From Nitrospirota bacterium (GTDB lineage Bacteria; Nitrospirota; Thermodesulfovibrionia; Thermodesulfovibrionales; JdFR-85), in contig WGEZ01000084.1 of assembly GCA_015492515.1 (NCBI GenBank), positions 1 to 33,930 on the forward strand: a stretch of DNA of 33,930 bases, read 5' to 3'. The position numbers were made by a program, and so were the translations under genes. Below are positions 1-33,930 of this stretch, piece after piece; the stretch's first letter is position 1, and every line of letters starts with the position of its first letter. The notes under the pieces were generated by a model. The model searched no databases, was not told the DNA's origin, and saw nothing but the letters and a program-made list of their open reading frames with translations.

Positions 1-2
1 AT

Positions 3-485
3 AGTCAGAAGACAAGGGTCTTGATGGAGAGAGGAGCTACTGCCTTTGTGCTTGATGCCTTCAGTACAGGCAGGGTGGCAAGGGGAGAGAGCCTGCACTT
101 TAAGGAGTACAGGAGCAACACCGAGATAGAGTATGATGGAGAGCTCATCCTCACGGAGAGAGTGGACCTGGAGCCGGACAGGATTGATTACAGCGGTCCG
201 GGTCTGCTGGAGGGGTTTTCTGTAGCGGCTGTTCTATACCTCGTCTTTGATAACCCCTCCATGGAAAGGCCCCTCATCAGCGCACTCCGCAAAACCATAG
301 ATGAGATAGGTGCTGTTGTTGGAGGTGTCTCCACACTTCCGGAAAGGGGTGTGGTAGTGAGGGCGCTCGGGATGAACGCATGGATAATTGAAAATGTCCT
401 GTCACGGTTCTGGTCCGTAGCAAGGAGACTGATCCTCGGCCTTGAGACCACCCTCTCCACGGATCGGTTTCTTTTGTTACATTGA
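3..485 (+). CDS. ureD: Urease accessory protein UreD, C-terminal part (5' end outside window)
   Basis: The reading frame is open to the window edge, so the first ATG/TTG is internal and the gene is 5'-truncated. The visible ~160 residues match the C-terminal half of UreD/UreH (full length about 270): a GRVARGE motif, then a strand pattern (FKEYRSNTEIEYDGELIL) and a terminal VVRALGMNAW...LSRFWSVAR block. In the family, UreD binds apo-urease with UreF and UreG and helps deliver nickel to the active site. No other urease gene is visible, so the rest of the cluster should lie upstream. Codon use (AGG, ATA) matches the window. The gene ends just before the 58-bp tandem repeat. Recognised by motif, without a database search. 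Confidence 0.75.
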   Translation, partial: SQKTRVLMERGATAFVLDAFSTGRVARGESLHFKEYRSNTEIEYDGELILTERVDLEPDRIDYSGPGLLEGFSVAAVLYLVFDNPSMERPLISALRKTIDEIGAVVGGVSTLPERGVVVRALGMNAWIIENVLSRFWSVARRLILGLETTLSTDRFLLLH

Positions 486-503
486 TTCCATCAATCGGTC
501 TTT

Positions 504-619
504 CAAGCTCGTCTCTTTTCCCTCAGCCTCACTTACACTTACGAAGTGGAAGTGGGGGTGGCAAGCTCGTCTCTTTTCCCTCAGCCTCACTTACACTTAC
601 GAAGTGGAAGTGGGGGTGG
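504..619. repeat. Perfect tandem duplication of a 58-bp unit
   Basis: Two identical, directly adjacent 58-bp copies occupy 504-561 and 562-619, each beginning CAAGCTCGTCTC and ending GTGGAAGTGGGGGTGG. Inside each copy, CACTTACACTT and AAGTGGAAGTG can pair around a 3-nt loop with one mismatch. There is no spacer between copies. The array separates the end of ureD from the end of the leftward glycosidase gene, whose stop codon lies inside the second copy. Confidence 0.95.
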
Positions 620-2264
620 CCGGCGGGGAGATCGGCTGTGCCGTGGTCGCGGCGCTCGACCGGGCTGATCCCGACGCCCTGTTCGATGCGTAACCGTCAT
701 CATCCATATAACTTTCGAGTACTTCTAAATCATCCGGCCTTGAAAGGCTGGGGGCGTTCCCGGTATAGATGCCTATCCCTGGATATTCAGAATAATACGT
801 CCAATAGCTCCAGTGGAGGCCGTTGTCCCTCATTATATCGAGGATGTCTTTGAGATAATTGATGACGCTTTCTCTGGATGGATTCGCATGGACTGTGAAC
901 TCACCCACATAGATTGGCACGTCATATCGCCGCTTGAAACTCAAGGCATAATCGAGCCTTTCGATCAGGGCCTTCCTGTCAATTGACTTTATGCTCTTCC
1001 TTTTATGCCAGGACAAGGAGATACGGTTGTCTCCTGTTGCGTCTCTGGATTTGACCCATGCGGTGAGGGAGTAGACACCTCTTTTCACCTCGATGGGGCT
1101 GCTTCTGGCACGGGCGGGTGTCCTGCAATCGATGAAGGAAAGGGAACGCCCCCCGGACCTTGAAACCTCCCTCGTCACCATGGCGCAGCGCCCTTCGGTA
1201 TTCCAGCTTATGCCGGGATAATCGATCTCAAAGGAGTTGTTCGGCACAAGGGGGGCGGGGAGGTCGACGGGATGGCCGTCGACCTCCAAGGAGACGTCAT
1301 CGAACCATACTGCACCATGGTTCCCGTCCGACGATACATTCACCATGAGGATTTCAGCACCTTCCGGAGGTGTGGTCTCGATGACCAGTCTCCTCCAATC
1401 GCTGCTTCCCGTTACGGGTGGTGTTGCCGCTTCACCGATCTTGCCGCCGTAGGTCACCATCTCTCCGGGATAGGTCGTTATCGTCCTATCCGTGGTGGTC
1501 GTGTAAAAGGTGAACCGGGGAGGGTAGAAGAAGTGTATGCTGTATACGGTGTTGTCGTCTTCTATCAGCGAGAGCATCTTCCGCCGGTCGGGCAGGATCG
1601 CCTCCTGGACTATAAGTATGTGGTTTTTGTCATAACGGCGGATCTGTTTCGCCACTCTATTTATGATGTTAAAATACTCATCGGCGTCAGGCGGGACACC
1701 CTCGTTGAGGAGATCATACCCGGCTATTATCCTTCTGTCGGCATACCTCCTTGCGATCTCGGACCACAGCGAGTAGAAACGTTCCTGGTGTTCCTCGCTC
1801 TGCCAGAACTTGTAAGACCTCTCCCTGTGTACTACGAAATCATGCGGGTTCTGTATGCCTGGTGCAAGGTGCATATCGAGAATCACGTAGATGCGGTACT
1901 TCTCGCACCAGTTGAGGATCAGGTCCAGGAGGGAAAAACCCTCGAGGTTATACTCAAGGGGTGATGACTCGAAGTCGCGGTACTCCAGTATCAGCCGGAT
2001 ACTGTTGGCCCCCGTATCGGCGATCTTCCTTATGTCCGACTCTCCGAGCACACCCTTGAAGTCTTTGAAGGCTACGTTGAACCCCTGGAGCAGGACTGGC
2101 TTTGATGCGGCGTCGATGATCCCGTCTCCACGGACCCTGAGAAAGCCGGTTGTGTCGTCACCGCTGAAACCGACGATCAGAAAGAACAAGGGCACGACGA
2201 CCGCAGGGGGTATGATTTTCAGAGATTTCCGCATCTTCCATGGACACCGGAGATTCAGGCTCAT
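597..2264 (-). CDS. Secreted/anchored GH5-type glycoside hydrolase with inserted carbohydrate-binding-like region
   Basis: The start at 2264 has GAGGAG nine bases upstream; the longer ORF to 2609 is rejected. The N-terminus is a signal or anchor (about residues 12-35, AVVVPLFFLIVGF). A TIM-barrel glycosidase follows with GH5 hallmarks: RLILEYRDF, DMHLAPG, YDLLNEG with predicted acid/base Glu188, YSIHFFYP, and YVGEF with predicted nucleophile Glu455, then a WSYWTYY tail. Between the barrel strands carrying IHFF and GEF sits ~140 residues of beta-sandwich character (VWFDDVSLEV, then NNSFEID...GISW, SGGRSLSF, VYSLTAWVK), resembling CBM4/9-type modules. The substrate is likely a beta-glucan or mannan but cannot be set. 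The last ~25 residues (RASGSARSSAATT...) are low-complexity and run into the 58-bp repeat, so the original stop may have been lost. GC is lower than in its neighbours. Confidence 0.75.
   Translation of the reverse strand: MSLNLRCPWKMRKSLKIIPPAVVVPLFFLIVGFSGDDTTGFLRVRGDGIIDAASKPVLLQGFNVAFKDFKGVLGESDIRKIADTGANSIRLILEYRDFESSPLEYNLEGFSLLDLILNWCEKYRIYVILDMHLAPGIQNPHDFVVHRERSYKFWQSEEHQERFYSLWSEIARRYADRRIIAGYDLLNEGVPPDADEYFNIINRVAKQIRRYDKNHILIVQEAILPDRRKMLSLIEDDNTVYSIHFFYPPRFTFYTTTTDRTITTYPGEMVTYGGKIGEAATPPVTGSSDWRRLVIETTPPEGAEILMVNVSSDGNHGAVWFDDVSLEVDGHPVDLPAPLVPNNSFEIDYPGISWNTEGRCAMVTREVSRSGGRSLSFIDCRTPARARSSPIEVKRGVYSLTAWVKSRDATGDNRISLSWHKRKSIKSIDRKALIERLDYALSFKRRYDVPIYVGEFTVHANPSRESVINYLKDILDIMRDNGLHWSYWTYYSEYPGIGIYTGNAPSLSRPDDLEVLESYMDDDGYASNRASGSARSSAATTAQPISPPATPTSTS
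620..693 (+). pseudogene. Possible orphan C-terminal coding fragment
   Basis: Directly after the second repeat copy, one plus-strand frame reads about 24 residues ending in VVAALDRADPDALFDA and a TAA stop, with very high GC at third positions and Ala codon GCG and Arg codon CGG, unlike the AGG-rich neighbours. No start codon or upstream continuation exists beyond the repeat. It could be the tail of a gene whose front was lost by rearrangement, an assembly junction, or chance. I do not recognise the product. Confidence 0.25.
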
Positions 2265-2437
2265 CACGGACCGCTCCTCATGATTGGATATAGCATAAAA
2301 CATGGAGCTTCCCGGCAGCAAGCCGGGGACGGACGTCTCAGCCTTGCGGGAAACGCGCCGGTCCCGAGATGACAAGGTGGGCGGACTCCTTACTCCCGCC
2401 TCGATATCCGCCTGACGGCGCCCCCACCGCTCCGTTG

Positions 2438-2467
2438 TTGTTAGAAAGGCTCGCATCCGTGTAAAAT
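2438..2467 (+). promoter_or_regulatory. Putative sigma-70 promoter for the rluB-like gene
   Basis: TTGTTA and TAAAAT are separated by 18 bases, 23 bases before the ATG at 2491, in the divergent spacer between the glycosidase and the pseudouridine synthase gene. The -10 is good and the -35 moderate. Confidence 0.45.
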
Positions 2468-2490
2468 AGATACTCTGCAGCGGTCTGGCC

Positions 2491-3219
2491 ATGGAAGAGA
2501 GGCTCCAGAAGATACTCGCGAGGATGGGTGTCGCCTCGAGACGGAAGGCCGAGGAGCTCATCCTTGAGGGTAAGGTCCTCGTCAACGGAAAGGTGGCCAC
2601 CCTGGGCATGAAGGCGGATCCCGAGAGGGATACGATAAAGGTCGGCGGGAGGCTCCTCGTCAGGCCGGAACCGAAGGTCTACATCGCCCTGCACAAGCCG
2701 AAGGGGGTGCTCACCACCCTGGAGGAAGGGGCGGAGATGCCCACGATAAGGGAGTTGATAAGGGATGTGAGGTTCAGGGTCTATCCGGCGGGAAGACTCG
2801 ATTTTCACTCCGAGGGGCTGCTCCTGCTCACCAACGACGGGGAGCTGGCATACAGGCTGATGCATCCGTCGTACAGGATACCGAAGACCTATCTCGTCAA
2901 GGTGAAGGGTGTGATCGAGGACAGGGATATAGAGAGGCTGCGCAGGGGTGTGAGGCTCGAGGACGGTATGACCGCTCCGGCGAAGGTGAGGCGGGTGACG
3001 AGGAGGGGGACGGAGAAGAACTCCTGGCTCGAGATGACCGTACACGAGGGCAGGAAGCGGCAGATAAGGAGGATGCTCGAGCGGGTGGGACATCCGGTGC
3101 TGAGACTGAAGAGGACGAGGATAGACGGGATCGAGCTCGGAGCACTCGCTGCCGGCCGGTGGAGGCGCCTGAGTGAGGATGAGGTGAAAAGGTTGAAACG
3201 AAGTGTTAAAATGTATTGA
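2491..3219 (+). CDS. rluB: 23S rRNA pseudouridine synthase, RluB/RsuA family
   Basis: The 242-residue protein opens with an S4 RNA-binding domain (residues ~2-48, [20 protein letters not shown]...GKVLVNG) followed by a TruA/RsuA-fold catalytic domain. The motif [17 protein letters not shown] contains the catalytic Asp that attacks the uridine base, and KTYLVKV and [11 protein letters not shown] are the other family motifs. Length and motifs fit RluB, which in E. coli modifies U2605 of 23S rRNA; RluE or RsuA specificity cannot be excluded from sequence alone. No good Shine-Dalgarno is seen before the ATG. The stop lies 14 bases before the aspS start, so the two are probably co-transcribed. Confidence 0.88.
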
Positions 3220-3233
3220 TCCGAGGAGGTGCC

Positions 3234-5039
3234 ATGTATAGAGACAAGGGATGCGGAGAGGTTGGAGAGACGGACATAGGCAGTGAGCTGAGCCTCTCGG
3301 GATGGGTGTTCCGGAGGCGTGACCACGGCGGCCTGATATTCGTGGACCTGAGGGACCGGAGCGGCATAGTGCAGGTGGTCTTCAGCCCGGAGGTCTCCAG
3401 GGAGGCCCACGGCGCGGCCCACTCGCTACGGTCCGAGTTCGTGATCAGGACAAGGGGCGAGGTGCGGAGAAGGCCCGAGGGCACGGAGAACCCCGATATC
3501 GCGACCGGTGCGGTTGAGCTCTACGCCTCGGAGCTGGAGATCCTGAACAGGGCGGACCCCCTGCCCTTCACCATCGAGGAGGCCTCGGAGACCTCCGAGT
3601 CCCTGAGGTTCAGGTACCGTTACCTTGACCTGAGGAGGCGGGAGATGCAGGACAACCTCGCCCTCAGGCACAGGATCACGAAGCTGATCCGTGACTACTT
3701 CGACAGCAAGGGGTTCCTAGAGATAGAGACCCCGATGCTCACTAAATCGACGCCGGAGGGTGCAAGGGACTACATAGTGCCAAGCCGTCTCAACCCGGGT
3801 CACTTCTACGCCCTTCCCCAGTCCCCCCAGCTCTTCAAGCAGATACTGATGATCTCCGGTCTGGAGAGGTACTTCCAGATCGTAAAGTGTTTCAGAGACG
3901 AGGACCTCCGCGCCGACCGACAGCCTGAGTTCACCCAGGTGGACCTGGAGATGTCCTTCGTCCGGCCCGACGACGTCATCACCGTGGTGGAGGGCATGCT
4001 CTCCCTCCTCTTCAGGGAGGTGCTGCAGGTGGAGGTGGAGACGCCGATGGAGCGCCTCTCCTACAGGGACGCGATGGAGCGTTTCGGCAGCGACAGGCCT
4101 GACACGAGGTTCGGCCTCGAGCTGAAGGAGATGGGAGACCTCGCCGGTGAGAGCAGCTTCAGGGTCTTCCTCTCCGCCTTGGAGTCCGGCGGCAGGGTGA
4201 AGGGTCTCTGCGGCAAGGGGATGGCGGGGCTGTCGAGGAAGGAGATAGACGAACTGACGGACCTGGCTCAGTCCTTCGGTGCAAAGGGGCTGGCATGGGT
4301 GAAGGTGAGGGACGGGTTCGACTCACCGATAACGAAGTTCTTCCCCGAGGGGGTGCTCAAGGAGATGGCCGGGAGGCTGGAGGCGGAAGAGGGGGACCTG
4401 ATGCTCTTCGTGGCCGACAGCGAGGATGTGGTCCTTGACGTACTCGGCAGGCTGAGGCTGGAGATCGCCAGGAGGCAGGGGCTGATCCCGGAGGGCTACA
4501 GGTTCCTCTGGGTGGTGGACTACCCGCTCCTTGAATGGAATGAGGAGGAAGGGAGGTTCCAGGCGATGCACCATCCCTTCACCTCACCGAGCGATGAGGA
4601 TATAGAGCGGATGCTCGGCGGCGGGACGGACGACCGCGAGGTGCTGGCCTCCCTCAAGGCGAAGGCCTATGACATAGTGTTGAACGGTTGCGAGATAGGC
4701 GGCGGCAGCATCCGTATCCACAGGCCCGATCTCCAGAGGAGGATGTTCGAGATACTCGGGATATCAGAGGAGGAGGCGAGGATGAAGTTCGGCTTCCTCC
4801 TTGACGCGCTCCGCTTCGGTGCCCCGCCCCACGGCGGCATAGCCCTCGGCCTCGACAGGCTCGTGATGCTGATGGCCGGCGCGGGTTCGATCAGGGACGT
4901 CATAGCCTTCCCCAAGACCCAGAAGGCGGTCTGCCTCCTGAGCGGTGCGCCGTCACCTGTGGAGAGCAGGCAGCTCAGGGAGCTGCAGATCAGGCTCGAT
5001 GTGGTCGCTGAAGGGGACCCCAGCCGCCGGGGTCGGTAG
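3234..5039 (+). CDS. aspS: Aspartyl-tRNA synthetase, bacterial type, likely non-discriminating
   Basis: The start at 3234 follows a strong GAGGAGGT site; the ORF-track start at 3216 lies upstream of that site and is rejected. The 601-residue protein has the bacterial AspRS layout: N-terminal OB-fold anticodon-binding domain ([20 protein letters not shown]), class II motif 1/2 region ([32 protein letters not shown]), a GAD insert domain (~290-400), and motif 3 ([15 protein letters not shown]). His31 and Gly83 occur at the exact positions reported as signatures of non-discriminating AspRS in Pseudomonas aeruginosa (E. coli has Leu and Lys). It would therefore charge both tRNA-Asp and tRNA-Asn, with GatCAB amidating Asp-tRNA-Asn. 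Cytoplasmic. Confidence 0.95.
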
Positions 5040-5254
5040 GCCCCCCGCCTGTACACGGGTTGAACCCGCCATACCCACCCCTCGGGGCGAATTATGCATG
5101 ATTCAAGACCCTTCAGGCCCGATCTCACCCCCCGCCGCCTTATGGCCCCGGGCTTCAGCAGGCCTCTGGTAAACCTTTCAGGACCGAGGGGGTCTAAACT
5201 ACACAGAAGGGCCTGCAGCCGTGCAGGTGGATAGCCACTAAAAGGAGGTCCGTC

Positions 5255-5584
5255 ATGAAGAGGGTTTCTCTTGTCTTGGTGATCGTACTGTCTTCCTTCC
5301 TCTCCGTGCGGTGCGCCACCGCCGACGACCTGAGGGCACCGACCATCCAGGCGAGGATCAACGAGCTGCAGAGGAGGATCGACCAGGGCGTCCATTCAGG
5401 CGAGCTGACCAGGAGGGAGGCCGTCAGGGTGCAGACGGAGCTTGACCGGATCAGGGCGAAGCGTGCGAGGTTCAGGGCGGACGGTTACCTCGGTCCCAGG
5501 GAGAGGCAGATCCTTCACCACGAGCTCGACGTGCTGGAGGGGCTGATCTACAGGCTGAAGCACAACGAGAGGAGGCGGTGGTAG
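5255..5584 (+). CDS. Small exported helical protein of unknown function
   Basis: 109 residues with a strong AAAAGGAGGT site before the ATG. The N-terminus is a Sec signal peptide (MKRVSLVLVIVLSSFLSVRCATA, probable cleavage before DDLR). The mature part is charged and helical, with a pattern seen in small periplasmic proteins: ARINELQRRIDQGVHSGELTRREAVRVQTELDRIRAKRARF and DGYLGPRERQILHHELDVLEGLIYRLKHN. The LSVRC sequence is not a proper lipobox (Arg precedes Cys), so it is more likely soluble and periplasmic than a lipoprotein. A 6-bp perfect hairpin (CCTGCA-GCCG-TGCAGG, 5212-5227) precedes it. I do not know its function; it stands alone between aspS and the motility locus. Confidence 0.7.
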   Translation: MKRVSLVLVIVLSSFLSVRCATADDLRAPTIQARINELQRRIDQGVHSGELTRREAVRVQTELDRIRAKRARFRADGYLGPRERQILHHELDVLEGLIYRLKHNERRRW

Positions 5585-5586
5585 GT

Positions 5587-5614
5587 TAAAGTTTCCCGCC
5601 CTTCTGGCCGATTA
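5587..5614 (+). promoter_or_regulatory. Sigma-28 (FliA) promoter upstream of cheW
   Basis: TAAAGTTT, 12 bases, then GCCGATTA: 15 of 16 matches to the enterobacterial FliA consensus, with a spacer one base longer than usual. It lies 3 bases after the exported-protein gene and ~155 bases before the cheW start, giving a leader of about 150 nt. Confidence 0.85.
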
Positions 5615-5662
5615 GTATCAAGGGACCGGAAGCAGGGCCCTTTCGGACGGGTGCATCATGCT

Positions 5663-5707
5663 TGCTGCACAGGGATGCGGGACGCCCCGGCAGGAAAGAG
5701 TGCAGCA
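5663..5707 (+). promoter_or_regulatory. Leader hairpin with a CsrA-type motif
   Basis: TGCTGCAC (5663-5670) can pair with GTGCAGCA (5700-5707) around a 29-nt loop. GCACAGGGATGC (5667-5678) matches 10 of 12 positions of the CsrA SELEX consensus RUACARGGAUGU. A second GGA-containing site is the cheW Shine-Dalgarno (GGAAGGAGG, ~5752-5760). CsrA and its antagonist FliW are encoded in this window. Confidence 0.4.
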
Positions 5708-5769
5708 GGGTGAGCCCCGGTCCGTACGCCCTGCAGAGGTCCGATACACATGGAAGGAGGTCTGCCGTC

Positions 5770-6252
5770 ATGAACGCGGTGCTGGAAGGGGTGAAGGAGA
5801 CGGCGGGAGAGGTCCTGCAGCTCGTCACATTCCGTCTCGGCCGGGAGGAGTACGCCGTGGACATACTGAACGTCCAGGAGATAAACAGGATGGTGGAGAT
5901 AACGAACGTCCCGAACTCCCCGCCCCATGTGGAAGGGGTCATAAACCTGAGGGGAAGGGTGATCCCTGTGGTCAACCTGAGGAAGAGGTTCGGCCTCGAC
6001 GGAAAGGAGTTCGACAGGGATACGAGGATCATAGTGATGGATATCAAGGGGACGGTTGCGGGGTTCATCGTAGACGGCGTCTCCGAGGTCCTCAGGATAT
6101 CGTCCGATACCGTCGAGCCTCCCCCTCCCATAACCAACGGCGTGAACTCGGAGTACGTCAAAGGGGTGGGGAAGGTCGACGACAGGCTCATCATCCTCCT
6201 CGAGCTGGAGAGGCTCCTCTCGGAGAACGAGCTGGCGGCCCCCACTTCCTGA
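5770..6252 (+). CDS. cheW: Chemotaxis coupling protein CheW (copy 1)
   Basis: The ATG at 5770 has an AAGGAGGT site; the ORF-track start at 5662 lies in the leader and is rejected. The 160-residue protein is a single CheW domain with its double-barrel signature: LVTFRLGREEYAVDILNVQEI, NVPNSPPHVEGVINLRGRVIPVVNLRKRFGL, FIVDGVSEVLRI and GVGKVDDRLIILLELERLL. CheW bridges CheA and receptors at the membrane array. A second cheW lies in the leftward chemotaxis operon (30970-31479), so this one, placed beside HDOD genes at the head of the flagellar locus, is probably an auxiliary coupler expressed with late flagellar genes through the sigma-28 promoter. Confidence 0.92.
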   Translation: MNAVLEGVKETAGEVLQLVTFRLGREEYAVDILNVQEINRMVEITNVPNSPPHVEGVINLRGRVIPVVNLRKRFGLDGKEFDRDTRIIVMDIKGTVAGFIVDGVSEVLRISSDTVEPPPPITNGVNSEYVKGVGKVDDRLIILLELERLLSENELAAPTS

Positions 6253-6317
6253 CAGGGGCTTCAACCGCAGGGGTCAGCCGCGGTCCCCGGTACCGCCGCA
6301 GCCCCGAAAAGTCCGCC

Positions 6318-7157
6318 ATGAAGAGGGAGATCATCGAGAAGATCGACGCACTCCGCGACCTGCCTTCGTTCCCAGCGATCCTCAAGGGGTTGATCGAGGT
6401 CTTCGAGAACGAGAAGTCCTCCTTCGTCGATGTGGCGGATGTGGTCAGATACGACCAGTCGCTTACGGAAAGGATCCTCAGGATCGCGAACTCCCCCTTC
6501 TTCGGCCATTCCGGAAGGGTCAACAACCTGGAACAGGCCATAATGCTCATGGGTTACGACCTGGTGAAGGGCGTCTGCCTCAGCGTCTCCGTCTTCAGGT
6601 TCCTCCACTCCGGCGAGCGGCAGAGGGTGGAGAGGCTCTGGCAGCACTCCTTCGAGGTGGCGGTCATCGCTGCGAACATAGCGGACCACGTGGGCAATGT
6701 CGACAGGTCGGTCTCTTTCGTCTCCGGCCTCCTCCACGACATCGGCAGGGTGCTCTTCCTCACCATCGACGGCGAGAGGTATACGGAGATGATGGCAGGC
6801 GTCGACATTGTGGAAGCAGAGGTGAGGGCCTACGGAGGCGACCACGGGATGGCGGGCGGCCGGTTCCTCGAGGATGCCCTGATACCGGAGGAGATAGTAT
6901 GCACCGTGAGGTATCACCACAAGCCCTCGATGTGCGACTGCTACAACCAGTCCTTCTACGGCGAGGTGGCCTCCGTCGTCGCCCTCGCCGAGGCCTTCTC
7001 CAGGAGCTTCTTCCCCAAGATCGAGGACGACGGCGTATGGACGAGTGAGCATGACGCCATCGTGCTCGAGTTCCATCTCGACGAACAGAGGATCGCCGAG
7101 ATCAGGGAGAGGTCCGCAGAGGAGGCGGCTGAAGCGGAGTCGCTCCTCGGTGTCTGA
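6318..7157 (+). CDS. HDOD domain protein (copy 1)
   Basis: 279 residues, almost all one HDOD domain: LRDLPSFPAILKGLIEVFEN, DVADVVRYDQSLTERILRIANSPFFG, NLEQAIMLMGYDLVKGVCLSVSV, and the HD dyad in SFVSGLLHDIGRVLF, followed by YHHKP. HDOD proteins are helical signalling proteins often found with chemotaxis, biofilm and c-di-GMP genes; catalytic activity is usually not shown even when HD is retained. The start at 6318 is the first in-frame ATG after cheW ends; the 499-residue ORF extends backwards through cheW in another frame and is rejected. No clear Shine-Dalgarno is seen. It is probably co-transcribed with cheW (65-bp gap). Confidence 0.85.
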   Translation: MKREIIEKIDALRDLPSFPAILKGLIEVFENEKSSFVDVADVVRYDQSLTERILRIANSPFFGHSGRVNNLEQAIMLMGYDLVKGVCLSVSVFRFLHSGERQRVERLWQHSFEVAVIAANIADHVGNVDRSVSFVSGLLHDIGRVLFLTIDGERYTEMMAGVDIVEAEVRAYGGDHGMAGGRFLEDALIPEEIVCTVRYHHKPSMCDCYNQSFYGEVASVVALAEAFSRSFFPKIEDDGVWTSEHDAIVLEFHLDEQRIAEIRERSAEEAAEAESLLGV

Positions 7158-7170
7158 ACCTCCGTTCATC

Positions 7171-7198
7171 TAAAGTCGCCCGCCCTTATGTCCGATAA
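7171..7198 (+). promoter_or_regulatory. Sigma-28-like promoter before second HDOD gene
   Basis: TAAAGTCG, 12 bases, then TCCGATAA. It shares the spacer start CCCGCCCTT and the 12-base spacing with the promoter at 5587-5614, indicating a common origin or a lineage-specific consensus. The predicted start of transcription is near 7205. Confidence 0.75.
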
Positions 7199-7204
7199 AG
7201 CATC

Positions 7205-7351
7205 ATGACAGCGGTAAGAAAGTTGTTGAGGTCTTTCCTCATCCTCCCTTCGGCAAGGTTGAAGGGTTGTCACCAACGGTCCGAATCCGCCTGGTATGAC
7301 GAGTTCCTCGGCTACGACGCATATCCCGGCGGAGGGGACGTAAGGTATTGA
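7205..7351 (+). CDS. Candidate 48-residue ORF at the sigma-28 start site
   Basis: An ATG at 7205 coincides with the expected transcription start of the promoter at 7171-7198 and opens a 48-codon frame (MTAVRKLLRSFLILPSARL...WYDEFLGYDAYPGGGDVRY) ending at 7351. There is no leader and no Shine-Dalgarno, so translation would have to be leaderless. Codon use is not decisive and I recognise no family. The stretch may instead be just the ~225-nt leader of the second HDOD gene or a sigma-28-dependent small RNA. Confidence 0.25.
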   Translation: MTAVRKLLRSFLILPSARLKGCHQRSESAWYDEFLGYDAYPGGGDVRY

Positions 7352-7428
7352 GGGAAAGGGCATGGGTTTGCTGACAGGGCCTCCCCGCTGCCCGATGTTT
7401 ATGCGGCCCGGGAAGGAGGAAGAGAGAA

Positions 7429-8274
7429 TTGAATCCTGAGATGATCCTCAAGGAATGCACGTTGCCTGCAATGCCCCACGTGGCTGCGCGGATACTGGAG
7501 ATCACCAGCGACCCGAACGCCAGGGTCGAGGACATACAGCGCGTGATCTCCTCTGACCAGGCCCTCGCCTCGAGGGTGCTTATGCTCGCCAACTCCGCCT
7601 TTTACGGCATGCGTCGGAATGTTGACACCATCTCGGACGCCATCTTCGTCCTCGGCTTCGAGGCGGTGAAGAAGATCTCCATCGCCGTGGCGACGAGGGA
7701 GCTCTATCAAGTGCACGGCCTGATCGAGCAGAAGCTCTGGGAGCACACCCTCGGTGTCTCGATCGCCGCCGGCCTTATCTGCAGCAAACAGTCGTTGCAT
7801 GAGATACCGGTGGAAGAGAGTATCGTGGCAGGACTTTTGCATGACATAGGTAAGGCGGTCATGAATCAGAGTCAGCCGGAGAGGTATGCCATGGTGGTCG
7901 AGACCGTTTACGGCGAGAGGATCCCCTTCTACAAGGTGGAGGAGGGGTTCTTCGGGTTCACCCATCAGGAGGTGGGAGAGCTCCTCTTCAAGGAGTGGGG
8001 GTTCACACCGGACCTGATCGAGGTGGCGGGGAAGCATCACAAGCGTCACGAGATTGACGCCGGAGGCAACGCCGGCGGGCTCTGTGACATCGTCCGCCTT
8101 GCCGACTGCATCTGTCTCAGGCTCGGCGTCGGCTACCGCGGCCCCATGCCCGAGCTCTGTCCCGACGATACGGTGAGGATGGAGATGCTGGGCATCGGGA
8201 TTGATGAAGCAGAGGAGATAATAGGGGGGTTCAAGGAGAAGTACATCTCTGAGAAGCTTTCCTTCATGAGTTGA
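7429..8274 (+). CDS. HDOD domain protein (copy 2)
   Basis: 281 residues beginning at a TTG (NPEMILKE...) chosen because GGAAGGAGG lies about 8 bases upstream; the in-frame ATG four codons later is too far from that site. One HDOD domain fills the protein: LPAMPHVAARILEITSDPNA, RVEDIQRVISSDQALASRVLMLANSAFYG, VLGFEAVKKISIAV, the HD dyad in SIVAGLLHDIGKAVM, and KHHKRHE. It is a paralogue of the preceding HDOD gene and has its own sigma-28-like promoter. Its stop is separated by one base from the next small ORF, implying translational coupling. Likely a motility-associated signalling adaptor; mechanism unknown. Confidence 0.85.
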   Translation: MNPEMILKECTLPAMPHVAARILEITSDPNARVEDIQRVISSDQALASRVLMLANSAFYGMRRNVDTISDAIFVLGFEAVKKISIAVATRELYQVHGLIEQKLWEHTLGVSIAAGLICSKQSLHEIPVEESIVAGLLHDIGKAVMNQSQPERYAMVVETVYGERIPFYKVEEGFFGFTHQEVGELLFKEWGFTPDLIEVAGKHHKRHEIDAGGNAGGLCDIVRLADCICLRLGVGYRGPMPELCPDDTVRMEMLGIGIDEAEEIIGGFKEKYISEKLSFMS

Positions 8275-8275
8275 G

Positions 8276-8440
8276 ATGCCTGTTGAAGGACTGAAGAGGG
8301 TCTACGAGACACCGGTGACCAGGGAACGGCAGGAGGTCGAGAGGGACAAGAGCGGCAGGAGGCAGAAGAGGGGTGTAAAGAGGCAGAAGGAGATGCGGCG
8401 GAAGGATGAAACCCGGGGACGTATCGATATAAGGGCCTGA
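8276..8440 (+). CDS. Small very basic protein (54 aa), motility-locus associated
   Basis: Too short for the ORF track. ATG at 8276 begins one base after the HDOD stop and runs 54 codons to TGA at 8438-8440: MPVEGLKRVYETPVTRERQEVERDKS..., ending RGRIDIRA. The sequence is dominated by Arg, Lys, Glu and Gln, has no membrane segment, and uses AGG/CAG/GAG codons like its neighbours. Its stop overlaps a GGGCCT-GAAG-AGGCCC hairpin (8433-8448), after which comes the next gene's GGAGGTCGAG site. The tight fit between two genes on the same strand supports a real gene. Function unknown. Confidence 0.6.
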   Translation: MPVEGLKRVYETPVTRERQEVERDKSGRRQKRGVKRQKEMRRKDETRGRIDIRA

Positions 8441-8461
8441 AGAGGCCCGGAGGAGGTCGAG

Positions 8462-8833
8462 ATGTTGAAGGGTCTGAGGAAAGAGAAGAGGAGGAGCAAA
8501 AAGGTGGACAGGGCCAGCGGGCTGCTCAATGTCGAGCTCTCCGAGATAGAGGAGCTCTCATCGCTCATGATGAGCAGGATAGATGCGAGGTTGAGGACCC
8601 TGAGGGAGACGGAGGAGAGGCTCGAGGGGAAGATGGAGGCCCTGGAGAGGTTGCTTCTGAGGGCGGAGAAGGTGACCCAGGAGCCGGACGGCCTGTTAGA
8701 TTACCGTTACAGGGAGGTGCTGGTGCTCGCCAGCAAGGGGCTGAAGACCGAGGAGATCGCTGGCATCCTCGATATATCAAGGGGTGAGGTGGAGTTCATC
8801 ATCACCATGAATATGCACAGCGAGCGGATGTAG
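8462..8833 (+). CDS. Coiled-coil protein with C-terminal HTH-like motif (DUF2802/DUF6115-like)
   Basis: 123 residues with GGAGGTCGAG before the ATG. The N-terminus is basic (KGLRKEKRRSKK). A coiled coil spans about residues 28-78 (LSEIEELSSLMMSRIDARLRTLRETEERLEGKMEALERLLLRAE). The C-terminus has a helix-turn-helix-like pattern, YREVLVLASKGLKTEEIAGILDISRGEVEFII, as found in DUF2802/DUF6115 proteins that sit in flagellar loci. The role of that family is not established; a DNA-binding or assembly role is only inference. Last gene before the flgF promoter; a hairpin terminator follows 24 bases later. Confidence 0.7.
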   Translation: MLKGLRKEKRRSKKVDRASGLLNVELSEIEELSSLMMSRIDARLRTLRETEERLEGKMEALERLLLRAEKVTQEPDGLLDYRYREVLVLASKGLKTEEIAGILDISRGEVEFIITMNMHSERM

Positions 8834-8856
8834 TTGACCTTCCCGGCCTTGCATCT

Positions 8857-8878
8857 GGAAGGCCCGAAGGGGCCTTCC
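8857..8878 (+). terminator. Terminator-like hairpin after the HDOD operon
   Basis: GGAAGGCCC-GAAG-GGGCCTTCC, a perfect 9-bp stem with a 4-nt loop, followed by TCTC rather than a long T run. It lies 24 bases after the stop of the coiled-coil gene and before the sigma-54 promoter of flgF. Confidence 0.6.
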
Positions 8879-8961
8879 TCTCACCGAACCAAACGGAGAC
8901 CGTATCTGCGTGCCGCCTTTCAGCCCCCTCCCGCCACCAACCAGACGAAACAGACCAGAAA

Positions 8962-8992
8962 GCCGGGGAAGGAAATTTTTTCCTTTCCCGGC
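8962..8992. terminator. Second strong hairpin before flgF
   Basis: GCCGGGGAAGGAAA pairs with TTTCCTTTCCCGGC (one G-U) around a 3-nt TTT loop, a 14-bp stem. Six consecutive Ts cover the loop and the start of the 3' arm; no T run follows the stem. It may terminate leftover upstream transcription, or be an upstream element of the flgF promoter region. Confidence 0.5.
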
Positions 8993-9069
8993 AAGAAACT
9001 CCCATCCCCTCAACCGGAGGGACGCCCGCCGTTGCCCCTTTCCCCGGCGCCGCCGGGACAGCGGTTTGC

Positions 9070-9084
9070 TGGCACACCTCTTGC
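9070..9084 (+). promoter_or_regulatory. Sigma-54 (-24/-12) promoter for the flgF operon
   Basis: TGGCAC-ACCTC-TTGC matches the RpoN consensus TGGCAC-N5-TTGC exactly. The GC of the -12 element is at 9083-9084, so transcription should begin near 9095-9097, practically on the flgF ATG at 9098. An enhancer-binding protein (FlrC/FlgR type) would be required; none is encoded in the window. Confidence 0.85.
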
Positions 9085-9097
9085 TTGATCATTCGGC

Positions 9098-9811
9098 ATG
9101 TACAAGGGTATCTACATAGCCGCCTCGGCAGCCGCGGTGAAGGATGCGGAGGTCTCGGTGATTACGAGGAACCTTGCAAACGCCTCCACGGCGGGTTATA
9201 AAAGTGAGGGCGTAGCCTTCAGTGCCTACATCCTTCCACTGGTCCGGGAGGTCGGTTATCAGGACAGGGTGATGGTGGAGAAGGGGAGGGTGGTCACCGA
9301 TTTCTCGCCCGGCTCCTTCATCCACACCGGCAACCCCCTCCACGTCGCGATCAGGGGGGACGGGTTCTTCACCCTCGAGGGCGGACTGTACACCAGGCGC
9401 GGGGACTTCAGGATCGATGCAGAGGGATATCTTGTGAATGTAGAGGGGAGGAAGGTCCTCGGCGGGGACGGAGAGCCGATCCGCATCCCCCAGGGCGGCC
9501 TCACGATCGGCGCAGACGGCGAGGTGACCGTGGACGGTGCGGCCGTCGGGAGGCTGAAGGTGGTCGACTTTCCAAGGCCCTACAACCTCACGAAGGTGGG
9601 TGACTCCACGTTCATCCCCTCCGGAGCTCAGAGGCCCCGTGAGGTCTCAAGCGGGATCGTCCAGGGAGAGCTGGAGGCCTCCAACGTGAACGTCTTCAGG
9701 GAGATGACGAGGCTGATCAGGACGGTCAGGGAGTTCGAGGCCTACCAGAGGATGATCAGGGCCTTCGACAACGCCGCAGCAAAGGCATTAAACGAGATAG
9801 GGAGGATATAG
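9098..9811 (+). CDS. flgF: Flagellar basal-body rod protein FlgF
   Basis: 237 residues. The N-terminus [38 protein letters not shown] is the conserved flg_bb_rod helix with the [11 protein letters not shown] motif, the centre carries [27 protein letters not shown], and the C-terminus [41 protein letters not shown] is the matching coiled-coil helix. FlgF forms the proximal rod next to FlgG and is exported by the flagellar type III system without a cleaved signal. The start is fixed by the conserved N-terminus and no Shine-Dalgarno precedes it, which fits a near-leaderless message from the sigma-54 promoter. First gene of the rod/ring operon; flgG begins 4 bases later. Confidence 0.93.
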
Positions 9812-9815
9812 AGAG

Positions 9816-10604
9816 ATGATACGTTCGCTCTTCATTGCAGCAACGGGTATGGAGGCACAGAAGCTGAACATCGACATCATCGCCAACAACCTCGCCAACG
9901 CCAACACGCCGGGATACAAGCGGAGCAGGGCCGACTTCCAGGAGCTGATGTACCAGGAGATCAAGAGCCCCGGTGCGACGTCGGCCGGAGGCTCTCAACT
10001 GCCCTCGGGCATTCAGGTGGGCCTCGGTGTTCAGACCGCGGCGGTGCAGAAGATATTCGAGCAGGGAGACTACGTCAACACCGCCAATCCGCTGGATATG
10101 GCGATCGAGGGTGAGGGCTTCTTCCAGATCGTCAAGCCCGACGGTGAGATCGCCTACACAAGGGCGGGGACGTTCAAGCTGGACAGCGAGGGCAGGATCG
10201 TCACCTCCGAGGGCTATCCCCTGGAGCCGGAGATAACCGTCCCGGCCGACACGACCCAGATAACCATCAGCTCCGACGGCCGGGTGAACGTGTTACAGCC
10301 GGGCAGCAACGAACCCACGGAGGTCGGGCAGATCGAGCTCGCAAAGCTGCCCAACCCGGGAGGGCTGAAGTCCATAGGCAAGAACCTCTTCGTCGAGACC
10401 GCCTCCTCGGGTGCGCCCATAACCGGCGCACCCGGCACGGAGGGGATGGGGACGATACAGCAGGGGTTCATCGAGCTCAGCAACGTCGACATAGTTAAGG
10501 AGATGGTTCAGATGATCGCCAGCCAGAGGGCCTATGAGCTGAACTCCAAGGCCGTGCAGGCCGTGGACGACATGCTCCAGATGACGAACAACCTGAGGAG
10601 GTAG
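9816..10604 (+). CDS. flgG: Flagellar distal rod protein FlgG
   Basis: 262 residues, the usual FlgG length. [47 protein letters not shown] is the canonical N-terminal rod motif and the distal-rod region; [48 protein letters not shown] is the central core; [42 protein letters not shown] is the C-terminal helix. FlgG polymerises into the distal rod that crosses the peptidoglycan and outer membrane and is surrounded by the P and L rings. It lies 4 bases after flgF, with GAGAG as a weak ribosome site, and its terminal codons contain the GAGGAGGT site for flgA. Confidence 0.96.
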
Positions 10605-10607
10605 GTG

Positions 10608-11237
10608 ATGCTCACTCTGCTGCTGGTGTTGAGCCTGGCGGCGGGCTGGACGCCTGCCGACGCGATCAGGGAGTACCTGTTGAAGAGCTACCCCTGGCCG
10701 GAGGTCGAGGTGAGCGAGGTCACGGTGGAGGGTTCCGTGCCGGCCGGGGTGCCGGCGGAGATAACGACCGAGAGGGGGCCTCTCGGGAGGGCCTCGTTCA
10801 TGGTGCGGTTCATCAGCGGCGAAAGGGCCCGCGTGAGGGCCAGGGTCGTGGCGCGGGACGCCACGGTCAGGAGCGTGCGGTCACTGGCCAAGGGAGCCCT
10901 CCTGACGGAGGACGAGGTCTACACGGCGATGATGGATGTACGGAGGATACCGAGGGGGGCCGTCCGGAGCCTGGAGGGGGTTCTGGGGAAGCGGCTGAAG
11001 AGGTCGTTGCCGGCGGATACGGTGATCACCGAATCGATGCTCGAGGAGCCCCCCCTCGTCAGGAAGGGAGAGAAGGTGATCATCCTGTACAGGGGTCCCT
11101 ATCTGAAGGTCACCACCACGGGCATCGCACGGGAGGACGGCAGCAGGGGTGAGGTGATAGTGGTCCTGAACGCAGGCTCCAGGAAGAGGCTCTCGGGCCT
11201 CGTCGTCGGAAAGGGGGTCGTGGATGTCAGCCCTTAG
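10608..11237 (+). CDS. flgA: P-ring assembly chaperone FlgA
   Basis: The ATG at 10608 is preferred over the GTG at 10605 because of spacing from GAGGAGGT in the end of flgG. 209 residues with a Sec signal peptide (MLTLLLVLSLAAGWTPADA), a variable N-terminal domain, and a C-terminal SAF/ChapFlgA domain: SLAKGALLTEDEVYTAMMDVRRIPRGAV, GVLGKRLKRSLPADTVITESMLEEPPLVRKGEKVII, VTTTGIAREDGSRGEVIVVLN. FlgA acts in the periplasm to help FlgI assemble into the P ring. It lies between flgG and flgH in a compact operon and overlaps flgH by 14 bases. Confidence 0.9.
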   Translation: MLTLLLVLSLAAGWTPADAIREYLLKSYPWPEVEVSEVTVEGSVPAGVPAEITTERGPLGRASFMVRFISGERARVRARVVARDATVRSVRSLAKGALLTEDEVYTAMMDVRRIPRGAVRSLEGVLGKRLKRSLPADTVITESMLEEPPLVRKGEKVIILYRGPYLKVTTTGIAREDGSRGEVIVVLNAGSRKRLSGLVVGKGVVDVSP

Positions 11238-11955
11238 GGGAGGGGCCTCAGGGGTGAGGGGCCTTGCAGCCCTTCTGGCATTGACTGCGCTGCCCGGTCT
11301 GTTCTCGGCGGGCTGTTCCTCCACCGCGAGTCTTCCGCCTCCTCCGCCTGCCTACGTCCTGAAGCCCACGGATGAGGCCGCCGGGACCCGGTCGCCGGGC
11401 TCCATATACAGAGAGAGGGCGAGCCTCTTCGAGGACAGGAGGGCCAGGAGGTTGAACGACCTCGTGACGGTCCTGATCGTGGAGAACGTCTCCGGGGCCA
11501 AGAAGGCGGAGACGAAGGCCGGGAGGGACTCCTCCATCGATGCCTCGATCAGCAAGCTCTTCGGCATCCCCCTCGACTTCAACCTCAAGAACCTGTACGG
11601 AAAGGGGAACACCTTCGACCCCTCCCTGGGCAGCTCCATAGAGTATGATTTCCAGGGCTCCGGGGAGACGAGCAGGGAGGGGACCCTCAAGGGCACCATC
11701 ACGGCGAGGGTGGTGGACGTCCTCCCGAACGGAAACCTGATGATAGAGTCGAGGAAGGAGATCACCCTCAACTTCGAGAAGCAGGTCCTCGTGCTGAGGG
11801 GCACGATAAGGCCCGACGACATATCCACGGAGAACACGATAGAGAGTACGAGGATCGCCGACGCCCAGATATTCCTCGTCGGCGAGGGGATCATCGATAA
11901 CAAGCAGTCCCCGGGCTGGCTGGGGAGGCTGGTCGACAGGGTATGGCCCTTCTGA
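11224..11955 (+). CDS. flgH: Flagellar L-ring lipoprotein FlgH
   Basis: 243 residues starting inside the end of flgA. Lipoprotein signal peptide with lipobox LFSAGC (Cys30), so the mature protein is anchored in the outer membrane. The FlgH core is clear: SIYRERASLFEDRRARRLNDLVTVLIVENVSGAKKAETKAGRDSS, GSGETSREGTLKGTITARVVDVLPNGNLMIESRKEITLN and GTIRPDDISTENTIESTRIADAQIFLVGEGIIDNKQSPGWLGRL. It forms the L ring around the distal rod. Its presence is direct evidence that this organism has a conventional outer membrane. Confidence 0.94.
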   Translation: MSALRGGASGVRGLAALLALTALPGLFSAGCSSTASLPPPPPAYVLKPTDEAAGTRSPGSIYRERASLFEDRRARRLNDLVTVLIVENVSGAKKAETKAGRDSSIDASISKLFGIPLDFNLKNLYGKGNTFDPSLGSSIEYDFQGSGETSREGTLKGTITARVVDVLPNGNLMIESRKEITLNFEKQVLVLRGTIRPDDISTENTIESTRIADAQIFLVGEGIIDNKQSPGWLGRLVDRVWPF

Positions 11956-11998
11956 TGGAGGCTGTTCAGGTGTCCCATACCTGGAGAGGTGGCGGCGG

Positions 11999-13090
11999 AT
12001 GATAAGGGGTGCGACCGTACTGGCCCTCACCCTCGTGCTGGTCCTGCCCGGCCGCACCGTCGAGGCGGAGAGGCTGAAGGACATAGCCTTCGTCGAGGGC
12101 GTGAGGGAGAACCAGCTCGTCGGCTTCGGCCTCGTCGTGGGCCTGAAGGGGACGGGTGACAAGGGCAACGCCACGATGCAGGGCATAGCGAACATGCTCT
12201 CCAGGATGGGGCTGAAGGTGAAGGCGAAGGACCTGAAGGCGAAGAACGCCGCTGCGGTCATGGTTACGGCCACGCTGCCGGCCTTCCCGAGGGCGGGCAA
12301 CAGGATCGACGCCGTCGTCTCCTCCGTGGGCGACGCCAAGGACCTCCAGGGCGGGACCCTCCTGATGACACCCCTGAAGGGGCCGGACGGAGTGGTGTAC
12401 GGCCTCGCCCAGGGGCCTGTCTCGATAGGCGGCTTCTCGGCTGGCGGCGGTGGAGGGGCGGTGCAGAAGAACCACCCCACGGTGGGCAGGGTGCCCAACG
12501 GCGTGATCATAGAGAGGGAGGTCCCTCTCTCGCTGAGGGGGCTGAGGGAGGTGAAGATAATACTCCGCAGCCCGGACTTCACGGTGGCCTCGAACGTCGC
12601 AAAGGGGATAAACAGGTTGCTGAAGAGCGAATACGCCGAGGCCGTCGACCCCTCTACGGTGATACTCGGGGTGCCCGAGGAGTACCGGGGCAGGGTCGTG
12701 GAGCTGATGAGGCTCGTGGAACACGTCGATGTCGGCGTGGATGCACCGGCCAGGGTGGTCATCAACGAGCGGACGGGCACGGTGGTGATCGGCGACGACG
12801 TGAGGATCTCTCCCGTTGCCATAGCGCACGGAGGCCTGACCATCGAGATAACCACCGAGTTCAGGGTCTCACAGCCGCCCCCCCTCTCTCCTGGTGAGAC
12901 CGTGGTGGTCCCGCAGACCGATATCACGGCGGAGGAGAAGAAGGCCCACCTCATGGAGGTCTCGGGCACGACCCTCGGCGAGGTCGTGAGGGCGCTGAAC
13001 AGGATGGGGGTTACGCCAAGGGACCTGATCGCCATCCTCCAGGCCCTGAAGGCCGCGGGTGCACTCAAGGCGGAGCTGGAGATAATCTGA
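11999..13090 (+). CDS. flgI: Flagellar P-ring protein FlgI
   Basis: 363 residues, typical length. Sec signal peptide (MIRGATVLALTLVLVLPGRTVEA) followed by the FlgI core RLKDIAFVEGVRENQLVGFGLVVGLKGTGDK, NAAAVMVTATLPAFPRAGNRIDAVVSSVGDAKDLQGGTLLMTPLKG, ARVVINERTGTVVIGDDVRISPVAIAHGGLTI, and the C-terminal GTTLGEVVRALNRMGVTPRDLIAILQALKAAGALKAELEII. The P ring sits at the peptidoglycan layer. A 43-base gap separates it from flgH; the stop overlaps the flgJ start by one base (TGATG). Confidence 0.96.
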   Translation: MIRGATVLALTLVLVLPGRTVEAERLKDIAFVEGVRENQLVGFGLVVGLKGTGDKGNATMQGIANMLSRMGLKVKAKDLKAKNAAAVMVTATLPAFPRAGNRIDAVVSSVGDAKDLQGGTLLMTPLKGPDGVVYGLAQGPVSIGGFSAGGGGGAVQKNHPTVGRVPNGVIIEREVPLSLRGLREVKIILRSPDFTVASNVAKGINRLLKSEYAEAVDPSTVILGVPEEYRGRVVELMRLVEHVDVGVDAPARVVINERTGTVVIGDDVRISPVAIAHGGLTIEITTEFRVSQPPPLSPGETVVVPQTDITAEEKKAHLMEVSGTTLGEVVRALNRMGVTPRDLIAILQALKAAGALKAELEII

Positions 13091-13899
13091 TGATCTACCC
13101 CGATCCGATATCCCTCTACGGCATGACCTCTCCCGGGGAGGGGGTGAGGAAGGTCTCCAGGGAGTTCGAGGCCCTCTTCATCTACGAGCTCCTGAAGGGT
13201 ATGAGGGGCATGGCCGGGAAGGGGCTCTTCGGCGAGGGGCTCTCAGGGGATGTCTTCCAGACCCTCTTCGAGATGGAGCTGGCGAGGGTGCTCGCAGAGC
13301 GGGGGACCGGGCTGTCGGAGGTCCTGGTCAGGACCCTCGAGGGAAGGGGCCGTGAGGTGGACGGAGTCTCAGGTGAGGCTCTGCACCCCGGGCCGGAGAC
13401 CGGGACTGCAGTGGATGCCGCCGCCGTTTCAGAGGAGGTGACGGGGGGCAGAACCCCGGCGGTATCGATCGAGCCCCCGAGGGGTTCGAATGCGGTCCCC
13501 GGGGTTGAGGCGGGGGACCGCAGGGGAAGGCTCCCGGTCGAGGGGAGGATTACATCCGGCTTCGGAAGGAGGATCGATCCCATAACGGGTGAGACGAGGG
13601 TCCACAGGGGTGTGGATATCGCCGCAGCCCCCGGGACCGAGGTCTATCCCTTGAGGGCCGGGAAGGTGATCTTCAGCGGGGCCCTGAAGGGGTTCGGCAA
13701 CATCGTCGTCATTGAGCACGACGACGGCATGGTGACGAGGTATGCCCATAACCAGAGGAACCTCGTCAAGGCGGGGGACCGCGTCGCCGGAGACACCCCC
13801 ATAGCCCTGGTGGGGAGCACGGGGAGGTCCACCGGACCGCACCTGCACTTCGAGGTCCTGGAGGGCGGCAGACATGTGGACCCCTTGGAAGTCGTGTAG
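13090..13899 (+). CDS. flgJ: FlgJ-type rod-cap protein fused to an M23 (LytM) peptidase
   Basis: 269 residues. The N-terminal ~85 residues are the FlgJ rod-binding domain (KVSREFEALFIYELLKGMRGMAGKGLFGEGLSGDVFQTLFEMELARVLAERG). A variable Pro/Gly/Glu-rich linker (~85-150) leads to an M23 zinc endopeptidase domain: ITSGFGRRIDPITGETRVHRGVDIAA (HxxxD), GNIVVIEHDDGMVTRYAHN, and TGPHLHFEV (HxH). All zinc and catalytic residues of the lysostaphin-type fold are present, so it should be active. Proteobacterial FlgJ usually carries a GH73 glucosaminidase instead; here a peptide cross-link hydrolase would open peptidoglycan for the rod. It is translationally coupled to flgI; the product lacks a signal peptide and should leave through the flagellar exporter. 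Confidence 0.9.
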   Translation: MIYPDPISLYGMTSPGEGVRKVSREFEALFIYELLKGMRGMAGKGLFGEGLSGDVFQTLFEMELARVLAERGTGLSEVLVRTLEGRGREVDGVSGEALHPGPETGTAVDAAAVSEEVTGGRTPAVSIEPPRGSNAVPGVEAGDRRGRLPVEGRITSGFGRRIDPITGETRVHRGVDIAAAPGTEVYPLRAGKVIFSGALKGFGNIVVIEHDDGMVTRYAHNQRNLVKAGDRVAGDTPIALVGSTGRSTGPHLHFEVLEGGRHVDPLEVV

Positions 13900-13912
13900 G
13901 GCGCCGGCGTAT

Positions 13913-13939
13913 TAAAGTTTTTCGCCTGCCGGCCGATAG
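13913..13939 (+). promoter_or_regulatory. Sigma-28 promoter upstream of flgM
   Basis: TAAAGTTT-N11-GCCGATAG, 15 of 16 consensus matches with the canonical 11-base spacer. It starts 14 bases after the flgJ stop and lies ~31 bases before the flgM start, so flgM-flgN-flgK-flgL can be transcribed as a late class independently of the sigma-54 promoter at flgF. Confidence 0.92.
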
Positions 13940-13970
13940 TATAAGTGAAATCCATCACTGGAGGTTCAGC

Positions 13971-14258
13971 ATGAAGATTCACGGTGGAAGGCCTCCCGAG
14001 AGCCAGGATGCCTATCTCAGGGCGCAGAAGACGACGGGCAAGGAGGCGGTCGAGGGCAAGGGGGCCGTAGAGAAGAGGAAGGTCGGTGACAGGGTGGACC
14101 TCACAGGGGCCGGCAGGGTCGAGGAGCTGAAGGCCGAGATCCAGAGGCTGCCGGAGGTGAGGACCGACAGGATCGAGGCCGTGAAGAAGGCCATAGAGGC
14201 CGGCACATACCGGATTGACGCCGAGAAGATACTCTCCAGGATGATCGACGAGCTATGA
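13971..14258 (+). CDS. flgM: Anti-sigma-28 factor FlgM
   Basis: 95 residues, usual length, with GGAGG nine bases before the ATG. The N-terminal half is low-complexity and charged, as expected for the disordered exported part; the C-terminal half has the sigma-28-binding helices RVEELKAEIQRLPEVRTDRIEAVKKAIEAGTYRIDAEKILSRMIDEL. FlgM holds FliA inactive until the hook is finished and is then exported. Its own sigma-28 promoter gives negative feedback. The stop overlaps the flgN start (ATGA). Confidence 0.93.
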   Translation: MKIHGGRPPESQDAYLRAQKTTGKEAVEGKGAVEKRKVGDRVDLTGAGRVEELKAEIQRLPEVRTDRIEAVKKAIEAGTYRIDAEKILSRMIDEL

Positions 14259-14695
14259 AGGATTCGACACCGATATTGAACATCCTTGAAGAGCAGGTGA
14301 GGTGCTACGGCAGCCTCTACGGGCTGTTGAAGAGCGAGAAGGAGGCCATAGTCTCCTTCGACCCCGCGGTGTTCGAAGAACTCGCCAAGCAGAAGGACAA
14401 CCTCGTCCTGCAGCTCAGACTGCTGGAGGACGAGAGGAAGAGGCTCACCGACGAGTTCTTCTCCGAGGAGGACACGGGCAGGAGCATCTCGGACCTCTAT
14501 GCCGTCACCGGGGACGAGAGGTTCGTCAGGATACGCTCCCGGTTGATGAGTCTGTTGCAGGGCATAGAAGAGCTGAACGAGATAAACAGGCTCCTCATCG
14601 AGAGGGCCTCGCTGCACCTCAGTGCATCAGCAAACTTCTTCCAGACCTTTAACATGGATGCATCGAGGAAGGTCACCGTCTCCAGAGAGGCGTAG
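14255..14695 (+). CDS. flgN: FlgN-type export chaperone for hook-associated proteins
   Basis: 146 residues, almost entirely helical: LNILEEQVRCYGSLYGLLKSEKEAIVSFDPAVFEELAKQKDNLVLQLRLLEDERKRL and RIRSRLMSLLQGIEELNEINRLLIERASLHLSASANFFQTF. This is the FlgN pattern (E...Y..L..L..KE...I...D...L.....K). FlgN binds FlgK and FlgL and delivers them to the export gate in the cytoplasm, which agrees with flgK and flgL following directly. It overlaps flgM by 4 bases. FlgN sequences diverge strongly, so the call leans partly on position. Confidence 0.88.
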   Translation: MKDSTPILNILEEQVRCYGSLYGLLKSEKEAIVSFDPAVFEELAKQKDNLVLQLRLLEDERKRLTDEFFSEEDTGRSISDLYAVTGDERFVRIRSRLMSLLQGIEELNEINRLLIERASLHLSASANFFQTFNMDASRKVTVSREA

Positions 14696-14721
14696 CGCCT
14701 TCCCGGTTTCAGAGGTTTGAG

Positions 14722-16344
14722 ATGGCCATCTTGGGGTTGTTCGATATAGGCAGGTCAGCCATATTTGCGAGCCAGACCGCTCTGGACGTCACGGCGAACA
14801 ACATCGCGAACATCAACACCCCTGGTTACTCACGGAAGGAGGCGATCCTCGAGATATCGGACCCTGTCCGGACGGGTGCCGGGTTCGTGGGAAGGGGGGT
14901 CACCGTGGGAGGGATAAAGCGCTACTACGACCGCTTCCTCCAGGCGCAGATCTCCCTCCAGTACCAGAGGACGGGCAGGGCGAACATACTGGGTGAGCTC
15001 TACAGGGCTGTGGAAGGGGCCTTCAACGAGCAGCAGCCCGGCTTCTCCGAGGCCTTCAGTGAGTACAGGAAGGCCTGGCAGGAGGTTTCGGACAATCCCG
15101 AGGCCCTTCCCCAGCGCTCGGTCCTCCTCCAGAGCGCCCTCAGGCTGGCAGGCCTTGCAAAGGGCGTCGAACGCACACTCACGGACCTCCTCGAGGACGG
15201 TACGGAGAAGATAATCGATGCCGTGGAGAGGATAAACACGACAGCCGCTGAGATCTCCTCGCTGAACGAGATGATAGCCAAGGTGGAGGCCGGCAGCTCC
15301 ACCCAGGCCAATGACCTGAGGGACAGGAGGGACCGGTTGATGAACCAGCTCAGCGAGCTCGTCGACTACTCATACTTTGAGGACGACCGGGGAAGGGTGA
15401 CGGTGATCGTGGGGGGCAGAAACCTGGTATCAGAGACGGGGTACTCCGAGCTCACCGCGGTGGAGAACAGCGACGGTACGGTGGATATCTTCGGAGGCAG
15501 GGTGAGGATGAACGACTACATCTCGGGAGGCCGGCTCTCGGGGCTTCTGGCTGCATCGGAGGAGATAAAGGGCGGTCCCCTCAAGGACTTCCGGAGGCTC
15601 ATCGCCTCCATCGTGAAGGAGACGAACCTGCAGCACAGGGAGGGCTACGGGCTCGACGGCTCAACGGATAAGGACTTCTTCAGCCCCCTCCGGCTCTTCA
15701 CCAAGGACTACTCCGACGGCGCCTCCATTACCGCGGCGGCGATCACAGACTACTCCTCGTTGAATCTCCACGAGTACGAGATCAGGTTCACCGACCCCGG
15801 CACCTACGAGGTCTATGATATCGACGAGGAGAGGCTTGTGACGTCGGGTTCCTACACCTCTCCCCAGACGATCTCCTTCGAGGGGATCGAGGTGGAGATA
15901 ACCGATGACGCCGGCGGCCCCCTCAGGGGCGACAGGTTCTTCATAAGCCCCCTTGAGATGGCGGTCACCGGCCTCTCGCTCAACGTCACAGAGCCCGAGG
16001 AGGTGGCGGCGGCCTCTGCTCCCGACACCCTGCCGTCGGACAACAGGAACGCCCTCTCGATGGCCGAGCTCCTGCAGGGGAGCGTCCCGGACCTCGGCGG
16101 CAGCTTCGATGATCACTACAGGGGTATTGTGGGTGTGACGGGTTACATGAGCAGGGCGGCCCAGGACAGCAGCGACTTCGAAGAGAGCCTCCTGGAGGAG
16201 CTGAGGCTGAGGAGGGAGTCCGTCTCCGGGGTGAACCTCGACGAGGAGGCGGCCAACCTCATAAGGTTCCAGAAGGCCTTCGAGGCCGGCGCAAGGCTCA
16301 TCAGGATGACCGATGAGCTGCTGGAGGAGATACTGAGGCTATGA
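14722..16344 (+). CDS. flgK: Hook-associated protein 1 FlgK
   Basis: 540 residues. The N-terminus MAILGLFDIGRSAIFASQTALDVTANNIANINTPGYSRKEAILEI is the rod/hook/HAP motif, followed by FVGRGVTVGGIKRYYDRFLQAQIS and the FlgK-specific SEAFSEYRKAWQEVSDNPEALPQRSVLLQSALRLA. DLRDRRDRLMNQLSELVDYS and GGRLSGLLAASEEI are further family motifs, and the C-terminus SGVNLDEEAANLIRFQKAFEAGARLIRMTDELLEEILRL closes the coiled coil. It forms the first hook-filament junction ring. The central domain (~310-440) is variable. Stop and flgL start overlap by 4 bases. Confidence 0.95.
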   Translation: MAILGLFDIGRSAIFASQTALDVTANNIANINTPGYSRKEAILEISDPVRTGAGFVGRGVTVGGIKRYYDRFLQAQISLQYQRTGRANILGELYRAVEGAFNEQQPGFSEAFSEYRKAWQEVSDNPEALPQRSVLLQSALRLAGLAKGVERTLTDLLEDGTEKIIDAVERINTTAAEISSLNEMIAKVEAGSSTQANDLRDRRDRLMNQLSELVDYSYFEDDRGRVTVIVGGRNLVSETGYSELTAVENSDGTVDIFGGRVRMNDYISGGRLSGLLAASEEIKGGPLKDFRRLIASIVKETNLQHREGYGLDGSTDKDFFSPLRLFTKDYSDGASITAAAITDYSSLNLHEYEIRFTDPGTYEVYDIDEERLVTSGSYTSPQTISFEGIEVEITDDAGGPLRGDRFFISPLEMAVTGLSLNVTEPEEVAAASAPDTLPSDNRNALSMAELLQGSVPDLGGSFDDHYRGIVGVTGYMSRAAQDSSDFEESLLEELRLRRESVSGVNLDEEAANLIRFQKAFEAGARLIRMTDELLEEILRL

Positions 16345-17345
16345 GGCTCTCGAGCTTCATCATATACGACAGGGTCGTAAGGTCGATGCAGGAGAACCTG
16401 ACAAGGCTCGGTGAGAGCCACCTCTCGATCGCCACGGGCAAGAGGATAAACAGGCCGTCACAGGACGTCACGGGAGCCGTGAAGGCCCTCGACTACAGGG
16501 TGAGAATCGACGAGTCGGAGCAGTACATCAGGAACATCGACGATGCCAGGGCGTACCTGGAGCTGACGGAGACGGTCCTTGCAGGCGTCGGTGACGCCCT
16601 CACGAGGGCGAAGGAGCTCTCACTGGCGGCCCTGAACGGTGACGAGAGCGCCGAGACGAGGGCGATCATGGCGAAGGAGGTGGATGGGCTGAGGGAGCAC
16701 CTCCTCGGCAGGGGCAACACGAGGTTCCGCGGCAGGTACATCTTCAGCGGCTTCCTCACCGACACACCCGCATTCGACGGAGGCGGGCTCTACCAGGGTG
16801 ACGGCAACTACATCGAGATAATGACCGGACCGGACCTGAAGGTGAAGGAGAACATAACGGGCGAAGAGGCCTTCGCCTATACACAGGAGGCGGAAGAGAC
16901 GGTCGAGACCGGGGGCGGCGGGTTCATCCACTACATACCCGGCGGAGGGACGACGGTCACTGTGGAGATACGGGCCAGCGACGACACCACGGTGCTGGAC
17001 ACCTTCAGCTTCAGCTCCTTCATCGAGCTGCTCGACATACTGGCCCGTGCACTCGAGGCGGATGACACCGGGAGGGTGAACGCGATCCTGAAGCCCCTGG
17101 ACGACTCCCTCCAGCAGACCCTTGACGTGAGGGCCGAGGTCGGTGCCCGGCTCGACCTGCTTGAGGCCGAGAAGAGGAGGCTGGCCGACGGTGTCTTCAA
17201 CCTCAAGACCGTCCTCTCCGAGACGGAGGATGCAGACATCACGGAGGTGATAGCCGAGATGTCCAGGACAGAGGTGGCCCTCCAGGCCCTCAGGGAGACG
17301 GGCGCAAGGATCCTGAGCCAGTCCCTCATGGACTTCCTCAGGTGA
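16341..17345 (+). CDS. flgL: Hook-associated protein 3 FlgL
   Basis: 334 residues with flagellin-like ends. The N-terminus IIYDRVVRSMQENLTRLGESHLSIATGKRINRPSQDVTGAVKALDYRVRI is the flagellin/FlgL D0-D1 pattern, then YLELTETVLAGVGDALTRAKELSLAALNGDES and FRGRYIFSGFLTDTPAF. The C-terminus QTLDVRAEVGARLDLLEAEKRRLADGVFNLKTVLSETEDADITEVIAEMSRTEVALQALRETGARILSQSLMDFL supplies the returning helices. It is the second junction protein, exported through the flagellar channel with FlgN. It overlaps flgK and lies 32 bases before csrA. Confidence 0.94.
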   Translation: MRLSSFIIYDRVVRSMQENLTRLGESHLSIATGKRINRPSQDVTGAVKALDYRVRIDESEQYIRNIDDARAYLELTETVLAGVGDALTRAKELSLAALNGDESAETRAIMAKEVDGLREHLLGRGNTRFRGRYIFSGFLTDTPAFDGGGLYQGDGNYIEIMTGPDLKVKENITGEEAFAYTQEAEETVETGGGGFIHYIPGGGTTVTVEIRASDDTTVLDTFSFSSFIELLDILARALEADDTGRVNAILKPLDDSLQQTLDVRAEVGARLDLLEAEKRRLADGVFNLKTVLSETEDADITEVIAEMSRTEVALQALRETGARILSQSLMDFLR

Positions 17346-17377
17346 GCCGCCCTCACGGAAAGGAGTAAGGAGGCAGG

Positions 17378-17608
17378 ATGCTGGTCCTGACAAGGAGGTC
17401 AGACGAATCGATCCGTCTTGGAGAGGAGATCATCGTAAAGGTCGTGGAGATAAAGGGCAATCAGGTGAGGTTGGGGATAGTGGCCCCGAAGGGGCTCAGG
17501 GTCTACAGGGAAGAGCTGTATCAGAGGATCGCCGAGGAGAACAGGCTCTCTGCAGCCTCAGGGCTCGAGGCCTTCGACAGGTTGAGGGGGGTCTTCAGGA
17601 AGGGATGA
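17378..17608 (+). CDS. csrA: Carbon storage/translational regulator CsrA
   Basis: 76 residues with GTAAGGAGGCAGG before the ATG. Canonical CsrA: MLVLTRRSDESIRLGEEIIVKVVEIKGNQVRLGIVAPKGLRVYREELYQRI, then a C-terminal extension (SAASGLEAFDRLRGVFRKG). The dimer binds GGA motifs in mRNA leaders and usually blocks ribosome access. Beside fliW it should act in flagellin homeostasis: FliW sequesters CsrA until flagellin titrates FliW. The flagellin gene is not in this window; a candidate GGA target is in the cheW leader. Overlaps fliW by 4 bases. Confidence 0.96.
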   Translation: MLVLTRRSDESIRLGEEIIVKVVEIKGNQVRLGIVAPKGLRVYREELYQRIAEENRLSAASGLEAFDRLRGVFRKG

Positions 17609-18015
17609 TAAGGTTCGGTACCTCCAGGTTCGGCCAGATCGAGGTGCCCGAGGAGAGGGTGATCATCTTCCCGCAGGGCCTGCTCGGCTTTCCGGAGCTG
17701 AAACGGTACATCCTGATGGATTACAAGGACACGGACGTGAAGTGGCTCCAGGCGGTCGACGACCCGGACGTGGCCTTCATCGTGATCAACCCCTTCCTCC
17801 TGGACCCGGGCTACAGGCTCGAGGTCTCCGAGGAGGTGAAGGAGTTCATCGGACTCGGTGACGCAGAGGCCCTCGCCGTCCTGGTGATACTGAGGATCGA
17901 TGACGCCAGGCTTAAGGCGAACCTGCAGGGACCGATCGTCATCAACTCAATGAACAGAAGGGGGGTCCAGCTGGTACTCGACGGCGCTGGTGCCCAACAG
18001 CGGTTTCGACTGTAG
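17605..18015 (+). CDS. fliW: Flagellar assembly factor FliW
   Basis: 136 residues. The FliW pattern is clear: TSRFGQIEVPEERVIIFPQGLLGFPELKRYILMDYKDTDVKWLQAVDDPDVAFIVINPFLLDPGYRLEVSEE, then ALAVLVILRIDDA and KANLQGPIVINSMNRRGVQLVLDGAG. FliW binds either flagellin or CsrA, coupling flagellin translation to secretion. It overlaps csrA, giving stoichiometric production of antagonist and regulator. It belongs to the cluster's late part; motA begins 15 bases after its stop. Confidence 0.95.
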   Translation: MIRFGTSRFGQIEVPEERVIIFPQGLLGFPELKRYILMDYKDTDVKWLQAVDDPDVAFIVINPFLLDPGYRLEVSEEVKEFIGLGDAEALAVLVILRIDDARLKANLQGPIVINSMNRRGVQLVLDGAGAQQRFRL

Positions 18016-18030
18016 AGGAAGGGCTCGGTC

Positions 18031-18882
18031 ATGCTCACGATAGTCGGCATAATCGTCGTTTTAGTCGCGGTGGTCGGTGGTTACCTGATGGAGGACGGAA
18101 ACCTCCATGTGCTGTTCCAGCCGGCCGAGGTGGTGATCATATTCGGTGCAGCCACCGGCTCCATAATTATCGCCTCCCCTCCGAAGGCGATCAGGATGAT
18201 ACTGAAGAGCATCGGGAAGATCTTCTCCTCCGGCGGCAGGGGGAAGGCGGGTTATCTCGATCTGTTGGTGCTCCTGTACCAGATATTTTCGAAGATCAGG
18301 AAGGAGGGGCTCATCTCCATAGAGGCCGAGATAGAGAACCCGGAGAGGAGCCCCCTCTTCACGAAGTACAGATCCGTCCTCTCCGATCACCATACACTGA
18401 GCTTCCTCTGCGACAACCTCAAGGTGATCATCTCGACGAACGTCCCGCCCCATGAGCTGGACAGCCTTATGGAGACGGAGATAGAGACCCATCACCACGA
18501 GGCGCTCGTGCCGTATCACAAGATCTCCATGGTCGCCGACGCCCTTCCGGGCCTCGGTATAGTGGCCGCGGTCCTCGGGGTGGTGCTCACCATGGGCAAG
18601 ATGTCAGAGCCTCCGGAGGTCCTGGGTCACAGCATAGGGGCGGCCCTTGTGGGTACGTTCATGGGTGTCCTGATGTGTTACGGCTTTGTGGGCCCCATCG
18701 CAAAAAACCTTGAGTCAAAGATAAAGGATGACGGCGTGGCGCCTCAGATCGTGCGGGTGGCCCTCGTCTCCTTCGTCGGCGGTGCGGCCCCGCAGATGGC
18801 GGTGGAGTTCGGAAGGAGGGCCATCCCCACCTCGGACAGGCCGAGCTTCAACGAACTTGAAGAAAGGATCAGGAAGAGATGA
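18031..18882 (+). CDS. motA: Flagellar motor stator protein MotA
   Basis: 283 residues, four membrane segments (about 1-20, 33-50, 170-192, 202-222). Motifs: FQPAEVVIIFGAATGSIIIASP, the cytoplasmic loop KIRKEGLISIEAEIENPERSPLF, whose Arg/Glu correspond to the residues facing FliG, and ADALPGLGIVAAVLGVVLTMGKMSEPPEVLGHSIGAALVGTFMGVLMCYGFVGPIA with the conserved prolines. It forms a 5:2 stator with MotB and conducts ions to drive rotation. The next gene overlaps by 4 bases. Confidence 0.96.
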   Translation: MLTIVGIIVVLVAVVGGYLMEDGNLHVLFQPAEVVIIFGAATGSIIIASPPKAIRMILKSIGKIFSSGGRGKAGYLDLLVLLYQIFSKIRKEGLISIEAEIENPERSPLFTKYRSVLSDHHTLSFLCDNLKVIISTNVPPHELDSLMETEIETHHHEALVPYHKISMVADALPGLGIVAAVLGVVLTMGKMSEPPEVLGHSIGAALVGTFMGVLMCYGFVGPIAKNLESKIKDDGVAPQIVRVALVSFVGGAAPQMAVEFGRRAIPTSDRPSFNELEERIRKR

Positions 18883-19700
18883 AGGATGCAAAGGTGGTCA
18901 TAAGGAAGGTGAAGAAGGCAGCCGACGAGGGACATCACGGAGGGAGCTGGAAGGTGGCCTACGCGGACTTCGTCACCGCCATGATGGCCTTCTTCCTCCT
19001 GCTCTGGCTGCTGACCATGGTCTCCGAGGAGAAGCGGATAAGGCTTGCCGCCTACTTCAAGTATTTCAGCCTCTTCGAGGAGGCCGGCAGGTCCTTCATG
19101 AGCCAGTCCAGTGAGGTCTTCAACGAGGGTGGAGAGTCCTATGACAAGGTCTTCTCCCCCCACTATTACCAGTTCGGCGGCACCTCCGGCGCCACGCGCG
19201 ACACCTTCGAGGAGGCGATCAAACGGGCCGTCGAGACCATGCTCGGTGACGTGAAGGACCAGATACTGGTGAAGGTCGTCGACGACGGGGTGAAGATAGA
19301 GATCGTGGACAAGGACGGCTCCTACATCTTCCCCAGGGGGAGCACCGAGCTCACCCCGAAGGCGAAGAAGATACTCCGCGTCCTGGGTGACAAGATCGGG
19401 GAGATCGACAACAGGATCATCATCGAGGGGCATACGGATTCATACTCCTTCTCGTCCAGGAGCAACTACACCAACTGGGAGCTCTCCGCCGACAGGGCGA
19501 ACGCCACAAGGAGGTATCTTGAATCGATCGGGATCGATCCGTCGAGGATTACCAGGGTCGTCGGTTATGCCGACAGGGATCTGCTCATCAAGGACGATCC
19601 CTGGGACCCGAGGAACAGGAGGATCGATCTGGTGATCCTCTTCGAGAAGGACGACGGAGAGGAGCGTAAGAGGATCTACACCCGGCCCGGAGCCGGCTGA
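18879..19700 (+). CDS. motB: Flagellar motor stator protein MotB (proton type)
   Basis: 273 residues. The N-terminal HHGGSWKVAYADFVTAMMAFFLLLWLLTMVS is the single membrane helix with the ion-carrying Asp in YADFVTAMMAFF, the proton-type pattern rather than the PomB/MotS sodium type. A periplasmic plug and linker (~60-140) is followed by an OmpA-like peptidoglycan-binding domain: RIIIEGHTDSYSFSSRSNYTNWELSADRANATRRYLESIGIDPSRITRVVGYADRDLL and DPRNRRIDLVIL. Last gene of the motility block; a promoter for the purine genes follows 15 bases after the stop. Confidence 0.96.
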   Translation: MKDAKVVIRKVKKAADEGHHGGSWKVAYADFVTAMMAFFLLLWLLTMVSEEKRIRLAAYFKYFSLFEEAGRSFMSQSSEVFNEGGESYDKVFSPHYYQFGGTSGATRDTFEEAIKRAVETMLGDVKDQILVKVVDDGVKIEIVDKDGSYIFPRGSTELTPKAKKILRVLGDKIGEIDNRIIIEGHTDSYSFSSRSNYTNWELSADRANATRRYLESIGIDPSRITRVVGYADRDLLIKDDPWDPRNRRIDLVILFEKDDGEERKRIYTRPGAG

Positions 19701-19714
19701 GCCCGCCCGCCACT

Positions 19715-19743
19715 TTACCTGCAGAAATACAAGATGCTAAAAT
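19715..19743 (+). promoter_or_regulatory. Sigma-70 promoter with extended -10 for purH-purD
   Basis: TTACCT, 17 bases, TAAAAT preceded by TGC (extended -10 element). It is located just after motB in a short AT-richer patch and leaves a leader of about 165 nt before the purH-like start. Confidence 0.6.
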
Positions 19744-19804
19744 CAATCTGCCGGCCGTGACACCCAGCCCGTGCAAAGCGGTCCCGGACGGGAACACGAA
19801 CGAG

Positions 19805-19837
19805 GGCCGGCAGGGATCGAGGCCCTCTGAGCCGGCC
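19805..19837 (+). other. Hairpin in the purine-operon leader
   Basis: GGCCGGC (19805-19811) pairs with GCCGGCC (19831-19837), extended inside by AGGG/CCCT with a 4-nt bulge. A smaller CCTCGC/GCGAGG hairpin follows at about 19865-19884. It does not resemble a known purine or tetrahydrofolate riboswitch that I can recall. Confidence 0.35.
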
Positions 19838-19914
19838 GGATGGTCCGTCTGCAACACGTCAGGGACCTCGCCTCTGGAAGCGAGGCTATCTCACCTCGAA
19901 AGGGAGGGCTCGAT

Positions 19915-20523
19915 ATGTCAAGGGTAAGAAGGGCCATAGTCAGCGTCTCAGACAAGACAGCCATCGAGGGCTTCGTGAGGGCGCTTCACGATCTCGGCGT
20001 CGAGGTCCTGTCCACCGGTGGAACCGCGGCCAGGCTGAGGGAGGCGGGCGTGCCCGTCATCGAGGTCTCTGCTTATACCGGGTTTCCCGAGATGCTGGAC
20101 GGCCGGGTCAAAACGCTCCATCCGAAGATACACGCCGGGCTGCTGGCCAGGAGGGACGACGAGAGGCATATGGAAGAGTTGAGGGCCAACGGCATAGAGC
20201 CCATAGATATGGTGGTGGTGAACCTCTACCCCTTCGAGAAGGTCGTCGCCAGCCCTGAGACCAGGTTCCATGAGGCGATGGAGAATATAGACATCGGAGG
20301 GCCGACACTGATCAGGGCCGCTGCCAAGAACTTCGAATACGTCGCCGTGGTGGTCGATCCCTCTGATTACGACTCCGTGAGGGACGAGCTGATAAGGCTC
20401 GGCGGAGAGTTGAGCTACAGGACGCGGGTCAGGCTGGCCTGGAAGGTCTTCAACCATACCTTCCACTACGACAGGGCCATCGCCGAGTACCTGTCGAAGA
20501 CCCTGGAGGCCGCTGCGGAATGA
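19915..20523 (+). CDS. purH: Stand-alone IMP cyclohydrolase (PurH N-terminal domain only)
   Basis: The start at 19915 has AGGGAGG 7 bases upstream; the ORF-track start at 19840 is rejected. 202 residues that match only the MGS-like IMP cyclohydrolase half of bifunctional PurH: AIVSVSDKTAIEGF, VLSTGGTAARL, TGFPEMLDGRVKTLHPKIHAGLLARRD, IDMVVVNLYPFEK, ENIDIGGPTLIRAAAKNFE. The residues implicated in ring closure (Lys in RVKTLHP, Tyr in NLYPF, Asp in NIDIGG, Lys in AAAKN) are all present. The AICAR transformylase half (~300 residues) is missing: the gene ends cleanly and purD begins 115 bases later. The formyltransferase must come from another locus (split PurH or PurP). Catalyses the last step to IMP. 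Confidence 0.88.
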   Translation: MSRVRRAIVSVSDKTAIEGFVRALHDLGVEVLSTGGTAARLREAGVPVIEVSAYTGFPEMLDGRVKTLHPKIHAGLLARRDDERHMEELRANGIEPIDMVVVNLYPFEKVVASPETRFHEAMENIDIGGPTLIRAAAKNFEYVAVVVDPSDYDSVRDELIRLGGELSYRTRVRLAWKVFNHTFHYDRAIAEYLSKTLEAAAE

Positions 20524-20638
20524 CCGGTACGGAAGGCTCCACAGGGGTGAACACCCGTTACAGCGACCCCCGGGTCTCCTGTCGCCCCTTGAGGGTGGTC
20601 CAGGCTGCAACCCCCTCCGGAGGCGGGGGCCACCGGGT

Positions 20639-21910
20639 ATGAAGGTCCTCGTCATAGGAGGCGGAGGCAGGGAGCATGCGATCGTCTGGAAGCTTGCCCA
20701 GAGCCCGCGTGTGGACAGGATCTACTGCAGCCCGGGCAACGCGGGTATCGCTGAACTCGCCGAATGCATTGATATAGACCCATCGGACCATGAGTCCCTC
20801 AAGGACTTCGTCCGGTACGAGTGGATAGACCTCACCATCGTGGGACCCGAGCTCCCCCTCTCCAGGGGGATCGTCGACGCCTTCGAGCGGGAAGGCAGAA
20901 GATGCATGGGGCCGTCGAAGAGCGCTGCCAGGCTGGAGTCAAGCAAGGTCTTCGCAAAGGAGTTCATGAAGCGGCACGGCATCCCCACCGCCGAGTACAG
21001 GGCCTTCACCTCCTATCTCCATGCAGAGGAGTATGTGAGGATGAAGGGGGCGCCGATCGTGATAAAGGCCGACGGGCTCGCCGCGGGCAAGGGTGTGATC
21101 GTGGCCGGGACGACCGACGAGGCGATCTCCGCCCTGAGGCTGATCATGAAGGAGAAGGCCTTCGGCGCAGCGGGAGAGAGGGTGGTGGTGGAGGAGTGCC
21201 TCGATGGGGAGGAGGCCTCATACCTCGTCTTCTCCGACGGAGAGACCGTCCTCCCGATGGTGAGTTCCCAGGATCACAAGAGGGTGTACGACGATGATCA
21301 GGGCCCGAACACGGGCGGGATGGGCGCTTACAGCCCTGCGCCGGTGATATCCCCTGAGGTTGAGCAGAAGATCCTCGACAGGATCATCAAACCCACCGTA
21401 AAGGGGCTGAAGAGGGAGGGGGTGAAGTACAGGGGCGTCCTCTACGCAGGGCTGATGATAAAGGACGGCGAGCCCTACGTGCTCGAGTTCAACTGCCGCT
21501 TCGGTGACCCGGAGGCCCAGCCCATACTGTCGAGGCTCAAGTCGGATCTCCTGGAGATCTCCCTCGCTGTCACGGACGAGAGGTTGTCGAGGCTCTCCCT
21601 TGAGTGGAGGCCCGAGGCGGCCGTATGCGTCGTCGCCGCATCCAAGGGGTATCCGGGCAGGTACGAGAAAGGGAAGACGATCACCGGCCTGGATAAGCTG
21701 AAGGGGTTGCCCGATGTGATCGTCTTTCATGCAGGTACGGCGTACAACGACGACAGCATAGTGACGGCGGGCGGCCGGGTGCTCGGGGTGACGGCCCTCG
21801 GAAAGGATATCAGGGATGCGAGGCAGAGGGCGTACAGGGCGATCCGTGAGGTCCACTTCGAGGGGATGCATTACAGGAAGGACATAGCCAGCAGGGCGGT
21901 GAAGGGCTGA
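20639..21910 (+). CDS. purD: Phosphoribosylamine-glycine ligase PurD
   Basis: 423 residues, normal length. N-terminal MKVLVIGGGGREHAIVWKLAQSPRVDRIYCSPGNAG, then the ATP-grasp core SSKVFAKEFMKRHGIPTAEYRAF, APIVIKADGLAAGKGVIVA, VVVEECLDGEEASYLVFSDGETVLPMVSSQDHKRVYDDDQGPNTGGMGAYSPAPVI, and the Mg-binding EFNCRFGDPEAQPIL. It joins glycine to phosphoribosylamine in step two of purine synthesis. A GGAGGCGGGGG ribosome site lies rather far from the ATG. It is probably co-transcribed with the purH-like gene and converges on tmk, with 37 bases between stops. Confidence 0.96.
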   Translation: MKVLVIGGGGREHAIVWKLAQSPRVDRIYCSPGNAGIAELAECIDIDPSDHESLKDFVRYEWIDLTIVGPELPLSRGIVDAFEREGRRCMGPSKSAARLESSKVFAKEFMKRHGIPTAEYRAFTSYLHAEEYVRMKGAPIVIKADGLAAGKGVIVAGTTDEAISALRLIMKEKAFGAAGERVVVEECLDGEEASYLVFSDGETVLPMVSSQDHKRVYDDDQGPNTGGMGAYSPAPVISPEVEQKILDRIIKPTVKGLKREGVKYRGVLYAGLMIKDGEPYVLEFNCRFGDPEAQPILSRLKSDLLEISLAVTDERLSRLSLEWRPEAAVCVVAASKGYPGRYEKGKTITGLDKLKGLPDVIVFHAGTAYNDDSIVTAGGRVLGVTALGKDIRDARQRAYRAIREVHFEGMHYRKDIASRAVKG

Positions 21911-21947
21911 GAGGCGGGGCCTCCACACCTGAAGGAGCCCTGAGAGA

Positions 21948-22583
21948 TCATGAGGTGCTCTGTTTCCGAACCGCCCGCTCCAGGTGAGGCCTGATCTCGT
22001 TGAAGACGACCTCGATCGGCCTGGAGGCGTCCACCACCTTCACCCTCTCCGGTTCCTCCCCGGCGATCCTGAGATAGCCCCTCCTCACCCTCTCGTGGAA
22101 GGCCATATCCTCCTGCTCGAACCTGTCCCGTTTTTCCGTGAGGCTGTTCCGTCTGAGGCCCTCGCGTACATCGAGGTCGAGGAGGATGGTGAGGTCCGGC
22201 CGGAGACCCATCCTCGATATCCCGTCTATATACCTCAGTACATCGAGGTCGATCCCCCTGCCGTAGCCCTGATAGGATATGGTGGAGTCGCTGAAACGGT
22301 CGCACACCACCACCTCTCCCCTCCGGAGCGCGGGCGCTATGACCCGGTGTACATGCTCCGACCTGTCGGCGAAATAGAGCAGCAGCTCCGTGAGGGGGTG
22401 CATCCCCTTGAGATGCGGATCGAGGAGGACCCTCCTCAGCTCCCTGCCCGCCTCGGTGTCGCCAGGCTCGTGGGTGAGGACGACGCTGAAACCCCTCTGC
22501 CTCAGATACTCCGAGGCCATCCTGGAGAGGGTGGACTTGCCCGAGCCCTCGATACCCTCAAAGGTTATGAAGACGCCTTTCAT
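21948..22583 (-). CDS. tmk: Thymidylate kinase
   Basis: 211 residues. P-loop GIEGSGKST at residues ~10-18, then THEPGDTEAGRELRRVLL, the DR(Y/F) motif VCDRFSDSTISYQGYGRGID, and the LID region with EKRDRFEQEDMAFHERVRRGY. Phosphorylates dTMP to dTDP in the cytoplasm. HEPGDTEAG replaces the more usual REPGGTxxG, a modest deviation. Its ATG overlaps the stop of the upstream MetE-like gene by 4 bases, so the pair forms a small leftward operon. Confidence 0.93.
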   Translation of the reverse strand: MKGVFITFEGIEGSGKSTLSRMASEYLRQRGFSVVLTHEPGDTEAGRELRRVLLDPHLKGMHPLTELLLYFADRSEHVHRVIAPALRRGEVVVCDRFSDSTISYQGYGRGIDLDVLRYIDGISRMGLRPDLTILLDLDVREGLRRNSLTEKRDRFEQEDMAFHERVRRGYLRIAGEEPERVKVVDASRPIEVVFNEIRPHLERAVRKQSTS

Positions 22584-23596
22584 CCTCTTACTGCCTCTGC
22601 AAGGGACTTCAGAAGGGCGAAGGCCCTCCGGGCCTCCTCCTCGCCCATGCCCCCCGCACCGCAGGAGGGGGTGAGGAGGGAGCGCGCCCTCAGCGTCTCT
22701 TCCGGAATCCGTGCCGAGAGGCCCTTTATCTCGGAGAGGAGCCTGTCCTTCAGCCCCTGGAGGTCCTCCCCGGCTATGGCACCAGTGGTGGGCACGATCC
22801 CCCAGGCGAGGTGACCGCCCCGTTGAAGGAACCCTGCCAGCTCATCAGCATAGATTCCGAGGGTGTCGAAGTACTCATAGGCGTCGAAGTTCAGTATGTC
22901 CACTCCGGTCCGGATCAGCATGCCCCAGTCGGCCCTGCCGCAGCAGTGAACCCCTGCCACGCCCCCCTCTGCCTTTATCGCCGATGCGGTCTCCCTGATG
23001 AGCCTCTCCACCTCGTCCGGTTCGACCCCGAGGTAGCTGCTGCTGCCTATAGCGGTCAGTATGGGCTCGTCGATGAATATCACCACCCTTTCGGCGAGCT
23101 CGGAGAGCCTCTCCACCTGCCACCGGGCCTTCTGCTGAAGGAGGAGGAGGGCCACCTCCCTCAGCTCTTCGTCGAAGTATATGTGTCTGCCCCTGTCGTC
23201 CTTCAGACCGAGGGTGAAGGTGAGCGGCCCCGTTATCTGCCCTTTGAGGGCCCTGTACCGTCTTCCCCTCAGTGCATCGACGAAGGCGTGGAAGCCGCTT
23301 GAGAACTCGGGGGAGATGGGGAAGGGGGCACCCCTGGAGACCTGTTCGTAGAACCTGTTCAGGGCCTCCTGTCCAGGGCCCTCCACCAGAACCGTCTCCC
23401 TCTCGGGATCGAGCCTGAGCCCCGGGAGACCCTCTGCATACTGAGGGATCATCAGCTCCCTGAAGGAACGGCGCGGCAACTGGGGCCAGAAGGGTATGTC
23501 ACAGTATGAGACCACGAGGTCGACCGCCTCGAGGGGATCGATGAACGGAAGGCTCCCTATGCCGGTCGTCTCAAAGGGCTTGAAAAGGGGATGCAT
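22580..23596 (-). CDS. Short MetE-like (core-MetE/UROD-fold) methyltransferase
   Basis: I place the start at the ATG at 23596 (MHPLFKPFETTGIGSLPF); the ORF track uses a TTG 13 codons upstream, and neither has a good Shine-Dalgarno. 338 residues form a single UROD/MetE-like barrel with the opening TTGIGSLP found in MetE C-terminal domains. Zinc ligands are visible: GVHCCGRADW (His217, Cys219) and TPSCGAGG (Cys312), with Asp238 (LNFDAYEY) near the usual Glu ligand. The N-terminal tetrahydrofolate-type half of MetE (~400 residues) is absent. Such core-MetE proteins are reported to use methylcobamide or corrinoid-protein methyl donors to methylate homocysteine; a corrinoid or coenzyme M role is an alternative. 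Linked to tmk by overlap. Confidence 0.7.
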   Translation of the reverse strand: MHPLFKPFETTGIGSLPFIDPLEAVDLVVSYCDIPFWPQLPRRSFRELMIPQYAEGLPGLRLDPERETVLVEGPGQEALNRFYEQVSRGAPFPISPEFSSGFHAFVDALRGRRYRALKGQITGPLTFTLGLKDDRGRHIYFDEELREVALLLLQQKARWQVERLSELAERVVIFIDEPILTAIGSSSYLGVEPDEVERLIRETASAIKAEGGVAGVHCCGRADWGMLIRTGVDILNFDAYEYFDTLGIYADELAGFLQRGGHLAWGIVPTTGAIAGEDLQGLKDRLLSEIKGLSARIPEETLRARSLLTPSCGAGGMGEEEARRAFALLKSLAEAVRG

Positions 23597-23741
23597 TTGC
23601 GGTTTATGATACACGATCCGCAGAGGTTGAGACAAGGGTCGTCACCGCTGTGGAGGCCGTATCCCCGAGACATCGCGGGCTGTGAGACTGCACCGGCTGC
23701 TGCTGGAAAGCCCCGATTGACAGCGCCTTACAGGGCATCGA

Positions 23742-23788
23742 TCCGGATGCAGGGATGAAAAGATGCGTCTTCGCCCTGCATATCCGGA
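23742..23788. other. Long hairpin between the MetE-like gene and HU
   Basis: TCCGGATGCAGGG (23742-23754) pairs with CCCTGCA-TA-TCCGGA (23774-23788) as a 13-bp stem with a 2-nt bulge; AAGA/TCTT can extend it inward. No gene ends here, so it is not an obvious terminator. It lies 17 bases upstream of the HU -35. Confidence 0.45.
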
Positions 23789-23805
23789 GGGGGTGTGAAA
23801 AAAGT

Positions 23806-23834
23806 TTGCATTTTATGTTGGAATACTGTAAAAT
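23806..23834 (+). promoter_or_regulatory. Sigma-70 promoter for the HU gene
   Basis: TTGCAT-N17-TAAAAT in an AT-rich patch, 36 bases before the HU ATG. It is the best housekeeping promoter in the window, as expected for an abundant nucleoid protein. Confidence 0.8.
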
Positions 23835-23870
23835 TATGCAGTAAATACCATAATCTTCAAGGAGGTCTAT

Positions 23871-24155
23871 ATGAACAAGGCAGAGTTGATCGAAAAGGTG
23901 GCGGCGTCGTTGAAGACATCGAAGGCAGAAGCCTCGAAGACGGTGAGCGCGGTCTTCGACACCATCACCAAGACCCTGAAGAAGGGACAGAAGATAACCA
24001 TCGCCGGATTCGGTACGTTCAGCGTCGTGAAACAGAAGGCAAGGAAAGGGAAGAACCCAAGGACGGGCGAGACCATAAAGATACGCGCCAGGAAGGCACC
24101 GAAGTTCAAGGCCGGAAAGGCCCTGAAAGACGCCATCGCGGGCAAGAAGAAGTAA
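23871..24155 (+). CDS. hup: DNA-binding protein HU family
   Basis: 94 residues with a strong AAGGAGGTCTAT site. Canonical HU: MNKAELIEKVAASLKTSKAEASKTVSAVFDTITKTLKKGQKITIAGFGTFSVVKQKARKGKNPRTGETIKIRARKAPKFKAGKALKDAIAGKKK, including GFGTF and the DNA-intercalating RxGKNPRTGE arm (the Pro in KNPRTG). A dimer bends and compacts DNA, and HU also assists promoter architecture such as sigma-54 looping. Single-gene unit with its own promoter and terminator. Confidence 0.95.
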   Translation: MNKAELIEKVAASLKTSKAEASKTVSAVFDTITKTLKKGQKITIAGFGTFSVVKQKARKGKNPRTGETIKIRARKAPKFKAGKALKDAIAGKKK

Positions 24156-24181
24156 TCATAACGAGCCTCTTCACGATCACC

Positions 24182-24222
24182 TTAGAGAGGGCATGCGTGG
24201 TTCCGCGGCATGCCCTCTCTAA
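24182..24222. terminator. Hairpin terminator between HU and the chemotaxis operon
   Basis: TTAGAGAGGGCATGC and GCATGCCCTCTCTAA form a perfect 15-bp stem with an 11-nt loop, 26 bases after the HU stop and 123 bases after the end of the leftward cheB. It is symmetric and could serve both strands; no long T run follows on either side. Confidence 0.8.
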
Positions 24223-24345
24223 TATCGGGAGCGAAGGGATTGTCCGCCTTCGGCGTCTCGATGCAAGGAATCCGGGATCGTTGCGTCCGTCGCCCGCGGC
24301 CCGGTCTTGCCCGGGGCGTCTTCCCCGATGCCCGCGTCATCTGTA

Positions 24346-25389
24346 TCAGGTCCGTACATGCCTGAGGATGATGTCCGGTATCTCCTCGAGAGAGGCGACC
24401 CGGTCCACGGCGTTCATCTCTATCGCCTTCTTCGGCATGCCGAAGACCACGGAGGAGGTCTCGTCCTGGGCTATTGTGAAGGCCCCGGCATTCTTCATCT
24501 CCAGCATCCCCCTTGCACCGTCCTCACCCATCCCGGTCAGGATCACGCCGATGGCGTTCTTCCCCGCATATCTCGCAACGGAACTGAAGAGGACGTCGAC
24601 GGAAGGTCTTACATAGTTCACCCTCGGTCCGCCCCTCACCTCGGTGTAGTACATCGCACCGTTCCGTTTTATCGCCGTGTGCTCGTTGCCCGGCGCTATC
24701 AGCACCGTACCCCGCAGGACCCGGTCACCGCTGCCCGCCTCCTTCACATCCAGCCTCGAAAGGGAGTTCAACCTTTCGGCAAAGGAACGGGTGAACTGGG
24801 GCGGCATGTGCTGGACTATCACGATGCCCGGCGTCGATTCCGGCAGCGCCGTTATTATCTCCGTTATCGCCTGCGTCCCTCCCGTCGAGGCTCCGATGGC
24901 CACTATCTTGTCCGTCGTGGATATCACGGGCTCCGTCCGTGGTCCCGGGGCCGGAGGTCTGCTCCTGAACCGATGTCTCACCTTCGCCTTTGCAGCGATC
25001 CTCACCTTCCTGACGATCTCCTCACCGAGATCGACGATCCCCTTTGAGACGTCGATGCCCGGCTTGGGCACGTAATCGATGGCTCCCAGCTCCAGGGCCC
25101 TCAACGTGGTCTCGCACCCCTTCCGTGTCAGGGCGCTGACCATCACCACAGGGACGGGATCGGTCTTCATCAGCTCTTCCAGAAAGGTGAGGCCGTCCAT
25201 CCTCGGCATCTCCACATCGAGGGTGATCACGTCCGGTCTGAGGCTGCTGATCTTCTTCAGGGCGAACACCGGATCCTGCGCGGTGCCGACGACCTCTATG
25301 TCGTCGGAGTCGTTCAGTATCTCGGTGAGAAGGTGCCTGATGACCGCTGAATCATCTATGATCAGGACCTTTATCCTGTTCTGCACCAT
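24346..25389 (-). CDS. cheB: Chemotaxis methylesterase/deamidase CheB
   Basis: 347 residues. Receiver domain (1-125) with IIDDSAVIRHLL and phospho-acceptor Asp58 in TLDVEMPRMDG; a linker (~130-158); the CheB catalytic domain with Ser168 in IGASTGGTQ, His194 in VQHMPPQFT and Asp290 in LTGMGEDGARG. It removes methyl groups from receptor glutamates when phosphorylated by CheA, opposing CheR. Its Shine-Dalgarno (AAGGAGGTG) is inside the end of cheD, 3 bases from that gene. Last gene of the leftward chemotaxis operon. Confidence 0.97.
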   Translation of the reverse strand: MVQNRIKVLIIDDSAVIRHLLTEILNDSDDIEVVGTAQDPVFALKKISSLRPDVITLDVEMPRMDGLTFLEELMKTDPVPVVMVSALTRKGCETTLRALELGAIDYVPKPGIDVSKGIVDLGEEIVRKVRIAAKAKVRHRFRSRPPAPGPRTEPVISTTDKIVAIGASTGGTQAITEIITALPESTPGIVIVQHMPPQFTRSFAERLNSLSRLDVKEAGSGDRVLRGTVLIAPGNEHTAIKRNGAMYYTEVRGGPRVNYVRPSVDVLFSSVARYAGKNAIGVILTGMGEDGARGMLEMKNAGAFTIAQDETSSVVFGMPKKAIEMNAVDRVASLEEIPDIILRHVRT

Positions 25390-25392
25390 ATC

Positions 25393-25851
25393 CTATTGCA
25401 CCTCCTTCAGTGTTTTTGCAAAGGCATTCCCCGTGGCCGTGTAAAAGACCACCTTGATGCCGAAGTCCTTCCCTGTACACTCCCTGATGACGGGGATGCC
25501 GTACTGCTTCAGGACCTCCTTCGCCACCCTGATGTTCTCCCTCCCCACATCGAGGCTCTGGTTGAACTCCCTGATCACCCTTCCGCCTCCGAAGACCTTG
25601 GCCCTGAGACGGTGGATGTCGGCGCCCGTCCTCAGAAGGGTCTTGATCAATCTGGAGGTTGACTCGGCGCCGCAGAGTTCGGGCACTCTCACGGCGCTGC
25701 CTGCAAGGGGCAGCATGAAGTGGTTCATCCCGCCTATCCTCAACCCCTCGTCCCAGAGGCAGACGGAGACGCAGGAGCCGAGGACCGTCTCGAGTATCGA
25801 CGGCTCCCTTGAGACGACGATGTCACCGATGTTCAGTACGGTCTTCTTCAT
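25393..25851 (-). CDS. cheD: Chemoreceptor glutamine deamidase CheD
   Basis: 152 residues. The catalytic pair is visible: Cys27 in ETVLGSCVSVCLWDE and His44 in IGGMNHFMLP, followed by AKVFGGGRVI and NIRVAKEVLKQYGIPVI. CheD deamidates receptor glutamines and in some bacteria binds CheC phosphatase; no cheC is seen here. The start overlaps the cheR stop by 4 bases, and cheB follows after 3 bases. Confidence 0.95.
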   Translation of the reverse strand: MKKTVLNIGDIVVSREPSILETVLGSCVSVCLWDEGLRIGGMNHFMLPLAGSAVRVPELCGAESTSRLIKTLLRTGADIHRLRAKVFGGGRVIREFNQSLDVGRENIRVAKEVLKQYGIPVIRECTGKDFGIKVVFYTATGNAFAKTLKEVQ

Positions 25852-26717
25852 CTCTTCCTGTACACCGTGATGTAGACCGGTTCGAACTGCTCCCTGCCGA
25901 ACATCGTCTCCGAATGGCCGAGGAAGAGGTATCCCCTCTCCGACAGATGACGATGGAACATGGACAGGACGTGCCTCCTCATCTTTTCGTCGAAGTAGAT
26001 CATCACGTTCCTGCAGAAGATGACGTCGAAGGCCCTCCTGAAGGGGTATCTCTCATCCTTGAGGTTGAGTCTCCTGAACCTTATCATCTCCTTTACGAAG
26101 TCCCTCACCTTGATCCTTCCTGCGTCAGCCCTGACGCCTTTCAGGAAGTACCTGCCCACAACCTCCGGAGGGATCTGCACCGGGATCTGGTCGTACTCGT
26201 AGACCCCGGCCTCGGCTGTCTGCAGCACCTGTGTTGATATATCGGTGGCAAGCACCTTTACGTCCCAGCCTGCCCAGACGCCGCCCTGCTTGATCTTCGC
26301 CCCCTCCCACCTCAGCGCCTCATGGACGGCGATCGCGATGGAGTAGGGTTCCTCACCCGTGGAGCACCCGGCACTCCATATCCTGATGACCTTCTCGGAA
26401 CGCCTCTCCCTCAACAGCTCAGGGACGACGGCATTCTTCAGATACTCGAAATGATAGCCTTCCCGGAAGAACTTCGTCGTGTTCGTCGAGATGCAGTTGA
26501 GCATCTCTATCAGCTCTTCGTTGTCGCCCTTCACCAGGAGGTAATACTCGTGGAAGTTCCTGAGGCCGTGCATCTTGAGCCTCTTGCCTAACCTCGAGAT
26601 GAGAAGGCCTTTCTTCTGCATACCCAGCTTGATCCCGGCGGTCCGGTATATCAGGTCCGTGAAGAGGGTGAAGACCTCGTCACTGATTTCAAGGTCGGGG
26701 CTCTTCAGGACCTTCAT
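25848..26717 (-). CDS. cheR: Chemotaxis protein methyltransferase CheR
   Basis: 289 residues. The N-terminal helical domain (ISDEVFTLFTDLIYRTAGIKLGMQKKGLLISRLGKRLKMHG, then NCISTNTTKFFREGYHFEYL) is followed by the SAM-binding domain with IRIWSAGCSTGEEPYSIAIAV, VLATDISTQVLQTAEAGVY, the beta-subdomain and FDVIFCRNVMIYFD, ending in GYLFLGHSETMF. It methylates receptor glutamates. The two MCPs of this operon end in FEEF, a plausible CheR-docking pentapeptide. 18 bases separate it from the upstream diiron gene. Confidence 0.96.
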   Translation of the reverse strand: MKVLKSPDLEISDEVFTLFTDLIYRTAGIKLGMQKKGLLISRLGKRLKMHGLRNFHEYYLLVKGDNEELIEMLNCISTNTTKFFREGYHFEYLKNAVVPELLRERRSEKVIRIWSAGCSTGEEPYSIAIAVHEALRWEGAKIKQGGVWAGWDVKVLATDISTQVLQTAEAGVYEYDQIPVQIPPEVVGRYFLKGVRADAGRIKVRDFVKEMIRFRRLNLKDERYPFRRAFDVIFCRNVMIYFDEKMRRHVLSMFHRHLSERGYLFLGHSETMFGREQFEPVYITVYRKR

Positions 26718-26735
26718 CCCCCCTTTGCCTTCTCT

Positions 26736-27530
26736 CTATCTGTAGATCTCGTTGATGACGTCGACACCGCAGCTGAGGCCTGAAAACCATTGGAAGAACC
26801 CATCCACGTACTCCTTCCCGAAGATGGCACCGTGCTGGGGAGCGATCATCTCTATCTCGTACTTCGATATCGTCTCCAGATATTTCCTGCAGACCGAGTT
26901 GGACGCCATGTATCTCTTGTGGAACCCTTCCATCAGCTTGAGGTGGCTGTCGAAGTCCCTGACGAAGGAGTATCTCTGCCCCTTCGGGAAGACCGCTGCT
27001 CCGAGATCACCGGAGAAGAGGATCTTCGAGCGGGGGTCGTACAGATGGAGGTTGCCGACGGAATGGAGGAAATGGGCCGGGACTATCTCGAGACAGTCCC
27101 CTGATGGGAACTGGATCCTTCCCCCCCTGTCCTCGACGGGCACTATCCTGCTCATGTCCAGGATGCCGTAGTGGGGTATGAACCTCACCCACCACTTCGA
27201 TATGTGTATCTTCGCCGGGGTGACGCCGAGCCAGAGCGTCGTGCCCGAAGAGACGTCCGGGTCCTGGTGGGTGAAGAATATGTGCTCGATCCTCTCGAGG
27301 TCGATGTGTCTCGACGTGCTGGCAACGACACGGGGGAAGACATGGATGCCGCCGGGGTCGAGAAGGACCCCCACGCCCTTGTTCTCGATGAGGTACTGAT
27401 TCACCTGGACCAGTCCCTCCTCCTCATGTTCCTCCCACCCAAGCCATATGAACCGATGCTCTCCGTCGTCGAAGAGGACCTCTCCCTTGATGATATCGAC
27501 CTCCCTCTCTGCGATCATCGTATCTGTCAT
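26736..27530 (-). CDS. ODP-like metallo-beta-lactamase-fold diiron protein, putative chemotaxis oxygen/iron sensor
   Basis: 264 residues, a metallo-beta-lactamase fold like the diiron half of flavodiiron proteins but without the flavodoxin half. Predicted metal ligands: His88, Asp90 and Asp92 in FFTHQDPDVSSG, His156 in FLHSVGN, Asp175 in LFSGDLG, and His233 in APQHGAI. The position usually filled by His directly after Asp92 is Val93. This matches the oxygen-binding diiron protein (ODP) described for Treponema denticola and Thermotoga maritima, which binds O2/peroxo at a diiron site and signals to a chemoreceptor. Here it lies between two MCP genes and cheR on the same strand, so a cytoplasmic O2/Fe signal to the receptor array is likely. 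It could alternatively be an oxygen-scavenging reductase without known partner. Confidence 0.72.
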   Translation of the reverse strand: MTDTMIAEREVDIIKGEVLFDDGEHRFIWLGWEEHEEEGLVQVNQYLIENKGVGVLLDPGGIHVFPRVVASTSRHIDLERIEHIFFTHQDPDVSSGTTLWLGVTPAKIHISKWWVRFIPHYGILDMSRIVPVEDRGGRIQFPSGDCLEIVPAHFLHSVGNLHLYDPRSKILFSGDLGAAVFPKGQRYSFVRDFDSHLKLMEGFHKRYMASNSVCRKYLETISKYEIEMIAPQHGAIFGKEYVDGFFQWFSGLSCGVDVINEIYR

Positions 27531-27568
27531 GGTAACCTCCTGGTCCTTAGGGTTACAGGGTGTCTTCG

Positions 27569-29254
27569 CTAAAACTCCTCAAAGTCTCCGTCGTTTTCAA
27601 GGGCTCTGCCGGGCCCGCACGCAGCGACGAGCTGGGGCCTCCCTTCCGTTGATTCCGGCCTCCGGACGACCCCTCCTTCCGCCGGTGAGCCCCTCTGCTC
27701 GACACCGTATCGGAGGGCCGCCGCATCGTCCACCTTGAAGAACGCCACCAGGTTCAACAGCTCCTTCGCCTGGGCCGCAAGCTCCTCCGCCGACGCCGAC
27801 GTCTCCTCCACGAGGGAGGCGTTCTGCTGCGTCACCTGCTCTATCTGGGACACGGCGGTGTTCACCTGATTGATCCCGCTCGCCTGTTCTTCCGCCGCGG
27901 CTGCAATCTCGTCCATCAGCTCCGCAGCCCTCGTCACACTCGTCACTATGGACTCGAGCCTGGCGTTAAGCTCCCGTGAGAACCTCATGGCCCTGCTCGT
28001 CCTCTCAACGCCCTCTCTCACCACGGTGGTTATCTCCTTTGCAAACTCCGAGGTCTTCTGTGCCAGGCTCCGTATCTCCGAAGCTATGACGCCGAACCCC
28101 TTCCCGTGCTCGCCGGCCCTCGCCGCCTCGACGGCCGCGTTCAGGGCGAGGAGATTCGTCTGGAAGGCGATCTCCTCGATGACGCCGGAGATGTGGGCTA
28201 TCCTGCCGGAAGACCTCGTCAGCTCCTCCATGGCCTCGATGGTCTTCTCCATCGTTGACGTGCCTGACTTCGCGAGGCCCTTCGTGTTCTGCGACAGCCT
28301 GTTGACGTCCTTGACGCTATCGGTGGTCTGCCTCACCGAGGCCGACATCTCCTCCATCGCGGCTGACGTCTCCTCCACGGATGCCGCCTGTTCCGTTATC
28401 CTCTGGGAGAAGTTCTGGTTCGCCTCTGCTATCTGATCCGCGGCCGTGGAGACCTGGCCCGAGGCCTCAATGGCCTGGGTGAGTATCCTCTTGAGGTTCC
28501 CGGCCATCCGGTTCAGCGACTCCATCATCCGTCCCGTCTCGTTCCTTGACGTCGCATCGAGTGCGACCCTCAGGTCACCGTCCGCCATCCTTTCAGCCGC
28601 CTCAGCGACCTTCCCCATGGGCCCGGTGATGGAACGGGTGAGGAAGAACCCGAAGAGGACAAAGAGGGCGATGGAGACAGGGATGACCGCTGTCAGGAAG
28701 ACCGTCACCTTCCTGACGAGGCTGCTCAGCGCGTCGGAGCGGCGGGTCGTCGCACGGTCAAGTTCAGCGGAGAGGGCGGAGAGGGCCTCCAGGTACGGTC
28801 CGTCGTCGATCTTGACGGCCCGATCGATCTCCTCGACGGTCTTCCCCTCCTTCAGGAGCTGGCGTGTCCGTTGTATTGCGTCCCTGTAGACCTCGGTCAG
28901 CTCCTCCACCCGCTTCAGGGAGTCCTCTTCAACGGGAGAGAGGGACCCCGACGACCGGTAGGCGGAGACGGTGGCGAGTATCTCGTCGGCCCTCTCCTGG
29001 TAGCTGTCGAAGTATCCCTGTTCCCCGCGGAGGACGTAGTTCTTGAAGGCGTGGATCCCGCCTCCGTACCCCATCAGGGACCGGATCCTGGAGAGGTGCT
29101 GCTGTCTGAGATTGACAACGTTGAGATAACCCGACCAGTCGTCCTTGACCCTGCCGAGGCTCAGAACGGCGGTTGCTCCGATGAGGACCAGGAAGATCGA
29201 CCCGAGCCCTATACCCAAGGCGAGTTTTCCTCGAATCGTGATATTCTTAAACAT
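27569..29254 (-). CDS. Methyl-accepting chemotaxis protein with periplasmic helical-bundle sensor
   Basis: 561 residues: TM1 (~11-33), a periplasmic helical region (~34-180, including [32 protein letters not shown]), TM2 (~185-207), a HAMP domain ([23 protein letters not shown]), then the signalling hairpin with [40 protein letters not shown]. The C-terminus ends DGDFEEF, a possible CheR-docking tail. The sensor resembles helical bundles with an [11 protein letters not shown] pattern; its ligand is unknown. HAMP and signalling regions are close to those of the upstream MCP at protein and DNA level, indicating a recent duplication with different sensors. Confidence 0.92.
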
Positions 29255-29271
29255 GGCTCTCTCTCCTTCTT

Positions 29272-30951
29272 TCAGAACTCCTCGAAGCCTCCGTTGGTCT
29301 TCCCGCCGTCTCCGTCCTCCAGTGATGTGGCGGCCGTCGTGACCGGCTCCGATCCTCCGGGAAGGGCATCATCCCTCTTGAGGCTCCGCCCCGCCCCTTC
29401 AGCTCCCCGAGCATGCCGGGCCTGGTCCCTGTCATGATCCCCGTCTATCTTGAAGAAGGAGACCAGGTTCAGGAGCTCCTTTGCCTGGGCCGCCAGTTCC
29501 TCCGCCGATGCAGCCGACTCCTCCACAAGGGAGGCGTTCTGCTGTGTGGTCTGGTCGATCTGTGATATTGCGGTATTCACCTGGTTTGTCCCTGACGACT
29601 GCTCTGCCGCCGCTGCCGCCACCTCATCCATCAGGTCCGTGACCTTCTTGACGCTCGTGCCGATCTCCTCGAGCTTCCTGTTCAGCTCATGCGCCAGATT
29701 CACGCCCCTTTCCGTCTTCTCCACGCTCTCCTCTATGAGGCCTGTTATCTCCTTTGCGGACTGGGAGGCCCTCTGGGCAAGGTTCCTTATCTCTGATGCG
29801 ACCACCGCGAACCCCTTCCCGTGCTCGCCCGCCCGTGCAGCCTCCACCGCTGCGTTCAGGGCGAGGAGGTTCGTCTGGAAGGCGATCTCTTCTATAACGT
29901 TGGAGATATTGGCTATCTTGGAGGAGGACCTGTTTATCTCGTCCATCGCCTCGATTGTGTCCTCCATCACGCGGCTGCCCGCGTCTGCCGATGCCTTTGT
30001 CGCTTGAGCGAGCTTGTTCGCCTCCCGTGCGTTCTCCGCCGTCTGCCTAATGGAGGCCGACATCTCCTGCATCGTGGCTGACGTCTCCTCAACGGATGAT
30101 GCCTGCTCCGATATCCTCTGTGAGAAGTTCTGGCAGGCCCCTGCTATCTGGTCAGCCGCGGTGGAGACCTGCTGTGAGGCCTCTATGGTCTGGGTGAGTA
30201 TCCTCTTGAGGTTTCCGGCCATCCGGTTCAGCGACTCCATCATCCGCCCCGTCTCATCCCTTGACGTCGCATCGAGCGTGACCATCAGGTCTCCCTCGGC
30301 CATCCTCTCAGCCGCTTCAGCGACCTTCCCGACGGGCCCGGTGATGAGTCGGCCGACCAGGAGCCAACCCGCTCCAAAGGCCGCCATTGAAAGAACGACC
30401 GCGGCGACGAGGACCCAGATGAGGCGGCTGACCTTCCTCGAGGCCTCTGTCTCGTACATCTTCACCGCCCTGTTCATCTCGTTAAGGAGCGGCACGTTGT
30501 TGTCCGTGATGAAATCCAGGGCCTTCCCGTAGGCCGGGTCGTCAGGTTCAGAGGTGAGGATGACCTCGATCCTCTCCCTGAAGGCCTTCCAGAGCCTGCC
30601 GACGTCCTGCAGCTGAGCCAGTATCGCGGGATCGGTGGTGGGCTCCAGCCCCAGCTCCTCATCTCCCTTGATAAGCCCTCTCAGTGAGGTGTCGAAGAGT
30701 CCGGCGGTCTTTCTGAGGCCCTCTTTCAGCCCCTCTACATCGTCGACGGCGCCGTCTCCATACCTGCGGGTAATGCCGAGGACCTCCTTGGCCATCTTCT
30801 GGGTGAGCATCCTCTGTCGTCCTGCGATGTTTATCACCGCGGCATCCCCCTTCTGGAGCGAGATCGTGTAAAGGGTGGCGCCTGTGGCCGTGAGGACTAT
30901 GAGGAAGAACGCCCCCAGTATGAGACCCAATTTGCCTCTGATGCTTTTCAT
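29272..30951 (-). CDS. Methyl-accepting chemotaxis protein with PilJ/NarX-like sensor
   Basis: 559 residues: TM1 (~9-30), a periplasmic sensor containing [28 protein letters not shown], the conserved P-box pattern of PilJ-type (PF13675) and NarX/NarQ nitrate sensors, TM2 (~178-200), HAMP ([23 protein letters not shown]) and the signalling hairpin [40 protein letters not shown]. Ends GGFEEF. The P-box makes a small oxyanion or pilus-linked stimulus possible, but specificity cannot be read from sequence. It sits directly upstream of the second MCP (17-base gap). Confidence 0.92.
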
Positions 30952-30969
30952 GATACATCCCTCCTTGTT

Positions 30970-31479
30970 CTATGTATCCTTGAAAGGCTCGGCCTCTTCT
31001 ACGGCGGCGAATTCATCATCGGAGAGGACCCTCTCGACGTCGAGGACTATCACCAGATCGCCGCCGACCCTTCCCATCCCTCTGACGAAGTCGGTCCTTA
31101 TCCTGCTGCCGAGGGACGGAGGGGCTGCAATGGATTCCTCCGGGATCTGGATGACATCGGATACGGCATCCACGATGAGCCCCATGATCCCGCCCGAGAA
31201 CTCGGTGACTATGATACAGGCGTGCTTCCTGTAGCCGTCGGACCTCATGCCGAACTTCAGCTTCAGATCAACGACGGGCACTATGGTTCCACGAAGGTTT
31301 ATCACGCCCCTGAAGTGCTCGGTCAGTTGCGGGACCTTCGTTATGTTCGTCAATTCTATGATCTCTCGGACGTTACGGGCCGCCACGGCGTACTCCTCGT
31401 CGTTCAGGCTGAAGGTCACGTACTGCTGCTCCTCTCCCGTGGTGTCTTCGGTCTCCTTCACCAATGACCTCTCCGTCAT
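30970..31479 (-). CDS. cheW: Chemotaxis coupling protein CheW (copy 2)
   Basis: 169 residues, one CheW domain: QQYVTFSLNDEEYAVAARNVREIIELTNITKVPQLTEHFRGVINLRGTIVPVVDLKLKFGM, GLIVDAVSDVIQI, RGMGRVGGDLVIVLDVERVLSDDEF. GAGGAGGTG precedes the start. It sits between cheA and the MCPs, so it is the core coupler of this array. Compared with copy 1 it has a slightly longer, acidic N-terminus. Confidence 0.94.
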   Translation of the reverse strand: MTERSLVKETEDTTGEEQQYVTFSLNDEEYAVAARNVREIIELTNITKVPQLTEHFRGVINLRGTIVPVVDLKLKFGMRSDGYRKHACIIVTEFSGGIMGLIVDAVSDVIQIPEESIAAPPSLGSRIRTDFVRGMGRVGGDLVIVLDVERVLSDDEFAAVEEAEPFKDT

Positions 31480-31508
31480 ATCGGCACCTCCTCACTTGTG
31501 CAGGGGAG

Positions 31509-33545
31509 TCATCGGATGACCCGCCTCATTGTTCTTTCGATGATCCCCGGCACATCAAGGACCAGCGCCACCCTGCCGTCGCCGAGGATCGTGCCTCCGC
31601 CGATCCCCCGCACCTTCGGCAGGGCCGTGCCGAGGCTCTTTATGACGATCTGTTGCTCTCCGATGAGGTCGTCCACGAGGAGACAGCACCTCTTGTCCTC
31701 GTGTGACACAAGGACCACGATGGCCTTCCAGGGGTCCCTCTTCCGAGGCGTTACCCCCAGCTCCTCATAAAGCCTTATAAGCGGGATGAACTCTCCCCTC
31801 ACGCCTATGACCTCGTCCCTCTCGTTGAGGGTCTTGACGTTCTCCCTCCCCGGACGGAGGGACTCGATGACCGATGAGATGGGGATGACGAAGACCTCAC
31901 CGCCGATCAACACCGTCAGCCCGTCTATGATAGCCAGGGTTAGCGGCAGCTTGATGGATACCGTGGTCCCCTCGCCCGGCCTCACCCGTATGAAGACCCT
32001 CCCGTTGAGGGCCTCTATGTTCCTCTTGACCACATCCATGCCCACCCCCCTGCCCGAGATGTCCGTCACCTTCTCCGCGGTGGAGAACCCGGGCATGAAT
32101 ATCAGGTTGTATATCTGGTCGTCCGTAAGCCCTGACGGGCTCTCAACGATCCCCTTCTGGACGGCCTTGTTCAGGATCCTCTCCTTGTCGAGGCCCCGTC
32201 CGTCGTCCTCCACGTCGATAAAGACGGAGTCACCCATCTGGTAGGCGCTGAGACGGATCGTGCCATGGGGAGGTTTCCCCCTGGAGGTCCTCTCTTCGGC
32301 GGTCTCGATCCCGTGGTCTATGGCGTTTCTGATGAGATGGACGAGGGGGTCTGTTATCTTTTCGAGGACCCCCTTGTCGAGCTCGGTATCCTCGCCCGTG
32401 ATGACCAGCTCGATCCTCTTGTTCTTGCTGCTCGACAGCTCCCTCACGAGCCTCGTGAACCTGTTGAAGACCTCTCCCACGGGAAGCATCCTCAGGGACA
32501 TGACGCTCTCCTGTATATCCTTCCCTATCCTCTGGAGCTGGGATAGGACGGCGTCCGTCCTCTCAGAGTCCCCGTTGTCGTTGCCCTGGACCGCCTGCTG
32601 GAGCATGGAGTGTATTATCACCATCTCTCCCACGATGTTCACCAGGTGGTCGAGCTTCTTGAGGTCCACCCTGATCGTCGATGATATGGATTTCTTCAGT
32701 GACTCGACCTTTCTCTGGCTCTGCTTCTCCACCACCTTCTCTATGTCCTTCGGCGAGACCTTGCCTTGTTTGACCAGGATCTCTCCCACCCTCTTCTGGC
32801 TCTTCAGCGCCTTCTCCACATCCTCCGGTCCCACGACGCCCTCCTCCACGAGTAACTGTCCGAGGAGCGGGACCTCCTCCTCAGAGGCCTCAACAGGGAT
32901 TATCTTTACATCGCCGCCGTCCATCGCGAATTCGAAGACCTTCTCGATCTCCGCAGGGTCCCTCTCGGTCTTCAGCTCCATCTCCCACCTCAGGTAGAGC
33001 TCTTCGGGGTCCATCTCGGACAGCGGGGGAACGGCGTCCGTGTCGGCCCTCATCGTGACCTCTCCGATCTCCCTGAGGCCATCCAGTATCACCAGCGGGT
33101 CCAGACCTCTCCTGAAGAGGTCAGGTCCCGGCCTGAAAAGGACCCTGTAGGTCCTCTTTGTCTGCAGCCTCTTCAGCTCCTCCATCTCCGTCACCAGCCC
33201 CTCGCACTTCGTGGAGTCGAAGTCACTCCCGGAGGCCACGGCCTCGATCATCTCCTTTATGAGGTCGGTCGCCCTGAGGAGGACGTCGATTGTCTCCCTC
33301 TCCACGGCGAGCCTCTCCTGGCGCATCAGATCCAGCAGCTCCTCCATCACATGGGTGAATCTGGAGATGTCGGTGAAGCCGAGGGTTCCGCTGGCGCCCT
33401 TTATGGTATGGATGGACCTGAAGATGGTGTTGAGGAGTTCCTTGTCCTGGGGAGACTTCTCGATCTGGAGCAGCCCCTCCTCAAAGACGGACGCCTGCTC
33501 CATCGCCTCATCGATGAAGATGCTCCGGAGTTTCTCTAAATCCAC
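31509..33545 (-). CDS. cheA: Chemotaxis histidine kinase CheA with an internal two-repeat module
   Basis: 678 residues. HPt domain with phospho-acceptor His46 (FRSIHTIKGASGTLGF); an intermediate region (~132-218, TYRVLFRPGPDLFRRGLDPLVILDGLREIG) occupying the place of P2; two consecutive ~25-residue repeats (229-277, GQLLVEEGVVGPEDVEKALKSQ and GEILVKQGKVSPKDIEKVVEKQ) like MshEN/T2SSE-N modules; dimerisation P3 (VDLKKLDHLVNIVGEMVIIHSML); the kinase domain with N box HLIRNAIDHGIE, G1 DDGRGLD, F box FMPGFSTAE and G2 GRGVGMDVV; and a C-terminal CheW-like P5. It phosphorylates CheY and CheB. In the leftward operon, 66 bases downstream of cheY. Confidence 0.95.
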   Translation of the reverse strand: MDLEKLRSIFIDEAMEQASVFEEGLLQIEKSPQDKELLNTIFRSIHTIKGASGTLGFTDISRFTHVMEELLDLMRQERLAVERETIDVLLRATDLIKEMIEAVASGSDFDSTKCEGLVTEMEELKRLQTKRTYRVLFRPGPDLFRRGLDPLVILDGLREIGEVTMRADTDAVPPLSEMDPEELYLRWEMELKTERDPAEIEKVFEFAMDGGDVKIIPVEASEEEVPLLGQLLVEEGVVGPEDVEKALKSQKRVGEILVKQGKVSPKDIEKVVEKQSQRKVESLKKSISSTIRVDLKKLDHLVNIVGEMVIIHSMLQQAVQGNDNGDSERTDAVLSQLQRIGKDIQESVMSLRMLPVGEVFNRFTRLVRELSSSKNKRIELVITGEDTELDKGVLEKITDPLVHLIRNAIDHGIETAEERTSRGKPPHGTIRLSAYQMGDSVFIDVEDDGRGLDKERILNKAVQKGIVESPSGLTDDQIYNLIFMPGFSTAEKVTDISGRGVGMDVVKRNIEALNGRVFIRVRPGEGTTVSIKLPLTLAIIDGLTVLIGGEVFVIPISSVIESLRPGRENVKTLNERDEVIGVRGEFIPLIRLYEELGVTPRKRDPWKAIVVLVSHEDKRCCLLVDDLIGEQQIVIKSLGTALPKVRGIGGGTILGDGRVALVLDVPGIIERTMRRVIR

Positions 33546-33611
33546 TGATCTTGCCCCCTCTGTGGATCGGTGTGTCGATGTCTCAAGCCTCGGTGATCGA
33601 TCCTGTCGGCA

Positions 33612-33930
33612 TCACCTCACGAACTTCCTGACGATCTCGATCAACTGTTCGGGCGTGAAGGGCTTCACTATCCAGCCGCTCGCCCCCGCCTGTCTGCCCT
33701 GCTGTTTTTTGGCTTCCTGGGATTCGGTGGTGAGCATTATTATGGGTGTGAACCTGTAACCGGCCCTCTTCCGCAACTGTTTTATGAACTCGATGCCGTC
33801 CATCTCTGGCATATTCAGGTCTGTTATCACCATATCTATACCTGCGCCGTTCAGTTTGCTCAGTGCATCCCTTCCGTTAACTGCTGCAACCACTTCATAC
33901 CCTGCATCCTGAAGGGCGAATGTCACGAGC
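33612..33930 (-). CDS. cheY: CheY-type response regulator, 5' end outside window
   Basis: The frame is open to the window edge and the visible part begins after the usual first alpha helix, so the start (with the acidic pair) is missing. Visible: VTFALQDAGYEVVAAVNGRDALSKLNGAGIDMVITDLNMPEMDG with the phospho-acceptor Asp in ITDLN, the Thr in MLTTES, and the Lys in VKPFTPEQLIEIVRKFV. A single receiver domain with no output domain fits CheY, which binds FliM to switch the motor. First visible gene of the leftward chemotaxis operon. Confidence 0.88.
   Translation of the reverse strand, partial: LVTFALQDAGYEVVAAVNGRDALSKLNGAGIDMVITDLNMPEMDGIEFIKQLRKRAGYRFTPIIMLTTESQEAKKQQGRQAGASGWIVKPFTPEQLIEIVRKFVR

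Follow-up and report, generated by a model that had tools for sequence, protein, structure and literature searches.

Leaderless mRNAs originating from sigma-70-type promoters are described for Campylobacter jejuni and Helicobacter (PMC3847290) as well as for Sinorhizobium meliloti (PMC3616915). According to the former report, the identity of the leaderless genes is poorly conserved among Epsilonproteobacteria (PMC3847290). For sigma-54 promoters, the study on the Geobacter RpoN regulon marks a ribosome binding site ahead of the start codon and downstream of the mapped 5' end (PMC2725144). Here we describe a sigma-54 promoter in front of the flagellar rod gene flgF that is located so close to the ATG that the message would begin within a few bases of it.

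The window, i.e. the complete stretch of 33,930 nucleotides that was analyzed (contig WGEZ01000084.1 of a Nitrospirota bacterium of the class Thermodesulfovibrionia), contains the following features at the flgF start:

9070 to 9075, plus strand: -24 element TGGCAC, identified from the sequence, its genome-wide excess over a control and its retention at flgF loci
9081 to 9085, plus strand: -12 element TTGCT, identified from the sequence and its retention at flgF loci
9086 to 9088, plus strand: in-frame TGA closing the flgF frame 5' of the ATG, read from the sequence (open frame of only 240 codons versus a match of 237 aa)
9095 to 9098, plus strand: predicted transcription start (nominal +1 at 9096), placed by the usual spacing from -12 to +1
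9098 to 9811, plus strand: flgF, ATG start, 237 aa, assigned by Pfam Flg_bb_rod, FlgE/F/G D1 and Flg_bbr_C and by the family alignment
9816 to 17345, plus strand: remaining genes of the apparent operon (flgG, flgA, flgH, flgI, a flgJ-like M23 protein gene, flgM, flgN, flgK and flgL), co-transcription being suggested by close spacing

A sequence-only reading of this DNA had placed a perfect -24/-12 element 13 bases before the flgF ATG (counted from TTGC to 9098-9100), and the element was found exactly there. Positions 9070-9085 read TGGCAC-N5-TTGCT, a perfect match to the core of the sigma-54 consensus including the GG and GC dinucleotides and the exact spacing; directly after TGGCAC there is an A where the longer consensus has a G. 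The genome (assembly of 2.19 Mb in 148 contigs) encodes sigma-54 itself (rpoN; Sigma54_DBD, E 2.4e-63). TGGCAC-N5-TTGCW occurred six times in the 2.19 Mb and never in the reversed control, and TGGCAY-N5-TTGCW 13 times versus zero for the reversed pattern, with an excess in 17/17 genomes of the family. Thus, the full core is far above chance. Counting from the -12 C at 9084, the predicted +1 falls at about 9096, two bases 5' of the flgF ATG.

The N-terminus of FlgF, which the same reading took to be fixed, is indeed so: the alignment of the family shows no variation at M1, and the TGA at 9086-9088 blocks any earlier start. None of the three codons between this TGA and the ATG is a start codon, so that an upstream flgF start is excluded. 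The absence of a Shine-Dalgarno (SD) sequence also held, the anti-SD duplex energy being -0.7 kcal/mol, and the 16S tail of this genome is normal with the anti-SD present (GGATCACCTCCTT). In 297 kb of the genome with simple ORF calls, 65% of starts had an SD at dG <= -6 versus 39% in the control; this modest excess may be explained by crude start choice.

The distance between promoter and ATG was compared in related genomes, with the gap taken as the bases that separate TTGCW from ATG and the predicted leader as gap minus 10. In the host's family, all 16 flgF loci (8 genera) carried the sigma-54 element with a gap of 12-15; DNA upstream was otherwise very different between genera, whereas the distance from promoter to ATG was kept. 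Across the phylum the gap was bimodal: among 108 loci, 58 had a gap of 11-16, none of 17-21 and 40 of at least 22, and 10 had no clear site. The short distance was thus seen in 16/16 loci of the family and in 58/108 of the phylum. When promoter, short gap and a flgF-like start were searched together, 46 of 396 Nitrospirota genomes matched (29 genera, all within the class; reversed control 0), which is an undercount because the flgF start pattern is narrow; the pattern had no match in the sampled phylum genomes outside class Thermodesulfovibrionia. In the Nitrospiraceae of the sister class, 13 of 13 tested flgF genes had a sigma-54 promoter, with a gap of 28-58 and mostly an SD-like sequence. 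In f6, f3, f7 and f15, four further lineages of Thermodesulfovibrionia, a long gap and an SD were present at most of the loci read, and one f6 genome had a gap of 15 and no SD.

Gap length and SD went together. With an anti-SD duplex energy of -6 or better as cut-off, an SD was scored at 7% of short-gap loci, 62% of long-gap loci and 80% of loci with no clear site (local backgrounds 11%, 11% and 20%, respectively); the difference gave a Mann-Whitney p of 5e-12 uncorrected for relatedness, which overstates the independent evidence since the loci are related. The SD-like sequences near the ATG in 4/58 short-gap loci were mostly upstream of the predicted +1. In the family, a few loci (L046 and L048) have SD-like bases near the ATG, again mostly upstream of the predicted +1. 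On a tree of 86 FlgF proteins, built without the added f6, f3, f7 and f15 lineages, the gap state required 9 changes versus a mean of 25.5 after shuffling and hence was clustered. As promoters farther back mostly come with an SD and close ones without, the close spacing looks functional rather than accidental.

Among short-gap loci the predicted leader was 1-6 nt and not zero, and extra 5' bases can weaken leaderless translation; this speaks against the leaderless reading, as do the 4/58 loci with SD-like sequence and the many lineages of the class that have long leaders with an SD. The start codon was ATG in 54 of the 55 short-gap loci read and TTG in one (L226), and the ATG was preceded by G at position -3 in 35/55 and by C at position -1 in 33/55; these preferences would fit transcription beginning at a G shortly 5' of the ATG or at the A of the ATG itself. 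As a separate observation, the first flgF codons (9098-9130, loci of the class) showed a strong synonymous bias: Ile7 was encoded by ATA in 65/70 cases versus 36/66 at another conserved Ile, and wobble A was also preferred at K3 and G4, which may be ordinary codon bias of start regions.

Altogether, near-leaderless initiation of flgF is very probably real and conserved, as judged from the comparison of sequences; distance and absence of SD strongly back the earlier reading, with the 5' end as a prediction. We hold it to be highly probable that flgF heads a sigma-54 operon whose message begins a few bases from the AUG, with a predicted leader of about 2 nt, that translation of this message is of the leaderless type, and that this arrangement is inherited and selected in part of Thermodesulfovibrionia. 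An activator of the NtrC family, probably bound at the upstream palindrome described below, would open the sigma-54 holoenzyme at 9070-9085, transcription would then start at about 9096, and the ribosome would recognize the 5'-terminal AUG of the flgF message and not an SD. In Thermodesulfovibrionia, flgF would accordingly occur in two main states, with a short leader lacking an SD or with a longer leader that usually has one. The suggestion that such initiation could set the timing of rod subunits was not supported: the apparent operon runs from flgF through flgL, and its anatomy does not suggest an effect confined to the rod. Further along from flgL the window encodes fliW, motA and motB. 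A 227 aa purH-like gene at 19840-20523, ahead of purD, combines an MGS domain with no more than the first 60 of the 311 positions of AICARFT and may be truncated or frameshifted. No Rfam element was found in the window.

An alternative origin of the flgF message would be a sigma-70 promoter further upstream or read-through from the preceding gene, giving a long leader with SD-independent, S1-type translation and leaving the sigma-54 site a secondary role. The region concerned holds:

8462 to 8833: gene of 123 aa upstream of flgF
8856 to 8879, no strand assigned: stem-loop with 10-base arms and a GAAG loop, an inverted repeat 3' of the gene ending at 8833, with no U-tract

We regard this origin as unlikely. 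No sigma-70-like promoter was found in 8400-9200, and the stem-loop that follows the upstream gene is possibly a transcription end parting it from flgF. Moreover, the leader would be GC-rich here and would have no SD, and the distance from promoter to ATG is conserved although the surrounding DNA is not. In favor of such messages elsewhere, three relatives (L181, L186 and L197) had long-gap flgF leaders of about 44-63 nt with AT-rich repeats (AAATTTTAAATTTT) and no SD, so that leadered flgF messages lacking an SD probably exist in the class. The AT-rich, SD-less leader predicted there is a third type beside the leaderless and the SD type.

The close spacing could also be a neutral by-product of promoter drift, with flgF translated weakly or by coupling or internal signals and without any leaderless mechanism. 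The gap does vary, from 11 to 16, and several lineages have long leaders. The complete absence of loci at gap 17-21, together with the SD at most long-gap loci, is however what is expected if the short leader and the SD are alternative working states. The short gap was retained across about 29 genera, and a flagellum cannot be built without the rod protein; we regard neutral drift as very unlikely. Finally, flgF might not depend on sigma-54 at all, its -24/-12 match having arisen by chance. This has next to no probability, given the full-core count, the presence of rpoN and the retention of the site in front of flgF orthologs from two classes, although weaker TGGC-N7-TTGC strings were near control frequency (59 versus 43 in the control).

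The DNA in front of the flgF promoter contains a candidate activator site:

8962 to 8992, no strand assigned: near-perfect palindrome with the core AGGAAATTTTTTCCT (8970-8984), a candidate site for an NtrC-type activator, noted for its recurrence at flgF

The core corresponds to AGGAA-N5-TTCCT and lies about 100 bases upstream of the flgF promoter. Of 86 flgF sigma-54 sites in the phylum, 46 had it within 300 bases upstream with at most one mismatch; most copies lay between -70 and -270, and some sites had two of them about 20 bases apart. Under the same conditions it was found at 0/42 true non-flgF sigma-54 sites; the single match among the 43 sites labeled 'other' was L246, itself a flgF locus missed by its label. 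For background, one exact match was counted over 263 kb of the host genome. A search at limited distances near any sigma-54 site in 17 genomes had returned only the flgF of the window and one other place; it was sparse because the distance varies, and an open search to 400 bases revealed the pattern. NtrC-type regulators are encoded in the genome. The recurrence of the palindrome fits a flgF-specific enhancer and makes it the likely candidate site of an NtrC-type activator.

Short gaps were not confined to flgF. Over 107 sigma-54 sites in genomes of the family, ATG starts of ORFs peaked at gap 11-15 with 16 flgF sites and 14 others from six gene families, whereas five-base bins further downstream held about 4 each. 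Among them was fliK, for which five genomes of a single genus have a gap of 13-15, besides one response-regulator-like, one thioredoxin-like and one CBS/cNMP gene. In the window's own genome, a TPR gene with a short-gap sigma-54 promoter precedes genes for a histidine kinase and for an NtrC-type regulator (L283, G000:C134:5000-12000); this is likely a flagellar control cluster. Another NtrC-type regulator is encoded upstream of the TPR gene. Many of the remaining sigma-54 sites of the family have longer leaders with an SD of the AGGAGG type. The gene lpxC, weighed as a possible further short-leader gene, had a gap of 18-22, and one relative has a TATAAT box close to the lpxC ATG. Boxes similar to TATAAT and placed 5-7 bases in front of an ATG numbered 13 versus about 4-5 expected in the parts of the window's genome searched for them (L295-L314, 60% GC), which weakly suggests that sigma-70 leaderless genes exist there as well.

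As a tentative and rather doubtful extension, the flgF operon, fliK, the TPR-kinase-NtrC operon and the small response-regulator-like and thioredoxin-like genes might form a conserved sigma-54 'leaderless regulon' in Thermodesulfovibrionia, which would couple activator-dependent transcription with a separate way of initiating translation. If so, only messages started by sigma-54 would be well translated, and the set would be tunable by the state of the ribosome. Leaderless translation at the head of such an operon had been called unusual in the sequence-only reading. This stands insofar as no earlier description was found: the accessible parts of the literature retrieved on sigma-54 flagellar genes and regulons by a partial, term-based search, which is no proof of novelty, contained neither a leaderless flgF nor a leaderless sigma-54 class. 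It does not apply within the lineage, in which the arrangement is common and other sigma-54 genes are alike.

Compared with the described systems, flgF resembles the sigma-70 leaderless mRNAs of PMC3847290 and PMC3616915 in the missing SD and the ATG start, and would also do so in its 5' end, which is predicted to lie on or close to the AUG. It differs from them in its activator-dependent sigma-54 promoter, and in that the same gene is concerned across many genera, in contrast to the poor conservation reported for Epsilonproteobacteria. In turn, TGGCAC-N5-TTGCT is shared with the RpoN flagellar operons covered by a review (PMC3930126) and with the Geobacter RpoN regulon (PMC2725144), and so, probably, is an NtrC-type activator; unlike at the ordinary-leader sigma-54 flagellar promoters in these sources, the flgF leader is predicted at about 2 nt and has no SD. 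In the Nitrospiraceae, the orthologous flgF has a near-perfect sigma-54 site upstream, but with a predicted leader of about 18-48 nt. The flgF case would thus combine sigma-54 promoters with leaderless messages, both of them known kinds, as a conserved feature of a lineage, and would tie an activator-dependent promoter to the translation mode of a major flagellar operon. A sigma-54 case that extends over about 29 genera in two sharp states, with the sister class in the other state, provides a natural series for studying why genes enter or leave leaderless initiation.
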